Shown: positions 1 to 64,000 of the stretch, piece after piece
Numbering within the stretch: the first letter of the stretch is position 1
How the letters are laid out: every line of letters starts with the position of its first letter
Program-made: the position numbers and the translations under genes
Notes under the pieces: model-generated
Databases searched by the model: none
Seen by the model: the letters and a program-made list of their open reading frames with translations, nothing else
What the model was told of the DNA's origin: nothing
Assembly: GCA_026397965.1 (NCBI GenBank)
Contig: JAPLTU010000039.1
Coordinates: 62,001-126,000, forward strand
DNA length: 64,000 nucleotides
From: Verrucomicrobiota bacterium
GTDB lineage: Bacteria; Verrucomicrobiota; Verrucomicrobiia; Opitutales; UBA953
Reading direction: 5' to 3'

Positions 1-2
1 GA

Positions 3-1409
3 CCCGAAAAGGTCCGGACCGACGAAGCAACCTGCTTCGCCGCTTCGTTCGACAACATGCGCCTTTCTTTCATGCCCGAAGCGGTCATTCGCCCGGGAGA
101 AGAAGATGATATCGGGATCGTCTTAAAGTTGGCCAACGCGCACCGCGTCCCGGTCACCGTCCGCGGCCGAGGCACCGGCAATACCGGCGCCAGCTCTCCC
201 ATCAAAGGCGGCTGGGTCATCCACCTCGACCATTGGGATAAAATCGAGATCGACCCGATCTCAGCGATGGCAACCGTCCAGCCCGGAGCCATCACGGCAA
301 AAATCAATGACCTTGCAGCTCCGTTCGGTCTCTTCTTTCCGCCCGATCCCTCGTCACTCAAATATTGCAGTATCGGAGGTAATATCGCCACCAATGCCGG
401 CGGTTTACGCGCGGCCAAATACGGCGTTGTCCGCGACCACGTCTATGCGCTGGAAGGCTTTTTACCCACGGGTGAAAAAGTCCGCTGGGCCGCTCCGCTC
501 CGAAAATTCGTGAGCGGCATCAATATCCGCGACCTTTGGATCGGCTCGGAAGGCACCCTGGGCATCATCACCAAAGCCGTGCTTAAGCTGGTTAATAAGC
601 CCTTAGCCCGACGCACGTTCCTGCTCGCCTGTCTTACGGATGAAGGCGCCCTCGAAGCGGCGGCGGAACTAATGGGCCTCCGCATCAACCCTTCCGTATT
701 CGAGTTCCTCGACACGCAAACGGTGGAAGCGGCCGAAAAAATGCGAGCCCGGCGGGTCTTTGCGACCGAAGAATTAAAGGGTAATCCCGCGACCCACGCC
801 CTTCTACTTGTAGAAATCGACGGGCACCCCGCCGCCCTCGCTGACGACGCCATCAAAGTTCGAGCATGGATTAACCGCCACGCCGTCGCTTTCCGCGAAA
901 CCGAAATCGAAAGCGAAGCCGAAGCCTTATGGGATATTCGTCGGACTTGCTCGCAGGCGATGTACTCCTTGGGTAATGCGAAACTCAACGAAGACATCGT
1001 CGTGCCGTTCAAGAGTTATGTCGCCCTCATCCGCTACACCCGTGAAGTGCGCGACCGGACCGGGTTGGCCACGCCCACCTTTGGACATGCCGCCGATGGC
1101 AATTTCCACGTCCACATCATGTACAATCGGGACAATCCCGAACACTGCCGTCTGGCCGAAAAAGCAATCCATGAGGTCATGCAGAAAGTCGTCGAACTCG
1201 GCGGCGCCATTACCGGCGAACACGGTATCGGCATCGCCAAATCGCCTTTCCTTTCCCTGCAACACACGCCCGCGGAGATCCAAGCGATGCGCGCCATCAA
1301 GCTCGCCCTTGACCCCAATGGCATCCTGGCTCCGGGACAGATTTTCGAACCGCTGAACGTCTGGGATTATCGCCCCGTCAAAGTCACGCTGGCTTGGGAT
1401 AAACACTGA
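3..1409 (+). CDS. glcD: FAD-binding oxidase, glycolate oxidase GlcD type (5' end cut off)
   Basis: This flavoprotein oxidises an alpha-hydroxy acid such as glycolate or D-lactate to the keto acid. The reading frame is open from base 3, and the residues before the first ATG at 57 (ending DNMRLSFMPEAVIRP) match the family, so the true start lies left of the window. Visible features are the PCMH FAD-binding fold with the GRGTGNTG loop, the IGGNIATNAGG segment, a C-terminal HAADGNFHVHI metal-binding motif and GEHGIG near the end. A HAD phosphatase starts 5 bases after the stop. Family assignment is secure; the exact substrate is not shown by the sequence. Confidence 0.88.
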   Translation, partial: PEKVRTDEATCFAASFDNMRLSFMPEAVIRPGEEDDIGIVLKLANAHRVPVTVRGRGTGNTGASSPIKGGWVIHLDHWDKIEIDPISAMATVQPGAITAKINDLAAPFGLFFPPDPSSLKYCSIGGNIATNAGGLRAAKYGVVRDHVYALEGFLPTGEKVRWAAPLRKFVSGINIRDLWIGSEGTLGIITKAVLKLVNKPLARRTFLLACLTDEGALEAAAELMGLRINPSVFEFLDTQTVEAAEKMRARRVFATEELKGNPATHALLLVEIDGHPAALADDAIKVRAWINRHAVAFRETEIESEAEALWDIRRTCSQAMYSLGNAKLNEDIVVPFKSYVALIRYTREVRDRTGLATPTFGHAADGNFHVHIMYNRDNPEHCRLAEKAIHEVMQKVVELGGAITGEHGIGIAKSPFLSLQHTPAEIQAMRAIKLALDPNGILAPGQIFEPLNVWDYRPVKVTLAWDKH

Positions 1410-1414
1410 TTTAA

Positions 1415-2080
1415 ATGTCCAAAACTGTCGCTGTCTTTGATTGGGACGGAGTCGTCATTGACTCATCCGTAGCCCATGAACGCTCTTGGGAAGTCCTCGC
1501 CGTGGCCGAACATCTCACGCTCCCCTCCGATCACTTCATCCGCGGTTTCGGTAAACGGAATGAATTCATCATCCCGGAAATCCTGGGTTGGTCGAGAGAT
1601 CCGGCGGAAATCAAAAGGCTCTCCGATAAGAAAGAAGACCTGTATCGGGAAATCGCCCGCCAAGGAAATGTCCGCCTCTTGCCGGGCGTGCGCGAACTGA
1701 CGGCGGCGCTGGGCCAAGCCGGGATTCGATGCGTCATCGGCACCTCCACGCATAAGGCTAATCTCGAACTTTCTTTCGAGTTGTTCGGCATCGGACATTT
1801 GTTCGACGGCGCGATCAGCAGCGAAGATGTCACCCGCGGCAAGCCCGACCCTGAAGTCTTTCTCAAAGCTTGCGCTCTGGGCGCAGGCGAACCGGCTTCG
1901 TCTTTCGTTTTTGAAGACTCGTTCTCCGGAATTCAAGCCGGCCTCGCCGGAGGATTCATCACCGTGGCGCTGGCGACGACCCACACGCGAGCCCAGCTTG
2001 AGCCGATTGGTGCGCATCGCATCCTAAGTGATCTCTCCGAAGTCGACCCGCAATGGCTTGTCCGCGGCCGACTCGATTAA
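1415..2080 (+). CDS. HAD-superfamily hydrolase (phosphoglycolate phosphatase / beta-phosphoglucomutase-like)
   Basis: A 221-residue cytoplasmic phosphatase or phosphomutase. It has all four HAD motifs: the nucleophile pair D9/D11 in FDWDGVVID, T110/S111 in GTST, K143 in RGKPDPEVF, and the acidic pair E167/D168 in FEDSFSGIQAG. The inserted helical cap after motif I puts it in the subfamily that includes phosphoglycolate phosphatase and beta-phosphoglucomutase. It lies 5 bases downstream of a glycolate-oxidase-type gene and its stop is 2 bases before the uvrB start, so the three are probably co-transcribed. If it is a phosphoglycolate phosphatase, its product would feed the upstream oxidase; that is inference. 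No Shine-Dalgarno sequence precedes the ATG. Confidence 0.82.
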   Translation: MSKTVAVFDWDGVVIDSSVAHERSWEVLAVAEHLTLPSDHFIRGFGKRNEFIIPEILGWSRDPAEIKRLSDKKEDLYREIARQGNVRLLPGVRELTAALGQAGIRCVIGTSTHKANLELSFELFGIGHLFDGAISSEDVTRGKPDPEVFLKACALGAGEPASSFVFEDSFSGIQAGLAGGFITVALATTHTRAQLEPIGAHRILSDLSEVDPQWLVRGRLD

Positions 2081-2082
2081 GC

Positions 2083-4068
2083 ATGGAATTCAAATTACAT
2101 TCTTCGTATCGTCCGACGGGCGATCAGCCCACCGCGATTGCCGCCCTAGAGGCGTCCCTCCAAGCCGGCAACGCCCGCCAGACCCTCCTCGGCGTAACGG
2201 GCTCCGGCAAGACCTTCACGATGGCCAATCTGATTGCGAGCCAGCAACGGCCAGCCCTGATCATTTCGCATAATAAGACCTTAGCCGCCCAGCTCTATTC
2301 CGAATTCAAGAATTTCTTTCCCGAGAACGCCGTCGAATATTTCGTCAGTTATTATGACTATTATCAGCCGGAGGCTTACGTCCCGCAAACGGACACCTTC
2401 ATCGAAAAAGATTCGGCAATCAACGAAGACATCGAGCGGCTCCGCATCAGCGCCAGCAGCGCCTTGCTTTCGCGGCGCGACGTTATCGTCATCGCTTCGG
2501 TTTCCTGCATTTATGGCCTAGGTTCGCCGGAAGACTTCATGGCAATGATGGTGCCCCTGAAGGTCGGCATGACCCTACGGCGCGACGAACTACTGACGAA
2601 GATGGTGAATAATCAATACTCCCGGAATGATGCGATCCTGGAGCGCTGTTCCTTCCGGGCTCGCGGCGAAACCATCGACGTCTGGCCCGCCTACATGGAA
2701 TCCGCGGTACGCCTGGAGTTCTGGGGCGATACGCTGGAAGCCATCCGGGAACTAGATCCGGTGAGCGTGAAGCCGGGGAAATCCTTGGAGATGTTTGATC
2801 TTTATCCGGCCAACCAATATGTCACGGCACCCGGACGCGTCAAAACCGCCGCCGCCGCGATTCGTGCCGAACTTGAAGAACGCGTGGATTTTTTCGAAAA
2901 GAACAACCGGTTGGTCGAAGCCCAGCGTATCCGGATGCGCGTCGAACACGATTTGGAGATGTTGCGGGAGACCGGCTTCTGCTCCGGAGTGGAAAACTAC
3001 TCTCTCCACATGTCAGGGCGTAAGGCGGGCGAACGCCCCTGCTGCTTGCTCGACTTCTTCCCCAAAGACCGGCTGGTTTTCATCGATGAAAGCCACGTCT
3101 CGGTCTCCCAGATTCGCGGCATGTATCACGGCGACCGGGCACGCAAAGAACGGCTGGTGGACTTCGGCTTCCGCCTGCCCTCTGCCCTGGAGAATCGGCC
3201 CTTGATGCCGGATGAATTTGATGCCGTGACGGAGCAGATCGTCTACGTATCGGCGACCCCGGCGCCCCATGAATATGCGGTATCCTCGGTCATCGCCGAA
3301 CAAGTCATCCGGCCGACGGGGCTACTGGATCCTATCATGGAAGTGCGCCCCATCGCCGGCCAAGTCGAAGATATCATCGGCGAAGCCAAAACCGTCGCAG
3401 CCAAAGGTTTTCGCACCCTCGTCACCACGTTGACTAAGCGGATGTCGGAAGAACTTTCCAACTTCATGCGCGATAGCGGATTAAAAGTGGAATACCTCCA
3501 CTCTGACATCGATGCCATCGAACGCGTCGAAATTCTTCGGCGCCTGCGGGCGGGACAATTTGACGTCCTTGTCGGTGTCAACTTACTTCGAGAAGGCCTC
3601 GACCTTCCCGAAGTCGCCCTAGTCGGCATCCTTGATGCGGATAAAGAAGGGTTCCTGCGCAGCGAAACGAGCCTCATTCAGACTTCGGGACGAGCGGCAC
3701 GTCACGTCGACGGCAAAGTCCTCCTCTACGCCGACGTGATGACGAAGTCCCTTACCCGCGCCATGACGATTTGCGCTGACCGTCGAAAACGCCAAGAAGC
3801 CTATAATCTTAAACACGGCATCACGCCGAAAGGCACGATGCGACCGATCGAGGAAAGTTTGGTGGATGAAGCAGCGGAAGACGTCTTGGCGGTCGCCGAA
3901 GGTACCGATGACCGCGATATCGCGCGAGTGCTCTCGGATCTGGAATCCGAAATGCTCACGGCAGCCGATGAACTGCAATTCGAGCGAGCGGCCGTCTTGC
4001 GTGATCAGATCGAATCGCTTCGCACCGGGAAGCCCGCGCCAGCCAAACGTCGCAAAAGCCGACGCTGA
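2083..4068 (+). CDS. uvrB: UvrABC excinuclease subunit B
   Basis: Damage-verifying helicase-like subunit of nucleotide excision repair: it loads onto DNA with UvrA and recruits UvrC for incision. 661 residues, normal for the family. Residues seen are Walker A GVTGSGKT (37-44), the DNA-clamping beta-hairpin YYDYYQPEAY (about 90-99), the DESH Walker B, helicase motifs V/VI near TSGRAAR, and a C-terminal UVR motif for UvrC. The start at 2083 (MEFKLHS) is chosen over an in-frame ATG at 2053 because the family begins here and 2053 would lie inside the HAD gene. It ends base-to-base against mutL on the opposite strand, with no visible terminator between them. Confidence 0.97.
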   Translation: MEFKLHSSYRPTGDQPTAIAALEASLQAGNARQTLLGVTGSGKTFTMANLIASQQRPALIISHNKTLAAQLYSEFKNFFPENAVEYFVSYYDYYQPEAYVPQTDTFIEKDSAINEDIERLRISASSALLSRRDVIVIASVSCIYGLGSPEDFMAMMVPLKVGMTLRRDELLTKMVNNQYSRNDAILERCSFRARGETIDVWPAYMESAVRLEFWGDTLEAIRELDPVSVKPGKSLEMFDLYPANQYVTAPGRVKTAAAAIRAELEERVDFFEKNNRLVEAQRIRMRVEHDLEMLRETGFCSGVENYSLHMSGRKAGERPCCLLDFFPKDRLVFIDESHVSVSQIRGMYHGDRARKERLVDFGFRLPSALENRPLMPDEFDAVTEQIVYVSATPAPHEYAVSSVIAEQVIRPTGLLDPIMEVRPIAGQVEDIIGEAKTVAAKGFRTLVTTLTKRMSEELSNFMRDSGLKVEYLHSDIDAIERVEILRRLRAGQFDVLVGVNLLREGLDLPEVALVGILDADKEGFLRSETSLIQTSGRAARHVDGKVLLYADVMTKSLTRAMTICADRRKRQEAYNLKHGITPKGTMRPIEESLVDEAAEDVLAVAEGTDDRDIARVLSDLESEMLTAADELQFERAAVLRDQIESLRTGKPAPAKRRKSRR

Positions 4069-5802
4069 TTAGACCAAGCGCCGGGTGAGATCGGCGTCGG
4101 TCCATTCGATATAAGTTCGGTGCCCACGCGGACAAGTGCCCGGTTGCGTCGTCGCAAAAAGCGCCTGCACGAGCTTGGCCAATTCCAAATCAGAGAGCCC
4201 GTCCCCCTTACGGCGAGCCCGCTGGATGGCCAATTTGGCCAAAGCATCATAGGCCAGCGCGGGCTTTCCGAAATCCCCTTCCCGTCGGGCCATCTCGGCC
4301 AACATATCACGGATGAATCCTAGGCAATCTTCCGGCGCCAACCATGCGGGCAGCGCCGCGATGCGCCAAAAGTTTCTGCCAAATTCCTCGAATGCAAATC
4401 CGGCCTTAGTAATCAACGCCATTTGCTCTTTTAAAACTGCCGCAGGCAAGGGTTCTAATTCGATATTAAGCGGCACCAGCAAAGTTTGGGCGACAGATTC
4501 TTGCCGGGAGAACTGCGTTAGGATCGACTCGTAAAGAATGCGCTGGTGCGCGGCGCCCAAGTCAAGGATCGCCAGCCCGGTTGGCGTCTCGAAGACCGCA
4601 CGCTCCGCGCGCAACCTTGCCAATAAGCGCCAGCCCAGCCGAACCGCTGGTGCGTGGTTTGATACGTTCGCAGGACGTCCAGCTTCCGTCGGCGGACTAC
4701 TCGCCACCGAAGGAACATAAGCCGGACCTGCCATCGCAAGTGGCGACCTTTCGACCAAATAAGCGGAGGGCGTCACCGCCGGGATCGTCTGGACGGGCAA
4801 ACCGTCACCACCGCTTGATCGCAAGACGGCCAAGACTGATTCGATTAGGAAGTTTCGCACCTTCGCCTCATCCCGGAAGCGCACTTCGCGCTTCGCCGGA
4901 TGAACATTAACGTCGACCCAAGCGGGATCGATCTCGAGAAATGCAAACGCCAACGGATACCTACCCTTCGGAATCAACGTGTGATAACTCTCCGTCAAGG
5001 CATAGGACATCGTCCGGCTATCTACGGGACGTCCATTCACGACCGTAATCAGATCTTGCCGGGTACCGCGGCTTACCCCAGGTTTTCCTAACAGTCCGGT
5101 CAGCCTCATGCCAGGGCGCTCAAACGTCGGCATGATTGTGACCTCTTCCGCCACCTGTCGTCCCCAGATTTCCCGAACCCGCTCGAGCAAAGGTGCATTA
5201 CCCGGGGAACGGAAAATCTCCCGTCCGTCTTCCCGCAGCAGGAAACCGACTTCGGGGTGAGCGACGGCATAAAGCCGCACCAGCCTGACGATATGGGCGG
5301 CCTCGGTCTCATCGGACTTAAGAAACTTAAGCCGGGCCGGCACCGGATGAAATAAGTTTGCGACCTCTATGCGCGTGCCTGGCGCCATCCCATGATCCTT
5401 GCAATGCACCAGCTTGCCACCGATCACCAAAATTTCCGTACCTGCCGCCGCATCGGACGGACGGGTCTGCATCGTAAAACGCGCCACGCTCGCAATCGAA
5501 GGCAGGGCTTCTCCGCGGAAACCAAAGGTCGCAATCCGATCAAGGTCCGACGCCATACAAATTTTGCTCGTGGCGTGCCGCTCCAAACTCAAGACAGCTT
5601 GATCGGAAGTCATCCCCTTGCCGTCATCCTCGACAATCATCAAAGCCTTTCCGCCGCGGGAAAAATCTACGACGACACGCGTGGCCGCGGCATCCAAAGC
5701 GTTCTCTAAAAGTTCCTTGATGACCGCCGCCGGCCGTTCGACGACCTCTCCCGCGGCGATTTGATTCGCCACGGTAACATCAAGTATTCGGATGATTGAC
5801 AT
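4069..5802 (-). CDS. mutL: DNA mismatch repair protein MutL, with degenerate endonuclease site
   Basis: GHKL ATPase that couples MutS mismatch recognition to strand removal. 577 residues from the family-like start MSIIRILD; an upstream in-frame start at 5838 is not favoured. The N-terminal ATPase is intact: IAAGEVVERP, E30 in the KELLENALDA box, DDGKGM (59-64) and the GFRGEAL box. The C-terminal dimerisation domain is present, but the latent-endonuclease motif that normally reads DQHA(x)2E(x)4E is DLGAAHQRILYE (414-425), and the usual CPHGRP is CPRGHR (557-562). Endonuclease function is therefore doubtful. It converges directly on uvrB and has a non-Shine-Dalgarno start. Confidence 0.95.
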   Translation of the reverse strand: MSIIRILDVTVANQIAAGEVVERPAAVIKELLENALDAAATRVVVDFSRGGKALMIVEDDGKGMTSDQAVLSLERHATSKICMASDLDRIATFGFRGEALPSIASVARFTMQTRPSDAAAGTEILVIGGKLVHCKDHGMAPGTRIEVANLFHPVPARLKFLKSDETEAAHIVRLVRLYAVAHPEVGFLLREDGREIFRSPGNAPLLERVREIWGRQVAEEVTIMPTFERPGMRLTGLLGKPGVSRGTRQDLITVVNGRPVDSRTMSYALTESYHTLIPKGRYPLAFAFLEIDPAWVDVNVHPAKREVRFRDEAKVRNFLIESVLAVLRSSGGDGLPVQTIPAVTPSAYLVERSPLAMAGPAYVPSVASSPPTEAGRPANVSNHAPAVRLGWRLLARLRAERAVFETPTGLAILDLGAAHQRILYESILTQFSRQESVAQTLLVPLNIELEPLPAAVLKEQMALITKAGFAFEEFGRNFWRIAALPAWLAPEDCLGFIRDMLAEMARREGDFGKPALAYDALAKLAIQRARRKGDGLSDLELAKLVQALFATTQPGTCPRGHRTYIEWTDADLTRRLV

Positions 5803-5985
5803 GCCTATGTTGCTTAAGCGCCAGGAGTCCAAACGCACGCCTCAGGAGCTTGGGTCAAATCGTGAAGGGTGCCGGAATGGCCAAAAGACATTCCCTGAGA
5901 TTTATCCCATCACCCCTTCCCTGCAAGTCGAAGGGTTATAAAGAGTCTTTGTTGCACCCCGCCAGCGAATCACAAAGGTGCTGAC

Positions 5986-8001
<2,016 letters not shown>

Positions 8002-8057
8002 GGCAAAAGCAATCCGTTCTTGCCCGTCAAACTGGACGCTAGATTATCACCCGAACC

Positions 8058-9806
8058 ATGGCGGCCGACCCAAACTACGTCTACGGACAGAACCAGCAGT
8101 CGCGCTCCAGCAGTCGCCTATTCCTGGGCCTCATCATCGTTGATTTATTTGGCTATAAAGACCGTAAATATCGCATCGCCTGGGGAAGGTTCTTTCTGCT
8201 CCTACCCTTTTTCCTCTTGGCGCTATGGGTTCTCAGCGCCGAAACCTACTACTTCAGTCAAAAATACATGAGCGGTATCGCGACCACCCGTCGGGGCGAC
8301 ATGTACCTTTACTACCCGGATACGATCACCGAACGTTGCCGTAATTTCTTCAAGTCAAAGGCTCAGATTAAAATTGATGAGCGCGCCAAGTTGGCCAGCC
8401 GTATCGATGGCTACGGCAAGGACGCTCACCTCCGACGCAAAGGAGAATACTACGTGATCATCGCCAAGGCTGCCCTCGAGCGTCAGGATTACGCGGAGTT
8501 CGCTAAATACATCGGGACAGGCGCCAGCATGACGCCGACTAACCTGGAAGCGCAAAGAATGTGCGCGGATTTATTCTTCGCTTTTGGCCGCCCGCTGGAC
8601 GCTTACCAGATACTTGAAGATTCCCTCGATTTCGCCAAGCAAAGCCGCGAACATTTTCGGGTCTACCTTTACCGGTGCTTCATGTTCGATCAGGACAAAC
8701 GCATCATCGACTGCGCTAATAAATACGCTAACGACCCCGGCTTGGATGAAAATATCCGCAGCGATCTGCGCATCGCCCAAGCCCAAGCGAACTTCCTCCG
8801 CGGAGATTACTCCGAGACCCTTAATCTTATTCGCTTAAATCGGTTAGACCGCACCGCCGAAGGCTATCTACTCAACTGTCAGGTGATATGGGAAAACGGT
8901 GATCATAATGCCGCCTTAGAACTCCTGAACTCGGCCCTGCGTTCCTATCCCTCCGCCAACCGCTTGCTGGAAATGAAAGCCCGCTGGTTGAAAGAATCGG
9001 GCAATCTGGATGGCGCCAGAGACTGCCTCGATCTCCTCTCAATTAATGATCCGACCAAATTCGCTCCTGTCATTCAGACGTTATACCTCCTACCAGGCGA
9101 AGGTTTAAAAAAGAAACGCGAAGAATTGATTGCCCGAGTTATCGCGAAGTTTTCCAAGGAAGAACAGGCGATGCTCGACCTCAGCCGCTACGGCAATGAC
9201 ACCGTCGACCCCCTCCTGACCGAGCGCATCATGAAAATAGCGGATGAACAGCGCTTTCCTAATCGCATCCGCTTCACGCTTGTCCACGTCGAGTGCCTGA
9301 TCAACGCCGGTCGCGCCCGGGAAACAATCCTCATTGTCGATGATCTTTATAAGCGGGCCGAACGCGAACAGTGGGTACCCGAAACGTTGATCGCCTTCGA
9401 AGCCCTCCGCACCATCGCCTACTTCAACGACAATCAGCCAGAAATCGGCTCGATCAACTTGCAGAAGCTGATGACGAATAAAAATATTCCGCCCCAGCTT
9501 TTGGTCTCCGCCAGCCGCAAACTGATTGCGGCGCAACACTTCGACGAAGCTAATAATGTCTTAATCCAGGCCCACTTACTCAATGAAAGCAACCAGGCTG
9601 TGCTGATGCAGATTGTCCGCTTCAAAATCGCTAATCCGCGTATCTCCAACGACCTTGAGGTCTATCTACGTCGCCTGATGAGTACCCGGCGGCCACCCAA
9701 GGATCTACTCGAGGTCGCCCTGCGACGCCTAGGCTCGGACAGCTATCTGTATTCTTCAAACCGGATCGAACTGCTTAAAGACATCGAAGCGATGCTTAAG
9801 CAGTAG
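8058..9806 (+). CDS. Membrane-anchored TPR-like protein of unknown function
   Basis: 582 residues that I cannot assign to a named family. One strong hydrophobic segment (about residues 45-63, FFLLLPFFLLALW) follows a basic N-terminal stretch. The rest is helical, with repeated degenerate TPR-like hairpins such as LEAQRMCADLFFAFGRPLDAY, DYSETLNLI and DHNAALELLNSALRSYP. This suggests an inner-membrane protein with a large soluble repeat domain acting as a scaffold; the side of the membrane is unclear. It follows the YyaL-like gene by 56 bases and overlaps apbE tail-to-tail by 11 bases. No signal peptidase site or catalytic motif is visible. Confidence 0.7.
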   Translation: MAADPNYVYGQNQQSRSSSRLFLGLIIVDLFGYKDRKYRIAWGRFFLLLPFFLLALWVLSAETYYFSQKYMSGIATTRRGDMYLYYPDTITERCRNFFKSKAQIKIDERAKLASRIDGYGKDAHLRRKGEYYVIIAKAALERQDYAEFAKYIGTGASMTPTNLEAQRMCADLFFAFGRPLDAYQILEDSLDFAKQSREHFRVYLYRCFMFDQDKRIIDCANKYANDPGLDENIRSDLRIAQAQANFLRGDYSETLNLIRLNRLDRTAEGYLLNCQVIWENGDHNAALELLNSALRSYPSANRLLEMKARWLKESGNLDGARDCLDLLSINDPTKFAPVIQTLYLLPGEGLKKKREELIARVIAKFSKEEQAMLDLSRYGNDTVDPLLTERIMKIADEQRFPNRIRFTLVHVECLINAGRARETILIVDDLYKRAEREQWVPETLIAFEALRTIAYFNDNQPEIGSINLQKLMTNKNIPPQLLVSASRKLIAAQHFDEANNVLIQAHLLNESNQAVLMQIVRFKIANPRISNDLEVYLRRLMSTRRPPKDLLEVALRRLGSDSYLYSSNRIELLKDIEAMLKQ

Positions 9807-10710
9807 TCGCCGGATTTTCCGACCGGTCCGTCACTTCGAAATAAGTGATCGAACCTAAGCGAGAGTCATCGGGTAGCCAGGCGCCTCGGCTGCATCCGCG
9901 ATTCAGCAATTCCTCCAGCTCCGCTCCACTCAACACCGCGGCGGCCATCGCCAATCCCTCGGCCTCCATGGCTGAATTCGCAATCGCCCTCACCGGCGAA
10001 CTTAATTGAACCGCCAAGCCGGTGCGGGGATCGACCAAGTTGCCGTGGCGATCCTGCGTGGACTTACTGGCGAAAGCAAAACGGCAGAGTTTAATCTCGG
10101 AACGCGGGCCGACGCCGATTCTCCAGCCTGAACTATCGCCCGGCGGGTCGAGGGCGAGCGTGACACTCCCGGAAGCCATGAGTAAGGCACGATGAATGCC
10201 CCAATTGCTTTCCAGCATGTCGGCCATCCGGTCCAAGGCATAACCCCGGGTGATGGCACCGAAGTCGACCGCCGCGCCGGCCTTGACGCACGTCAGCTCA
10301 CAGCCTTCGAGTTTAAATTTGCCGTCACGGGTCGCGTTGACGACCTGTCCCCATTCGGCGTCGTCTTGGTTGAACGGGAGCTCGCCACGCTTACTCCAGT
10401 ATTTGAAAAGGTTCCCGGCGGTGACATTGAAAGCTCCGGCCGACTCCTCGCCCATCGTTTCACTAAAACCCCAAAGCGCTCGGATATGATCCGAGGCGGC
10501 TACCATGGCTCCCTCTGGCATGGAGTTGATGGAGGCAACCGGCCCGCTGTCGTGCCTTAAGTCCGTCTGGAAATCCAAGTCATCCAGCAGCTGAAAGATC
10601 GCCTCGGCGGCATTCCGCGCGTAGACCGCATCCTCATCGGCGATGCGAATCCAAAAGCGACATTGCAACGCTTCGTGGGAAAAATTGTGAATCGTGGGGC
10701 CGGCACTCAT
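9796..10710 (-). CDS. apbE: ApbE-family FAD:protein FMN transferase (divergent)
   Basis: Likely transfers FMN from FAD to Ser/Thr of target proteins such as Rnf/Nqr subunits, or is a divergent relative. 304 residues from the start at 10710; an in-frame start at 10752 would overlap the upstream gene. Recognisable segments are DFGAITRGYALD (family consensus DxGGxxKGxxxD) and DPRTG, the Mg/FAD-binding C-terminal signature. The expected glycine pair and lysine in the first motif are replaced by GA and R, and no lipoprotein signal is seen, unlike most periplasmic ApbE proteins. Last gene of a five-gene minus-strand block, 4 bases after the Agl23-like gene. Family likely; activity uncertain. Confidence 0.72.
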   Translation of the reverse strand: MSAGPTIHNFSHEALQCRFWIRIADEDAVYARNAAEAIFQLLDDLDFQTDLRHDSGPVASINSMPEGAMVAASDHIRALWGFSETMGEESAGAFNVTAGNLFKYWSKRGELPFNQDDAEWGQVVNATRDGKFKLEGCELTCVKAGAAVDFGAITRGYALDRMADMLESNWGIHRALLMASGSVTLALDPPGDSSGWRIGVGPRSEIKLCRFAFASKSTQDRHGNLVDPRTGLAVQLSSPVRAIANSAMEAEGLAMAAAVLSGAELEELLNRGCSRGAWLPDDSRLGSITYFEVTDRSENPATTA

Positions 10711-10714
10711 AAGG

Positions 10715-12142
10715 TTAGGGCCGATTAAAAACGCTTTCGTACTCCTTGGCAACTAACACCCAATATTCAGTGCCATCTTTACGCAGAGTCAGCCGATGGA
10801 CGGCATAACCAGCCACCTTCGGCTCACTTGTATCGTTCGCCAGAATCAACCGCAACGGAGCCTTGGCCGCGGCCGGGAAATCGCCGTACCCAACCTGGTA
10901 ATGCCGTAAGTAATACGGGAGCGGCCAATAGTGTCCGTCGTCGATGGCGACATAGAACGGCCCACCATTGTAAGCTGTTTTAAACCGGGCCGTGCTCGCC
11001 TCAAAAGCCCGCAGATCGGCCGTCGGCGAATGCGATGCAAAATCTCCGGCCGCGACCCCAGCCGAGATCAGCAAACCGAGTAAGAGCATTCCGTCACGTC
11101 GCCATCCGCCGCTGAGGTGATAAGGAAGAACCAGGACTAACGGGAGCGCCATGACGCCGTACAATAGCCAGGGCGTCTTATAGGGCAGCAGGAGATGAAA
11201 GCCGAAGAGCAGGCCGATAAAAACCAAGGCGAAGTCATACGAACCGGAACAGAACGGGATAAAACGCTGGCCAAGGAATCGATACGTCGAGAATTCGGCC
11301 AGCCACAAGGCCGCCCAAAGCCAAGGCCAATAGTTCAGGACGGTCAGCGTATCCTCCGAATGGCCACTGGCCACTCCGAGCGAGCGGGCCAACTGGCTCC
11401 ACCATGTCGCCAAGCCGGGGGTATCCGTGAAGGCGACGCTCTGAAAGAACGCCCAAGACGCGACAAGTCCGGCGATGAAGGCAAGCAGGTGGCGGTCGGC
11501 CCAGGTTTTACGGACGATCATCAGGGCGATGAAAAACAATAACAGGTAGGCCGCTGCGGTGACCTTGCAGGCCAGCGCAAATCCGAAGGCCGCGCCTGAA
11601 AGCAGCCGCCAGATCATCTTCCGTTCCGAGGCTTCCGCGCGCAACCACAGCACCACCCCCCAGGCAAGTCCCGCCACGAGCAGCACCTCTTGCACATAGT
11701 AAAATCCAAACGGAGCACCGCCCCCGACCACGAAGCAAAAAACAGCCGCCATGACGCGTGACATCAGACAGACCCCCGGAAGCGCCAGCACGGCCAACGA
11801 AAGCAGCACCAAGTAGCAGCCCGTGACATTACGCAAATAGGACTCGGACATTTCCGTGAAAGCGGTTCCGGTAACTTTCGAGGCCGCCATTAACGATGCC
11901 GCCAAAGTCGGCCCATGAAAACGGTCGTTGTTCGAACTATAAGGGACCCCTTCGGACATTTCCTTCGCCAGCGACCACTGCACCGCTTCGTCGGCATGGA
12001 GCGGCGACGGGCCCAGTGATGACGGATGCGATAGCCCAGAGGAAAAATAAGGCGGCTGAACGCCCAGCACCGAAAACAACAGAAAGCTCGCGACCATCAG
12101 CCCGAGTAACACCAGCGGCCGCTTAGGGGTGCCTTCTTCCAT
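10715..12142 (-). CDS. Agl23/GT39-like polytopic membrane glycosyltransferase
   Basis: 475-residue polytopic inner-membrane protein. The pattern of an N-terminal membrane helix, a loop carrying HADEA, then a DRFHGPTL segment and many further helices is that of the flippase-activity-associated Agl23 / dolichyl-phosphate-mannose glycosyltransferase (GT39-like) family, which transfers sugars from lipid-linked donors on the periplasmic face. The acidic residues in HADEA would be the metal/donor-binding catalytic site. It starts 3 bases after the thioesterase stop and is followed 4 bases later by apbE. Substrate unknown; assignment rests on the loop motif and topology. Confidence 0.65.
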   Translation of the reverse strand: MEEGTPKRPLVLLGLMVASFLLFSVLGVQPPYFSSGLSHPSSLGPSPLHADEAVQWSLAKEMSEGVPYSSNNDRFHGPTLAASLMAASKVTGTAFTEMSESYLRNVTGCYLVLLSLAVLALPGVCLMSRVMAAVFCFVVGGGAPFGFYYVQEVLLVAGLAWGVVLWLRAEASERKMIWRLLSGAAFGFALACKVTAAAYLLLFFIALMIVRKTWADRHLLAFIAGLVASWAFFQSVAFTDTPGLATWWSQLARSLGVASGHSEDTLTVLNYWPWLWAALWLAEFSTYRFLGQRFIPFCSGSYDFALVFIGLLFGFHLLLPYKTPWLLYGVMALPLVLVLPYHLSGGWRRDGMLLLGLLISAGVAAGDFASHSPTADLRAFEASTARFKTAYNGGPFYVAIDDGHYWPLPYYLRHYQVGYGDFPAAAKAPLRLILANDTSEPKVAGYAVHRLTLRKDGTEYWVLVAKEYESVFNRP

Positions 12143-12145
12143 GAT

Positions 12146-12565
12146 TCAAACTCCGAAATGCTTCTGCAGCGTCGTCTTAATTTCCAGAGGAACCAGCGCG
12201 GCGGCCATCGGCCCCTGCCCTTCCCGCCAGGCATAGACGGTCGTCAAGATACCCTTGGCGACAGCGCGAGCACCGACTTGAGCTGCAAAGGTCCAGACGA
12301 TCTTCTTATCGCCTATCTCTCCCGGGGTCAGGGATACCGTCACGACCTCCTCACGATGAATCGGCGAAAGGTAATCACACTCCACCCGGACCCGCGGAAA
12401 GCCTGACAACTTATTCCCCTCCGTCTTCAGGAAAGTTAATTTCAGGTGGCGGAACAACGCTTCCTCCGTGGCTTCGACCCAAAAAAATATCGTCGAGAAG
12501 TGGACGATGCCGGCGGCATCGGTATCGGAAAATTGGGCACGATGTTCTGCCGTAAATGAGGCCAT
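12146..12565 (-). CDS. Hotdog-fold acyl-CoA thioesterase, YbgC/4-hydroxybenzoyl-CoA type
   Basis: 139-residue single hotdog domain that hydrolyses an acyl-CoA thioester. The catalytic loop FSDTDAAGIVHFS near the N-terminus carries the active-site aspartate expected for the YbgC/4HBT group, followed by the long hotdog helix. The start at 12565 (MASFTAEHR) fits the family length; the frame continues open upstream to 12811 but that part lies inside the preceding VWA gene. In proteobacteria YbgC sits beside tolQRA. Here it sits 46 bases downstream of two proteins with TonB/TolA-like anchors, which may be meaningful. Other possible roles include DHNA-CoA thioesterase. Confidence 0.85.
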   Translation of the reverse strand: MASFTAEHRAQFSDTDAAGIVHFSTIFFWVEATEEALFRHLKLTFLKTEGNKLSGFPRVRVECDYLSPIHREEVVTVSLTPGEIGDKKIVWTFAAQVGARAVAKGILTTVYAWREGQGPMAAALVPLEIKTTLQKHFGV

Positions 12566-12611
12566 ATCCTTATCCAAGCCAAAGCCCCCAAGGGTGCAAT
12601 CGCCAAGGCGC

Positions 12612-13697
12612 TCAACGCGCCCCCTTGGCTTTACGCAACCATGCCACCGAGATACTGGCCCCACCGGAAGCTTCGACACACCGACGCAAGATCTCCTGAG
12701 GCTCTTGTTGCAGACTAAACAGGTATAACCGAGGGGTGCCCCCGCGGACCCCCTGGGTAAACGCATCCACCCATGCCTTTTCCCAGCGGTAGGAGGGCCG
12801 CCGCGGGCCATTGACCTTATGATACGAACTATCCGAGTAGATCAGCTTTGACCCGTGCTTAGGCAACTCATGGTAAATCCTGACCCCATCTTGGAAGTCT
12901 GAAAACACCACGAGCGCGTCATAAGGTTCGACTTGTAAGCGATCGAGCCATGCGCCCAACGAGCCCTTTTCACACGGCACCTTTATTTTAGCCTGCAAAG
13001 CCTTTCCCGCAGGAGTCAAGGTCGGTAATTCCGTCTGGGTCGGACCTTCCCGAAGATGCGGCGCTACCCCATGAAAGCTCCGTCCGTAAACAATGACTTC
13101 ACCGAGGGCCACGATTCGGGCTCCATCGAATCGAAAGACATCAGCATCCGGAAATTGCTTTCGAATCTCGCCGGCCACTCGCTCCAGGTAGGGCTTCATC
13201 GAGCCAGAGCAATCCAAGTAAACCGCTACCCGCTGAGCCTTGATCATCGCGCCCATCACCGGTTTCGCCATAAACCCGTTTTGAGTGCCCAGCCCAGAGC
13301 CGACCCCCTTGCCACCGCCAAAGCCCTTCCCTGCCCCTGTTCCGGCGCCCGCTTGGCCGAGTTTTTGGCTCCGGCTTAATCCATCGAGCATACTGGGCAG
13401 GCTCAACTTGGGCATGATCGCCATCGCAGACTTATCCTTAACTGAAATCCTTTGCGTGATGGCCTTTAATTTAAGCGGGGGCCGCTGGACGGCGTGCTGA
13501 GAAAAGGCTGGCGCACCGCCCCCGCCCGCCACGACAAACGCCGGCGACGGCTTCCGCTTCCGCACTTTTCCAGGCTGCCGAAATACGATCCAACAGGCCA
13601 TGATAACGAGTAACCCGTGCACGAGCAGTGAAATCAACAAACTGCGCCAAGAACGAGTTCGCGGACGCGATACCAGCATGGGTGCGGAAGATGACAT
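12612..13697 (-). CDS. TonB-like anchored VWA-domain protein A
   Basis: 361 residues in four parts. A basic N-terminus leads to one membrane helix (about 19-39) containing S23-x3-H27, the spacing of the essential Ser/His pair of TonB and TolA anchors. Then come a proline- and lysine-containing linker, a glycine-rich hinge (116-137), and a C-terminal von Willebrand A-like domain with an intact MIDAS start D162-C-S-G-S166 and a second acidic strand VVFSDFQDG (263-271). The domain would face the periplasm. It is a clear paralogue of the upstream gene (13808-15121), sharing KPVMGA and FPDADVF. Function unknown; a proton-motive-force-energised sensor or force transducer is an inference. Confidence 0.72.
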   Translation of the reverse strand: MSSSAPMLVSRPRTRSWRSLLISLLVHGLLVIMACWIVFRQPGKVRKRKPSPAFVVAGGGGAPAFSQHAVQRPPLKLKAITQRISVKDKSAMAIMPKLSLPSMLDGLSRSQKLGQAGAGTGAGKGFGGGKGVGSGLGTQNGFMAKPVMGAMIKAQRVAVYLDCSGSMKPYLERVAGEIRKQFPDADVFRFDGARIVALGEVIVYGRSFHGVAPHLREGPTQTELPTLTPAGKALQAKIKVPCEKGSLGAWLDRLQVEPYDALVVFSDFQDGVRIYHELPKHGSKLIYSDSSYHKVNGPRRPSYRWEKAWVDAFTQGVRGGTPRLYLFSLQQEPQEILRRCVEASGGASISVAWLRKAKGAR

Positions 13698-13807
13698 GCA
13701 ACCAGACTATCAAGATACCTGCCGCCTCAAGGCACCGTCTCGTCAATCATCCCTCAGAACGAAATCGAGCATTCGTCTCAGTGAAACCCCTTACGCTGAG
13801 AATCCAA

Positions 13808-15121
13808 TCAGCGGATGGGCTTGACTGTCATGCCCGGAACGACCGCCGCTTTGGCGGGAACGGCCGTAGGCGTACCCGTAGCGATGCCGGTCAGCATGAC
13901 GACTTCGCCGCCCGAGGCCTTGACGCATTCCGTCAAGAAATCCCCCGGCTTCTTTTTGGTCGAAAAAACATAGAGTTTGGGGGTCGCGCCGGTCTTGGCT
14001 CCCGTAAAAGTCGTGATCCATTCCTTCTCCCATTCTTTTTCCATCGGCTTACGATTATCGATACCGCGACCCACGCCATAATTAGCATCATCGGAGAAGA
14101 CTACCAAAGGCGAAGGCTTCATCCCCTTCTCGACCTTGACGCCCTTGATGCGGATTTGCGTCAGGCCATAATCATCGAAATCGGTAAAGACCACCAAGGC
14201 GTCATAGGCCTTCTCCTTGCGCAAAATATCCAGCCATGCGCCCAGCTTCCCGGCTTGGAAGTTAGCGTCATAACGAGAAAAAATATTCTTTCCCACCGCC
14301 GACAGGCGCTTGGGTTCCGTCACCGGCTTGTCTCCACCGCCTGGGCGTTTGGTGTTGGTATTAACCTTACGGGCGATGACATTTTTCTTATCCCGCATGA
14401 ATTCATGGCCACCGACAACATCGCCATCTTGAATCGTAATAGCCGGCTGTTCGTAGATAAAAACGTCTGCATCCGGAAAGGATTTCTTGATTTCGTCCTG
14501 CACCTTATCCAAGTAATCGATGAGCGAGTCTGAGGAGTCGAAGTAGACGGCGATTTTCTGCGCAAAGATATTGGCACCCATGACTGGCTTGGAGACGAAG
14601 TTCTTACCACCGCCCACGCCCATCCCCTTACCGGAGCCGATCCCGCCACCGGAGCCGCCGCCAAAACCCTTGGAGGAGCCGCCGGCCATCATGCCGGAAA
14701 CCATCGAAGCCGCGGAAGCCGAAGCCGGCATATCTGGTAAGACGATGGAAGCCGAAGCGCTCTTCGAAGTAATGCGGGTTGTGCTCTTAGAGAGCGTCTT
14801 CACGTTTTTCGGCTGAATCTTGTGCTGGAAAGTTTTGGCTTTTTCTCCCCCGCTACCACCGCCCGCACCCGTCGCAAAAGCATTGGATTCCTTCTTGGCG
14901 TTCGTCGTGACGGTAGAAATCACGAAGTAAGCCGCGATCAACACTAAGGCCACGTGGACACCAATGGAGATAGTCAGGCCCTCACCGCCCAACCGGCGCC
15001 AGAAATTAGGCCGCTTACGCTTAGAGATCGAGGCATCTACGACAATCTCCGGACTGACGACGAACGGATTGACGTCATCGGCAGGACTTGGGGTAGGAGG
15101 CGTTGGTACGTCTTCGTTCAT
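13808..15121 (-). CDS. TonB-like anchored VWA-domain protein B
   Basis: 437 residues with the same plan as its downstream neighbour. A 48-residue proline- and acid-rich cytoplasmic tail precedes a membrane helix (about 49-70) with S52-x3-H56. A Ser/Lys-rich linker and a long glycine-rich hinge (148-173) follow, then a VWA-like domain starting at AVYFDSSDS (MIDAS D195, S197, S199) with FTDFDD (312-317) further on. Shared blocks with the paralogue are KPVMGA, FPDADVF, KLGAWLD/SLGAWLD and TPKLYVFS/TPRLYLFS. An extra insertion (about 240-275) and a C-terminal Pro/Ala tail distinguish it. First gene of the block; divergent from tRNA-Met. Role unknown. Confidence 0.72.
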   Translation of the reverse strand: MNEDVPTPPTPSPADDVNPFVVSPEIVVDASISKRKRPNFWRRLGGEGLTISIGVHVALVLIAAYFVISTVTTNAKKESNAFATGAGGGSGGEKAKTFQHKIQPKNVKTLSKSTTRITSKSASASIVLPDMPASASAASMVSGMMAGGSSKGFGGGSGGGIGSGKGMGVGGGKNFVSKPVMGANIFAQKIAVYFDSSDSLIDYLDKVQDEIKKSFPDADVFIYEQPAITIQDGDVVGGHEFMRDKKNVIARKVNTNTKRPGGGDKPVTEPKRLSAVGKNIFSRYDANFQAGKLGAWLDILRKEKAYDALVVFTDFDDYGLTQIRIKGVKVEKGMKPSPLVVFSDDANYGVGRGIDNRKPMEKEWEKEWITTFTGAKTGATPKLYVFSTKKKPGDFLTECVKASGGEVVMLTGIATGTPTAVPAKAAVVPGMTVKPIR

Positions 15122-15266
15122 TGGCTAGCGGGGTGAGGATATGTTTAGCCCCTATGAGACTGCTTCAATCTCATTCTAATCCCTGCCCTGTGCCCGCCAT
15201 TCAAAGCCAGCAAAAAAATGGCTTGCGGCACTGCCCTCCGCCCTCTCATCTTAACCTTCCACTGAT

Positions 15267-15344
15267 TGCAGGGTGGAGCAGCCCGGTTAGCTCGTCAGGC
15301 TCATAACCTGAAGGTCGTAGGTTCAAATCCTACCCCTGCACCCA
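15267..15344 (+). tRNA. tRNA-Met (CAT), initiator-like
   Basis: Complete cloverleaf. Acceptor TGCAGGG (15267-15273) pairs with CCCTGCA (15334-15340); D arm GAGC/GCTC; anticodon loop CTCATAA; T arm GTAGG/CCTAC with loop TTCAAAT. The body (GTGGAGCAG and GGTCGT before the T arm) is that of bacterial initiator tRNA. Two details are unusual. Position 1 is U pairing with A72, instead of the C1xA72 mismatch. The anticodon stem has A29:U41 below two G:C pairs, instead of three G:C pairs. CCA appears encoded at 15342-15344 with C at position 73. Confidence 0.93.
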
Positions 15345-15350
15345 ATTTTA

Positions 15351-15379
15351 TCCGCCTAATCTTCAATTACTTAGGCGGA
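15351..15379 (+). other. Stem-loop just downstream of tRNA-Met
   Basis: A perfect 9-bp stem (TCCGCCTAA / TTAGGCGGA) with an 11-base loop begins 7 bases after the tRNA 3' end. No T-run follows directly, so it is more likely a processing or protective hairpin than a stand-alone terminator. Confidence 0.5.
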
Positions 15380-15399
15380 ATTACCCAGAAAAATTTAAT

Positions 15400-15534
15400 T
15401 TGTCCTTGTGCCAGGGAAGTCTAATTGCAGGATATCGGGTATTAACTTTGTCCTACGGGACAATGGGGTAAGTAAGATAAAGCAGTAAAAAACAGGCGGC
15501 TTGCATAGGGGTATGCAAGCCGCCTCCTTTTTTT
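15400..15534 (+). ncRNA. Candidate small RNA with its own promoter and terminator
   Basis: The 270-base gap between tRNA-Met and pilC holds no ORF but has the parts of a small transcript. There is a possible promoter TTGTCC (15400-15405), 16-base spacer, TAATTG (15422-15427). A 6-bp hairpin with a TACG loop (TTGTCC/GGACAA) lies near 15448-15463, and a very strong terminator ends at 15534. A transcript would start near 15434 and be about 100 nt. It matches no RNA family I know. It could equally be the tail of the tRNA-Met transcript. Confidence 0.3.
15494..15534. terminator. Bidirectional rho-independent terminator
   Basis: A 14-bp perfect stem (AGGCGGCTTGCATA / TATGCAAGCCGCCT) with a GGGG loop, followed by seven T on the plus strand and preceded by six A, so it can stop transcription both ways. 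It ends the tRNA-Met side (+) and backs up the pil operon terminator (-). Confidence 0.85.
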
Positions 15535-15555
15535 AAGGGTCAAACAACCGACCCA

Positions 15556-15587
15556 AAACAAAAGCCCGACTCCTCTGAGCCGGGCTT
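15556..15587 (-). terminator. Terminator of the serS-to-pilC gene array
   Basis: On the minus strand a GC-rich hairpin (AAGCCCG/CGGGCTT at its base, with CTC/GAG inside) is followed by TTTTGTTTT, 28 bases after the pilC stop. Confidence 0.75.
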
Positions 15588-15614
15588 CTTCATGCCGTTA
15601 AAGACCAAAGCGGA

Positions 15615-16859
15615 TCAACCGCCGGTCATCTTGGTAATCAGCGCGATCAGCGGTAGGAACATCGCCAAGACGATGGTACCGACGACGACGGCGAGGAATA
15701 CGATGAGCACGGGCTCGATGATGGAAGTCAGCGCGGTCACCGCATTATCGACCTCTTCGTCGTAAATATCGGCGACGCGATTAAGCATCTCAGGCAACTG
15801 GCCCGTCTCTTCTCCCACTTGGATCATGGAGGTCACCATCTGAGGGAAGACGCCTGATTGCTCCAGGGGTACGGAAAGCGGCTCACCGTCACGCACACGG
15901 TCGTGAACGCGTTCGAGCGACTTGGCGATAACGACGTTATCCAAAGTGTCACGCGTAATGGAAATGGACTGCAAAATCGGAACCCCGGAGGCCATCAGCG
16001 TGCCGAACGTACGGGCGAAACGGGAAACGGAAACAATCTGCACAAAAGTTCCGATTTTAGGTAACCTGAAGATGACTCTGTCGAAGATCTCTTTGCCCTT
16101 TTCGGTGGCCAGCCAAGATTTGGTCCCGAAATAGAGGCCGAAGAGCACCACCGGAGTGACGTACCAGAAATCCGTGAGGGCGCGGGAAATCCCGACGACG
16201 AATTGCGTCAGCGGTGGCAGATTCATCTTCTGGGCGCTGAGCAACTTCTGGAAAGAGGGCACGACCTTCACCATCAGGATGTAAACGATGATGACCGCCA
16301 CGGACATGACCACCCCGGGATACACCATCGCGGACTTGACCTTTTTCTGAATGCGCTGGGCCTTTTCGCGGAACTTAGCCAGACGATCGAGGACCTTGTC
16401 GAGCACCCCACCCGCTTCCCCGGCACGCACCATGTTGACGAAAAGCTTATCAAAAACCTTGGGGTGAGCCTGCAAGGCCTCGGAGAGGTTATTACCCTGC
16501 GAGACACTGGCAGCGATATCAGCCAAGACGGCTTTGAAGATCGGGTTGCGCTCTTGCTTATGGATCAACTCCAAGGCCCGGAGCAGCGGGAGCCCTGCCG
16601 TTATCAGCGTGGCCAACTGCCGGGTCATGACGGTTACGTCATCCTGCGTGACCTTGGCTCCGAAACCAAAACCCTTCTTGGCCGGGGCGGACGGGGCGCT
16701 GGCGGCCGGCTTGCCGGCCCCGCTATCGCCGACCAGAGTGGTGACCATCAGCCCCTTTGCCATGAGCTTCTGGCGGGCTTGACCGTCGTTGGCGGCTTCG
16801 ATTTTACCGGTGGTCTGGGCGCCAGTACGATCAATGGCGGTATACTTGTATTCGGGCAT
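15615..16859 (-). CDS. pilC: Type IV pilus / type II secretion inner-membrane platform protein
   Basis: Polytopic platform protein (GspF/PilC) that transmits PilB/PilT ATPase motion to pilin or pseudopilin. 414 residues: an N-terminal extension (MPEYKYTAIDRTG, typical start), then two T2SSF domains of about 120 residues. Each domain is followed by membrane helices (about 180-205, 235-255 and the C-terminal 385-410), and the GLPLLRALELI segment marks the first domain. It is last in the order pilB-like, pilT, pilB-like, pilC, 25 bases after the second ATPase. A pyrimidine-rich, non-Shine-Dalgarno start region precedes the ATG. Confidence 0.93.
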   Translation of the reverse strand: MPEYKYTAIDRTGAQTTGKIEAANDGQARQKLMAKGLMVTTLVGDSGAGKPAASAPSAPAKKGFGFGAKVTQDDVTVMTRQLATLITAGLPLLRALELIHKQERNPIFKAVLADIAASVSQGNNLSEALQAHPKVFDKLFVNMVRAGEAGGVLDKVLDRLAKFREKAQRIQKKVKSAMVYPGVVMSVAVIIVYILMVKVVPSFQKLLSAQKMNLPPLTQFVVGISRALTDFWYVTPVVLFGLYFGTKSWLATEKGKEIFDRVIFRLPKIGTFVQIVSVSRFARTFGTLMASGVPILQSISITRDTLDNVVIAKSLERVHDRVRDGEPLSVPLEQSGVFPQMVTSMIQVGEETGQLPEMLNRVADIYDEEVDNAVTALTSIIEPVLIVFLAVVVGTIVLAMFLPLIALITKMTGG

Positions 16860-16884
16860 GAGCGTGAGGGGGGTTGAGAATGGG

Positions 16885-18570
16885 TTAGGTGTATTTCAAG
16901 ACTTCCTCGATGGAGGTAAGCCCGTCAAAGATGCAGCGAAGGCCGTCCTCCCGGAGAGGACGCATGCCAGTTTCAATCGCTTTTTGTTTTAGAACCAACG
17001 TCGGCGCCTTCTGGGTAATCAGCGTGCGCAGATTATCATTGATGGTCATTAACTCGAAAAGGCCTTGGCGACCGCGGTAGCCGGCACGGTTGCAGTCTGG
17101 GCAACCCTTGCCGAAGTAGAACTGCTTGTTCGTGATCTCGATGGCGTCGACGTCGAGCATGTTGATCACTTCCTTGTCTGGCTCATAAGCAGTCTTACAG
17201 GTCTTACAAATGCGGCGTAAGAGCCGTTGCGCCAAGATACCCTCCAGCGAGGCAGAAATCAGGAAGGGCTCCAAGCCCATGTCGATGAGACGCGTGACGG
17301 CGCCCGGCGCGTCGTTGGTGTGGAGCGTGGAAAGGACCACGTGACCGGTCAGCGAAGCCTGAACGGCAATCTGGGCGGTTTCTAAGTCGCGAATTTCTCC
17401 CACCATGATTGTATCTGGGTCCTGACGGAGAAAGGAGCGCAGGGCGGCGGCAAAAGTCAGGCCGACCTGATGGTTGATGGGTACCTGCATAATGCCCTCC
17501 ACTTCATATTCGACCGGGTCTTCGGCGGTCAGAATCTTAACGTCTTCCGTATTCACCTCGCGGAGTGCCGAATAAAGCGTGGTCGTCTTACCTGAGCCAG
17601 TCGGGCCGGTGACGATAAAAATCCCGTTGGGTCGGCTGACCATGGCGCGGATACCCTCTTTGATGTCATCCTGCATCGAAAGCGCATCGAGGCTCAGATT
17701 AACGACGGTCTTGTCGAGAATACGGAGCACCACGGATTCGCCGAACTGGGTCGGAAGCGTCGAGACGCGCAAGTCAATCGCTCTTCCGCCAATGATCGTC
17801 TTGATGCGTCCATCTTGGGGGACACGACGTTCCGCAATGTTAAGCGAAGACAAAACCTTGACGCGAGCGGTCACCGCCGAGGCCAGATTCTTTGGCGGTG
17901 GCGCCATTTCATAGAGCGAACCATCAATCCGATAACGGATCCGGAACTGATCTTCGAACGGCTCGAAGTGGATGTCCGAAGCTTTGGCCTTTACGGCTTC
18001 CTGCAAGACGAGGTCGACGAAGCGAATGATCGGTGCCTTGCTGGCCTGGCTTGCGGCGTCCTCTTCGGCGAGCGGACCCGCTCCTTCGACTTGCTCAAAT
18101 TCACCCAACAAATCTTCCATCGAGGAAGCCGCCGGCTCCCCGTAAGCGCGGATCACTCCGGCCTCGACCTGCTCGGGGTCGGCCACGGCGAACTCGATGT
18201 CGCGCTGCAAAATAAACGTGAGCTCATTGACTGCCGCAGAATTAAAAGGATCTTTCGCCAGCAGGGTCAGTTTACCCGCTTCGTCCGCGACCGGTAAGAC
18301 GACGTACTTATGAGCCTGGGCTGGCTTCAATAACTTCATCAACTCATCACTAACCTCCAGAGGCACCGACGAATAATACTGCACGTTCAAGTGGTCGGCT
18401 ACCGATTGCAGCAGCGACGGGCGATCAACCAACCCCGCATCAATCAGACTGTCCGCGTAGGCTTTTCCCGTGGTGGAATGGGACTCCCAGATTTCATCGC
18501 TCTGCGAGGCGTCAACGAGGCCAGCCTCGAGGGCGAGATCGCGAATTAAGTCACTGTGATCGTCAAACAT
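16885..18570 (-). CDS. GspE/PilB-family assembly ATPase (second copy)
   Basis: 561-residue hexameric assembly ATPase. The N-terminal MshEN-type domain (about 1-150) is followed by the catalytic core, with the ASDIHFEPF box, Walker [10 protein letters not shown], the Asp box EDPVEYEV, Walker B MVGEIRD and the His box TLHTND. A zinc knuckle is formed by C-x2-C in ICKTC and GCPDC. It lies 20 bases downstream of pilT and 25 bases upstream of pilC. It differs from the other copy at 19670-21388 in its N-terminal half, so the two may power different steps or different machines. The symbol is left open because pilB and gspE cannot be separated by sequence alone. Confidence 0.92.
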
Positions 18571-18590
18571 GGGGGTAAAGGAAAAGAGGA

Positions 18591-19673
18591 TTAGGCGACG
18601 CGGTGGACGGCCTTCATGCGCTCACGCATGGCCTCGGGGTTATTACAATATACTAGGACTTCTTCTTCGGAGACGATTCCTTGAGAAAAGAGGGCGAGCA
18701 TGTCCCCGTCGAGGGCGCGCATGCCACGGGCGCTGCCGGTCTCGATGTCGCTCAAGAGTTGAAAGGTTTTATTATCACGTATTTTCGACGCAATCGCATC
18801 CGTGCGGAGCATGATTTCGAACGCCGCGACGCGCTTCCCATCCTTAGAGTGCAGAAGACACTGCGAGATGACGGCCGTGAGCGAAGAGGCCAACTGGGCG
18901 CGGATCTGCTCGCGCGCATTCGCGGGAAAGGCGTCGATAATCCGATCGATTGTCCGCGTCGCGCCCGAGGTATGCAAAGTCGCCAAAACTAGGTGTCCGG
19001 TCTCAGCGGCGGTGATTGCGGCTTCGATGGTTTCTAGGTCGCGCATTTCTCCAATCAGGATCACGTCCGGATCCTGGCGTAAGGCCGCCCGCACGCCTTC
19101 GGCAAAGGAGGGAAGATCGACGCCAACCTCACGCTGCGTGACCATGCATTTCTTATGCTCATGCGTGTGCTCGATCGGATCTTCGATCGTGATAATGTGG
19201 CCTTGTTGGTGCTCGTTGATCCAGTTAATCAGCGCGGCCAGCGTAGTCGATTTGCCGGAGCCCGTCGGTCCCGTCACCAGAATGAGTCCGCGGGCGCGGT
19301 TAAGCACGTCTTTGATGACGGGCGGCAAGCGCAATTGCTCGAGGGTGAATACCTCGGCTGGCAGCAGGCGAAGCACCATCCCGAAGCCACCGTGGCTGCG
19401 GAAGGCGTTGACGCGGATACGCGAGGGAGCCTTCAGGGAGAGGGAAAAGTCGCACCCACCTTCGCGCTCCAAAACAGCAAGTTGCGCAGACGGAACGACG
19501 GACAGTACTAACACCTTGGTGTCGGCCGCCGTGAGCGCCGGACCATCGATGGAAACCACATCTCCATTAACCCGCAGGGAAGGCGAACGGCCCACATGAA
19601 TATGCAAGTCCGATGCGCCATTTTCAATCATGGCATCGAGCAATTCATTCAGTTGATAAGACATCGAGATCAT
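18591..19673 (-). CDS. pilT: Twitching motility / pilus retraction ATPase PilT
   Basis: 360-residue retraction ATPase that depolymerises type IV pili. Seen are the ASDLHIHVG motif, Walker [18 protein letters not shown], Walker [11 protein letters not shown], the His box TLHTSGA and the C-terminal [10 protein letters not shown] segment, which corresponds to the AIRNLIRE motif needed for retraction. It lacks the zinc knuckle of the PilB group, as expected. The start at 19673 overlaps the preceding stop as ATGA, implying translational coupling; a second ATG lies three codons in. Confidence 0.93.
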
Positions 19674-21388
19674 GCGATATCGTCGGAAACGGTGGAACCG
19701 AGGACTTCCTCGATGGTCGTCATGCCAGAAGCTACCTTGCGTTGGCCGTCTTCGCGCATGGTGCGCATGCCAGCTTCGCGCGCCTTGCGTCGGAGATCGA
19801 CCAAGTTGGCCCCCGAATAAATCATTTCTTGGACTTCTTCGGTGATGACAAAAAGTTCGAAGACGCCGCGGCGACCCTTGTACCCGCGATTACCGCATTT
19901 CTGACAGCCCGCACCCTTCATCGGCGTCGCGCCCGCAATATCCTGCACGGACATGCCGATCGAATAAAGTTCCTTGGCCGAGGGCGTGTAGGGCTGCGCG
20001 CAAGATTGACAGACACGACGCACGAGCCGCTGCGCCAAGGCTCCCCGCAAAGCGGCGGAAACCAAGAAGGGCTTAACACCGATATCCACGAGGCGCGTCA
20101 CCGCGCTGACCGAGTCGTTGGTGTGTAAGGTAGAGAAGACCATGTGACCCGTCAGCGCCGCGTTGATGGCGATTTCAGCGGTCTCTAAGTCGCGGATTTC
20201 CCCGATCATGACGATATTGGGAGCCTGACGAAGCATCGCGCGCAGCGCCGCTGCGAAGGTCATGCCCACGTCGCGCTTGACCTGGACTTGGTTGATGCCG
20301 GCCATCTGATATTCGACCGGATCTTCGACCGTGATGATCTTTCGGTCTGGCTTGTTGATGTAGTTAAGCGCGGAGTAAAGTGTCGTGGATTTTCCTGACC
20401 CCGTCGGACCGGTGACAAGGAAGACGCCGTCCGACCCTGAAATCAGGCCCTGGAATTTAGCTTGGTCGTCGGCGAAGAAACCTAATTCAGGCAGGCCGAG
20501 TTTTAGCCCCTCTTTGTCCAGAATACGCATGACGATGGACTCGCCGTAAACGGTCGGCAGGACGGAGACACGTAAGTCGATATCACGACCGCCGGTCCGA
20601 GCCTGAATGCGGCCGTCTTGCGGTATACGTTTTTCAGCGAGCGAAACTTCAGCCATCAGCTTCAAGCGGGAAATAATTGAAGCCTGTAGGCGCTTAGGCG
20701 GACCTTTCATTTCTTGCAGCACGCCATCAACGCGGAAACGCACACGGAAACGCTTCTCCAAGGGCTCCAAGTGAATGTCTGAAGCCTTCCGGCGAATCGC
20801 GTCAACGATGAGCGAATTCACATAACGAATGATGGGGGCATCGTCTTCCTTGACATCGCCCCCCTGCGGCAACTCCACCGAGATGCCGCCTTCTTCAGTC
20901 TTTCCAAAGACATCTTCGTAAGAAACGCTGACCTGTCCGCCGCTATAGCATCGATGAATGGCTGCCTTTAAATCGTCGGGCGTGGCCAGCTTCGGATTAA
21001 GCGCCAATTTCAAGACGCGCGAAAGGGAGTCAAGGGTCTCGGTATCGAGCGGATCAGAAATCGCGACCAGCAGCTCCACCCCATCCATCTGGAGGGGTAG
21101 GATATTATGACGTTCAGCCTGTTCGCGGCCAATCAGTTTAAGTAACTCCTCGGCGGGGGTCACCTGCTCGAGATTGACGACCTCCATATCAAACTCTTGC
21201 CCAAGGGCGGCGGTGATTGCTGGCCAGGCCACCTTCCCTCCCTCGACTACCTTAGCCAACAAAAGGCTGTCAGGGTTCTGGCCCTCTTTAACATCAGTCA
21301 GCGCGGCTCGGGCCACGGCAATATCGGCAGGAGACACGAGTCCCTTGTCCTGAATGAATTGAATGACGAAATCGTCGGCGGTCGTCAC
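19670..21388 (-). CDS. GspE/PilB-family assembly ATPase (first copy)
   Basis: 572-residue assembly ATPase with an N-terminal MshEN domain (about 1-155) and a full catalytic core: ASDIHLEPL, Walker [18 protein letters not shown], Walker B MIGEIRD, His box TLHTND, and a zinc knuckle CQSC / CQKC. Start is GTG at 21388 with no Shine-Dalgarno sequence. It begins the pil subcluster 130 bases after coaE and is translationally coupled to pilT. With the second copy it flanks pilT, an arrangement that suggests separate extension motors or one for secretion and one for pili. Confidence 0.92.
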   Translation of the reverse strand: MTTADDFVIQFIQDKGLVSPADIAVARAALTDVKEGQNPDSLLLAKVVEGGKVAWPAITAALGQEFDMEVVNLEQVTPAEELLKLIGREQAERHNILPLQMDGVELLVAISDPLDTETLDSLSRVLKLALNPKLATPDDLKAAIHRCYSGGQVSVSYEDVFGKTEEGGISVELPQGGDVKEDDAPIIRYVNSLIVDAIRRKASDIHLEPLEKRFRVRFRVDGVLQEMKGPPKRLQASIISRLKLMAEVSLAEKRIPQDGRIQARTGGRDIDLRVSVLPTVYGESIVMRILDKEGLKLGLPELGFFADDQAKFQGLISGSDGVFLVTGPTGSGKSTTLYSALNYINKPDRKIITVEDPVEYQMAGINQVQVKRDVGMTFAAALRAMLRQAPNIVMIGEIRDLETAEIAINAALTGHMVFSTLHTNDSVSAVTRLVDIGVKPFLVSAALRGALAQRLVRRVCQSCAQPYTPSAKELYSIGMSVQDIAGATPMKGAGCQKCGNRGYKGRRGVFELFVITEEVQEMIYSGANLVDLRRKAREAGMRTMREDGQRKVASGMTTIEEVLGSTVSDDIA

Positions 21389-21518
21389 AGGTGGGGAATT
21401 CCGGAGCAGTAGCGGGGTTGAGAGCAGCGTTCCCCGGAGAGGGGGACGACTGGGAAAAATAAGGTAAATCAGCGAACCTTAGCCGCAATCGCAAATTAAC
21501 CAAAATTTGACGGGCAGA

Positions 21519-22091
21519 TTATCGAGTTTTCCATTGCAACAATTTCGCAACTTCGGCTCTTAAAAATTCGAGACTCCCATCATTCCAGAGTACGAAATGG
21601 GCCTTCTTAACCTTCTCTACGAGAGGTAGTTGCGAATAAATCCTTTTCTTTGCTTCGGTAAGATCCATCCCCCTGTCAGCCAAACGTTGAAGACGAATAT
21701 CCTCAGAGCACGCGACACAAACTACGACATCAAAGTCGGCCGCTAAATCCTTTTCAAAAAGAAGCGGGATTTCGACTACGTATGAACGCAACGAATCGGC
21801 GGTCGCAAGTTTCCTCAACCGGGCGACTTCAGGATGCGTTACGGACTCCAAAAACGCCAATTCAGCCAGGTCGCTAAAAACCTTATTCCCGATCCAACTA
21901 CGGCTCGGACTCCCATCTGGCCCCAGACAATCGGACCCCCACCTGGCTACCAACTGACTGCGGCAAGCGGCTGACATCAAAACCTGACGCGCGATGACAT
22001 CCGCATCCACAAGGACATAGCCGTGTTCGGCGAACAAAGCAGCCGCGGCGGTTTTTCCGCAACCGATACCACCCGTAAGACCGATGACCAT
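21519..22091 (-). CDS. coaE: Dephospho-CoA kinase
   Basis: Last step of CoA synthesis: ATP-dependent phosphorylation of the 3'-OH of dephospho-CoA. 190 residues, family length. The P-loop GLTGGIGCGKT starts at residue 4, followed by the VDADVIARQV segment that binds dephospho-CoA and the LLFEKDL and RQ-type lid region. It lies 37 bases after ftsH in the same direction. No Shine-Dalgarno sequence. Confidence 0.94.
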   Translation of the reverse strand: MVIGLTGGIGCGKTAAAALFAEHGYVLVDADVIARQVLMSAACRSQLVARWGSDCLGPDGSPSRSWIGNKVFSDLAELAFLESVTHPEVARLRKLATADSLRSYVVEIPLLFEKDLAADFDVVVCVACSEDIRLQRLADRGMDLTEAKKRIYSQLPLVEKVKKAHFVLWNDGSLEFLRAEVAKLLQWKTR

Positions 22092-22128
22092 GCGTAGATT
22101 GAAGCCCCCTGCCGAGCGGGGGCAAACC

Positions 22129-24117
22129 TCAAGCAGGACTGGGCGCAGATTGTGTCCCGGCCTCTGGGATGGAACCGCTCACAGGGGCCTCCCGGGGTGG
22201 TGCGATGACGGGATTACCGACGATCGGAGTCTGGATCGAGCCAGTCTTGATGATTTCCATCACATGGATGCCATCAAGAGTCTCATGCTCAAGCAGAGCT
22301 TCGGCAATCTTGCGATGGGCCTCGGAATTTTCGCTCAGGACTTTTTCGGCGCGCGCAAATTGTTCGTTCACGATGAGGGCAACGGCTTGGTCGATGCGGC
22401 GAGCCGTGTCATCACTGTAAGCCTGAGTCTGCGTCCGTGACATCTCGCGCCCGAGGAAAGTATGTTCAGAATTTTCTCCGAAAGCGATCGGGCCGAGCTC
22501 GCTCATACCCCAATCACAAACCATTTGCCGGGCCAAGCGAGTGGCTTGCTTGATGTCTGAAGAGGCGCCATTCGAGACGTCGCCGGTAACCACGCGCTCG
22601 CCGATACGCCCTGCCATGGCAGAACAAATATAGTTCAGCAGACGATGCTTCGAGTAGCCTAGGATGTCTTTGGTGGGGACATACATCGCCATCCCTAAAG
22701 CACGACCCCGAGGAATAATCGTCACTTTATGCAGCGGCAAAGTGCCATCATCGATGACCGCCTGGACGACGGCATGCCCGGCTTCGTGATAAGCGGTGCT
22801 CCGACGATCTTCTTCGTCCATGACCTTCTTTCGTTCGCGACCGAAGGCGATTTTATCCCGAGCTTCTTCCATGTCGGACATCTCGACTTTATCCCGATTT
22901 CGACGTCCGGCATGCAGCGCCCCTTCATTTAAAAGATTAGCCAGATCTGCGCCTGACATTCCGGTCGTAATGCGTGCGACCCGAGCGAGATCCACCGACG
23001 GTGCTAACTGAAAACGCTTAGCGTGCACCGCGAGAACGGCCTCGCGCCCGCGCAAATCTGGAAGGTCGACGAAGACCTGCCGGTCGAAGCGTCCTGGACG
23101 CAGTAGGGCTGCATCCAATACGTCTGAACGATTCGTCGCTCCAATCACGATGACCCCGGCTTGGCCGTCGAATCCATCCATCTCGACGAGCAAAGAATTG
23201 AGGGTCTGTTCGCGTTCATCATTTCCGCCGCCGACGCCGGTGCCGCGCTGACGACCGACGGCATCGATCTCGTCGATAAAGATGATACAAGGCGCGAGCT
23301 TGCGGGCCTGTTCGAAAGTATCTCGCACGCGGGCGGCGCCCACGCCGACGAACATTTCGACGAAATCCGAACCGCTGATGCTGAGAAAAGGTACGCCCGC
23401 CTCGCCGGCGACCGCCCTAGCCAACAGCGTCTTGCCGGTCCCAGGGGGACCGACCATCAGGATCCCCTTGGGAATGGTAGCTCCGATCTTTGTGAAGCGT
23501 TTGGGGTCGCGGAGAAAGTCTACGATCTCCTTCACTTCTTCCTTAGCCTCATCGCAACCCGCGACATCCTTGAAAGTAGTCGTTTCTTTTTCGGTAGAGT
23601 TCAGGCGGGCACGCGTCTTGGCGAACTGCATCGCCCCTCGGTTCGCATTCTTAAGAAAGCGATACATCATGAACAGCACGACACCAGAGACCAGCAATGT
23701 CGGCAGGACGTTGTACAGGAACATCGTCCAGCCAGTCTGCGCTGGAACTTCCTTGAATGCGTCCTTGCCTACGGCGGCGCGCAGATCTTCGAAGTTCTTT
23801 TCCGTCAGGCGGCCGGATGCGATGAATTTGGACTTATCATTGGCATCCGCCCCCTTCACCTCGAGTTCACCGGCGACCTGATACCAACTATCCGTTCCGC
23901 CCGTCGGGTCGGGCTTAACCGTCAAGGTCTTGATTTTCTTCTCTTGGGCTAAAGAAAGTACCTGCGTAACGCCCAACTGCTGGATGGAACTAGTTGCCGG
24001 GCTAGAGAATTGGAGCAAGGCCACGACTGCAGCCATAATCAGCAGCCAGACAAGAACTGGCTTACCGTTCATACGTGGTCCGTTTTTATTATCATCTGGC
24101 TGATCGTTTTGACTCAT
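22129..24117 (-). CDS. ftsH: ATP-dependent zinc metalloprotease FtsH
   Basis: Membrane-bound AAA+ protease that degrades damaged membrane and short-lived proteins. 662 residues. Two N-terminal membrane helices (about 18-38 and 130-151) enclose a periplasmic domain. Then follow Walker A GPPGTGKT, Walker [12 protein letters not shown], the second region of homology [20 protein letters not shown], and the zinc site HEAGH with the downstream third-ligand region. The tail is Pro/Ala rich. It sits between tilS and coaE; tilS-ftsH adjacency is a widely conserved arrangement. Confidence 0.96.
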
Positions 24118-24137
24118 TGGCAGAGGTTCTAACTTAC

Positions 24138-25529
24138 TCAGGGACTAAGCCAAGTCAATCGGAGAGCCCCTTTAACTGGCCCCGACAAACGTGCAGACTC
24201 CGCCGGCGGCAGGCCAGGCACCCACACGATCGCACCCTGAGCGAGCACGACGGGCAAGGCCGCCCTCAGTTCCACAGGGATTTTGCGGTTGATAAGTAAG
24301 TCTGACAGCTTGGCCGAACCCGGCGCACCCAGCGGCTGATAACGATCCCCCTCTGACTTTCCCCGCCAAAACAAATTCTCCAGAGGGACGTTAAGGTATG
24401 CCACCCGGTCGGGCGAAATATCGCCACGGGATAATTTTGCCCAAAGTTCTTCGTCAACATCGACGCGTTCAGCCAAAAGTCCGCATTCGTCGGCCGTCAC
24501 GCCTTCCATCAACGGGCGCTCCAAAGCATCCAAGGCCTGCGCGGAAAGTGGCATCATTATCAATTGCTGGGCTTGCACGCGCACGACAATTCCGCGCACG
24601 GCGGATTGGGCTGCGACGTCCGAATGGATGGCGGAGACCAGCGGAGCCAACGATGCCAAACTTGGTTCGGTGATTCCGTGGTAGTAAAGAAATTGGGTTA
24701 AGACTTCGCGGATTAGCGCCTCTGGCCGGCCCTTCAAGCCTGCGACGGGCATCGCTCCTTCGACCCCGACAACACAACCCAGCTCTTCGGCCCAAGTCGC
24801 CAAAGCAGCCTGGGATTCGCCCAGAATACGGGCAGAGCGGGCAAATCCTTGCTGATAATCGCTGCCAAGAGCCGTATCGCCGCCAGCCTTCAGCCAGATC
24901 CGAACCCGATTACGGGCGGCGACCGGCAAGACGTTCGTGGCATCCTCACGCCATGGCAACTCGGCGTCCATCAATGAACATCTGAGTTTTTCCTTGGTAA
25001 CACCGGCAGCAATGAGCGGGCGCCAGCGGTGATGGCCGTCCTTAAACGATTGCCACCCGCGCGGAGCCGAAAGCCCCGATAAGCCAGCGCCTCGGGCCAA
25101 GCGCAGAAGTAAAGTTTCGACGACATCGTCAAGGTGATGGGCCGTACACAGCAAATCGAAGCCCAGCAGTTTACGTTGCGTGGTAAAAAAAGCGTTCCGC
25201 GCCTCGCGTAAAGTAAGCTCCGAAGCCGGACCTAAAGATTCACGTTGGGCAATTTTACAAGGCACCCCAAGCAGCCCGCAGATGTCTTGGACGAATCGAG
25301 CATCTTCGGCGGAAGCTTCCCCTCTCACCTGATGATCGAAGTGCAAAACCACCAAGCGAGAGCGGAGCGACTCATCTGCCCACAGGGAGCAAAGAAGGTA
25401 AATGGAGTCCGCTCCCCCAGAAACAGCGACTGCGATGGGGCCACGAACATCTGAGGGCAATGCGGGCAGACGCGGAAGCTTCTTAGCAGCTGCGCGTAAA
25501 ATCTCGGAGGGTGGCAGAATCACTGGCAC
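24138..25529 (-). CDS. tilS: tRNA(Ile)-lysidine synthetase
   Basis: Converts C34 of the CAU-anticodon tRNA-Ile to lysidine so that it reads AUA. 463 residues. The N-type ATP pyrophosphatase domain carries the PP-loop SGGADS (about 35-40), LHFDHQVRGEASAEDA and AHHLDDVVETLLLRLARGAGLSGL. The C-terminal half holds the TilS substrate-binding and lid domains (LGAPGSAKLSDLLINRKIP is typical). It lies 20 bases upstream of ftsH and 47 bases after serS, all co-directional. Confidence 0.95.
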   Translation of the reverse strand: MPVILPPSEILRAAAKKLPRLPALPSDVRGPIAVAVSGGADSIYLLCSLWADESLRSRLVVLHFDHQVRGEASAEDARFVQDICGLLGVPCKIAQRESLGPASELTLREARNAFFTTQRKLLGFDLLCTAHHLDDVVETLLLRLARGAGLSGLSAPRGWQSFKDGHHRWRPLIAAGVTKEKLRCSLMDAELPWREDATNVLPVAARNRVRIWLKAGGDTALGSDYQQGFARSARILGESQAALATWAEELGCVVGVEGAMPVAGLKGRPEALIREVLTQFLYYHGITEPSLASLAPLVSAIHSDVAAQSAVRGIVVRVQAQQLIMMPLSAQALDALERPLMEGVTADECGLLAERVDVDEELWAKLSRGDISPDRVAYLNVPLENLFWRGKSEGDRYQPLGAPGSAKLSDLLINRKIPVELRAALPVVLAQGAIVWVPGLPPAESARLSGPVKGALRLTWLSP

Positions 25530-25576
25530 GGATTCAAACTAACGACAGCCGAGAGACTGCCAACACTAAGCGACGC

Positions 25577-26845
25577 TCAGAAGGACAAGCTTTCTTTGCC
25601 ATACCACCGGCGCAGTGCCTCTGGAATCCGGACGGAGCCGTCGGCTTGGAGATTATTCTCCAAGATGGCCGCCAGCACGCGCGGAAGACCCAAGGCCGAA
25701 CCATTGAGCGTGTGGACGAACTCGGGCTTTCCGTCTTTAGGGCGGAACCGTATCCCCGCGCGGCGGGCCTGGAAGTCGGTGAAATTAGAGCAACTTGAGA
25801 CTTCGAGCCAGCGCTTCTGGCCGCCTGCCCAGACTTCAAGGTCATACTGCTTACTATGCGAAAAACCAATATCGCCGGCACAGATCAACAATACGCGATA
25901 AGGCAGATTAAGCTTCTGGAGCAAGCGTTCGGCATCTCCGCGCAGCAACTCTAGCTCATCGAAGGATTTCTCGGGGTGTACCCATTTGACCAATTCGACC
26001 TTATCGAACTGGTGTAAACGATTCAGGCCACGCACGTGTGCGCCCCAACTACCCGCTTCGCGTCGAAAACAGGGCGTGTAGCCGCAACGCTTCACGGGCA
26101 AGGTATTTTCCTCGAGGATTTCGTCGCGGAAGAAATTTGTGACCGGCACTTCGGCCGTCGGAATCATGTAAAAATCATCGACCTGCGCGTGGTACATCTG
26201 GCCTTCCTTGTCGGGCAATTGCCCCGTCGCCGTCGCGCTCGCCGCATTGACCATCAAAGGCGCATGGACCTCCGTATAACCTGCGGTACCAGCTTCTTCC
26301 AAGAAAAACTGAATGAGGGCGCGCACCAGACGGGCCATGTCCCCGACATAAAAGGGAAACCCGGCGCCAGTCACCTTAACGCCTCGTTCGAAGTCGATCG
26401 CCTTGTTGAACCAAGAAATATCCCAGTGCGGCTTGGCCGCAGAGGAAACGAGTTGCACCTGATTCCCCCAAGTCAGGACGACCTGGTTGTCTGCTTCGGT
26501 GCGACCTTCGGGCACGGAGACGTGCGGAATGTTGGGGACGGTCAGACAGGCGGCCTTCCAGCTTTCTTCTACCTCCGCGACCTTCTTCTCCAGCTCTTTG
26601 GCTTTTACTGAAAATGCTTTCATTTCCGTCAGTTTAGCTTGGAATTCGGGCGACCCTTTCGGCATCGCGGCCATGTCTTTATTCGCGGCATTCTGGGCCG
26701 AACGAACGGACTCAAACTCGACCAAGGCATGGCGGCGGGCCTCATCAGCGGCCAAGACGGCGGACAGATCGACCTGGAATTTTTTCCGGGCTACGCCTTT
26801 TCGGACGAAGTCGATTTGTTCACGCAGTAATTTCGGGTCTAACAT
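25577..26845 (-). CDS. serS: Seryl-tRNA synthetase
   Basis: Class II aminoacyl-tRNA synthetase charging tRNA-Ser. 422 residues. MLDPKLLREQIDFVRKG opens the N-terminal coiled-coil arm (about 1-105) that grips the long variable arm of tRNA-Ser. The catalytic domain follows, with the motif 2 loop CFRREAGSWGAHVRGLNRLHQF and a motif 3 region NGSALGLPRVLAAILENN. First gene of the long minus-strand array; divergent from the DUF4337 gene. No Shine-Dalgarno sequence. Confidence 0.97.
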   Translation of the reverse strand: MLDPKLLREQIDFVRKGVARKKFQVDLSAVLAADEARRHALVEFESVRSAQNAANKDMAAMPKGSPEFQAKLTEMKAFSVKAKELEKKVAEVEESWKAACLTVPNIPHVSVPEGRTEADNQVVLTWGNQVQLVSSAAKPHWDISWFNKAIDFERGVKVTGAGFPFYVGDMARLVRALIQFFLEEAGTAGYTEVHAPLMVNAASATATGQLPDKEGQMYHAQVDDFYMIPTAEVPVTNFFRDEILEENTLPVKRCGYTPCFRREAGSWGAHVRGLNRLHQFDKVELVKWVHPEKSFDELELLRGDAERLLQKLNLPYRVLLICAGDIGFSHSKQYDLEVWAGGQKRWLEVSSCSNFTDFQARRAGIRFRPKDGKPEFVHTLNGSALGLPRVLAAILENNLQADGSVRIPEALRRWYGKESLSF

Positions 26846-27018
26846 GTAAGGACATTGCCCAAATCCCCCGCCCTAGGGCAACGGGGAATTAATGCATTCT
26901 GCTTATTTCAAGGGCATCCCGGCCCTAAACCCATCCGCCAGAGCCCCGCCATGAACGGCTTAAAGATTATTTAGATTGAGCCCCCTTTCTTCTGCCGATT
27001 GCGTGAGTATCTATCACC

Positions 27019-27618
27019 ATGAGCGAAACAAAGAAAACAGAAACTTCGGCACCCGCAGCCGACGCGTGGACCAAATGGGTCGCTCTCTCCACCACCCTTC
27101 TCGCGGTCTGCGCAGCTTTTGCGACACTCAAAGGCGGCAGCTACTCCACCAAAACGCAGTTGGCCAACGTCAGCGCGTCCAATAAGTGGTCTTACTTTCA
27201 GTCCAAGAGCCTGAAAGAAACCGCGCGCGACACTGAGAGCACGATCATCAAGGTCATCGAGGCCTCAGCGACCAATCCCGAAGCCAAAGCCATCGCTCGA
27301 AAGGCGATCGAGAAGGCCGATGACGAAATCAAACGCTATAAGATCGAAAAGGCGGAAATCATGAAAGAGGCCCAATTCCTCGACGCGGAAGCCGCTTATA
27401 GCCAGGCCCGAGGCGGAAACTTCGGGCTGGCCATCATGTTCCTCCAGATTGCCATCATGCTCTCGGCCATCTCGGCCTTGATGAAGAAGAAGTCTTTCTG
27501 GATCGTGGGCCTTTGCGCGGGTGCCATCGGCGTCGGATTCTTGCTTTTCGCTTGGCCGCTTTACGAAAAAATCAACCCGCCACCCGTCTCACCGGTTGCC
27601 GTCAAGGCCAACAAGTGA
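27019..27618 (+). CDS. DUF4337-family membrane protein
   Basis: 199 residues. A short polar N-terminus is followed by a membrane helix (about 22-40, VALSTTLLAVCAAFATLKGG), a soluble helical region with the family's NKWSYFQSKSLKE segment (about 54-66) and two C-terminal helices (about 138-155 and 161-180). This matches DUF4337, small inner-membrane proteins of unknown role. It is monocistronic, divergent from serS, and closed by a strong bidirectional terminator. The gene shows no Shine-Dalgarno sequence. Confidence 0.75.
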   Translation: MSETKKTETSAPAADAWTKWVALSTTLLAVCAAFATLKGGSYSTKTQLANVSASNKWSYFQSKSLKETARDTESTIIKVIEASATNPEAKAIARKAIEKADDEIKRYKIEKAEIMKEAQFLDAEAAYSQARGGNFGLAIMFLQIAIMLSAISALMKKKSFWIVGLCAGAIGVGFLLFAWPLYEKINPPPVSPVAVKANK

Positions 27619-27639
27619 CCAGGCCCGACTGACCTGAAC

Positions 27640-27674
27640 AAAAAGAAACCCCGCCGATGGCGGGGTTTCTTTTT
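27640..27674. terminator. Bidirectional terminator between DUF4337 gene and ndk
   Basis: A 16-bp symmetrical stem (AAAAAGAAACCCCGCC / GGCGGGGTTTCTTTTT) with a 3-base loop and U-tracts on both strands. It serves the two convergent genes. Confidence 0.9.
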
Positions 27675-27696
27675 GGGTTCACCGTCTGTTAACCAC

Positions 27697-28131
27697 TCAG
27701 ACCCGACTCGCTTCTGGCGCGAAAACTTCATCGGCGCGGAAAAAGCGACGGACTTCATCTTCGGCCGCGGCAGGGCTATCCGAGGCGTGACAAACATTGC
27801 GCATCATCTCGGTACCGAAATCGCCCCGAATGGTACCCTTAGGTGCGACTTTTGAATTCGTCGGGCCCAAGAGTTCCCGGACGCGGGCGATAACATTTTC
27901 GCCGGTCAAAACCGCGACGATCACCGGACGTGAGGACATGAAGGCCTCGATCTCGGGGTAGAAAGGCTTATCCGCAACGTGAGCATAATGCTCGCGAAGT
28001 TGAGCCGACGTGAGTCGAGTCATCTTACAGGCCTGAACTTCGAAGCCAGCGGACTCGAAGCGCGCGAGAACCGTACCGACGAGCCGGCGCTCCATGCAGT
28101 CCGGCTTTAGAATGATGAGGGTCTTTTCCAT
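27697..28131 (-). CDS. ndk: Nucleoside-diphosphate kinase
   Basis: Balances NTP pools by phosphoryl transfer through a phosphohistidine. 144 residues. TLIILKPD at the N-terminus, the Kpn-loop region, RxxxGPT (85-91) and the catalytic H115 in NVCHASDS are all present. A GGGAGG ribosome-binding site 5 bases before the ATG is one of the few clear ones in this window. It lies 94 bases downstream of ispF on the same strand. Confidence 0.96.
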   Translation of the reverse strand: MEKTLIILKPDCMERRLVGTVLARFESAGFEVQACKMTRLTSAQLREHYAHVADKPFYPEIEAFMSSRPVIVAVLTGENVIARVRELLGPTNSKVAPKGTIRGDFGTEMMRNVCHASDSPAAAEDEVRRFFRADEVFAPEASRV

Positions 28132-28225
28132 GAGGGCCTCCCACGAAGTGGCAGGTCGTTAACTTTTGGCCTTTTAGGCACTTTTGACAAGCCCCAACCC
28201 TATTTATGGCTTAAAATGGGCAGTT

Positions 28226-28717
28226 TTAAGGCCTAAAAAGCAGACAAACCGCATGGACGGCCAAGGCCTTGCCCTGTCCCAGCGAATCCATCCCCTCGTT
28301 CGTCGTCGCCTTTACTCCGACCTGGGAGGGGTCGACCCCCATGATTTCGGCAACCTTCTGACGGATAGCTTCCACGTAAGGCATGATTTTAGGCCGCTCA
28401 CCGATCAGGACTAAATCCAAATTCCCGACCTTCCACCCAAGACGCCCCGCTTCATCGACGGCTTTTTTTAATATCTTTGCCGAATCCAAACCCTTATGAG
28501 CCAGCGCATCGTTAGGGAAATAATGCCCGATGTCGCGTAAACCAGAGGCGCCGAGAATCGCGTCGGCGGCGGCGTGCAGCAAAACATCTGCATCCGAATG
28601 CCCTTCCGGCCCGACCTCAGAGGGAATCAAGACGCCGCCGAGAATGCAGGGTCGGCCAAGCACGAGGGGGTGGATATCATAACCAAGCCCGACGCGAAAA
28701 GGCGGCATTGAGGACAT
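28226..28717 (-). CDS. ispF: 2-C-methyl-D-erythritol 2,4-cyclodiphosphate synthase
   Basis: Non-mevalonate isoprenoid pathway: cyclises CDP-ME-2-phosphate to MEcPP with release of CMP. 163 residues. Zinc ligands D14 and H16 in GYDIHPL and the histidine of GLRDIGHYFP and of SDADVLLHA are present, together with the C-terminal ATTNEGMDSLGQGKALAVHAV. The start is either 28717 (MSSMPP, preceded closely by AAAGGGG) or 28708. ispD is not adjacent. Same strand as ndk. Confidence 0.96.
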   Translation of the reverse strand: MSSMPPFRVGLGYDIHPLVLGRPCILGGVLIPSEVGPEGHSDADVLLHAAADAILGASGLRDIGHYFPNDALAHKGLDSAKILKKAVDEAGRLGWKVGNLDLVLIGERPKIMPYVEAIRQKVAEIMGVDPSQVGVKATTNEGMDSLGQGKALAVHAVCLLFRP

Positions 28718-28816
28718 AACCCCTTTCTAAGCCATATTTACGGGAAAGGAAAGCCCTTGCACAAAACCCTTGAAAGCCTGACTTGGGCAGGCATTTTGAA
28801 GGCCTGTCAGTCTTAA

Positions 28817-28888
28817 GGCGCGGTAGCCAAGTGGTAAGGCCGGGCTCTGCAAAAGCCCCATGCGTCGGTTCAATTCCGACCCGCGCCT
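28817..28888 (+). tRNA. tRNA-Cys (GCA)
   Basis: Acceptor GGCGCGG (28817-28823) pairs with CCGCGCC (28881-28887). The anticodon loop CTGCAAA gives GCA, the T loop is TTCAATT, and the discriminator at 28888 is U, the cysteine identity base. CCA is not encoded. It is followed by a strong terminator hairpin. Confidence 0.95.
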
Positions 28889-28900
28889 CCCGTTTAAAAC

Positions 28901-28934
28901 AAGAAGGGCGTCCCTCTCGGACGCCCTTCTTCCT
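28901..28934. terminator. Bidirectional terminator between tRNA-Cys and argG
   Basis: A 13-bp stem (AAGAAGGGCGTCC / GGACGCCCTTCTT) with a CTCTC loop. It lies 12 bases after tRNA-Cys on the plus strand and 16 bases after the argG stop on the minus strand. Confidence 0.8.
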
Positions 28935-28949
28935 TCATGAATCGAATCT

Positions 28950-30206
28950 TCAGCGGACCGTCTTGCTCAGATTAGCCACGCCGTTGACCTTGGAGTTCAC
29001 GCGCAAGCGAAGGCCGTTAAGACGAATAAACCCGGTAGCGTCATCCTGATTATACGCCTTGGTCGGATCGGCCTCCATGGTGGCGATATGCGGATTATAG
29101 AGGGAGCGCGGGCTCTTCCGGCCGGCCACATAAAGCCCACCCTTATACAACTTCACGCGGACGGTACCCGTCACATTACGTTGCGATTCGGTGATCAGAG
29201 CCTGTAAGGCCAAGCGCTCAGGCGCATACCAGAAACCATTGTAAACGAGGGTGGCATAGCGCGGGACGAGTGAGTCGCGCAGGTGCATGACCTCACGGTC
29301 CATGGTGATGGATTCGACCTGACGATGGGCAAAGTGAAGAATGGTGCCGCCTGGGGTCTCGTAGACGCCGCGGCTCTTCATGCCGACGAAACGGTTCTCG
29401 ACCATGTCAACTCGGCCGATGCCGTGGCGTCCGCCAATCTTATTAAGCGTGCGCATCACACCAAGCGGGTTGAGCTTCTTGCCATTGACGGCGACGCAAT
29501 CGCCTTGGCGGAATTCGAGCTCAACATACTCGGGCTTATTCGGAGCGTCTTCGGGTGAGACCGAAAGCTTAAACATACCCTTATTGGCCGGAGCGAAAGC
29601 ATCCATCCAAGGATCCTCCAAGATGCCCGCCTCATAAGAAATGTGCAGGAGATTACGGTCGGAGGAATAGGGCTTCTTGGCGCTGGCTTCGACGGGGATC
29701 TTATGTTCGGCACAGTAAGCGATCATCTCGGCGCGACCGGGGAAATCCTTACGGAAAGCTTCGTTTCGCCAAGGGGCGATGATTTCCAAATCGGGAGCCA
29801 AGGCCGCACAGGTGAGCTCAAAACGCACCTGGTCGTTGCCCTTGCCAGTGGCACCGTGGGCGATGGCAGTGGCGCCTTCCTTGCGAGCGATTTCGACCAT
29901 ACGCTTGGCGATGAGCGGACGGGCGATCGAAGTACCGAGGTAATACTGGCCTTCGTAAATGGCACCAGCCTGCATCATCGGAAAGATGAAGTCGCGGGCG
30001 AATTCTTCCTGCAGGTCGTCGACGTAGAGCTTGGAGGCCCCCGTCTTCATCGCCTTAGGCTTGAGACCCTTAAGCTCATCTTCTTGTCCGATGTCGGCAC
30101 AAAATGCAATCATCTCGGCATCGTGTTTTTCCTTGATCCAGGAAAGGAGGACGGAGGTATCGAGTCCGCCAGAGTAGGCCAGGACGATTTTCTTCTTCTT
30201 GCTCAT
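28950..30206 (-). CDS. argG: Argininosuccinate synthase
   Basis: Joins citrulline and aspartate with ATP to argininosuccinate. 418 residues from the start [18 protein letters not shown] at 30206; an in-frame start at 30293 would overlap argF. The N-type PP-loop [21 protein letters not shown] and the YAPERLALQ tail are typical. It is the last gene of the arg cluster, 16 bases after argF. argH is not in the window. Confidence 0.97.
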
Positions 30207-30222
30207 GATAGTAGGATGGAAA

Positions 30223-31170
30223 TTAGGCGCGCGCTGCCGCGAGGTGGGCCAAGATAGCCTTCTGGACGTGGAGACGGTTCTCGGCTTGGTCAAAAATAAT
30301 GCTCTGTTTACTTTCTAAGACCTCTGCGGAAACCTCTTCGCCGGGGTGAGCAGGTAGGCAGTGCATGAAATACGCCCCAGACTTGGCCAGGGACATCAAC
30401 TTCGTATTCACTTGATAGGGTTGCATAAGCTTCAGGCGCGCGGCCTTTTCAGCTTCCATGCCCATACTCACCCAAACGTCGGTATAAACCATGTCAGCCC
30501 CTTTGACCGCGGCGGCGGGATCGGTCGAGAAAGTGAATGATTCCTTAAGTCCGTCTTTTTTCAACTGGGCACGGACCTCGGCAGTGGGCTCATAACCCGA
30601 AGGGCCAGCTAAAGAAATTTCTACTCCCAAGGCTGCGCCACCAAGAATGAACGAGTTGGCCATGTTGCAGGCCGTATCACCGAGGAAGGCAATTTTCTTG
30701 CCCTTTAGGGAGGCGGCGTACTGGAAAGGTTGTCCAGGGGCGAAACGCTCACCCAAGGTGAACATATCCGTCATGAACTGACAGGGGTGTAAAAAGTCCG
30801 AAAGGGCGTTCACCACGGGCATGGTTCCGGCAGCGGCAAAATCCTCGAGGAGGTTGTGTTCGTGGCAACGAATCACCATCCCATGCAGGTAACGGGAAAG
30901 CACCCGAGCGGTATCTGCGATCGTCTCGCCTCGCGAGATTTGGAGATCGTCGGCATTAAGCATGACTGGCTGACCGCCCAATTCGTGGACGCCGACTTGG
31001 AAAGACACCCGAGTACGGGTGCTTTTTTTGAAAAACATCAGACCCCAAGACTGACCAGCAAGAGCCGTCGCCGTTCCCTGGCCACGTTTTGCCTTGAGAC
31101 CAGCGGCCGCCGCAAAGACCGCCGCAGTTTCAGCAGGGCTTAGGTCGGTCTCCTTGAGGAAATGGCGCAT
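30223..31170 (-). CDS. argF: Ornithine carbamoyltransferase
   Basis: Makes citrulline from ornithine and carbamoyl phosphate. 315 residues, with the carbamoyl-phosphate loop KKSTRTR, the HPCQ motif ([10 protein letters not shown]) and the ornithine-binding [10 protein letters not shown] segment all intact. It lies 65 bases after argD and 16 bases before argG. Confidence 0.97.
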
Positions 31171-31235
31171 CGTGGGAAAGGTTGGACGATAAATAATTGG
31201 CCTGGTTTTAACAGCGGAAAAATGGCTTTACCGAC

Positions 31236-32456
31236 TTAAGCTGCCTTCCACCCGCGGAAAACTCGCCCAAGAATCTCGACCGACTCGGCCAACTCCTCGG
31301 CTGAGGCCGTTAGCGGAGGTAGCAAGCGGATGGCGACACCACCGGCTGGCACCGTCAAAAGGCCGGCCTCACGCAGAGCCGTCACGAGCGGCACCGGATC
31401 GACGGAAAGAACCACTCCGATCATGTACCCCGTTCCGCGAATTTCTTTGACGAGATCAGGCCGCATCGCAACAAGCGCTCGCAGGGCGGCATGCCAGACG
31501 GGTACCTGATGATTAACCCGTTCGATTAATTTTTCATCCTCAATGACCTCAAGGACGGCAAGGGCCGCGGAAGCAGCCAAGGCTCCGCCACCGAAAGTAG
31601 TCCCATGTGAACCTGCCTGAAAAAGTTCATCACAAGGGGGCGCCAGCCAGATTGCTCCAATGGGGAAACCGCCCCCGAGGCCCTTCGCCATCGCAATCGC
31701 ATCAGGTTTTATGCCAGCATACTCGAACGCAAAGAACTTTCCGGTACGGCCAATGCCACACTGGATTTCATCGATGAGCAGAAGAACGTTACGCTCCCGA
31801 CAGATTTTTTGCAGATCGCGCAGGAACTGAGGGTCCGCCGGGAAGACGCCCCCCTCCCCTTGGATCGTCTCCAGCAACACCGCCGCAGTCGTCTGAGCAT
31901 CGATGATCTTATCCCAGGCCGCGATATCATTCAAAGGAGCGGCGGAGAAACCGGACAGCAAGGGGCGGAAGCCTTTTTGGATTTTCTCCTGTGGCGTCGC
32001 CGACATGCCGCCAAAAGTCCGGCCGTGAAAAGCCCGTTCGGCCACGACGACACCGATACAGACGCCTTCGACGCCAGATTTTTTCAGGCCATGTAGCCGA
32101 GCAAGTTTCAGGAGACCTTCGTTGGCTTCGGCACCGCTGTTACAAAAAATAACCCGACCTGGGCCGCATCGTTGGGCCAAGGACGCCGCGAGCTGGCCCT
32201 GCGGCTCGTTCCGATAAAGATTACTGACGTGTACCAGCTTGGCGGCCTGTTCTTGGACGCGCTTCACCCAAACCGGATGACAATGCCCCAAGGCATTGAC
32301 CGCGATGCCCGAACTGAAATCCAGGTAACACTTACCGAAGGCATCCCACACCTTGCTCCCCTGCCCCCTTACGAGCGTGAGCGGCGGCGCGCCATAGTTC
32401 CGGGCAACGTGTTGAGCGTAGAGTTCCGCCGTCGAGTCTGGAGATTCCGCAGCCAT
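31236..32456 (-). CDS. argD: Acetylornithine aminotransferase
   Basis: PLP-dependent conversion of N-acetylglutamate semialdehyde to N-acetylornithine. 406 residues of the class III aminotransferase fold: YLDFSSGIAVNALGH, FCNSGAEANEGLLKLAR, the IDEIQCGIGRTG acidic motif and the PLP lysine in AMAKGLGGGFPIGA. The ATG overlaps the argB stop as TAATG, so translation is probably coupled. Confidence 0.95.
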   Translation of the reverse strand: MAAESPDSTAELYAQHVARNYGAPPLTLVRGQGSKVWDAFGKCYLDFSSGIAVNALGHCHPVWVKRVQEQAAKLVHVSNLYRNEPQGQLAASLAQRCGPGRVIFCNSGAEANEGLLKLARLHGLKKSGVEGVCIGVVVAERAFHGRTFGGMSATPQEKIQKGFRPLLSGFSAAPLNDIAAWDKIIDAQTTAAVLLETIQGEGGVFPADPQFLRDLQKICRERNVLLLIDEIQCGIGRTGKFFAFEYAGIKPDAIAMAKGLGGGFPIGAIWLAPPCDELFQAGSHGTTFGGGALAASAALAVLEVIEDEKLIERVNHQVPVWHAALRALVAMRPDLVKEIRGTGYMIGVVLSVDPVPLVTALREAGLLTVPAGGVAIRLLPPLTASAEELAESVEILGRVFRGWKAA

Positions 32457-33337
32457 TAGCCGTGGATGATTTCCGTACCGATTCCTTTATCGGTAAAGAC
32501 TTCCAGAAGGAGGGCATGCGGCACCCGACCATCGATGAAGTGGACGCGCCGAACGCCTTCCTGGAGGGCTTTGACGGCGCTATCCACTTTGGTAATCATC
32601 CCGCCAGCGACGACGCCCTTGCGCTTCAATTCATCGACCTCACTGACCTTCAAGGTCGTGATCAAGGAAGCCGGATCTTTGGCGTCGGCCAAAAGACCAG
32701 GCACGTCGCTCATGAAAATCAGCCTCCGGGCGCGAAGCGAATGGGCAATCGCGGCCGCGGCGACGTCGGCATTGGTATTATAAGCCTGATCATCGGCATC
32801 GAGCGCAATGGGCGAGACGACCGGCAGGAAGCCGTCCGCCAGGGCCTTCTTGATCAACTTGGTCTTAACGAATTTAATATCTCCGACGAAGCCGATATCG
32901 ACGGGCTTACCTTCATCATCCGTCCCCAAGAGTTTCTCGCAAAGGTTGACGTGGTTGCCGGGCATACCGAGCGGGTTGGCGCCCCGCGCTTTCAGCGACT
33001 CGCAGATCTGACCATTGATTTCGATGTTCAACGTCTCTTCGACGATCTTGACCGTTGGGGCATCGGTCACCCGCATGCCGCCCCGGAACTCAGATTTAAT
33101 CCCAGCCTTATCCATCGCCCTTGTAATAGCCTTGCCGCCGCCATGTACGACGACGACCTGGATGCCGACCGCCGCCAGGAAGGCGATATCGGTGGCCACG
33201 CGGTCCCGGCCTTCGGGATTGGCATCGTCCATGAAACTCCCGCCGTATTTCACGACGAAAGTCGAACCACGGAATTTATGGATGTAGGGAAGTGCTTCGA
33301 GAAGAACCTCGGCTTTTTGCGCGGCGGGCGTGCTCAT
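32456..33337 (-). CDS. argB: Acetylglutamate kinase
   Basis: Phosphorylates N-acetylglutamate in arginine synthesis. 293 residues of the amino acid kinase fold: [11 protein letters not shown] and [10 protein letters not shown] for ATP phosphate binding, FRGGMRVTD for the substrate, and [14 protein letters not shown] near the C-terminus. It has an N-terminal helix (about 1-20) of the kind found in arginine-sensitive hexameric enzymes, so feedback inhibition by arginine is plausible but not shown. It lies 60 bases after argJ. Confidence 0.96.
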
Positions 33338-33397
33338 CGGTCAATAAGGGGAGAGTGTTTAGTCGGTCAGGGGGCGAGTAAATGGAAAACCTCAGCG

Positions 33398-34627
33398 TTA
33401 TTCGCTCTTATTGTAGTTCACGTAGCCGTCCGTCAGGTCCGCCGCCAAGAGTCGGAACTTCCCCTCGCCTTGATGCAAGTTCAGCCGCACAGCAAAACGC
33501 GCCGCTTTGACCACTTGTTGCCACTGCGGCTTATTTTCAGGCAAAGGCCGGCCGGCCAAGACCGCCGGAATATCATTATAAAAAATATCGAGGTGCTTTT
33601 CATCTAGCCCCACGCGGGCATAACCGGCGGCGTCCGCCAGCCGGCCCCAGTTAGGGTCTTCGCCGAACCAAGAGGATTTCACCAAGAGCGAATTACCGAT
33701 TGCCCGGGCGATCTTTTCGGCATCTCCCCGGCTTTTCGCTCCTTCGATCTCCACGACGACGACCTTGGTAATTTTCTCCCCATCCCCGACAATCTTGTCA
33801 GCCAGGATAAAACAGACCTGATCGAGCGCCGACTGGAAGAGGTCGCGCAGCGCCTGCTCGGCCGTTGCGTCCACCGAAACACCCGAAGCACCCGAAGCCA
33901 GTAATAATACGGTGTCGTTCGTCGACATATCGCCATCGACGCTCACGCAGTTAAAAGATTGGTCCGCAGCCGACTTCAAGGCGGACTGAAGATAAGCGGG
34001 CCCCGCAACAGCATCCGTGACCACGAAGGCCAGCATCGTCGCCATATTGGGTTCGATCATTCCGGCGCCCTTGGCGATACCCGCCAGGGTGATGGTCTTG
34101 CCCTGCCAGACAAAACGGGCCGTGACGGTTTTAGGCCGCGTGTCGGAAGTCAGGATAGCCTCAGCGGAACGGGTACCCTCGATCGCTTCGCAGGACAGCC
34201 GTTTCGCGGCGGCTGCGATCCCGCTGGCCACTTTGGGCATCGGCATGAGCTCACCAATCCGACCCGTGGAGCAGACCAGAAACGCCGCGTCGGGAGCGCC
34301 AATCGCTTCGGCTGAAAGTTTCGCGATGAGCGCCGCATCGAGGTCGCCTTGTTGCGACGTGCAAGCATTCGCATTACCACTGTTACCAAAGATGCCGCGA
34401 ATCTTATCAGCCGAAGCCGCCAAAACCTTCTGCGAAAAACGGACCGGAGCGGCCTTGACGTCGTTCGTCGTGAAAACTCCCGCCGCCGCACAAGGCTGAT
34501 CCGCCACAATGAGCATCAGGTCGAGACGCTCGACTCCTTTGTTGCGAATGTCGCAACTGGTAGCCCCGACCCGGAAACCAGGGACATCAGAAATTCCTGG
34601 CGAATCTTGAGTGATGACGATTGACAT
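33398..34627 (-). CDS. argJ: Glutamate N-acetyltransferase / amino-acid acetyltransferase
   Basis: Recycles the acetyl group from N-acetylornithine to glutamate. The bifunctional form can also use acetyl-CoA, which would make argA and argE unnecessary. 409 residues. The self-cleavage site is the Ala-Thr bond in PNMATMLAFV, which splits the precursor into alpha and beta chains; the KGAGMIEP segment and the C-terminal tail (GYVNYNKSE) are typical. It starts 6 bases after argC. Confidence 0.96.
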   Translation of the reverse strand: MSIVITQDSPGISDVPGFRVGATSCDIRNKGVERLDLMLIVADQPCAAAGVFTTNDVKAAPVRFSQKVLAASADKIRGIFGNSGNANACTSQQGDLDAALIAKLSAEAIGAPDAAFLVCSTGRIGELMPMPKVASGIAAAAKRLSCEAIEGTRSAEAILTSDTRPKTVTARFVWQGKTITLAGIAKGAGMIEPNMATMLAFVVTDAVAGPAYLQSALKSAADQSFNCVSVDGDMSTNDTVLLLASGASGVSVDATAEQALRDLFQSALDQVCFILADKIVGDGEKITKVVVVEIEGAKSRGDAEKIARAIGNSLLVKSSWFGEDPNWGRLADAAGYARVGLDEKHLDIFYNDIPAVLAGRPLPENKPQWQQVVKAARFAVRLNLHQGEGKFRLLAADLTDGYVNYNKSE

Positions 34628-34633
34628 GGGAAA

Positions 34634-35683
34634 TCAACGGAGTCCTTCGGCTTCATCCCAACCCATCATGAGGTTGAGATTTTGAACGGCCTGGCCGCCC
34701 GCACCCTTCAGCAGATTATCAATCACCGAGGTGATGATTAGGTTGCCGGTCCGGGGGTCGGCGACGACCGAGCAAGCGACCCGATTCGTACCTGCAACGT
34801 GCGCGGTGTCAGGGAAATCGCCCGACTTGAGTAAAATCACGAAAGGCCGGCCAGCATAGGCCTTCTGCCAACAAGCCTCCACCTGGGCCGCGGTCACGCC
34901 CGCGGCAGGCACCACGATGGTCGTAGCGATACCCCGATGCATCGGAGCGAGGTGAGGGCTGAACTGGACGACCACCGGACTACCGGCGGCCGCCGAGAAG
35001 GCTTCTTCGATTTCAGCGATATGCCGATGACCCGGGATAGCGTACGCCTTCATCGAACCATCCCGCTCGCAGAAGAGGAGGCCGACTTCGCCCTTCTTCC
35101 CGGCGCCTGAAACCCCGCTATATGCATTGATCACCAACCGGCCGGGCTCGGGCTTGATCAAGCCTGCCCGCAATAACGGCACTATCGGCACTTGGATGCT
35201 GGTGGGGTAGCAACCCGGACAGGCGATGAGCTTCGCCGACTTCCAACTAACGTCGGTCTGCAGCTCCGGGATGACATACCGGGCTTGCGCCGCCAGCGCC
35301 GGCGCCGGGTGTTCGTGTCCGTAATATTTCTGATAAGTTCCTAAATCCTTCAGCCGAAAATCCGCGGACAGATCCAAGACCCGCTTGCCCGCCGCGACGA
35401 GCGGGGCGGCGTATTCGGCGGCGACCCCATGCGGGAGGGCCAAAAACCAGACGGTCACATCGGACTTTGCGCACTCTTCCGGCGAGGAAGCGCTGAAGAC
35501 CAGCGTCGGACTCACGATCCCCCGCAGCCGCGGTAGCTCGTCCGCGACCAGCTTGCCTGCCAGCGTGCGCGAGCAAACCGAGGCCAATTGGACTTGGGGG
35601 TGCCGGGCGAGTAGGCGGACGAGTTCTTCCCCGGTGTAGCCCGAAGCGCCGACGATGCCGACCTTGGTCAGGTTGTGGGTCAT
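34634..35683 (-). CDS. argC: N-acetyl-gamma-glutamyl-phosphate reductase
   Basis: NADPH-dependent reduction of N-acetylglutamyl phosphate to the semialdehyde. 349 residues: Rossmann loop GIVGASGYTGEEL, the catalytic cysteine in CPGCYPTS and the HRHIAEIEEAF motif. First gene of argC-J-B-D-F-G, 111 bases after rpsI, with the rpsI terminator in between, so the cluster likely has its own promoter. No Shine-Dalgarno sequence. Confidence 0.97.
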   Translation of the reverse strand: MTHNLTKVGIVGASGYTGEELVRLLARHPQVQLASVCSRTLAGKLVADELPRLRGIVSPTLVFSASSPEECAKSDVTVWFLALPHGVAAEYAAPLVAAGKRVLDLSADFRLKDLGTYQKYYGHEHPAPALAAQARYVIPELQTDVSWKSAKLIACPGCYPTSIQVPIVPLLRAGLIKPEPGRLVINAYSGVSGAGKKGEVGLLFCERDGSMKAYAIPGHRHIAEIEEAFSAAAGSPVVVQFSPHLAPMHRGIATTIVVPAAGVTAAQVEACWQKAYAGRPFVILLKSGDFPDTAHVAGTNRVACSVVADPRTGNLIITSVIDNLLKGAGGQAVQNLNLMMGWDEAEGLR

Positions 35684-35746
35684 AGCTTGAGTATGGAATT
35701 ATTAGATGACGAATGACTGATTGGACACAGAAAACTAGGCAACAAA

Positions 35747-35770
35747 AAGGCCCCGGATGTCCGGGGCCTT
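35747..35770 (-). terminator. Terminator of rplM-rpsI
   Basis: Minus-strand hairpin AAGGCCCCGG / CCGGGGCCTT with a 4-base loop, followed by TTTTTGTT, 25 bases after the rpsI stop. Confidence 0.85.
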
Positions 35771-35794
35771 GATGGGTTCCTGTCTCGAGGCGGT

Positions 35795-36193
35795 TTACCG
35801 CTTGGAGAACTGGAAACGCTTACGGGCGCCTGGACGGCCGGGCTTCTTACGTTCACGCATACGACCATCGCGAGTAAGGAGACCTTCTTTCTTCAAAGGA
35901 GCGCGGAGGGTGGCATCCATTTTCTGGATCGCCCGAGCCAAGCCATGCGAAATCGCACCCGCTTGACCGTTAGGGCCGCCACCGATGACGTTAACGGAGA
36001 TATCCAGCTGACCTTCGAGGCCGGCGATACGGATCGGAGCCGTAGCCGCCTTGACGAGGGCTTCGGTGTAGAGGTACTCCTCGGCAGGCTTGCCGTTGAT
36101 GGAAATAGAACCAGTACCGCGGGAAAGGCGGATACGGGCCGAGGCGGTCTTACGACGGCCGACGGCGGTGATGGCTGGGGACTTGGCGCTCAT
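35795..36193 (-). CDS. rpsI: 30S ribosomal protein uS9
   Basis: 132 residues. GRRKTASARIRLSRGTGSI at the N-terminus, the GGGPNGQAGAISHGLARAI core and the C-terminal tail ending FQFSKR, which reaches the P-site tRNA, are all diagnostic. It lies 19 bases after rplM. Even this highly expressed gene has no Shine-Dalgarno sequence (the upstream bases are CCTAATTTGCA). Confidence 0.97.
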   Translation of the reverse strand: MSAKSPAITAVGRRKTASARIRLSRGTGSISINGKPAEEYLYTEALVKAATAPIRIAGLEGQLDISVNVIGGGPNGQAGAISHGLARAIQKMDATLRAPLKKEGLLTRDGRMRERKKPGRPGARKRFQFSKR

Positions 36194-36212
36194 TGCAAAT
36201 TAGGCTTATCGA

Positions 36213-36644
36213 TTAACCCTTGAAAGGGATTGGGTTGGACGCGGCGTGATCGTGCTTGTCGCCGGCGTAAACCCGGAGCTTAAGAAGCATCTCGTTAGCG
36301 AGACGATTCTTAGGAAGCATGCCTTTGACGGCATGGGTCACAATGAATTCAGGACGTTTGGCGCGCATCGCACCTACGCTGGTACGGTAAGCGGTACCCA
36401 CCCAACCGGTGTAGAACATGTAGGTCTTGTCTTCTTCCTTAGAGCCGGAAAGCCGGACTTTGTCGGCATTGATGACAATGACGTAGTCACCCGTGTCCAC
36501 GTGGGGGGTGTAAGTGGGCTTGTGGCGGCCGCGGAGGATATTGCTGATTTTGACAGCGAGGCGGCCGAGGATTTGATCCTTGGCGTCGACGACGTACCAG
36601 GTCTTGTCCTTGAGCTGCACGTTCTTGGCTAGCGTGGTCTTCAT
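36213..36644 (-). CDS. rplM: 50S ribosomal protein uL13
   Basis: 143 residues from the start MKTTLAKNVQL at 36644, which matches the family; an in-frame start at 36737 adds an unrelated 31-residue extension. WYVVDAKDQILGRLA, GDYVIVINADKV and MLPKNRLAN are typical. It forms the usual rplM-rpsI pair. The base run before the ATG (TTTCCCTCTTT) is pyrimidine-rich with no Shine-Dalgarno sequence. Confidence 0.97.
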   Translation of the reverse strand: MKTTLAKNVQLKDKTWYVVDAKDQILGRLAVKISNILRGRHKPTYTPHVDTGDYVIVINADKVRLSGSKEEDKTYMFYTGWVGTAYRTSVGAMRAKRPEFIVTHAVKGMLPKNRLANEMLLKLRVYAGDKHDHAASNPIPFKG

Positions 36645-36731
36645 AAAGAGGGAAAGCGGGAACATGAGAAAGCGACCCCCTCCGTCAACACCCGAATGCA
36701 GCTTGGGCCCCCAAGGGGTGAAATAGACCAA

Positions 36732-36765
36732 AAACAAGGGAGGCGCAGTCTAAACTGCGCCTCCC
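36732..36765 (-). terminator. Terminator of the TorF-like gene
   Basis: Minus-strand hairpin GGGAGGCGCAGT / ACTGCGCCTCCC with a TTAG loop, followed by TTGTTTTT, 27 bases after the stop. Confidence 0.85.
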
Positions 36766-36791
36766 GGTTGACCCTCCTTTATGAAGTGGGC

Positions 36792-37565
36792 TTAGAACTT
36801 AAAGGTCGCGAAAACGCGGTACCAGACCGTGGAACCGCCGGTCGAAGGCTGGCCATCGGTATTATAGGCGTAACTGATACCGGCACCCAGCTTAGCACCT
36901 TGACCGACAGCACGGGTCACATCGGCCGAGGCGCCGAGGTAAAGGTAAGCGTTCTTACTGGTGGAACCAGAAACCTTGACGGCCTTAGAGGCATTCAAGA
37001 AGCCAGCGTAAGCCTTGGTTTCAATATCATAACCCGCTAGGCCGACATTAGCACCCGCAAAAGTCTTCGAGCCAGCGGCCTCGAGGACATACTGCTTCTG
37101 GTCGAGGCTGTAGTAGAGGTAAGCGGAAGGCTTGAAGTTAGCGTTCGAGAGCGTGAGACCGGCGTAGATTTCGCGATCCGAGGTCAGTTGAGAGTAGCCA
37201 CTGGCTGAGATCGAGTGAGCGTTGGCGGCGGTCGAGCGCTGGATACCTACGTCAAGGGAACCGAACGATGAGTCGGTCTTGGCGCCGAAGGTGTAAGTGC
37301 GCTCGAAGGTGTCAGCGTTGTAGAAATTGCCGTAAACAGAAACCCCAGAGAAACCTGGGACGTTATACTCGAGGGTCAGCGCCGACTGGACGAGGCCTAG
37401 ATCAGAGGAACGCTCCATGCCGCGGTAAACGTTTTTGCTGTCCCAAGCGAAACTGCCCCGGAGGGAGAGATCGTGGGAGGCGACGGCTACAGGAGCTGGC
37501 GCGGCGGATTGAGCGAAGCTGACGCTAAAAGAAGCGAAAGCGAGGGCGGTGAGGGTGTGCTTCAT
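36792..37565 (-). CDS. TorF-like outer-membrane beta-barrel protein
   Basis: 257 residues from ATG 37565. A signal peptide (about 1-20, cleaved near SFAQSAA) precedes a barrel of alternating strands starting with the family-like LSLRGSFAWDSKNVYRG segment and ending with the C-terminal aromatic FATFKF, as expected for BAM-inserted proteins. It resembles the TorF putative porin family; the transported solute is unknown. It lies downstream of icd but is separated from it by a terminator, so it is probably transcribed alone. Confidence 0.65.
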   Translation of the reverse strand: MKHTLTALAFASFSVSFAQSAAPAPVAVASHDLSLRGSFAWDSKNVYRGMERSSDLGLVQSALTLEYNVPGFSGVSVYGNFYNADTFERTYTFGAKTDSSFGSLDVGIQRSTAANAHSISASGYSQLTSDREIYAGLTLSNANFKPSAYLYYSLDQKQYVLEAAGSKTFAGANVGLAGYDIETKAYAGFLNASKAVKVSGSTSKNAYLYLGASADVTRAVGQGAKLGAGISYAYNTDGQPSTGGSTVWYRVFATFKF

Positions 37566-37593
37566 GGTTGAGTTATGAGACCCATCGTTTTGC

Positions 37594-37640
37594 CTAAAAA
37601 AAAGCTGATGGCAAGCCTCAAGGAGAGGCCAGACATCAGC
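37594..37640 (-). terminator. Terminator of icd
   Basis: Minus-strand stem GCTGATG / CATCAGC enclosing an inner GGCCTCTCC/GGAG-type hairpin and followed by eight T. It lies between icd and the outer-membrane gene. Confidence 0.75.
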
Positions 37641-37671
37641 AAAATGAAGGACTCCACGCGGAGCCGACGAA

Positions 37672-38934
37672 CTACATCGCAGCGATAATCGCATCCCCGA
37701 ACTCGGAGCACTTAATCTCCGTCGCACCCTGCATCTGGCGGGCGAAATCGTAAGTTACGCGACCACCACCGATGGCACCGTTCAGACCCTTTAAGACCAA
37801 GTCAGCCGCTTCCACCCAACCCATATAGCGCAGCATCATCTCACCCGAAAGAACGACGGAGCCCGGGTTCACAACATCCTTGTTCGCATACTTAGGAGCC
37901 GTGCCGTGGGTGGCTTCAAAAATGGCGTGTCCCGTCAGGTAATTGATATTACCACCCGGGGCGATACCGATGCCGCCGACCTGCGCGGCCAAGGCATCCG
38001 ACAGGTAATCACCGTTGAGATTCAACGTAGCGATGACGTCGAAGTCGGTCGGACGCGTAAGAATCTGCTGCAGGGTGATGTCTGCGATCGCGTCCTTGAT
38101 GATGAGACCAGCGCCAGGCTTACCGTCGGGGATCTTGCACCAAGGTCCGCCATCGATTTCGACGGCACCAAACTCGCTCTTCGCCAAATCATAACCCCAC
38201 TTCATGAAGGCGCCTTCGGTGTACTTCATGATATTACCCTTATGCACGAGCGTCAGCGACTTGCGCTCGAACTCGATGGCATACTGGATGGCCGAGCGAA
38301 TCAGGCGCTCGGAGCCCGGACGGCTGACCGGCTTGATACCCAAGCCCACCGTGGCAGGTTGCTCTTCGCCGAAGCGGATCTTCTTAAACTCTTTCGGGAA
38401 GTTAGTCTTGATGAAATCGAGCGTCTTCAGGGCGATTTCAGACCCAGCCTCGAAATCGATGCCCGCGTAAATATCTTCCGTGTTTTCGCGGAAAATCACC
38501 ATGTTGACCTTTGAAGGGTTCTTGACGGGCGAAGGGACGCCGGTGAACCACTGCACGGGGCGAAGACAGACGTAGAGGTCGAGCTGCTGGCGGAGCGCCA
38601 CATTAAGGGAACGGATACCGCCGCCGGTCGGAGTGGTGAGCGGCCCTTTGATCCCGACCAAATATTCGCGGAAAGCGGCCAGGGTCTCTTCGGGCAGCCA
38701 GTTACCCGTCTGCTTGAACGCCTTTTCGCCGGCGAGAACTTCGTGCCAATGAATCTGGCGCTGACCCGCATAAGCCTTGGCCACTGCAGCGTCCAAGACC
38801 CGGACGGAAGCACGCCAGATATCCGGACCTGTTCCGTCGCCCTCAATGAAGGGGACAACCGGCTGATGGGGGACATTCAGCTTACCATTAACGATGGTGA
38901 TTCGGCTGGCGTTGGCGGGGATAGGGGAACTCAT
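37672..38934 (-). CDS. icd: NADP-dependent isocitrate dehydrogenase
   Basis: TCA-cycle oxidative decarboxylation of isocitrate to 2-oxoglutarate. 420 residues of the bacterial homodimeric type: [29 protein letters not shown] with the substrate-binding serine that AceK phosphorylates in enterobacteria, [11 protein letters not shown], and [11 protein letters not shown] for NADP. No aceK is in the window. Monocistronic, with a hairpin terminator on each side. Confidence 0.96.
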
Positions 38935-39011
38935 GGGTCAGAGGGTGATAACAAACCTTGTTCGGGGGGATGGTTTCAAGCCTATACAATTAAAGAGAGT
39001 GGAGAAAAGAA

Positions 39012-39034
39012 AAGGACCCCCTTGCGGGGGTCCT
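39012..39034 (-). terminator. Terminator of the RHH regulator gene
   Basis: Minus-strand hairpin AAGGACCCCC / GGGGGTCCTT with a 3-base loop, followed by TTCTTTTCT. It lies 59 bases after the stop at 39094 and before icd. Confidence 0.8.
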
Positions 39035-39093
39035 TGATTTAACCGGGAGTGCCGGCGCCATCCGTCACGAATGACGGAAAAGACTAGGAAGAA

Positions 39094-39489
39094 TTACTTC
39101 TTCTTAGCTTTGGTGGCTTTTTTGGCGCTCTTTTTAGCAGCAGCCTTCTTTTTTGCCATAGTTTTTTCCTTAGTTTGGATCGTTGTTGGGTTAGAGGGCA
39201 GCGCCTGCAGCGCCACCCTGACGATTCGCCCTACACTGACCCGCGCATGCTTTGCTTGGCGGGTGATACGAGTGCGGAGCTCCGACGGTACGCGGAAAGA
39301 AACTTGGCGAGAACGAGAAGGCTCGATCGCTGGGCGAGAGTCATCGAAACAATCTAGCGCGTGCCGGATTACTTCGCTGAGCGTGGTGAAACCAGACCGA
39401 TGCTGAAAGGCGATTGCTTCAGAGTGCAACTTCGGGGGAAGGGACACGGTGATGAGACTTTCGCTCAGGGTTTCGGTTCGGTTCGTCAC
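39094..39489 (-). CDS. Tandem ribbon-helix-helix DNA-binding protein with lysine/alanine-rich tail
   Basis: 131 residues from the GTG at 39489, which has AAGAG about 11 bases upstream; a TTG at 39540 is possible but lies upstream of the likely -10. Two ribbon-helix-helix units follow one another: LITVSLPPKLHSEAI..TTLSEVIRHALDCF (about 11-48) and RQVSFRVPSELRTRI..VSVGRIVRVALQAL (about 60-95). The last 21 residues are almost only Lys and Ala, as in histone-H1-like bacterial proteins. An ATG with AAGGA upstream opens that tail (39159), so a separate 21-residue product is possible. A perfect palindrome overlaps the promoter, which suggests autoregulation. Target unknown. Confidence 0.65.
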   Translation of the reverse strand: MTNRTETLSESLITVSLPPKLHSEAIAFQHRSGFTTLSEVIRHALDCFDDSRPAIEPSRSRQVSFRVPSELRTRITRQAKHARVSVGRIVRVALQALPSNPTTIQTKEKTMAKKKAAAKKSAKKATKAKKK

Positions 39490-39521
39490 GTTTCGGTTAA
39501 CTCTTAGTAAGATTGATAAAC

Positions 39522-39550
39522 ATAATACGCGCTTGCGCAAGCGGAAATTT
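39522..39550 (-). promoter_or_regulatory. Promoter with 14-bp palindromic operator for the RHH gene
   Basis: On the minus strand TATTAT (39527-39522) is a good -10 element, and a weak AAATTT lies 17 bases upstream. Between them is the perfect palindrome CGCTTGCGCAAGCG (39530-39543). Its position in the spacer is where a dimeric ribbon-helix-helix repressor would block RNA polymerase. Confidence 0.5.
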
Positions 39551-39600
39551 ACAGGCCTCCAGACGACGCAACCTGCGCGTAAAAAATCCGTCTCAGATTT

Positions 39601-39636
39601 GTCCGCGTAAATATGATTTCACTACGCCACGCGGAC
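39601..39636. promoter_or_regulatory. Inverted repeat upstream of the metal ATPase gene
   Basis: GTCCGCGT (39601-39608) and ACGCGGAC (39629-39636) form a perfect 8-bp inverted repeat 49 bases before the ATPase ATG. It could be an operator for a metal regulator or a leader hairpin; no regulator of that kind is adjacent. Confidence 0.35.
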
Positions 39637-39684
39637 GTCGCGCTGACGATTGACGACCCGTGATAACCTAAATAACTTCCGGCC

Positions 39685-41595
39685 ATGCCCGCGCATCATC
39701 ACCCTGAAGAAAATCACGCGGACGAATGGCGCGGACTCGCGACTTTGGCCTTTGTTTGCGGGCTCGGAGGCATCGCAGCGTGGATTGCGTACTCCTACGG
39801 CGCAGCGCCTTGGGTGCGCTACGCTTTAGCCGGCGGCGCGAGTCTAGCCGGCGGTTGGGAAGCCGCGGAAGAAGGTTGGCACGCCCTGCGTTGGCATCGC
39901 CGCATCGACGTCCACACGCTCATGCTTTTGGCGGCGCTCGGAGCCTGGATTGTCGGTCAGCCGCTGGAAGGTGTGCTCCTGCTTTTCCTCTTTTCGACCG
40001 CCGGAGCGATCGAACATTACGCCATGGCCCGCACCCGTGGCGCCATCGACGCCTTGCTTGATCGGGCGCCGAAGAAAGCCCGGCTAATCAGCGCCGAAGG
40101 CAATGAAATCGAGGTTCCGGTGACTAATCTTCTTCCCGGAGACCGTATGGTTGTGCTCCCAGGAGAACTGGTACCAGCAGACGGCAAAGTCGAATCCGGC
40201 GAGAGTGCGATCGATGAATCGACCCTCACTGGAGAAGCCAAACCGGTCGACAAACAGACCGGTAGCGACGTCGCGGGCGGGACGCTTAACTCCTGGGGCA
40301 GACTGGTCGTGCGCGTGACCAAAGCCGATCAAGACAGCGCCCTTCATCGTATCGTTAAGCTCATCCGCGAAGCCCAGGAAAGTAAAGCGCCTGCCCAGCG
40401 CGCCATCGATCGCTGGGGCGACAGCTACGCCCTCTTCACCCTCTCCGCTGCCGCCCTATTCTTCATGATTCTGCTGGCTACGGGCGTTTCCGCCTTCGGC
40501 GACGACCGCTCGGCGCTTTACCGTGCCATGACGCTGCTGGTCGTGCTGAGTCCCTGCGCGCTTGTTCTTTCCGTACCCTCCGCCGTGCTGGCGGCGATCG
40601 CCGCTGGCGCGCGTCACGGCATCTTATTCCGAGGCGGTGCGGCTGTAGAACGCTTGGCGGATGTCGATTGCATCTGCTTTGACAAAACCGGGACCTTGAC
40701 CGCCGGAGAACCCGAAGTCGCCGCCTTGGAAGTTTTTCCAGCGACGGCTGACCGGCGACGCGCCCTGAGCGCATTCCTCTCGCTTGAAGCTGGCACCACC
40801 CACCCATTTGCAGCTGGAATCGTCCGCGCCTGTCAAAGCGAGGGCGCCGTCATGTTGGCAGTAAAAGGGCTTTCTAATTCGCCCGGACAAGGCGTTTCGG
40901 GCTCAGTCGAGGGAACACGCTGGAGTGTCGGCACCCGTGAATTCACTGGAAGCCACGAACTCGCCGAGGCCGGAGTTCCTACTGGAGCCATTGTCAGCGA
41001 GGTATGGGCCTCCGACGGCACCGTCACCGTTCGGGCCACCCTCGTTGACCGCATCCGCCCAGAAAGCGCCCCCACCCTCGCTTCTCTGCATACCCGAGGC
41101 ATCCGCACCCTGATGCTCACGGGAGACCGCGAAGAGGCCGCCGCGGTGGCTGCACAACAGGTCGGAGTACAAAGCTACGCCGCTGCCCTCACTCCTGACG
41201 CCAAAATGGCCGCCATCCGCCGGCTCTCCGCCGAAGGTCATGTCGTCGCCATGGTGGGTGACGGCGTAAACGATGCCCCAAGCCTTGCCGCCGCTGATGT
41301 GGCGGTGGGCATGGGCGGTCGCGGAAGCGATGCCGCCCTTGAATCCAGCGATGTCGTCCTAGCAGACGATCGGATCGGTCGTCTCGTCGACGCCATCGAG
41401 CTTAGCCGAAGCGCACGTGCCGCGATTCGTTTTAATGTCATCCTTTCCATCGGGGCGGCCCTAGGGATGGCCGCGACCGTTCTCCTGTTACCGGGAGTGA
41501 AACTTACCCTTGGCGTCATGGTCCACGAAGGCAGCACCGTCTTGGTCTGTCTGAATGGCCTGCGCCTCCTAACCCATCGCCCCGTTCGCCGCTAA
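39685..41595 (+). CDS. P1B-type heavy-metal-translocating ATPase (P1B-4-like)
   Basis: 636-residue metal-exporting ATPase. No N-terminal HMA domain; instead a short His-rich start (MPAHHHPEENH). TGE actuator (182-184), membrane metal motif S289-P-C291, phosphorylation site D333 in DKTGT, HP in TTHPFAAG, GDGVNDAP hinge and HEGST (614-618) in the last helix. SPC plus the HEG(G/S)T type motif points to the P1B-4 group, which handles Co, Zn or Fe, rather than Cu (CPC) or classic Zn/Cd (CPC with a C-terminal Asp). Monocistronic, divergent from the RHH gene. Start has no Shine-Dalgarno sequence. Confidence 0.9.
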   Translation: MPAHHHPEENHADEWRGLATLAFVCGLGGIAAWIAYSYGAAPWVRYALAGGASLAGGWEAAEEGWHALRWHRRIDVHTLMLLAALGAWIVGQPLEGVLLLFLFSTAGAIEHYAMARTRGAIDALLDRAPKKARLISAEGNEIEVPVTNLLPGDRMVVLPGELVPADGKVESGESAIDESTLTGEAKPVDKQTGSDVAGGTLNSWGRLVVRVTKADQDSALHRIVKLIREAQESKAPAQRAIDRWGDSYALFTLSAAALFFMILLATGVSAFGDDRSALYRAMTLLVVLSPCALVLSVPSAVLAAIAAGARHGILFRGGAAVERLADVDCICFDKTGTLTAGEPEVAALEVFPATADRRRALSAFLSLEAGTTHPFAAGIVRACQSEGAVMLAVKGLSNSPGQGVSGSVEGTRWSVGTREFTGSHELAEAGVPTGAIVSEVWASDGTVTVRATLVDRIRPESAPTLASLHTRGIRTLMLTGDREEAAAVAAQQVGVQSYAAALTPDAKMAAIRRLSAEGHVVAMVGDGVNDAPSLAAADVAVGMGGRGSDAALESSDVVLADDRIGRLVDAIELSRSARAAIRFNVILSIGAALGMAATVLLLPGVKLTLGVMVHEGSTVLVCLNGLRLLTHRPVRR

Positions 41596-41603
41596 GGCAC
41601 AAA

Positions 41604-41634
41604 AAAGGGCGCCACACCGAGAGGGACGCCCTTT
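41604..41634. terminator. Bidirectional terminator between metal ATPase gene and rng
   Basis: Stem AAAGGGCG / CGCCCTTT with an imperfect inner part. Six A precede it, giving a U-tract for the minus strand, and it lies between two convergent genes. Confidence 0.65.
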
Positions 41635-41656
41635 AAGCAGGATTCTCCCTTAAGAC

Positions 41657-43378
41657 TTAGCGTAGTTCCTTGCCGGCGCCATCGAAGAGCTTGAAAGCTT
41701 CGATGCTATAGGCGGGATCAGGCTTAGTGCCCAGACGAACCTTACAGGACTTCATCAAGTCACGGAAGAATTCGCGGTCTTCAGTCACGATACGATCCAA
41801 GTTGATCGGGTGAAGCAGGATGTTGATTTCAAGCTCCTTATCGGGGCCGTAAGTCTCGCGCAATCTGCGAATCGTGCTGAGCAATTTGCGTTGGATTTCG
41901 ACGGAGACCGTCCGCGGGTTCTTCACGATGCCGCGACCTTGGCAATGCGGACACGCCGTATACATCGAGGTCGTATTCGACTCGGTATGGCGTTGCCGAG
42001 TCATCTGGAGGACTCCTAATTGCGAAATCGGGAGAATCTGGTGCTTGGCCCGGTCGCCTTCCATCGCCTCGCGCATGGTGTCGTAGACCTTCTTGCGGTC
42101 CTTGGGGTTCTTCATGTCAATCGTGTCGACCATGATGAGACCGCCTAAGTTACGGAGCTGGATCTGACGGGCAGCCTCGGTGACGGCCTCAAGATTCGCC
42201 TGAACGATGTAGTCCTTGCCGTCCTTGGTCGCGCCACGATGGGAGCCCGTATTAACGTCGATTGCCGTGAGCGCTTCGGTTTCGTCGATGACGATTTCGC
42301 CGCCGCTCGGGAGCGGCACGCGACGCTGGAAGAGCTGCTCGATCTGACGCTCGATATTATAACGTTCAAAGACAGGAATTGGGTCTTTATAAAGCTCCAC
42401 GCGAGAGCGCGAACGAGGCGAGATTTCGCCGACCAACTCTTGGACGAGCTTAAAGTCTTCTTCATTATCGACCAGGATACGGTCCACTTCTTCGGTCAAG
42501 AAATCGCGCACCGTCCGCTCAATCAGCCCAGGCTCGCTATAAAGCAGGACAGGCTTGCGTTCGGGAGCGTTGATTTTTTCAACAATCGCTTGCCACCGAC
42601 GAAGCAAAACATGCAAGTCGCGCACGAACCAGCGGGCCTGTTTACCTTCGCCCGCGGTACGGATGATGATACCCATGCCTTCGGGAATCGTCAGCGAACG
42701 GAGGATGTCTTTCAGCCGTTCGCGTTCCGAAGCCTCTTCGATTTTACGTGAAACGCCGCAAGCTCCACTGAAAGGCATCAAGACCAGGTAACGACCCGCC
42801 AGTGCGATGTTGGTCGTCGAACGCGGACCCTTGGTCCCGATCTGATCCTTGACGACTTGGATGACGATATCCGAACCCGCTGGGAAAAGCTGCGGGATGT
42901 CCTTGGCCTGGTAGCGAGCCTTGCGCTGCTTCTGTTCGGCGGATTCGTTATCCCGGATAAATTCCACCTGCGAGTCATTCGCCGCTGGAAGCATGTCCCA
43001 ATAGTGCAGAAAGGCATTCTTGGGTTGGCCGATATCGACGAAGGCGGCCTTGAGACCGGCTTCGAGGTTTTGGACGCGGCCCTTGAAGATCGAGCCCACC
43101 ATGCGGGTCTCGCCCTTGTGTTCGATTTCAAACTTATCGAGTACGCCATTGGTCAGCAAAGCGACTCGCTTCTCCAAGGTCTCGGCATTGATTACCAATT
43201 CTCGATAGACCGCACGGTCTTTGGAGAAATGCTTGACGATGCGTTGCAGGAGCGGGAGCTCCTTACGACGACGGTCGGCATCCTCCGCCAGCTTTTGCTG
43301 GTCGATCGGAGAGGTTTGTTCGCCGCCTTCCGGCAGCTCATCTTGGATATCTTCAGGTTCGGTATTATTGTCGGTCAT
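41657..43378 (-). CDS. rng: Ribonuclease G/E
   Basis: Endoribonuclease for rRNA maturation and mRNA decay. 573 residues. An acidic N-terminal extension (about 1-60) precedes the S1 domain with KGRVQNLEAGLKAAFVDIG. The catalytic DNase I-like domain has TAIDVNTGSHRG and IMVDTIDM for the Mg-binding aspartates, and the Zn-link cysteines are in CPHCQGRG. It lacks the long C-terminal scaffold of RNase E, so it is RNase G-like in architecture. It lies 5 bases after rodA in the same direction. Confidence 0.94.
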   Translation of the reverse strand: MTDNNTEPEDIQDELPEGGEQTSPIDQQKLAEDADRRRKELPLLQRIVKHFSKDRAVYRELVINAETLEKRVALLTNGVLDKFEIEHKGETRMVGSIFKGRVQNLEAGLKAAFVDIGQPKNAFLHYWDMLPAANDSQVEFIRDNESAEQKQRKARYQAKDIPQLFPAGSDIVIQVVKDQIGTKGPRSTTNIALAGRYLVLMPFSGACGVSRKIEEASERERLKDILRSLTIPEGMGIIIRTAGEGKQARWFVRDLHVLLRRWQAIVEKINAPERKPVLLYSEPGLIERTVRDFLTEEVDRILVDNEEDFKLVQELVGEISPRSRSRVELYKDPIPVFERYNIERQIEQLFQRRVPLPSGGEIVIDETEALTAIDVNTGSHRGATKDGKDYIVQANLEAVTEAARQIQLRNLGGLIMVDTIDMKNPKDRKKVYDTMREAMEGDRAKHQILPISQLGVLQMTRQRHTESNTTSMYTACPHCQGRGIVKNPRTVSVEIQRKLLSTIRRLRETYGPDKELEINILLHPINLDRIVTEDREFFRDLMKSCKVRLGTKPDPAYSIEAFKLFDGAGKELR

Positions 43379-43383
43379 CTCGG

Positions 43384-44718
43384 TCAGGCGGTTAAGCCGG
43401 TTGCCGGAGAGCCTCCACCTTCGCCGCCATCAGCCGAATGCCGATGAACGCTCTGGACTAGTCCAAGGAGCAGGAAACAGCTAAGTACGAAAGACCCTCC
43501 GTAGCTAAGAAAAGGAAGGGGAACCCCAGTGACGGGCATCAGATCGATGTTCATGCCGATATTAATGACGACGTGGGTGCCGAGCACCACCGCCGCCCCG
43601 ATCGCCAAAAGCGCGCCGAACCGATCGGCCGCCAGGGAGGCCGTACGCACGACCCGCCAGAACAAGAGAGCAAAAGCACCAATCACCAAGAGTCCGCCCG
43701 TGAGGCCGATTTCCTCGGCCATCCCGGAAAATAGAAAATCGTTATGCGCAGCGGCTTCCGGCAAATAGCCGAAGCGCGCTTGCGTGCCATTTCCGATACC
43801 CTGACCGCTGACTCCGCCCCGACCAACCGCGATGACGGCCTGTCGGACGTTCCACGTCACGCCTAACCCACGAGGATCAACCACTTGCGGGGCGACAAAT
43901 GACATGATGCGCTCCCGTTGGTAATCTTTTAACAAGAAGAACCAGGCAGCTTTTTCGTGATTACCTCGCACCGCCCGAGCCGGATCGCGATCCTCGGGAT
44001 GGCTTTCGGAATATTCGACGACTCCTTTGGAGTATTCTCTCAAATCTAAGGCCAGAATACCCGCAAAAACAAAGGCCGACACTCCGGCCACCACAAAGAA
44101 CCTGGAAGCTAAGCCAGCCACGAACAGTAAGATAAATGAAAGCGGCAGGTAGATGAGTGCAGAACCTAGGTCAGGCTGCACAAAAATCAAGACAAAGGGC
44201 ACGGCGGCGACCCCTAAAGCCTTCACGACGGTTTGCCAGGTCGCGCGAAAACTTCCGATCGGCAAACGCGAGAGCAAAGCGGCTAAAAAAACCAAGGCCC
44301 CGACCTTGGCGAATTCCGAGGGCTGCAGGGAAAACGGGCCGAAATCCATCCAGCGCCGCGCCCCATTGATACTTCGAATAAAGCTGCCTAAATCGGCTTT
44401 CAACAAAGCGCAGGCGGCGATTGGTAAAAGCAGCAACACCCCCGCCAGATAAATTCGGCGAGCGTGGATTTGGATCAAACGGTAATTGATTGAAGAAACC
44501 GCCCAATAGGCAACCCAGCCCAAGGCGATAAAAACCATTTGCGAGCGATAAAAGCCCGTGTCTTTTGCGACCCCTGCGGAATGGATGGCGACCACTCCCA
44601 AGGAACTTAAAATGGCGATGACTACGACCTGCGTCCAATCCGTCCGCCAAGCAAAATTAGCAAATTTATCCCACCAGATTGCGGCCTGGGACCGCTCGTC
44701 TTCTAGGAGGTGGGACAT
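43384..44718 (-). CDS. rodA: Rod-shape-determining SEDS glycosyltransferase RodA
   Basis: Peptidoglycan polymerase of the SEDS family, acting with a class B PBP during elongation. 444 residues from ATG 44718 (MSHLLEDERSQ); a TTG at 44730 is the alternative. About ten membrane helices. Conserved stretches are NGARRWMDFGPFSLQPSEFAKVG, the extracellular WFFLLKDYQRERI loop and GVPLPFLSYGGSF near the end. The order rodA-rng on one strand recalls the mre/rodA/rng arrangement of many bacteria. FtsW cannot be fully excluded, but the rng neighbour favours RodA. Confidence 0.88.
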   Translation of the reverse strand: MSHLLEDERSQAAIWWDKFANFAWRTDWTQVVVIAILSSLGVVAIHSAGVAKDTGFYRSQMVFIALGWVAYWAVSSINYRLIQIHARRIYLAGVLLLLPIAACALLKADLGSFIRSINGARRWMDFGPFSLQPSEFAKVGALVFLAALLSRLPIGSFRATWQTVVKALGVAAVPFVLIFVQPDLGSALIYLPLSFILLFVAGLASRFFVVAGVSAFVFAGILALDLREYSKGVVEYSESHPEDRDPARAVRGNHEKAAWFFLLKDYQRERIMSFVAPQVVDPRGLGVTWNVRQAVIAVGRGGVSGQGIGNGTQARFGYLPEAAAHNDFLFSGMAEEIGLTGGLLVIGAFALLFWRVVRTASLAADRFGALLAIGAAVVLGTHVVINIGMNIDLMPVTGVPLPFLSYGGSFVLSCFLLLGLVQSVHRHSADGGEGGGSPATGLTA

Positions 44719-44728
44719 GCCCTGAGGC

Positions 44729-44821
44729 AACCCAGATTAGGTTGAACTGGCAAGGCGAACCTCCCGAAAGGGCTTGCGACTAAGCCTCCGAGCGTAAGGG
44801 TATGACCCCCGGAACCTCCGG
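44729..44821. other. Hairpin-rich divergent region between rodA and RNase Y
   Basis: Between the two divergent starts lie three compact hairpins. The first is CAACC/GGTTG (44728-44744). The second is GCAAG with an inner CCC-GAAA-GGG tetraloop stem and CTTGC (44750-44777). The third is CCGG-AACCT-CCGG (44809-44821). It must hold both promoters, and it may be a structured leader for either gene. I recognise no riboswitch or RNA family. Confidence 0.35.
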
Positions 44822-44842
44822 TAAGCACCAAGCCTTCCTCCT

Positions 44843-46273
44843 GTGGCCGCTGACCAAAGCATTCTCGCCTCCGTGGCATTCTCCTCCGGAGCGATCGTCG
44901 CTTATGCGGTGGCAAAGTGGCGGGAAAACACCCTTGGAGCCCTCCGCGACGCCCGTTTGCGCACCGAAGTCGAATTAGCCCGCCGCGAAGCGACCGTCGA
45001 GGCTTCCGAGCTTCACGCCAAGGCGGAGGCCGAAAAACGTGAGGCGAACCAGCTCAAGGCGGCCGCCGAAATCGAAGCCCACCTTGCCGCCGAACTTAAG
45101 GCTGAAAGCGAACGCCAACGCGACTTCTTAGGCCGCGAACTCCAACGGCTTTCCGGCCTCAACCCCGAAGAGGCCCGCAAACTCACCATCGATACCCTTC
45201 GCAAGGAATATCAGGATGAGGCCCAGCACCTGCGACGCGAATTACTTGATCAGGTAGAACAAGATATTTCGGATGAAGCCCGGCGCAAATTACTTTCGGC
45301 GATGCAACGGCTCACGACGCAAACCACGCAAGACGCGACCACCGTCGCCGTTTCGCTGCCCGGGGAAGAAATGAAAGGACGCTTGATTGGCCGGGAAGGA
45401 CGCAACATCCGCACGTTTGAACAAACCACCGGTGCCACCTTACTCATCGACGAAACTCCTGGGGTTGTCTTGATTTCTTGCTTCGATCCGGTGCGCCGCG
45501 AAATCGCGCGTATCGCGCTCGACCGCATCGTTAAAGACGGCCGCATCTCGCCCGGTCTCATTGAAGACACCGTCCGCACCTCCTCCGAAGAGGTCGTAAA
45601 ACAGGCCTTGCGACACGGTCGCGATGCCGTGCGTGACTTGGGATTACCGCCGATGGATCCGGCGGTCGAAGAGCTTTTAGGTCGCTTGTATTTCCGACTT
45701 TCAGCCAACCAAAACACCCTCGCCCACTCCATCGAAGTCGCTCAACTCTGCGCGATGTTGGCCGCGGAAATCGGTATCGACCCCGTGCCCGCGAAAAGAG
45801 CCGGACTGCTTCATGACATCGGCAAGGCCATCGAAGCTGAAGCTGGCAGCAGCCACGCTCTCGCCGGCGCCGCCCTGCTCCGCCGGGTCGGCGAAGATCC
45901 GCGCGTGGTGAATGCCGTCGCCGCCCACCATCGCGAAATCGAAGCCGAAAGTCTTTATGCACCCCTCGTCATGATCGCTGACTCAGCCTCGGGCTCACGT
46001 CCCGGCGCCCGCGCTTCCACCCTCGAGAGCTATGCGCAACGCGTGAAACGCTTAGAAGAAGTTGCCCTGACTTTCGAAGGGGTCAGTGAAGCCTTTGCCT
46101 TCCAGTCCGGACGGGAACTTCGGGTGATAGTCGACCCAGGCAAAATCGATGATTTCGGGGCGACCGAGCTCATCCGCCGGATCAGACTTAAGGTGGAAGA
46201 GACCCTTTCTTACCAAGGAACGGTCAAAATCGTGCTTATTCGTGAACAAAGGTTCACTGAAGAGGCTCGCTGA
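44843..46273 (+). CDS. rny: Ribonuclease Y
   Basis: Membrane-anchored endoribonuclease that initiates mRNA decay. 476 residues, slightly shorter than the usual 510-520. An N-terminal helix (about 6-24) is followed by a long Ala/Glu-rich coiled coil (about 28-140), the KH domain with GRLIGREGRNIR, and the HD domain with HSIEVAQL and the metal pair in LLHDIGKA, then AAHHREIEAES. GTG start with no Shine-Dalgarno sequence; the true start could be a few codons off. Divergent from rodA-rng, so two different RNase systems sit back to back. Confidence 0.94.
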   Translation: MAADQSILASVAFSSGAIVAYAVAKWRENTLGALRDARLRTEVELARREATVEASELHAKAEAEKREANQLKAAAEIEAHLAAELKAESERQRDFLGRELQRLSGLNPEEARKLTIDTLRKEYQDEAQHLRRELLDQVEQDISDEARRKLLSAMQRLTTQTTQDATTVAVSLPGEEMKGRLIGREGRNIRTFEQTTGATLLIDETPGVVLISCFDPVRREIARIALDRIVKDGRISPGLIEDTVRTSSEEVVKQALRHGRDAVRDLGLPPMDPAVEELLGRLYFRLSANQNTLAHSIEVAQLCAMLAAEIGIDPVPAKRAGLLHDIGKAIEAEAGSSHALAGAALLRRVGEDPRVVNAVAAHHREIEAESLYAPLVMIADSASGSRPGARASTLESYAQRVKRLEEVALTFEGVSEAFAFQSGRELRVIVDPGKIDDFGATELIRRIRLKVEETLSYQGTVKIVLIREQRFTEEAR

Positions 46274-46286
46274 GGGACTTTCTTGT

Positions 46287-46315
46287 TGTTAATCAATAGG
46301 GGGTACTTATTCACA
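46287..46315 (+). promoter_or_regulatory. Candidate promoter of the RGG-rich protein gene
   Basis: TTGTTA, a 16-base spacer, then TATTCA lie just after the rny stop. They leave a leader of about 150 bases that contains a GGAGG-TTCGT-CCTCC hairpin. It is a visual match only. Confidence 0.35.
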
Positions 46316-46469
46316 TAGTTTCCGGTAATCATCCCGAGAGCAATTTCGGCATCCCCAAGGAGGTTCGTCCTCCGTCACCAAGGGACCGACAAACGCGTGG
46401 CGTCTCCACTACGGAAACGTCCCGCATCACACCGGCCAGCCCCAACGAAGGCTGCCCAAAAAAAGAAAC

Positions 46470-47462
46470 ATGAGCCAACCAGAAACCCAGGGCCAGGAGC
46501 CAGTCTCCGCCCAACAGCCCGCTGCGGACGCAGGCGCCAATGAAGTCCGCACCCCCGCACCCCGTATCAACGAAGCCAAGTTAGAGTCCGCCCACGCGGA
46601 ACTCCCTCCGCTTTCAGTGATCGGAGCAACCGCCGAACCCGCCGCCAAACCCGGTACCATCGTCGCCCCGAAGCAATTCGGTCGTCGCGGTGTTCCTCGT
46701 GGCGCCGCCCCCACCGCTAACGGTCCAGCCGCACGTCCAGTCATGGGCGTCGTCGAAAACCCCGCTGATCTCACCGAGACTATCTCTGGTGCCTTAGCAC
46801 AGCAACCCGCGCAGCCGCGCGAGCCTCGTGAACAACGCGAACCACGCGAACCTCGTCAACCGCAAGAGGGCACTCCCACCGGAGACCGTCCGCAGGTCGA
46901 AGATCGTCCGCGTCGCGAACCCCGCCAGGAAGGAATCCCTCAAGGCGATCGTCCTCGCTATGAAGACCGTCCTCGCCGGGAGCCCCGTCAAGAGGGCGCC
47001 CCTCAAGGCGATCGTCCGCGCTTCGAAGACCGTCCACGTCGCGAGCCTCGCCAAGAAGGAATCCCTCAAGGAGATCGCCCTCGCTACGAAGACCGCCCTC
47101 GCCGGGAGCCTCGTCAAGAAGGCGCCCCTCAAGGCGATCGTCCTCGCCGCGAAGAACGTCCTCGCATCCAAATCGAACCCGTCGTTATCCCCGTCCAAGC
47201 TCCGATTGGTTTTTGGGCGACGCTGAAACGCAAGCTCGCTTCGCTCTTCGGCATCCCCAACAAGGCCGTATTCGTTCCGTCCGAACGTCCCGACCAAGCT
47301 CGGGGTGATTTCCGTGGAGAACGCAACGATCGCGGTCCTCGCGGCCATTCTCGTGGCGGCCCACGGGGTGATTCCCGCGGTGGATCACGTGGCGGCCCAC
47401 GCGGTGGACGAGGCGACTTCCGCGGAGAACGCGGTCCTCGCAACGGCCCTCGCGAAGGCTAA
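46470..47462 (+). CDS. Intrinsically disordered repeat / RGG-rich protein
   Basis: 330 residues with no recognisable enzyme domain. The N-terminal 115 residues are Ala/Pro/Glu rich. Residues 129-232 are five copies of a 21-residue unit (EPRQEGxPQGDRPRxEDRPRR). A short hydrophobic-basic segment IGFWATLKRKLASLFGIP (246-263) follows, and the tail (about 278-330) is a run of RGG, RG and GDFRGER boxes like those of RNA-binding condensate proteins. Arginine content is extreme. It lies downstream of RNase Y with its own likely promoter and a terminator. RNA binding is inference. No Shine-Dalgarno sequence precedes the ATG. Confidence 0.75.
   Translation: MSQPETQGQEPVSAQQPAADAGANEVRTPAPRINEAKLESAHAELPPLSVIGATAEPAAKPGTIVAPKQFGRRGVPRGAAPTANGPAARPVMGVVENPADLTETISGALAQQPAQPREPREQREPREPRQPQEGTPTGDRPQVEDRPRREPRQEGIPQGDRPRYEDRPRREPRQEGAPQGDRPRFEDRPRREPRQEGIPQGDRPRYEDRPRREPRQEGAPQGDRPRREERPRIQIEPVVIPVQAPIGFWATLKRKLASLFGIPNKAVFVPSERPDQARGDFRGERNDRGPRGHSRGGPRGDSRGGSRGGPRGGRGDFRGERGPRNGPREG
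46854..47165 (+). repeat. Five tandem 63-bp coding repeats
   Basis: Five in-frame 63-bp units encode a 21-residue motif inside the RGG-rich protein. Units 2 and 4 (EGIPQ..RYED) resemble each other, as do units 3 and 5 (EGAPQ), so the array looks like a duplicated 126-bp dimer. Confidence 0.85.
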
Positions 47463-47470
47463 ACTAAACG

Positions 47471-47501
47471 GGGGCGCCAATCGGCGCCCCCGCTTCTTTT
47501 C
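47471..47501 (+). terminator. Terminator of the RGG-rich protein gene
   Basis: Hairpin GGGGGCGCC / GGCGCCCCC with a 4-base loop, then GCTTCTTTT, 8 bases after the stop. murA begins 7 bases later. Confidence 0.75.
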
Positions 47502-47507
47502 CCCACC

Positions 47508-48800
47508 ATGCTTCAGGTCGCGCGCATCATCGGAGGACAAACCCTTCGCGGTACCATCCAAGCCGCGGGCTCCAAGAATTCGTCGTTGCCCATCTTGGCC
47601 GCTTCACTGCTGACCAGCGGTAAGGTGACCCTTCACGGCGTACCTGACTTGAGCGACGTTCGGTTCATGGCCGAAATCCTCCGCCATCAAGGCGCCGAGG
47701 TTTCCAATCCCAAGCCTGGTACGTGGATTATTTGTGCCCAAGAAATCACCCACCGCACACCTTACGACTTGGTCCGCAAGATGCGGGCTTCGATCTGTCT
47801 GCTCGGCGCATTGGTCGGCCGGCTGCGCCACGCCGAGATGGCCATTCCTGGCGGTTGCGTCATCGGCCCACGCCCCATCGACCTTCACCTTCGCGGCCTC
47901 GAGGCTCTCGGCTGCGAAGTAAAACTAGAAGGAGGCGTCATTTTTGTTGATGCCACCAACGCCCAAGGCACCACGATTAATATGGCCGGGCCCATGGGTA
48001 GCACCGTCACGGGCACGGCTAATATGGTCATGGCCGCGACGACGACCCCCGGTATCACGCGCATCGAAACCGCCGCCTGCGAACCCGAGGTCGGCGACCT
48101 TTGCACGATGCTCTCCAAGATGGGTGCGAAAATTCGCGGCCACGGCACCGCTACGATTGAAGTCGAAGGCGTGGCGGCCCTGCATGGTTGCGAACATAGC
48201 GTCATCACCGATCGCATCGAAGTCGGCACTTACCTCGTTGCCGGCGCAATCACCAATGGCGATGTGACCGTCGCTGGCGCCAACCCCGCACACTTGACCG
48301 CTTTTCTTAACAAACTTCAGGAGGCCGGCGTGCACGTCGAAACGGGGCCAGATTTTATTCGGGCCTACGGACTGCCGCAGCATCGGGTCGAAATCATCAC
48401 CGAGCCCTACCCCGGCTTCCCTACCGACCTACAGGCGCAGTTCATGGCATTACAACTACTCGTCCCGGATCGCAGCGTGCTCACCGAAAAAGTTTACCCC
48501 CATCGCTTCATGCATGCCGCCGAGCTGCAACGCATGGGGGCCGACATCTTAGTCGAAGGCGCCACGGCCACCGTCCAAGGCGGCCGACCCCTTTCCGGTG
48601 CACCGGTGATGGCTTCTGATTTACGCGCCTCCGCCGCGCTCATCCTCGCCGCGCTCGCCGCCAAAGGTGAAACTTGGGTGCAACGCCTTTACCACCTCGA
48701 CCGCGGGTATGAACGATTTGAAGAACGGCTCACGCAGCTCGGTGCCCAAATCGAACGCCTGCCCGCCGACGCGATGCCCAAAGACATCCGCGAGGACTGA
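47508..48800 (+). CDS. murA: UDP-N-acetylglucosamine 1-carboxyvinyltransferase
   Basis: First committed step of peptidoglycan synthesis: transfers enolpyruvate from PEP to UDP-GlcNAc. 430 residues of the EPSP-synthase fold. GSKNSSLPILAA (residues 21-32) carries the conserved KN pair. The fosfomycin-sensitive catalytic cysteine is present as C117 in GGCVIGPRPID, and FPTDLQAQFMAL contains the catalytic aspartate. The presence of Cys rather than Asp at 117 predicts fosfomycin sensitivity of the enzyme. It starts right after a terminator, with no Shine-Dalgarno sequence. Confidence 0.96.
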   Translation: MLQVARIIGGQTLRGTIQAAGSKNSSLPILAASLLTSGKVTLHGVPDLSDVRFMAEILRHQGAEVSNPKPGTWIICAQEITHRTPYDLVRKMRASICLLGALVGRLRHAEMAIPGGCVIGPRPIDLHLRGLEALGCEVKLEGGVIFVDATNAQGTTINMAGPMGSTVTGTANMVMAATTTPGITRIETAACEPEVGDLCTMLSKMGAKIRGHGTATIEVEGVAALHGCEHSVITDRIEVGTYLVAGAITNGDVTVAGANPAHLTAFLNKLQEAGVHVETGPDFIRAYGLPQHRVEIITEPYPGFPTDLQAQFMALQLLVPDRSVLTEKVYPHRFMHAAELQRMGADILVEGATATVQGGRPLSGAPVMASDLRASAALILAALAAKGETWVQRLYHLDRGYERFEERLTQLGAQIERLPADAMPKDIRED

Positions 48801-48832
48801 GGGTTGCCAAATCAGGCCTTCCTAACAAGTTC

Positions 48833-49885
48833 ATGCCCATGGCCCCAGCGAAGCACCAACCCGAAGAGCCCACGCCTCCCGCTGGCAAAGAAGCGGTGTC
48901 GCGTCAGAATCGCTCGCTCGATGCCTCACTTCGCCCACCCAAGCTCGATGATTTTGTCGGCCAAGCCCGTACGGTCGAACGCTTGCGGGTGATGATCGGC
49001 GCGGCTCGTCGTGAAAATCGCGCGCTCGACCACATCCTTCTTCACGGCCCTCCTGGCTTAGGCAAAACAACCTTGGCTATGATTCTGGCCGAAGAGATGG
49101 GCCGACCTATTCGCGTGACTTCTGGCCCGGTCGTCGAAAAAGCCTCCGATCTCGCCGGTTTGCTCACGAGCCTCCAAGAAGGCGAACTTCTTTTCATCGA
49201 CGAAATCCATCGCATCCCGAAAACCGTCGAAGAATTTCTCTACTCAGCGATGGAAGACTTCCGTATCGATATCATGATCGATCAAGGACCCAATGCCCGC
49301 AGCGTCCGGCTCGACCTGCCTAAATTCACCTTGGTGGGCGCGACCACGCGGACAGGATTGCTCACCGCTCCTTTACGTAGCCGCTTCACGCTCCAGACCC
49401 GGCTCGATTACTACACACGCGAACAGCTGCTGAGTATCGTTCAACGGAACGCCGAACTCTTGCAGTTGAATATCGACCTCGGCGGCTCTGAAGAAATCGC
49501 CCGCCGCGCCCGCGGCACCCCGCGCATCGTTAATAATCTTCTCCGCTTCACGCGCGACTACGCGCTCGAACGCGCTAACGGCAAAGCGAATGCCGCCGTG
49601 ACGGCCGCCGCCCTCGAACTTCTCGAAATCGATCAACACGGTCTCGACGAGATGGATCACCGCTTTCTTCGCACGATGGCCGAAAAGCATAACGGCGGCC
49701 CCGTGGGGCTCAGCAGCATCGGTGCCGCGATTGGCGAAGACTCCCATACCTTGGAAGAAGTCCATGAACCGTTTCTCGTCCAAGAAGGCTACGTGCTACG
49801 TACCCCACAAGGTCGAGTTTTGACGCCCAAAGGCTGGTTAGCCGTCGGTCTACCGCCCCCCTCCCAGTCCAACAGCCCACTCTGA
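48833..49885 (+). CDS. ruvB: Holliday junction branch migration helicase RuvB
   Basis: Hexameric AAA+ motor that drives branch migration with RuvA. 350 residues. An N-terminal tail leads to LRPPKLDDFVGQ, Walker A GPPGLGKTT, Walker B LFIDEIHR, sensor 1 GATTRTGLLTAPLRSRF, and the winged-helix domain ending in TPKGWLAVG. ATG at 48833, or 48839 two codons in. It lies 32 bases after murA; ruvA and ruvC are not in the window. Confidence 0.96.
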   Translation: MPMAPAKHQPEEPTPPAGKEAVSRQNRSLDASLRPPKLDDFVGQARTVERLRVMIGAARRENRALDHILLHGPPGLGKTTLAMILAEEMGRPIRVTSGPVVEKASDLAGLLTSLQEGELLFIDEIHRIPKTVEEFLYSAMEDFRIDIMIDQGPNARSVRLDLPKFTLVGATTRTGLLTAPLRSRFTLQTRLDYYTREQLLSIVQRNAELLQLNIDLGGSEEIARRARGTPRIVNNLLRFTRDYALERANGKANAAVTAAALELLEIDQHGLDEMDHRFLRTMAEKHNGGPVGLSSIGAAIGEDSHTLEEVHEPFLVQEGYVLRTPQGRVLTPKGWLAVGLPPPSQSNSPL

Positions 49886-49912
49886 CGCTGGACATCAGCG
49901 ATTTCCATCGGC

Positions 49913-49928
49913 TAAGGTCACGACCTTA
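49913..49928 (+). promoter_or_regulatory. Palindrome directly before proB
   Basis: TAAGGT-CACG-ACCTTA forms a perfect 6-bp inverted repeat ending 5 bases before the proB ATG. It could fold as a hairpin in the leader or bind a dimeric regulator. Confidence 0.35.
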
Positions 49929-49933
49929 AAGCT

Positions 49934-50701
49934 ATGGCAAAACGCTGGGTCATCAAACTGGGTTCAGGCCTTCTTACCCGCAAAGACGGCAAGGTTGATC
50001 GCGTCCAAATCGGCCGCATCGCCGATCAGGTCGCGAAGTTGATGAAAAAAGATATCCAAGTGGTCATCGTGACCTCGGGAGCCGTCGCCGCCGGCATGAC
50101 CGCCATGGGCCTCGAAAAACGCCCCAAAGAAGCCCGCGAGCTCCAGGCCTGCGCCACCGTCGGCCAACCCGAATTGATGTCCGAGTATGGTAAGCATTTC
50201 CGCCGACATAAACTTCTGGGTGCCCAGATGCTCCTGACCTACTGGGACCTCGACAGCCGAGCCTGCACGCGCAACGCCCAGGCGACCTTAGACCTGCTTC
50301 TCACCCGCAAACGTTTCGTGCCTATCATTAACGAGGATGATGCAATCGCGGATGAGGAAATCAAAGTGGGCGACAACGACCGACTCTCTGCGCACGTCGC
50401 CGCCCTCGTGGGGGCCGACTTGCTCGTCATTCTTTCCGGTATCGATGGCTTGATGACCAAAGCTGATGGGACCGGCACGCTGATTCCTTCTGTCCGTAAG
50501 ATCGACGACTCCGTCCGCGCCCTCGCTGGCGGTGCTGGTTCCGAACGTAACGTCGGCGGGATGGTGACGAAGTTGCAGGCCGCGGAAATCGCCGCCGAAG
50601 GTAAAGTCGACACGGTCATCGCGAGTGGCCGCCGCCCTGACATTTTACTCGAGCTCGCCGCTGGTAAGAAAATCGGCACCCGCTTCTCGCTTCGAAAATG
50701 A
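49934..50701 (+). CDS. proB: Glutamate 5-kinase (no PUA domain)
   Basis: First step of proline synthesis: ATP-dependent phosphorylation of glutamate. 255 residues of the amino acid kinase fold: VIKLGSGLLT, VVIVTSGAVAAG, INEDDAIADEE and DNDRLSAHVA for substrate binding, LLSGIDGL-type strand and GGMVTKLQAAEIA. The C-terminal PUA domain of the longer E. coli enzyme is absent. The stop overlaps proA as ATGA, implying coupled translation. Confidence 0.95.
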   Translation: MAKRWVIKLGSGLLTRKDGKVDRVQIGRIADQVAKLMKKDIQVVIVTSGAVAAGMTAMGLEKRPKEARELQACATVGQPELMSEYGKHFRRHKLLGAQMLLTYWDLDSRACTRNAQATLDLLLTRKRFVPIINEDDAIADEEIKVGDNDRLSAHVAALVGADLLVILSGIDGLMTKADGTGTLIPSVRKIDDSVRALAGGAGSERNVGGMVTKLQAAEIAAEGKVDTVIASGRRPDILLELAAGKKIGTRFSLRK

Positions 50702-51957
50702 GCGATTTGCTCCAACGCGTCACGGAACTCGCCCAAGCCGCCAAAAAGGCGGCTCGCACGGTATCGTTGGCTTCGACCGAGACCCGCAATCGTGCGCTGC
50801 AAGCCGCCGCCCAAGCCTTGCGCGTCGATGAAGCCACCATTCTTTCCGCGAACGGCAAAGACCTCGGCGCTGCCCAAGCCAAAGGCCTTACGGCGGCGAT
50901 GACCGACCGTCTGCGCCTCGATCATCAACGCCTCGAAGACATCGCCGTGGCCTGCGAAGCGGTCGCGAAGCTCCCCGACCCCGTAGGCGAAGTCACCGAA
51001 GAATGGACCCGCCCCAACGGCATCCGCATCACGCGTCGGCGCGTCCCCATCGGTCTTGTTGCAATCATCTTCGAATCCCGCCCCAACGTCACCGTCGACG
51101 CCGCGGCCCTCTGCCTTAAGTCTGGTAACGGTTGCATCCTTCGGGGCGGCAGCGAAGCCCTGCACACCAACCTGGCTCTCGCGCAATCCTTTGCCACCGG
51201 ACTGCGCGACGCTGGATTACCCGCCGAAGCCGTCACGCTCCTCCCCTTCACCGATCGCGAAGCCGTGCCCGCCCTCGGCTCTCTCCGCGGGATCGTCGAC
51301 ATCATCATCCCGCGCGGCGGACCCGGCCTCATCGAGGCTGTCGTTAATTCCGCCAAGGTGCCCGTGATCAAACACGATGCCGGCATCTGCCATGTCTACG
51401 TGCACGCCCAAGCCGACCTAAAGATGGCCGAGGCGATCATCTTGAATGCGAAATGCCAGCGGCCCAGCGCCTGCAATGCCCTCGAGACGCTCTTGGTCGA
51501 TGCGGCCGTGGCCCCGAATTTCCTACCGCTCATCGCTCAAGCCCTTGCCGCCCGGCAGACGGAACTGCGTGCCTGCGAAAAAACCCGCGCCTTTCTTCCT
51601 TCCGCCCAAGCCGCCACCGAACAGGATTTCCGGACGGAACACCTCGGTCTGATATTAAATGTAAAAATCGTCGGCGGGCTCGACGAAGCCGTCCGCCACA
51701 TCGAAGCCTACGGCTCCCACCATTCCGACGCCATTGTCACGGAGGACGCGGCCACGGCCCGAGCCTTCCTGGCCCAGATCGATAGCGCCTGCGTCTATTG
51801 GAACGCCAGCACCCGCTTTACCGATGGGGCCGAATTCGGCTTCGGGGCCGAAGTGGGCATCAGCACCGACCGCCTTCACGCCCGTGGCCCTATGGGTCTT
51901 CGCGAATTAACCACCTGGAAGTTCGAAATCGTCGGCCAAGGTCAGGTCCGGGCATAA
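50698..51957 (+). CDS. proA: Gamma-glutamyl phosphate reductase
   Basis: NADPH-dependent reduction of glutamyl 5-phosphate to the semialdehyde. 419 residues of the aldehyde dehydrogenase fold, with the GNGCILRGGSEA cofactor segment, the IIPRGGPGLIE motif and the catalytic cysteine in RPSACNALETLLV. Tail ends in GPMGLRELTTWK. Overlaps proB by 4 bases; tRNA-Asp follows 66 bases later. Confidence 0.97.
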   Translation: MSDLLQRVTELAQAAKKAARTVSLASTETRNRALQAAAQALRVDEATILSANGKDLGAAQAKGLTAAMTDRLRLDHQRLEDIAVACEAVAKLPDPVGEVTEEWTRPNGIRITRRRVPIGLVAIIFESRPNVTVDAAALCLKSGNGCILRGGSEALHTNLALAQSFATGLRDAGLPAEAVTLLPFTDREAVPALGSLRGIVDIIIPRGGPGLIEAVVNSAKVPVIKHDAGICHVYVHAQADLKMAEAIILNAKCQRPSACNALETLLVDAAVAPNFLPLIAQALAARQTELRACEKTRAFLPSAQAATEQDFRTEHLGLILNVKIVGGLDEAVRHIEAYGSHHSDAIVTEDAATARAFLAQIDSACVYWNASTRFTDGAEFGFGAEVGISTDRLHARGPMGLRELTTWKFEIVGQGQVRA

Positions 51958-52010
51958 TTGGGTCGGTTTTCCGTTTGACAGACCCGGCCGGCGAAACCTT
52001 TCTTACCCTT

Positions 52011-52109
52011 CCTTTTGGCTACCGGGGTGGTAGCTCAGTTGGTTAGAGCGCCGCACTGTCACTGCGGAGGTCGCGAGTTCGAGTCTCGTCCATCCCGCCA
52101 GCCAAAAGG
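52011..52109 (+). repeat. 10-bp inverted repeat flanking tRNA-Asp
   Basis: CCTTTTGGCT (52011-52020) and AGCCAAAAGG (52100-52109) are perfect complements on either side of the tRNA. In the precursor they would extend the acceptor stem after a short internal bulge. A TTGACA lies at 51975-51980 upstream. Confidence 0.6.
52024..52100 (+). tRNA. tRNA-Asp (GTC)
   Basis: Acceptor GGGGTGG (52024-52030) pairs with CCATCCC (52090-52096, one G:U). D arm GCTC/GAGC, anticodon loop CTGTCAC giving GTC, T loop TTCGAGT, discriminator G73 as needed for aspartate identity, CCA encoded at 52098-52100. Confidence 0.95.
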
Positions 52110-52245
52110 GTGACTTTTCCGACCGGTTCGCCGGTCCGGGAAGGCTTGCCCGCGGTTGTAGCGACCCCGGCACCGCAGGTTCACAAGGCTGTGTATCCTT
52201 TTTGCTTCCCCCGCCCCCCCGAGTGGACAGAAATCAAGCACACTT

Positions 52246-53445
52246 ATGAGCAAGAAAGTCCTGATTATCGGAGCCGGCGGCGTCGGTAACGTCGTCGCCC
52301 ACAAATGCGCCATGGCAACCGAGGCCTTCTCGGAAGTCATGCTTGCCTCGCGCAATGAGAATAAATGCAAGGCCATCGCCGCGAACGTCAAGATCGCCAC
52401 GGGCAAGACCATCAAGACGGCCGCCGTGGATGCCGATGATGTCAAGGCGACGGTTGCCTTGATCAAGTCCTTCGGCGCCGACTTGCTCATCAACGTCGCC
52501 CTGCCCTACCAAGACCTTCACCTGATGGATGCCTGCCTCCACGCCGGCATTCACTACGTCGATACCGCGAACTACGAACCACCGCACCTGGCTAAGTTCG
52601 AATACTCCTGGCAGTGGGCCTACCGCGAGCGCTTCGAAAAGGCCGGCCTGATGGCCTTGCTGGGCTCGGGCTTCGACCCGGGTGTCACGAATGTCTTCTG
52701 CGCCTACGCTCAGAAGCATCTGTTCGATACCATCGAGACGATTGACATCATGGACGCCAACGCCGGCGACCACGGCTACAAGTTCGCCACCAATTTCAAT
52801 CCGGAAATCAATATTCGCGAAATCACCCAGCGCGGCCGCTTCTGGGAAAAAGGCGAATGGAAAGAAACCGACCCTCTTTCCGTCAAATGGGTCTACGACT
52901 ACCCAGTCGTCGGCCCCAAGGACAGCTACCTGCTTTACCACGAAGAACTCGAGTCTTTAGCCGTTAACATCAAAGGCCTAAAGCGCATCCGCTTCTTCAT
53001 GACCTTCTCGGAAAACTACCTGACCCACCTACGCGTCCTGGAAAACGTCGGCATGACCCGCATCGACCCGATCGAATTCCAAGGCCACCAGATCGTCCCC
53101 ATCCAATTCCTCAAGGCCCTGCTCCCCGATCCGGCCTCCCTCGGCCCCCGCACCAAAGGTAAGACCTGCATCGGCTGCGAAATTACCGGCGTCAAAGACG
53201 GCAAGCCTCGTAAGGTTTTCATCTACAACGTCTGCGATCACCAGGAGTGCTTCGCCGAGGTCAAATCCCAAGCCATCAGCTACACGACCGGCGTACCTGC
53301 GACGATCGGTGGCGCCATGCTGGCCACGGGCAAGTGGCTCAAGCCAGGCGTCTGGAATATGGAAGAGTGCGACCCTGATCCATTCATGGACGAACTCAAC
53401 AAGCGCGGTCTTCCCTGGCACGTCAAGGAACTGCCCGTCGCCTAA
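52246..53445 (+). CDS. Carboxynorspermidine/carboxyspermidine dehydrogenase (saccharopine dehydrogenase family)
   Basis: Reductively condenses L-aspartate semialdehyde with diaminopropane or putrescine to carboxy(nor)spermidine. 399 residues. Rossmann loop GAGGVGNVVAHKC at the N-terminus, the family segments DTANYEPPH and GLMALLGSGFDPGVTNVFCAYA, and a GVPATIGGAMLATG region near the C-terminus. Located 75 bases before its pathway partner, with a terminator-like hairpin between them. The alternative, a lysine-degrading saccharopine dehydrogenase, is unlikely given the neighbour. Confidence 0.88.
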   Translation: MSKKVLIIGAGGVGNVVAHKCAMATEAFSEVMLASRNENKCKAIAANVKIATGKTIKTAAVDADDVKATVALIKSFGADLLINVALPYQDLHLMDACLHAGIHYVDTANYEPPHLAKFEYSWQWAYRERFEKAGLMALLGSGFDPGVTNVFCAYAQKHLFDTIETIDIMDANAGDHGYKFATNFNPEINIREITQRGRFWEKGEWKETDPLSVKWVYDYPVVGPKDSYLLYHEELESLAVNIKGLKRIRFFMTFSENYLTHLRVLENVGMTRIDPIEFQGHQIVPIQFLKALLPDPASLGPRTKGKTCIGCEITGVKDGKPRKVFIYNVCDHQECFAEVKSQAISYTTGVPATIGGAMLATGKWLKPGVWNMEECDPDPFMDELNKRGLPWHVKELPVA

Positions 53446-53456
53446 ACGACCCTCCG

Positions 53457-53484
53457 AAAAAGCCCGCCTCTCGGCGGGCTTTTC
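53457..53484 (+). terminator. Terminator between the carboxynorspermidine genes
   Basis: Hairpin AGCCCGCC / GGCGGGCT with a TCTC loop, preceded by AAAA and followed by TTTT. Partial read-through into the decarboxylase gene is likely, since 36 bases separate them and no other promoter is obvious. Confidence 0.75.
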
Positions 53485-53520
53485 GTTTGCACCCCTCGCC
53501 CCTACTTCCAATTTAAAAAC

Positions 53521-54696
53521 GTGTCCGACGCTCTCACTGACGCTTTTCAAAAAGTTGACCTGACCAAGGTCCCCAGCCCCTGCCACGTCCTGCACCGCGG
53601 CCTGCTCGAGCACAACCTGAAGATCCTCCGTTCGGTGATGGATCGGACGGGCGTGAAGATTCTTTTGGCCCTCAAGGGCTTCGCTCAATTCAGCGAAGCT
53701 CCGATGATCCGGAAATACCTCGCCGGCACCACCGCCAGCGGCATCAACGAAGCGCTCCTCGGTCGCGAAGAATTCGGCGGCGAAGTCCACGCCTACTCGC
53801 CAGCCTTCAAGGACGAAGAATTCGACCACCTACTCCGCGTCGCCGACCACATTTCCTTCAATTCACCGGGACAGTGGAAGCGGTTCCGCGCCAGAGCCCA
53901 AGCTTCCGGACGCAAGGTTTCGTTCGGGCTCCGCGTCAACCCCGAGCACGCCGAAGTCGAAGTCGAACTTTACAACCCCTGCGCCAGCGGCTCGCGCTTG
54001 GGCACGTTACGCTCCGAAATCAAATCCGCCGCCGACCTCGACGGCCTGGAAGGACTCCACTTCCACACGATGTGTCAGCAAGGGTCCGATGTCCTCGAAC
54101 GCACCATCGCCGCTTTTGAAAATAAGTTCGGCGAATTCATTCCCCAGATGAAATGGGTCAACTTCGGCGGCGGGCATCATATCACGAGCGAGGGCTACGA
54201 CATCGAGCGTCTCGTCCGTGTGCTCACCGCCTTCCGCCAGCGCTGGGGCGATCACCTGCAGATTTACATGGAGCCCGGCGAAGCCATCGGCATCGGCACT
54301 GGCGTCTTGGTCGGCACGGTCCTCGACCTGGTCCATAACGGCATCGACATCGCGATCATCGACATCTCAGCGACCAACCACATGCCGGACACCTTGGAGA
54401 TGCCTTACCGAGCGGACATCATCGGTGCCGACCTGCCGGGCAAACTCCCCCATACCTACCGCCTGGGCAGCGTCACCTGCTTGGCCGGCGACGTCATCGG
54501 CGATTACTCTTTCGCCCAACCCTTGCAAATTGGGCAAAGGCTGGTGTTTTTGGACATGTCGCATTATACTTTTGTTAAAAATACGACCTTCAACGGCGTT
54601 CCCCTCCCGGCCATCGCCAGCTTCGATCCGGCCACAGGGCAGACGCTGGTCATCAAGCGATTTGGTTATGCTGACTACAAGAACCGCCTGTCCTGA
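53521..54696 (+). CDS. nspC: Carboxynorspermidine decarboxylase
   Basis: PLP enzyme decarboxylating carboxynorspermidine or carboxyspermidine to the triamine. 391 residues of the alanine-racemase-fold (fold III) decarboxylases: the PLP lysine K52 in LLALKGFAQF, the GLHFHTMCQQ strand, NFGGGHHIT for phosphate binding, EPGEAIGIGTG, and CLAGDVIGDY carrying the second-subunit cysteine. GTG start without a Shine-Dalgarno sequence. With the preceding gene it forms the aspartate-semialdehyde-dependent polyamine route that replaces SAM-dependent spermidine synthase. Confidence 0.93.
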   Translation: MSDALTDAFQKVDLTKVPSPCHVLHRGLLEHNLKILRSVMDRTGVKILLALKGFAQFSEAPMIRKYLAGTTASGINEALLGREEFGGEVHAYSPAFKDEEFDHLLRVADHISFNSPGQWKRFRARAQASGRKVSFGLRVNPEHAEVEVELYNPCASGSRLGTLRSEIKSAADLDGLEGLHFHTMCQQGSDVLERTIAAFENKFGEFIPQMKWVNFGGGHHITSEGYDIERLVRVLTAFRQRWGDHLQIYMEPGEAIGIGTGVLVGTVLDLVHNGIDIAIIDISATNHMPDTLEMPYRADIIGADLPGKLPHTYRLGSVTCLAGDVIGDYSFAQPLQIGQRLVFLDMSHYTFVKNTTFNGVPLPAIASFDPATGQTLVIKRFGYADYKNRLS

Positions 54697-54755
54697 GACC
54701 CTAGGCGCTTGACCCAAGGGTTATTTGCGCCAATGAAATTGACCAGCAAATCATC

Positions 54756-55355
54756 ATGAAACCCTTGAACGTCATTCTCATCCTCGTTGTCGCTGCCCTT
54801 TCCGGCGTAGCGATTGTCACCTGGACCAGCGAAGGTGAAGCCAATGAACGCGCCCTCGTCGCCCGCCGAGACGCCGATGAATCCATCCGCGCCAACGGCG
54901 CCAAAGTCGTCGCCGCCGAACGCGCCGCCTCCGAGGCCAATGCCAAAACCAAAGTCGCGCAAGCCGCCGAGGCCGCCGCTTTCGCCAAGATCGAATCTTC
55001 TTCCGCTGACGCCAAGAAAGTCGTGGAAGACCTCGCCGCCTGCAAAGACGCCCTCGCCAAGGCCACGACCAAGGTCGCCGAACTTGAGAAAGCCCGCTCC
55101 GAAGCCGGCGCCCGCGTCAATGAATTGAATGCCGAGATCGCTAAACTGCGCGACGGCTCCGAAGTTCGCGACGCCTCCGCCAAGGCCACAAAAGCCGAAG
55201 CCGACCTGGAAGCCGCCTCCATCGCCCTGCGCGAAGCCAACGCCAAGGCAGCGGCCGCCACGACCAAGCTGGCCGAAGTCGAAGAAGAGAACGCCCGCCT
55301 TAAGTTGCGCAGCAAAGGCTCCGAGAACGCTTCGCCTAACTACCGTCCGCTCTAA
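54756..55355 (+). CDS. Membrane-anchored or secreted alanine-rich coiled-coil protein
   Basis: 199 residues not assignable to a named family. One N-terminal hydrophobic helix (about 5-23, NVILILVVAALSGVAIVTW) serves as anchor or uncleaved signal. The rest (about 28-185) is a continuous Ala/Glu/Lys/Arg heptad-like coiled coil (ADLEAASIALREANAK, KLAEVEEENARLKL), ending in a short polar tail. It is probably a periplasmic rod-like spacer. It starts 59 bases after nspC and has its own terminator. Start has no Shine-Dalgarno sequence. Confidence 0.7.
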   Translation: MKPLNVILILVVAALSGVAIVTWTSEGEANERALVARRDADESIRANGAKVVAAERAASEANAKTKVAQAAEAAAFAKIESSSADAKKVVEDLAACKDALAKATTKVAELEKARSEAGARVNELNAEIAKLRDGSEVRDASAKATKAEADLEAASIALREANAKAAAATTKLAEVEEENARLKLRSKGSENASPNYRPL

Positions 55356-55375
55356 GCCTGGCTTAGCGGACCTGG

Positions 55376-55403
55376 AAAGCCCGACAGGATGTCGGGCTTT
55401 TTT
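55376..55403 (+). terminator. Terminator of the coiled-coil protein gene
   Basis: Hairpin AAAGCCCGAC / GTCGGGCTTT with a 5-base loop and six T. Confidence 0.88.
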
Positions 55404-55970
55404 GTGCCATGGCCTCCCGCCCAAGGCTTCGGCAACGCAGCCCTTTAGCCCAGCCCACGCCCTCTCACGCCAATACCCGCTTAAGCTTAGCGCGCAGAGC
55501 CAGCCGCCGGCTGGGCTTAAGTTCGCGCTCCCAGAGCCAGAGGACCCTCCAATCATTCTGCCTGAGGCTAAGCGAGTCACGGGCATCTCGGGGCTTATTC
55601 CTCGCGAACTTCTTACTCCCAAAGGCACGGTTGCCCTTCGGCTGGGTGCCACGCCGAGGAGGCCCGTACCAGCAACAACCATCGACTTAGATCGCGATCC
55701 GTCTGGAACGGAAAATGAAATCCGGCCGCATCCGCAAGGGCCCATCCTTGGCATTCCGGCCGCCGATCCGCTGCTGTCGTTGCCACCGGGCGTAGCCTTC
55801 GCTACGGAGAACCTTCGCCTGCATGCCCTCGGTCGTCTGATTGCCCCTTCCGCGCACCTTCGCTATCAGCGCACTCCGCGGCTTCCGCGTGGTGATGGCC
55901 TTTGTTTAATAAGACCCATTCCCCCATGGCTCGCCACGCACGTCGGCGCCCATCCTGGGACTACCCAAAA
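55404..55970. other. Long intergenic stretch without a convincing gene
   Basis: About 570 bases between two terminators. Frames stay open on both strands, but their translations are Pro/Arg/Leu/Ser rich with no domain-like pattern, and none has a convincing start, so I call no CDS. The DNA has several hairpins: CCAGCC-GCC-GGCTGG near 55501, arms CTTAAGC/GCTTAAG around it, and CGTAGC-CTTC-GCTACG near 55791. No match to RNase P RNA, tmRNA or SRP RNA core motifs was found by eye. It may be a decayed gene or an uncharacterised RNA. Confidence 0.5.
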
Positions 55971-55997
55971 CGAAAGGGGCCGACTTGCGTCGGCCCC
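55969..55997 (-). terminator. Terminator of the OprO/P-like porin gene
   Basis: Minus-strand hairpin GGGGCCGAC / GTCGGCCCC with a GCAA loop, followed by TTTCGTTTT, 30 bases after the stop. Confidence 0.8.
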
Positions 55998-56026
55998 TGC
56001 ATGAAGCACTTGCTAAATCCTAGGAT

Positions 56027-57418
56027 TTAGAAGGCGACCTGAGCTTGGAGACGGATGACGTCAACCGTGGCGCTGACCTGGCCCGCGCCGGTGGCGAGGG
56101 TAGAGGTCGAGGCCTGAGTGATGACGTCCTTGAACTCAGAGCGCTCGAAGCCGAACTGAATCTTGGCGTTGTAACCGTTCACCTTCTGGCCAAGGGCCTC
56201 GAGGTTGAAGTAGTAGTTCACGCCGAGGTAGATCGCGGTGGACTTGTCGTAGAGCAGGCCGGTGCCGGAGGGACCAGCGGCAGCGAAACCACGCTCACCG
56301 TCGGAGATCTTCTGGCCGCGCATGTCGGTTTCGAGGTTCGTGTAGCGAGCGACGCCTTCCCAGTTGTCGTTAATCTTGTAGACGACCATGGCGGTATAGC
56401 CGGTCGGGGTGTGGTTCTGGTCGTCGGTGTTGACCGCGGCATCCATAGAGGAGGTCACCTTGGTGCTCATGTATTCACCCTGGAAGGTCCAGTTGAAGTA
56501 CTTGGCCATGAGGAAGGGGTTGTAACCTTCAATGGTGGCCAGCGTGTTCACTGGAGTAGTGGTGGCGGCGAGGTAGCGGGAAGTTCCGTAGTTTACACCG
56601 ACGGAGTAGGCTTCGTTATCCGAGATCTTATTGTTCCAGACGATGTTCGCGTAGTAGGCGAGATCGTTGGTGCTCGTACCTTCGGTAACGCGACCCTGAG
56701 CGGCATTCACGACGGAGGCACCGAACTCAAAGCCCTGAGGATTGACGACGCTGTTGTAGTGGAGACCGGTGTGGTGGGCGCCAAAACCGAGGCGACGACC
56801 GTCGGAGCGGCTGACGTTACCGTTTTCACCTTCGTTCCAATAACGATTGGTGATGCCACGCTCGACGGTGGAGAGCTTACCAGAGGAAGCCTTGAAGAGC
56901 GAGGTCAGTGTGCTTTCTTCATAACCCCAGGTCACCTTGCGGTAGCCGAGATCGAAGGTTCCGATTTCGCTGGAGTGCGAAACCATAGCGCGGTCGAGCC
57001 AAGAGGTGGTGCTGGAGGTGGTGTTACCCGAGGTGTCGAGGACGATATTACCCGAGATACCGTTGCCGACGTCGGCGAGGATTTCGAGGTAAAGGCGGCG
57101 CATCAGGAAGCCGTTCTGGATCGGCGCAGTGGCGTTAACCCCAGTCGCGGTGGACTGAGAGTAGCCGAAGCTCTGGTATTGAGCTTGGAAGTAACCGCCG
57201 ATGGTGAAGCGCTTGGTGGCGTCTTCTTTGACGAAGACTTTATTGATGCCGGAAGAGGAACGAGCCTTGGCACCGTCTTCGATGGCCTTGGAGCGTTCTT
57301 CAGCGGTGATCACGCCTTTCTTCACGAGGAGGTCGAGCGTGGCTTTGTCTTGTGCGGAAGCAGAAACCGCGGTGAGGGCGGCAGCTGCGATGAGCATGGA
57401 CTTGAGGGCATGGTTCAT
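56027..57418 (-). CDS. OprO/OprP-type outer-membrane porin
   Basis: 463 residues. A clear signal peptide (1-22, cleavage after VSASA) precedes a short N-terminal helical region (ATLDLLVKKGVITAEERSKAIEDGA) typical of porins of this group. Then follows a long barrel whose strands begin FTIGGYFQAQYQSFGY and end RLQAQVAF with a terminal aromatic residue. FLMRRLYLEILADV matches the Porin_O_P family, which includes phosphate-selective porins. Selectivity cannot be read from the sequence, and no Pho-box-like repeat is obvious. Monocistronic, with its own terminator. Confidence 0.8.
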   Translation of the reverse strand: MNHALKSMLIAAAALTAVSASAQDKATLDLLVKKGVITAEERSKAIEDGAKARSSSGINKVFVKEDATKRFTIGGYFQAQYQSFGYSQSTATGVNATAPIQNGFLMRRLYLEILADVGNGISGNIVLDTSGNTTSSTTSWLDRAMVSHSSEIGTFDLGYRKVTWGYEESTLTSLFKASSGKLSTVERGITNRYWNEGENGNVSRSDGRRLGFGAHHTGLHYNSVVNPQGFEFGASVVNAAQGRVTEGTSTNDLAYYANIVWNNKISDNEAYSVGVNYGTSRYLAATTTPVNTLATIEGYNPFLMAKYFNWTFQGEYMSTKVTSSMDAAVNTDDQNHTPTGYTAMVVYKINDNWEGVARYTNLETDMRGQKISDGERGFAAAGPSGTGLLYDKSTAIYLGVNYYFNLEALGQKVNGYNAKIQFGFERSEFKDVITQASTSTLATGAGQVSATVDVIRLQAQVAF

Positions 57419-57434
57419 AGGTAGGTGTTGTTAT

Positions 57435-57454
57435 GCGTGAGGACTATCTCACGC
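57435..57454 (-). promoter_or_regulatory. Inverted repeat in the porin leader
   Basis: GCGTGAG-GACTAT-CTCACGC forms a 7-bp perfect stem 17 bases upstream of the porin ATG. It could be a leader hairpin or operator. Confidence 0.4.
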
Positions 57455-57514
57455 CATTGTTACAGGATTAAGACGAAAGGGTGAACAATCTGCCACAGAG
57501 TCGTCACCCGAAGT

Positions 57515-58378
57515 CTATAAAAGCTCACTTAAACCTGCATAAATACTGGCAAATTGCGGTTTCCAAGTCACTTCGCCCCTGAATCGACTGGCATCCACGA
57601 TTCGATTGGGCTGATCCCGACCCCCGCGTCGCAACCTCGGCCCTCCCGGGGCCGCTTCATCAAACACTAATTCGACCCCGCCCAAACGCTGCGCGATCCA
57701 TCGGGCCAACTGACTTTTCGTCACGGGATTTCCATCGCTGACATTATAAACCCGCGCGCCCGCCGGCCCTGAGACCAGCGACGCGAGGACCGACGAGGCC
57801 GCATCATCCCGGTGGAGATAATTAATAAAATGATCCACGCGGCCGCCGATGACATTTTCTCCGCGCTTAAGTTGATCGACCAAATGATGTCGCCCAGGTC
57901 CATACAACCCGCCGAATCGCAAAACCCGGACGCACTCTAACTCCGCCGCCATCACGGCTTTCTCGCCCTCTAAGATCGCATCCGCCGTCGGGGTGCCGCC
58001 GACCGCCGAATCTTCATTCACGACAAGCCCATCGTCCTGCCGATAAACGCCCGTCGAACTCGTGAAAATAAATTTTCGCGCTCCGACGCTCTTCGCCCAA
58101 GCCAGGGCACGCTTCACGCCGACATCATAAGCCAGAGCGTAAGCCTCTGGCCCGCCGCCGCCCGTGCTCGCCGCATAAACGACCGCGTCAAAAGTATCGG
58201 GCAGAAGCGACCAGTCTCCTTGCTGAATATCAAAGGCCTCCGCCGCCAATCCCTCCACTCGAAGTCGATCCCGTGACGCAGCCGATCGCACCACGCCAAG
58301 AAATTCGTGCCCCTGGCTTTGGGCGAGGCGGGCAAACTGAGCCCCCACATAACCGCAGCCGAGGACGGCGATCTTCAT
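57515..58378 (-). CDS. NAD(P)-dependent nucleoside-diphosphate-sugar-epimerase-like protein
   Basis: 287 residues from ATG 58378 (MKIAVLGCGYVG), 8 bases after lpxB; an in-frame start at 58414 would lie inside lpxB. Extended short-chain dehydrogenase fold: Rossmann GCGYVGAQFARLA, FTSSTGVY with the catalytic Ser/Thr, a GLYGPGRH segment and an HRDDAASSV C-terminal motif. The usual YxxxK is not obvious, as in the YeeZ-like subgroup. Substrate unknown; the lpxB and dehydrogenase neighbours hint at envelope sugars. Confidence 0.78.
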   Translation of the reverse strand: MKIAVLGCGYVGAQFARLAQSQGHEFLGVVRSAASRDRLRVEGLAAEAFDIQQGDWSLLPDTFDAVVYAASTGGGGPEAYALAYDVGVKRALAWAKSVGARKFIFTSSTGVYRQDDGLVVNEDSAVGGTPTADAILEGEKAVMAAELECVRVLRFGGLYGPGRHHLVDQLKRGENVIGGRVDHFINYLHRDDAASSVLASLVSGPAGARVYNVSDGNPVTKSQLARWIAQRLGGVELVFDEAAPGGPRLRRGGRDQPNRIVDASRFRGEVTWKPQFASIYAGLSELL

Positions 58379-58386
58379 CGGCTGGT

Positions 58387-59574
58387 TCACGATTTCAGGA
58401 ATGAAGTCATCCATTCCGCAGGCGTAGCGCCTGACTTGGCGGAAAGCTCCCGCAAAAGCTCCGCCGCATCGGTGCGAGCAAGTGCTCGGGCGTCAGGCGC
58501 ACTGACACAGTCCTGTAAGCGTCGGGCCAAGGAGTCGGGATCGCAGGCTGATTGTAAATATTCGGGCCAGGCGTCGCGCTTGAGCAAGATATTGGCGATG
58601 CCCAAACGATCCACATGCCCGGCGATCAAACGGCGTCCGACGAACCAAGTCAGCGGATTAGCCCGATAAACAACCGCACCCGGAATACCGGCCAATGCTA
58701 CCGTCAGCGACATCGTGCCGGAACTGACCAACGCCGCACAACCGGCCACAGGGCCTTCCGAGACCGGGCGCAGATCAATCCCCCGAGCCTCTTCACCATA
58801 TTCAGCTAAAAGCCGATACAGCTCCGCATGCACCTCGCCGCCGGTGTGCAGTACCAAGGCCCGCTGTTTCGGATTCTTTTGACGGAACTTAGCAAACGCT
58901 TCGATGAGCGTCGGGAAAATCTTCCGCACGGGCTTGGGTCGACTACCGGGCAGCAACAAGACTGGACCCGCGGCATCGTAACTTAAACCAGGCACATGGC
59001 CGGCCTCCGCAAACGGATGGCCGACGAATTGCGCCGGCAACTTGGTGTCCGCATAACAAGCCGGTTCGAAAGGAAATATCGTACCCACGCCATCCAGATC
59101 GCGGGCCATCGTGAAGCGACGCTTAGGCTTCCAGGCCCAGAGTTGCGGGCTGACGTACTGAATCACGGCGGTCTCGCCGCCGCCCTGACGGGAAAGCCCC
59201 GCGAGGCGGAGTTCATTGGCCAAGCGTAAATTCAACCCGGGATAATCTACTAAGACGACCAGCCGCGGCTTCCATCTCAAGGTCCAGGCCAACATCCGAC
59301 CAAAAAGCCGGCGGTAAAACGGATACGCCGCCAGCACTTCGACGATGCCGACCGCCGAAAAACCCGTCATATCAAAAAGCATTTGCGCTCCTGCTTCGCG
59401 AATCCGCGGACCACCAAACGCCGCAATCCGGAGGCCGGGGTTCGCTTTAAGAAGATCGGCGACGACCTTGGCCGCATGCTGATCGCCCGAATGCTCCCCC
59501 GCGATGACCAAGACGTCGACCGCCCCCGCACGCGGAGGCGAAAAGACACTTGGGATCACCGGAAAAGAACTCAT
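58387..59574 (-). CDS. lpxB: Lipid-A-disaccharide synthase
   Basis: Condenses UDP-2,3-diacylglucosamine with lipid X to the tetraacyl disaccharide of lipid A, at the inner membrane. 395 residues, GT19 family. IAGEHSGDQHAA near the N-terminus, DYPGLNLRLA, YVSPQLWAWKPKR, LPGSRPKPVRK and the donor-binding SSGTMSLTVALAGIPGAVVYRANPLTW are diagnostic. Its ATG overlaps the preceding stop as ATGA. It shows the organism makes a lipid A-type LPS. Confidence 0.95.
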   Translation of the reverse strand: MSSFPVIPSVFSPPRAGAVDVLVIAGEHSGDQHAAKVVADLLKANPGLRIAAFGGPRIREAGAQMLFDMTGFSAVGIVEVLAAYPFYRRLFGRMLAWTLRWKPRLVVLVDYPGLNLRLANELRLAGLSRQGGGETAVIQYVSPQLWAWKPKRRFTMARDLDGVGTIFPFEPACYADTKLPAQFVGHPFAEAGHVPGLSYDAAGPVLLLPGSRPKPVRKIFPTLIEAFAKFRQKNPKQRALVLHTGGEVHAELYRLLAEYGEEARGIDLRPVSEGPVAGCAALVSSGTMSLTVALAGIPGAVVYRANPLTWFVGRRLIAGHVDRLGIANILLKRDAWPEYLQSACDPDSLARRLQDCVSAPDARALARTDAAELLRELSAKSGATPAEWMTSFLKS

Positions 59575-60515
59575 CGGCGGGCCAGGCCGGTACGAATTTG
59601 CTCGGTGATGCGAATGGCGACCTCCAGCGCCGTCCGGCCCAATTCACCGCTGACCTTTGGAGTTTTACGATCGCGCACGCAGGCGACAAAAGAGCCGAGC
59701 TCGATGGCGAGCGGCTCACCCTTCTCGATCGGAATTTCTTCTTTAGCAAAACCGCCCTCGGCGGCGGGGTCCACGCGGACCGTGTGGCCCTTTTGGCCCA
59801 TGAAATCAATCGAGAGATAGCCGCCCGTCTGGAAAACCCGAATCTCCCGATTCTTCTTCAGCGACACCCGGCTCGCGCTCAAATTAGCGACGCAGCCGTT
59901 CTTGAAAGCAATTCGAGCATTGGCGATATCTTCCGTCTTCGTGACGACCGAGACGCCGACGGCATCGATGCGTTCGACCGGTGAATTAGCCAATTGCAGC
60001 ACGATGCCGATATCATGAATCATGAGATCGAGAACGACTCCGACCTCGGTCCCGCGAGGCGTAAACGGAGCCAGTCGTTCAGCCGTGATGTAGCGCGCGT
60101 CGACCACGGCTTTTTCCAAGTAAGACATCACGGGGTTATAATGTTCGATATGGCCGACCTGGACAATCCGTTCGGCCTTGGCGGCGGCGGCCAGAATCTG
60201 CGCAGCCTCTTCCAACGTCACGCAGATCGGCTTCTCGATGAGCAAATTACAGCCAGCCGCCAACAGGGGTAACGCGACGGCAGCATGGAAGTTGGTCGGA
60301 ACCACGATGCTCACGGCATCGCAGGCGCTGGCCATCTCTTCGAGCGAGGTAAAGCGATGGCAATGATACTTGGCGCACATTTCGGCGGCCCGGGCATCGT
60401 TCGGCTCATAGATGCCAGCGAGCTCCGCCCCGGGGAGGGTCGAGTAGATGCGGGCGTGATGCTGGCCGAGCGAACCGGTACCAGCCACCCCGCAGCGAAT
60501 GCACGTTGCAGTCAT
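59571..60515 (-). CDS. Gfo/Idh/MocA oxidoreductase, GnnA-like
   Basis: 314 residues from ATG 60515. The N-terminal Rossmann domain has GVAGTGSLGQHHARIY; EKPICVTLEEA and GHIEHYNP follow; the C-terminal domain has VVLDLMIHDI with the catalytic-type His/Asp. These segments match the COG0673 members found beside lpxA/lpxB. One characterised relative, GnnA, oxidises the 3-OH of UDP-GlcNAc on the way to 2,3-diaminoglucose lipid A. Its stop overlaps lpxB by 4 bases, which supports a lipid A-related role. A GnnB transaminase is not in the window, so the exact reaction remains inference. Confidence 0.85.
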   Translation of the reverse strand: MTATCIRCGVAGTGSLGQHHARIYSTLPGAELAGIYEPNDARAAEMCAKYHCHRFTSLEEMASACDAVSIVVPTNFHAAVALPLLAAGCNLLIEKPICVTLEEAAQILAAAAKAERIVQVGHIEHYNPVMSYLEKAVVDARYITAERLAPFTPRGTEVGVVLDLMIHDIGIVLQLANSPVERIDAVGVSVVTKTEDIANARIAFKNGCVANLSASRVSLKKNREIRVFQTGGYLSIDFMGQKGHTVRVDPAAEGGFAKEEIPIEKGEPLAIELGSFVACVRDRKTPKVSGELGRTALEVAIRITEQIRTGLARR

Positions 60516-60866
60516 GGCCGATAGACTTCTACGCCCGGGGCTTATCTTCAATCCGAAAACCTACCCGGCTTGACGTCGAAGGTCGGCGTTTCCTTGGCGC
60601 GCCTCACCTTCACGAGGCTACCCTCTTGAGTCCACGAAGCCCTCACGCTATGCGCCGAATCTGAGGCCGGGTTTCGCTGCTGCATAGCATCGCTTTAAGC
60701 CTGCTGGATGACTTCGGCGATTGCTTACCAGAGATCTGAGCGTCGCCGAGTCTTTGACGCGACTCCCGGTCGCAACCTTTCGATAGAGGTCGTCAATCCC
60801 GAAAGCCCTACATTTCAGTTACAACCTTGTTGCCCATTCCCTATCTTACTGGGTATATCTTAATTC
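60516..60866. other. Divergent intergenic region with a promoter close to the start codon
   Basis: 351 bases with no convincing ORF. Near its right end TTGCCC (60831-60836), a 17-18-base spacer and TATATC (60854-60859) form a plausible sigma-70-type promoter for the SirB1-like gene. Transcription would start within a few bases of the ATG at 60867. The rest shows no repeat or RNA family that I recognise. Confidence 0.45.
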
Positions 60867-61712
60867 ATGACGCATGAAGCGCAGTTGGCGAACCTAGGAC
60901 GCCTCCTCGACGACCCCTCACCCGTCGTCCGAAAAGCCGTACTCGAAAAAGTCAAATCTGCCGGCACGGCGGGGATTCTTTGGCTCGAAACTCTGATGGA
61001 GGACGAGAGATTAAGCCCGCACGCCCAGGGTATTCTCGTCGACTTACGCACCCCCGAAGCTGCCGCTCACGCCTTTTTGGCCTACATTAAAAAAGGCCCG
61101 TTAGACCTCGAGGAAGCCTGCCTGCTGCTGGAACGTGCGGCCGACCCCAGTCTGGCTCACCAAGCTTACAAGAGTGAGTTAGACCGCCTGGCCAATCGCA
61201 CCCGTGAACTGATGGCCGAGCCGCTTGACGTCCGAGCTAAGTGCCGGCTGCTTTGCCGGGTGATCTTTGGCGAAGAAGGCTATCGTGGCGCCCAAGAGAG
61301 CTTTGCCGTTCCATCCTCATCGCTGCTCTCTCAGGTCATGGCGACTCGACGCGGAATCCCTATTTCGCTTTGCTTGGTCTTCCTACTCGTCGCCCGACGC
61401 CTTGGACTGCCCGTCGAACCCGTGGGCCTGCCTGGCCGCTTCATGGTGGGTGTCTTCCGCGGCCGTGAGCCTCTTTACATCGATTGCTACGAGGGCGGAG
61501 CCTTTCGCACCCGTGCCGAGATTCAACTCCTTCTGCTCGACAACCAACTACCGGCCGATGAGGCCTTTCTGCAAGCAGTCTCCAGCCACCAAACCTTGGC
61601 CCGCTGCTGTCGCAATCTGGTTTCTCAATGCGAAGCCCAAGGAGACGATTGCAGTAGCCGTCTTTTCCTAAGCTTCGTCCACGCCTTGGAAAAAATCGAT
61701 GAGCGTGCCTGA
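60867..61712 (+). CDS. SirB1-family transglutaminase-like protein with N-terminal HEAT-like repeats
   Basis: 281 residues. The first third resembles HEAT repeats (GRLLDDPSPVVRKAVLEKV). The SirB1/transglutaminase-like domain follows, with SSLLSQVMATRRGIPISL and VARRLGLPVEPVGLPGRFMVG, the family's most conserved block, normally GIPxxL..VGxPGHFLV. The usual histidine of PGHFLV is arginine here, and no catalytic Cys-His-Asp triad is evident. Molecular role unknown. The last 14 bases overlap aroE. Confidence 0.82.
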   Translation: MTHEAQLANLGRLLDDPSPVVRKAVLEKVKSAGTAGILWLETLMEDERLSPHAQGILVDLRTPEAAAHAFLAYIKKGPLDLEEACLLLERAADPSLAHQAYKSELDRLANRTRELMAEPLDVRAKCRLLCRVIFGEEGYRGAQESFAVPSSSLLSQVMATRRGIPISLCLVFLLVARRLGLPVEPVGLPGRFMVGVFRGREPLYIDCYEGGAFRTRAEIQLLLLDNQLPADEAFLQAVSSHQTLARCCRNLVSQCEAQGDDCSSRLFLSFVHALEKIDERA

Positions 61713-62589
61713 AACCCTTACCCTGGCGCTTCTTCGCGAGGCTGAATTTAAAGGCCCCCAACTTGGCGTCTTAGGCGACCCGATTGCCCACTCGCTCAGC
61801 CCGGCCATGCATAACGCGGCCATCGCCGCCCTGGTGCCCACTCACCCCAAATTAGCAGGGCTCCATTACCACCGCCTGCACATCACCGCCGCCGAGCTTT
61901 CGCTCGCCCTACCGTTACTGCGTAACAAGGGCTTCATCGGCCTCAATCTTACGGTACCGCACAAGATTCAAGCCCTTGAACTCGTCACGCAATTATCACC
62001 CGAAGCCCGCCAGGCCGCTTCCGTGAATACCCTGACCATCGATGGCGCAGGATGGGCCGGACATACGACGGACGGGCGTGGCTTCATCGAAGCGTTGCGG
62101 GAAAATTCCGGCCACAGCGTCCAAGGCTGCGACATCATCCTGCTGGGTGCTGGTGGTGCCGCCCGGGCCGTCGCCGCCGCTTGTCTCACGGAGAATTGCC
62201 GATCGCTGAAGGTTTATAATCGCGATGGCGCCCGCGCCCAAGGCCTTGCGGAAGCGCTCCACGACCCCCGCGTCTCCGCTCATGAAATTTCGAAGCTCGG
62301 CCTGCCTTCGCTCGACGCGATCATCGTCAATTGCACGACGCTTGGATTGAAGGCTTCGGATTCATCGCCTCTGCCAGCCGAACTTCTTCAGCCCGGACAG
62401 TTTATTTTTGATACGACTTACGGCTCCAGCCCGGCGCAGTTGATCCGCGATGCCCGCGCCAAAGGCATTTCGCACTGCGACGGCCGTGCCATGTTGCGCT
62501 GGCAAGGCGCCCTCGCTTTTCAACTATGGACCGGTACCCTTCCTCCTGCCGCCCCCATGCGCCAAGCCCTCGGCGAGTCTGCTCTCTAA
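61699..62589 (+). CDS. aroE: Shikimate dehydrogenase (NADP+)
   Basis: Reduces 3-dehydroshikimate in aromatic amino acid synthesis. 296 residues: shikimate-binding HSLSPAMHNAA, catalytic lysine in NLTVPHK, the NADP loop GAGGAARAVAAA, and NCTTLGLKASD. It overlaps the SirB1-like gene by 14 bases and is 6 bases upstream of the prepilin peptidase gene, so the three probably form an operon. Confidence 0.96.
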   Translation: MSVPETLTLALLREAEFKGPQLGVLGDPIAHSLSPAMHNAAIAALVPTHPKLAGLHYHRLHITAAELSLALPLLRNKGFIGLNLTVPHKIQALELVTQLSPEARQAASVNTLTIDGAGWAGHTTDGRGFIEALRENSGHSVQGCDIILLGAGGAARAVAAACLTENCRSLKVYNRDGARAQGLAEALHDPRVSAHEISKLGLPSLDAIIVNCTTLGLKASDSSPLPAELLQPGQFIFDTTYGSSPAQLIRDARAKGISHCDGRAMLRWQGALAFQLWTGTLPPAAPMRQALGESAL

Positions 62590-62595
62590 TTCTCC

Positions 62596-63456
62596 ATGCC
62601 GCTACTTACCGCCCTCCAACACTTCGCCGCACAACATCCGGCCCTTACGGTCGTATTTGTCGGCATTTTCGGCGCGTGCATCGGCAGCTTTTTAAATGTC
62701 TGCATCCATCGCATGCCCAAAGGCGAATCCATCATCACGCCGGGGTCGCGTTGCGCCTGCGGCAAGCCGATTCCCTTCTGGCTCAACCTTCCGCTGGTAG
62801 GCTGGCTGTCACTTCGCGGCCAGGCACGCTGTTGCGGAATTCCTATTTCCGTCCGTTACCCGCTCGTCGAACTGATCACCGCCTTACTTTTCATCGCGTC
62901 CTGGATAATGCTACCGGGCCCGAAGGCGGCCCTCGCCTGCATCTTCCTGCCCCTTCTCATCTTACTCGCGGGCTGCGACCTGGATGACATGATGGTACCC
63001 GACGCCCCTAACTTCGCTCTGGTCGGAACGGGAATCATCTTTTCCATGCTCGCGCCCTCGTTGCATAATGAGACCGGACACCCGATTGAAGTCATCAACC
63101 GCATCCACGCCCTCGGCGACAGCTTGATCGGCGTGGCAGCGGGCACAGCCTTGGTCTGGTGGATCCGCACCATCGGCACCGTCCTAGCAGGCCGAGAAGC
63201 GATGGGTGAAGCCGACATCATTCTCTGTGCAGGGATTGGCGCTTATTGCGGCTGGCAGGGTGCCTTATTCTGCCTCTTCGGAGGGTCGGTAATCGGCGTT
63301 ATCACCGCCCTTCCTGCCCTAATTTCAGCAAAAATCAGGGGTTCAGAATATGAAGGTATCGTTCCTTTCGTGCCCAGCATGGCGGCCGCCGGGGCGATTT
63401 GGTTCTTCCGCGGCCCCGAACTGCTCCTCGCTTGGCATAACTGGGTGGCATCGTGA
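62596..63456 (+). CDS. pilD: Prepilin peptidase / N-methyltransferase
   Basis: Aspartic membrane protease (A24) that cleaves and N-methylates type IV prepilins and pseudopilins, the partner of the pilB/pilT/pilC genes earlier in the window. 286 residues, about eight membrane helices. GACIGSFLNVCIHRMP and SVRYPLVELITALLF are diagnostic, and catalytic Asp are present in DLDDMMVPD and GEAD. The usual GxGD is GEAD here. The cytoplasmic zinc knuckles, normally CxxC twice, are C53-A-C55 and C79-C80. Confidence 0.93.
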   Translation: MPLLTALQHFAAQHPALTVVFVGIFGACIGSFLNVCIHRMPKGESIITPGSRCACGKPIPFWLNLPLVGWLSLRGQARCCGIPISVRYPLVELITALLFIASWIMLPGPKAALACIFLPLLILLAGCDLDDMMVPDAPNFALVGTGIIFSMLAPSLHNETGHPIEVINRIHALGDSLIGVAAGTALVWWIRTIGTVLAGREAMGEADIILCAGIGAYCGWQGALFCLFGGSVIGVITALPALISAKIRGSEYEGIVPFVPSMAAAGAIWFFRGPELLLAWHNWVAS

Positions 63457-63514
63457 ATCGTTCTGGCTTGTCAGCGCCCGTCCCCACCTCAATCCTCAAT
63501 CTACCCCTCTCACT

Positions 63515-63775
63515 ATGAAGCCGCTCGCACTAGCCACCTTCCTCGCCGCCGGACTCGTCGGCTGCACTAATTACGATACGCCTAACCATGGCCGGAATGT
63601 CGCCCATGAGCCGATGCATAATTTCCTCGGGATCATCAAAGTAGAGCCAGGTAGCTACGCCAACAACGAGAAGGCTGTTGTCCCGCTGCGCACCAAGGAA
63701 CTTTACGGTCGTCGGGCAGATTCAGGTGACCGGATCACCCTCCTCTGGGGTGCCGTGACCCTCACCGACTACTAA
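63515..63775 (+). CDS. Small predicted lipoprotein
   Basis: 86 residues, start MKPLALATFLAAGLVGC. The lipobox LVGC places the lipidated cysteine at residue 17. The mature part has no recognisable domain (NYDTPNHG, MHNFLGIIKVEPG) and ends ITLLWGAVTLTDY. It lies 58 bases after pilD and is closed by a terminator. It is likely an envelope-associated small protein; the signal is clear, the function unknown. Confidence 0.7.
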   Translation: MKPLALATFLAAGLVGCTNYDTPNHGRNVAHEPMHNFLGIIKVEPGSYANNEKAVVPLRTKELYGRRADSGDRITLLWGAVTLTDY

Positions 63776-63795
63776 GGCTGGAAGTAGCCCTTGCA

Positions 63796-63823
63796 GAAGC
63801 CCCGGAAACGGGGCTTCTTCGTT
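63796..63823 (+). terminator. Terminator after the small lipoprotein gene
   Basis: Hairpin GAAGCCCCG / CGGGGCTTC with a GAAA loop, followed by TTCGTTT. Confidence 0.8.
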
Positions 63824-63833
63824 TGTAGGAAAG

Positions 63834-64000
63834 ATGAGTGTCTCCGGAAAAAATATCGCCCGCCATCTTCGGTCTGCCGCGATCGACCAGCCGGATACCC
63901 TTGCGACCCTCTCACCGCTCTCCGTCAGCCGGTCAGGTGAAGTCGCCCACCAACGCTCGACCTTTCGTGAACTTGACCGCGAGAGCGATGCTGCCGCCCG
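63834..64000 (+). CDS. AMP-forming ligase, N-terminal fragment (OleC / fatty-acyl ligase-like)
   Basis: Only the first 55 codons are inside the window. The translation (starting MSVSGKNIARHLRSAA, then STFRELDRESDAAA) matches the N-termini of adenylate-forming ligases of the fatty-acid-CoA ligase / OleC type, which start with NIA..L and have FRELD.ESD before the first core motif. AGGAAAG 1-8 bases before the ATG is a fair ribosome-binding site. No catalytic motif is visible yet. If OleC-like, oleA/B/D should follow to the right; that is inference. Confidence 0.55.
   Translation, partial: MSVSGKNIARHLRSAAIDQPDTLATLSPLSVSRSGEVAHQRSTFRELDRESDAAA

Follow-up and report, generated by a model that had tools for sequence, protein, structure and literature searches.

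Two tandem genes of a freshwater Opitutales bacterium, VWA-1 and VWA-2, probably encode vWA force transducers that are driven by the proton-motive force through docking on ExbB-ExbD and that grip a partner with a MIDAS-bearing head, with an operon on contig C15 as the likeliest motor (probability roughly 0.7); the docking, the energisation, the action of the motor in trans and the binding of metal are what we infer. The genes lie in the window, as we term the whole 64,000-nucleotide stretch of DNA that was analysed, and the pair itself is confirmed as real and conserved. A preliminary description of this DNA had proposed energised periplasmic VWA proteins on a TonB/TolA-type anchor. This energised reading is now well supported, although not proven, because the His and Ser of the anchor are near-invariant, homologues of the pair are linked to exbB-exbD-exbD, and the bacterium's own genome carries an orthologous orphan motor operon.

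In the proposed mechanism, one helix would seat each VWA protein in the inner membrane, and the Ser/His face of this helix would dock laterally on a pentamer of ExbB that is accompanied by an ExbD pair. The proton-motive force would pass via the disordered periplasmic linker to the VWA head, and the MIDAS-bearing head would grip a partner that is either periplasmic or located at the outer membrane. The TPR-TPR-ExbB-ExbD-ExbD operon on C15, which is without a transducer gene of its own, would serve the pair in trans as its most likely motor. Proton-driven 5:2 motors have long been associated with TonB, Tol-Pal and flagella. If a widespread family couples such a motor to adhesion-type heads and to heads of other kinds, cells would be able to pull on many partners in the envelope. 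The split system also provides a clear test case: the genome has a single motor operon and three VWA transducers that are orphans, each with one His.

The tandem gene pair and its surroundings

VWA-2 and VWA-1 are encoded in tandem and in the same orientation, separated by a gap of 110 bp. The place and lengths of the two genes, their Ser/His pairs (S52/H56 in VWA-2 and S23/H27 in VWA-1) and their DSSDS and DCSGS sites had been given in the preliminary description exactly as they appear in the ORF list, and its view of the products as paralogues is borne out by an identity of 39%. The features of the locus, in coordinates of the window, are as follows.

12612..13697, (-): VWA-1 gene, 361 aa; TonB-like anchor, Gly-rich linker and VWA domain (DCSGS), from the ORF, AlphaFold2 model and orthologues
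12630..13265, (-): VWA domain of VWA-1, residues 145-356, from the AlphaFold2 model and structural matches
13200..13214, (-): MIDAS DCSGS of VWA-1, residues 162-166, from sequence; D162, S164, S166 and D267 conserved
13275..13574, (-): disordered linker of VWA-1, residues 42-141, with a candidate motor-box segment AFVVAGGGG from residue 53, a basic stretch and a Gly-rich hinge, from pLDDT and spacing from the His
13578..13649, (-): membrane helix of VWA-1, residues 17-40, from AlphaFold2 and hydropathy
13617..13631, (-): S23-x3-H27 of VWA-1, from sequence and conservation
13808..15121, (-): VWA-2 gene, 437 aa; TonB-like anchor, Gly-rich linker and VWA domain (DSSDS), from the ORF, AlphaFold2 model and orthologues
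13889..14593, (-): VWA domain of VWA-2, residues 177-411, from the AlphaFold2 model and structural matches
14525..14539, (-): MIDAS DSSDS of VWA-2, residues 195-199, from sequence; D195, S197 and S199 conserved
14900..14986, (-): membrane helix of VWA-2, residues 46-74, from AlphaFold2 and hydropathy
14954..14968, (-): S52-x3-H56 of VWA-2, the S/H half of the TonB/TolA SHLS motif, from sequence and conservation
15267..15344, (+), opposite strand to the pair: tRNA-Met (CAT), between the pilus/secretion genes and VWA-2, from ARAGORN
15494..15525, (.): strong terminator-like hairpin of 14 pairs with a T tract on each strand; it separates VWA-2 from the pilus/secretion genes upstream

No motor gene adjoins VWA-1 or VWA-2 at this locus. 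A short thioesterase gene lies 3' of VWA-1; its listed ORF overlaps VWA-1, and its conserved start (MASFTAEHRAQ, the same in L045) is downstream of the VWA-1 stop. On the other side, the order pilB-pilT-pilB-pilC / VWA-2 / VWA-1 is conserved in the genus, and pili are known to carry VWA adhesins, so that the pair might be assigned to the machinery of a type IV pilus or of type II secretion. We consider this very improbable, as terminator-like hairpins and the opposite-strand tRNA-Met stand between the two sets of genes, homologues in genus g2 are located elsewhere, such as beside a nuoG-like gene, and the same synteny extends to the thioesterase and ApbE-like genes downstream. A functional tie to the neighbouring pilus/secretion genes was rejected on the basis of the terminators, the tRNA and the loss of synteny in g2.

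At three loci (L063, L066 and L067), VWA-1 is kept and VWA-2 is missing from its syntenic place, indicating that the pair is not obligatory at the locus. A third, solo anchored VWA paralogue (455 aa, S-x3-H, DASKS) is encoded on contig C11 of the same genome (L083:8070-9437), among unrelated neighbours and with no motor gene nearby. A hetero-pair of VWA-1 and VWA-2 is possible, adjacency being what suggests it, and is in doubt because VWA-1 can stand alone at those three loci and because of the solo paralogue on C11. Another VWA gene, which encodes a signal peptide and no anchor, is found between VWA-2 and VWA-1 in 12 related loci (L050:5094-5870 and 11 more) and is absent in the window. Given its signal peptide, this putatively secreted paralogue supports a periplasmic location of the heads.

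Anchor, linker and head

The anchor and linker were made into a profile (A1), which was searched against 388 Verrucomicrobiota genomes and matched in 119 of them, with up to 10 matches per genome among the matches listed. Among 87 non-redundant Verrucomicrobiota anchors, the His is conserved in 99% and the Ser in 85% (Thr stands in its place in 8% and Ala in 6%), and no further helix column exceeds 70%, the next best being Ala (70%) and Val (67%). The only whole anchor without the His is that of L154; one more row is without its N-terminus. With both columns above the best of the other helix columns, Ser-x3-His is no chance match. Were the motif instead a passive inheritance from a TonB-like ancestor, the pair would be static periplasmic VWA scaffolds or sensors. 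Such a passive tether would agree with the lack of an adjoining motor gene in the window's family and with the third, solo paralogue among unrelated genes, but a polar His within the membrane would be of no use to it, and the His and Ser are near-invariant while other helix positions drift, in the orphan copies of the anchor as well. We therefore regard this alternative as rather unlikely and favour the energised reading.

The full SHLS motif (S-x3-H-x6-L-x3-S) is absent from both VWA-1 and VWA-2, which have Ala at H+7 and Val at H+11, and the family's other anchors likewise have Ala/Gly and Val/Ile in the columns at L27 and S31 of SHLS. Within the same genome, a complete SHLS is found in a TolA/TonB-like protein (274 aa) encoded on contig C3, adjoining TolQ and TolR. 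Neither Asp nor Glu occurs inside the hydrophobic membrane span of VWA-1 or VWA-2.

The helix is followed by a linker of ~100 residues, for which the pLDDT of the AlphaFold2 model is mostly <50 in VWA-1 (residues 42-141) and similar in VWA-2. Most anchors have a hydrophobic segment 22-29 residues past the His (e.g. FVVAGG, FATGAGGG or VDFLPGGG); in VWA-1 and VWA-2 it is located at H+26/27, and the AlphaFold2 models have no strand there. The D-box of TonB comprises residues 46-49, which are 26-29 past H20 (PMC10907165). The matched position of the hydrophobic post-helix segment is suggestive of a motor box, a wording that we keep to because the strict spacing rule failed, with 58 of the 87 anchors matching the pattern.

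AlphaFold2 models of both proteins were built with family alignments. The plan proposed in the preliminary description, one helix followed by a Gly-rich hinge and a VWA-like domain, was recovered in both, the helix of VWA-1 with confidence, and each head is a domain of alternating strands and helices. VWA/I-like domains, including those of Rpn10, TFIIH subunits, VWF A3, CLCA1, Sec23/24 and integrin beta, made up almost the whole of the 50 best structural alignments for the two models, with Z scores of only 6-8, and Foldseek alone gave no match at E <0.001 for either head; the VWA call is based on the VIA-align rows, the topology and the MIDAS residues. When the Pfam HMMs were used, VWA_CoxE matched VWA-1 below threshold (E 0.31, 10.9 bits versus a cut-off of 26.4), VWA-2 had no VWA match, and across Pfam and NCBIfam no family scored above the cut-off for either protein. 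The HMM and structure comparison suggested at the outset thus yielded models with a VWA-type fold in both heads, a fold that Pfam misses. No match to a TonB/TolA C-terminal domain was found above the Pfam and NCBIfam cut-offs, the VWA-type fold being in its place. Matches from a profile sequence search of the PDB were confined to Gly-rich low-complexity segments and were taken as spurious.

Orthologues keep the DxSxS residues, a helix-capping Thr/Ser (T228 / S274 in VWA-1 / VWA-2) and the aspartate of an SD/TD (D267 / D314). VWA-1 orthologues in the genus have DCSGS, and VWA-2 orthologues are variable at the MIDAS (DASGS, DASAS, DSSDS, DSSQS and others). Cys163, inside the DCSGS of VWA-1, and Cys242, just before GSLGAW, are both absent in VWA-2; a disulfide between them near the MIDAS is possible. 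Several loci in the genus (L047, L049, L050, L060 and L080) encode forms of VWA-2 of ~660 aa, with inserted GIPxGTTVTxI-type segments within and after the VWA domain.

Linkage to ExbB-ExbD motors

Co-occurrence with ExbB/ExbD had been put forward as a check on the energised reading. ExbD is indeed present, but it is present in all 388 of the Verrucomicrobiota genomes, so co-occurrence is uninformative, and operon linkage was used instead as the informative test. If a region held an anchor match, it was eligible for retrieval, and 40 regions chosen solely on this basis were fetched. In 21 of the 40, exbD is followed on its own strand, at a distance of ≤400 bp, by the start of an anchored gene, and several of these genes overlap exbD by a few bases. 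Homologues elsewhere in the phylum are thus encoded directly 3' of exbB-exbD-exbD, usually with an upstream TPR gene, and a homologue of the long TPR protein of the window's genome is encoded in 23 of the 24 regions that contain both exbB and an anchored gene.

The preliminary description had staked its proposal on a conserved Ser/His pair and an ExbBD partner in the genome. Ser/His is conserved, and the genome holds four ExbB and five ExbD matches, one set of which belongs to the following operon.

C15:51.3-57.4 kb, on the same contig as the pair and ~17 kb away: TPR (1106 aa)-TPR (399 aa)-ExbB-ExbD-ExbD operon

The genes past this operon are unrelated and on the opposite strand, with no terminal transducer, and the operon is without a transducer behind it in all eight family genomes that were read (the bacterium's own and seven further). 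Its ExbB, ExbD and ExbD score 250, 124 and 159 bits by BLAST against the best transducer-linked relative, compared with <58 bits for those of the genome's other ExbB/ExbD copies that had a match to the transducer-linked set. An ExbB/ExbD tree had long branches and weak deep support, and we relied on the BLAST scores and close clades. Judged by these comparisons of protein sequence, the C15 operon is orthologous to motor operons that, in other genomes, have such a transducer as their last gene. The distance between the pair and the ExbD pair is 15.6-18.2 kb in all eight genomes of genera g1 (the window's genus) and g3; this spacing of ~17 kb is weak evidence, because a wider block around the pair and the ExbD pair is syntenic in g1/g3 and because motor and transducers are on different contigs in g2.

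With so many ExbB and ExbD matches in the genome, the pair could also draw its energy not from the orphan TPR operon but from the C3 TolQ-TolR or a different ExbBD, and TonB and TolA are each known to work with the other's motor if they lack their own (PMC12204202). Yet the C3 motor has a partner of its own, the TolA/TonB-like protein with the full SHLS, and the ExbB/ExbD set of C15 is the only one with orthologues among transducer-linked motors. A different motor is accordingly an unlikely choice, and the C15 operon is preferred.

Described transducers and interchangeable heads

The preliminary description knew of no described system of this design, a remark that was fair before 2025 and has since been overtaken: vWA force transducers, first noticed in Tichowtungia, were proposed in Verrucomicrobia and other phyla by Williams-Jones et al. 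2025 (PMC12204202). These proteins have a TonB/TolA-like helix, a disordered linker with a predicted beta-strand motor box, and a vWA head, and are commonly encoded downstream of TPR-tolQ-tolR-tolR, a synteny that is usual and not obligatory; AF3 models dock the transducer His on the motor (PMC12204202). VWA-1 and VWA-2 fit this class, sharing the N-terminal Ser/His helix, the disordered linker of similar length, the VWA head, the Verrucomicrobial host and a TPR-motor operon in the genome. They differ in that the pair is in tandem and away from a motor operon that, in this family, is without a terminal transducer, in that SHLS is represented only by its S/H half, and in that some relatives add a third, secreted VWA protein. 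TPH-vWA proteins are likewise membrane-anchored VWA proteins and often occur in heterologous pairs (PMC12204202). Unlike the pair, which has no acidic helix residue and has ExbB-ExbD-ExbD in the genome, they carry an Asp in their membrane (transpore) helix and have no ExbD partner; filing the pair as TPH-vWA was rejected for want of the membrane Asp. The pair resembles TonB/TolA in topology, in Ser-x3-His at the spacing of TonB S16/H20, in the disordered linker and, as in most anchors, in the hydrophobic segment at H+22-29. It differs in its Ala/Val at the L27/S31 positions and in bearing a VWA head rather than the C-terminal domain, the absence of which led us to reject filing it as TonB/TolA. 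The myxobacterial VWA adhesin CglB serves the Agl-Glt gliding machine, which has a TolQR-type motor; CglB is a separate surface adhesin, whereas VWA-1 and VWA-2 combine anchor and head in one chain.

The heads on the anchor vary. A Pfam scan of 86 anchored proteins matched squalene-hopene-cyclase-like models in 15, VWA models in 13, PA14 in 11, SAM in two and a protein kinase in one. Purpose-built head profiles, for which the seeds were picked by eye, assigned 47 of 87 anchored proteins to VWA, 22 to PA14 and 16 to the cyclase-like toroid; the catalytic DXDD of true cyclases is missing in 15 of the 16 toroids. Within 2.5 kb downstream of exbD and on the same strand (40 long regions) were 16 of 20 VWA, seven of 12 toroid and three of 17 PA14 genes. 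No report of toroid or PA14 heads on such an anchor was found in the literature, a search that covered open-licence papers. As these heads behind the same motor, the family-wide split of motor and transducer, and the third secreted VWA of some relatives were not found in PMC12204202, they look new. The kind of protein having been published in 2025, what makes this case interesting beyond it is the split system, together with the interchangeable VWA, PA14 and cyclase-like toroid heads.

At somewhat under even odds, we propose that one TPR-ExbB-ExbD-ExbD motor and one Ser/His anchor make up a modular Verrucomicrobiota platform for interchangeable heads (VWA, PA14, squalene-cyclase-like toroids without DXDD, and occasionally a SAM or kinase domain). 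The motor operon of the window's family would have lost its own transducer and would drive several scattered orphan transducers in trans, and VWA-1, VWA-2 and, in some relatives, the secreted VWA would form one force-bearing complex.

Anchors with Ser/His and a squalene-hopene-cyclase-like toroid without DXDD are encoded directly behind exbB-exbD-exbD in L119, L132, L134, L135 and L137. Ser/His anchors with PA14-like domains are encoded in L024, L038, L039, L095, L098, L131 and L141, the last two of which have them beside anchored VWA genes.
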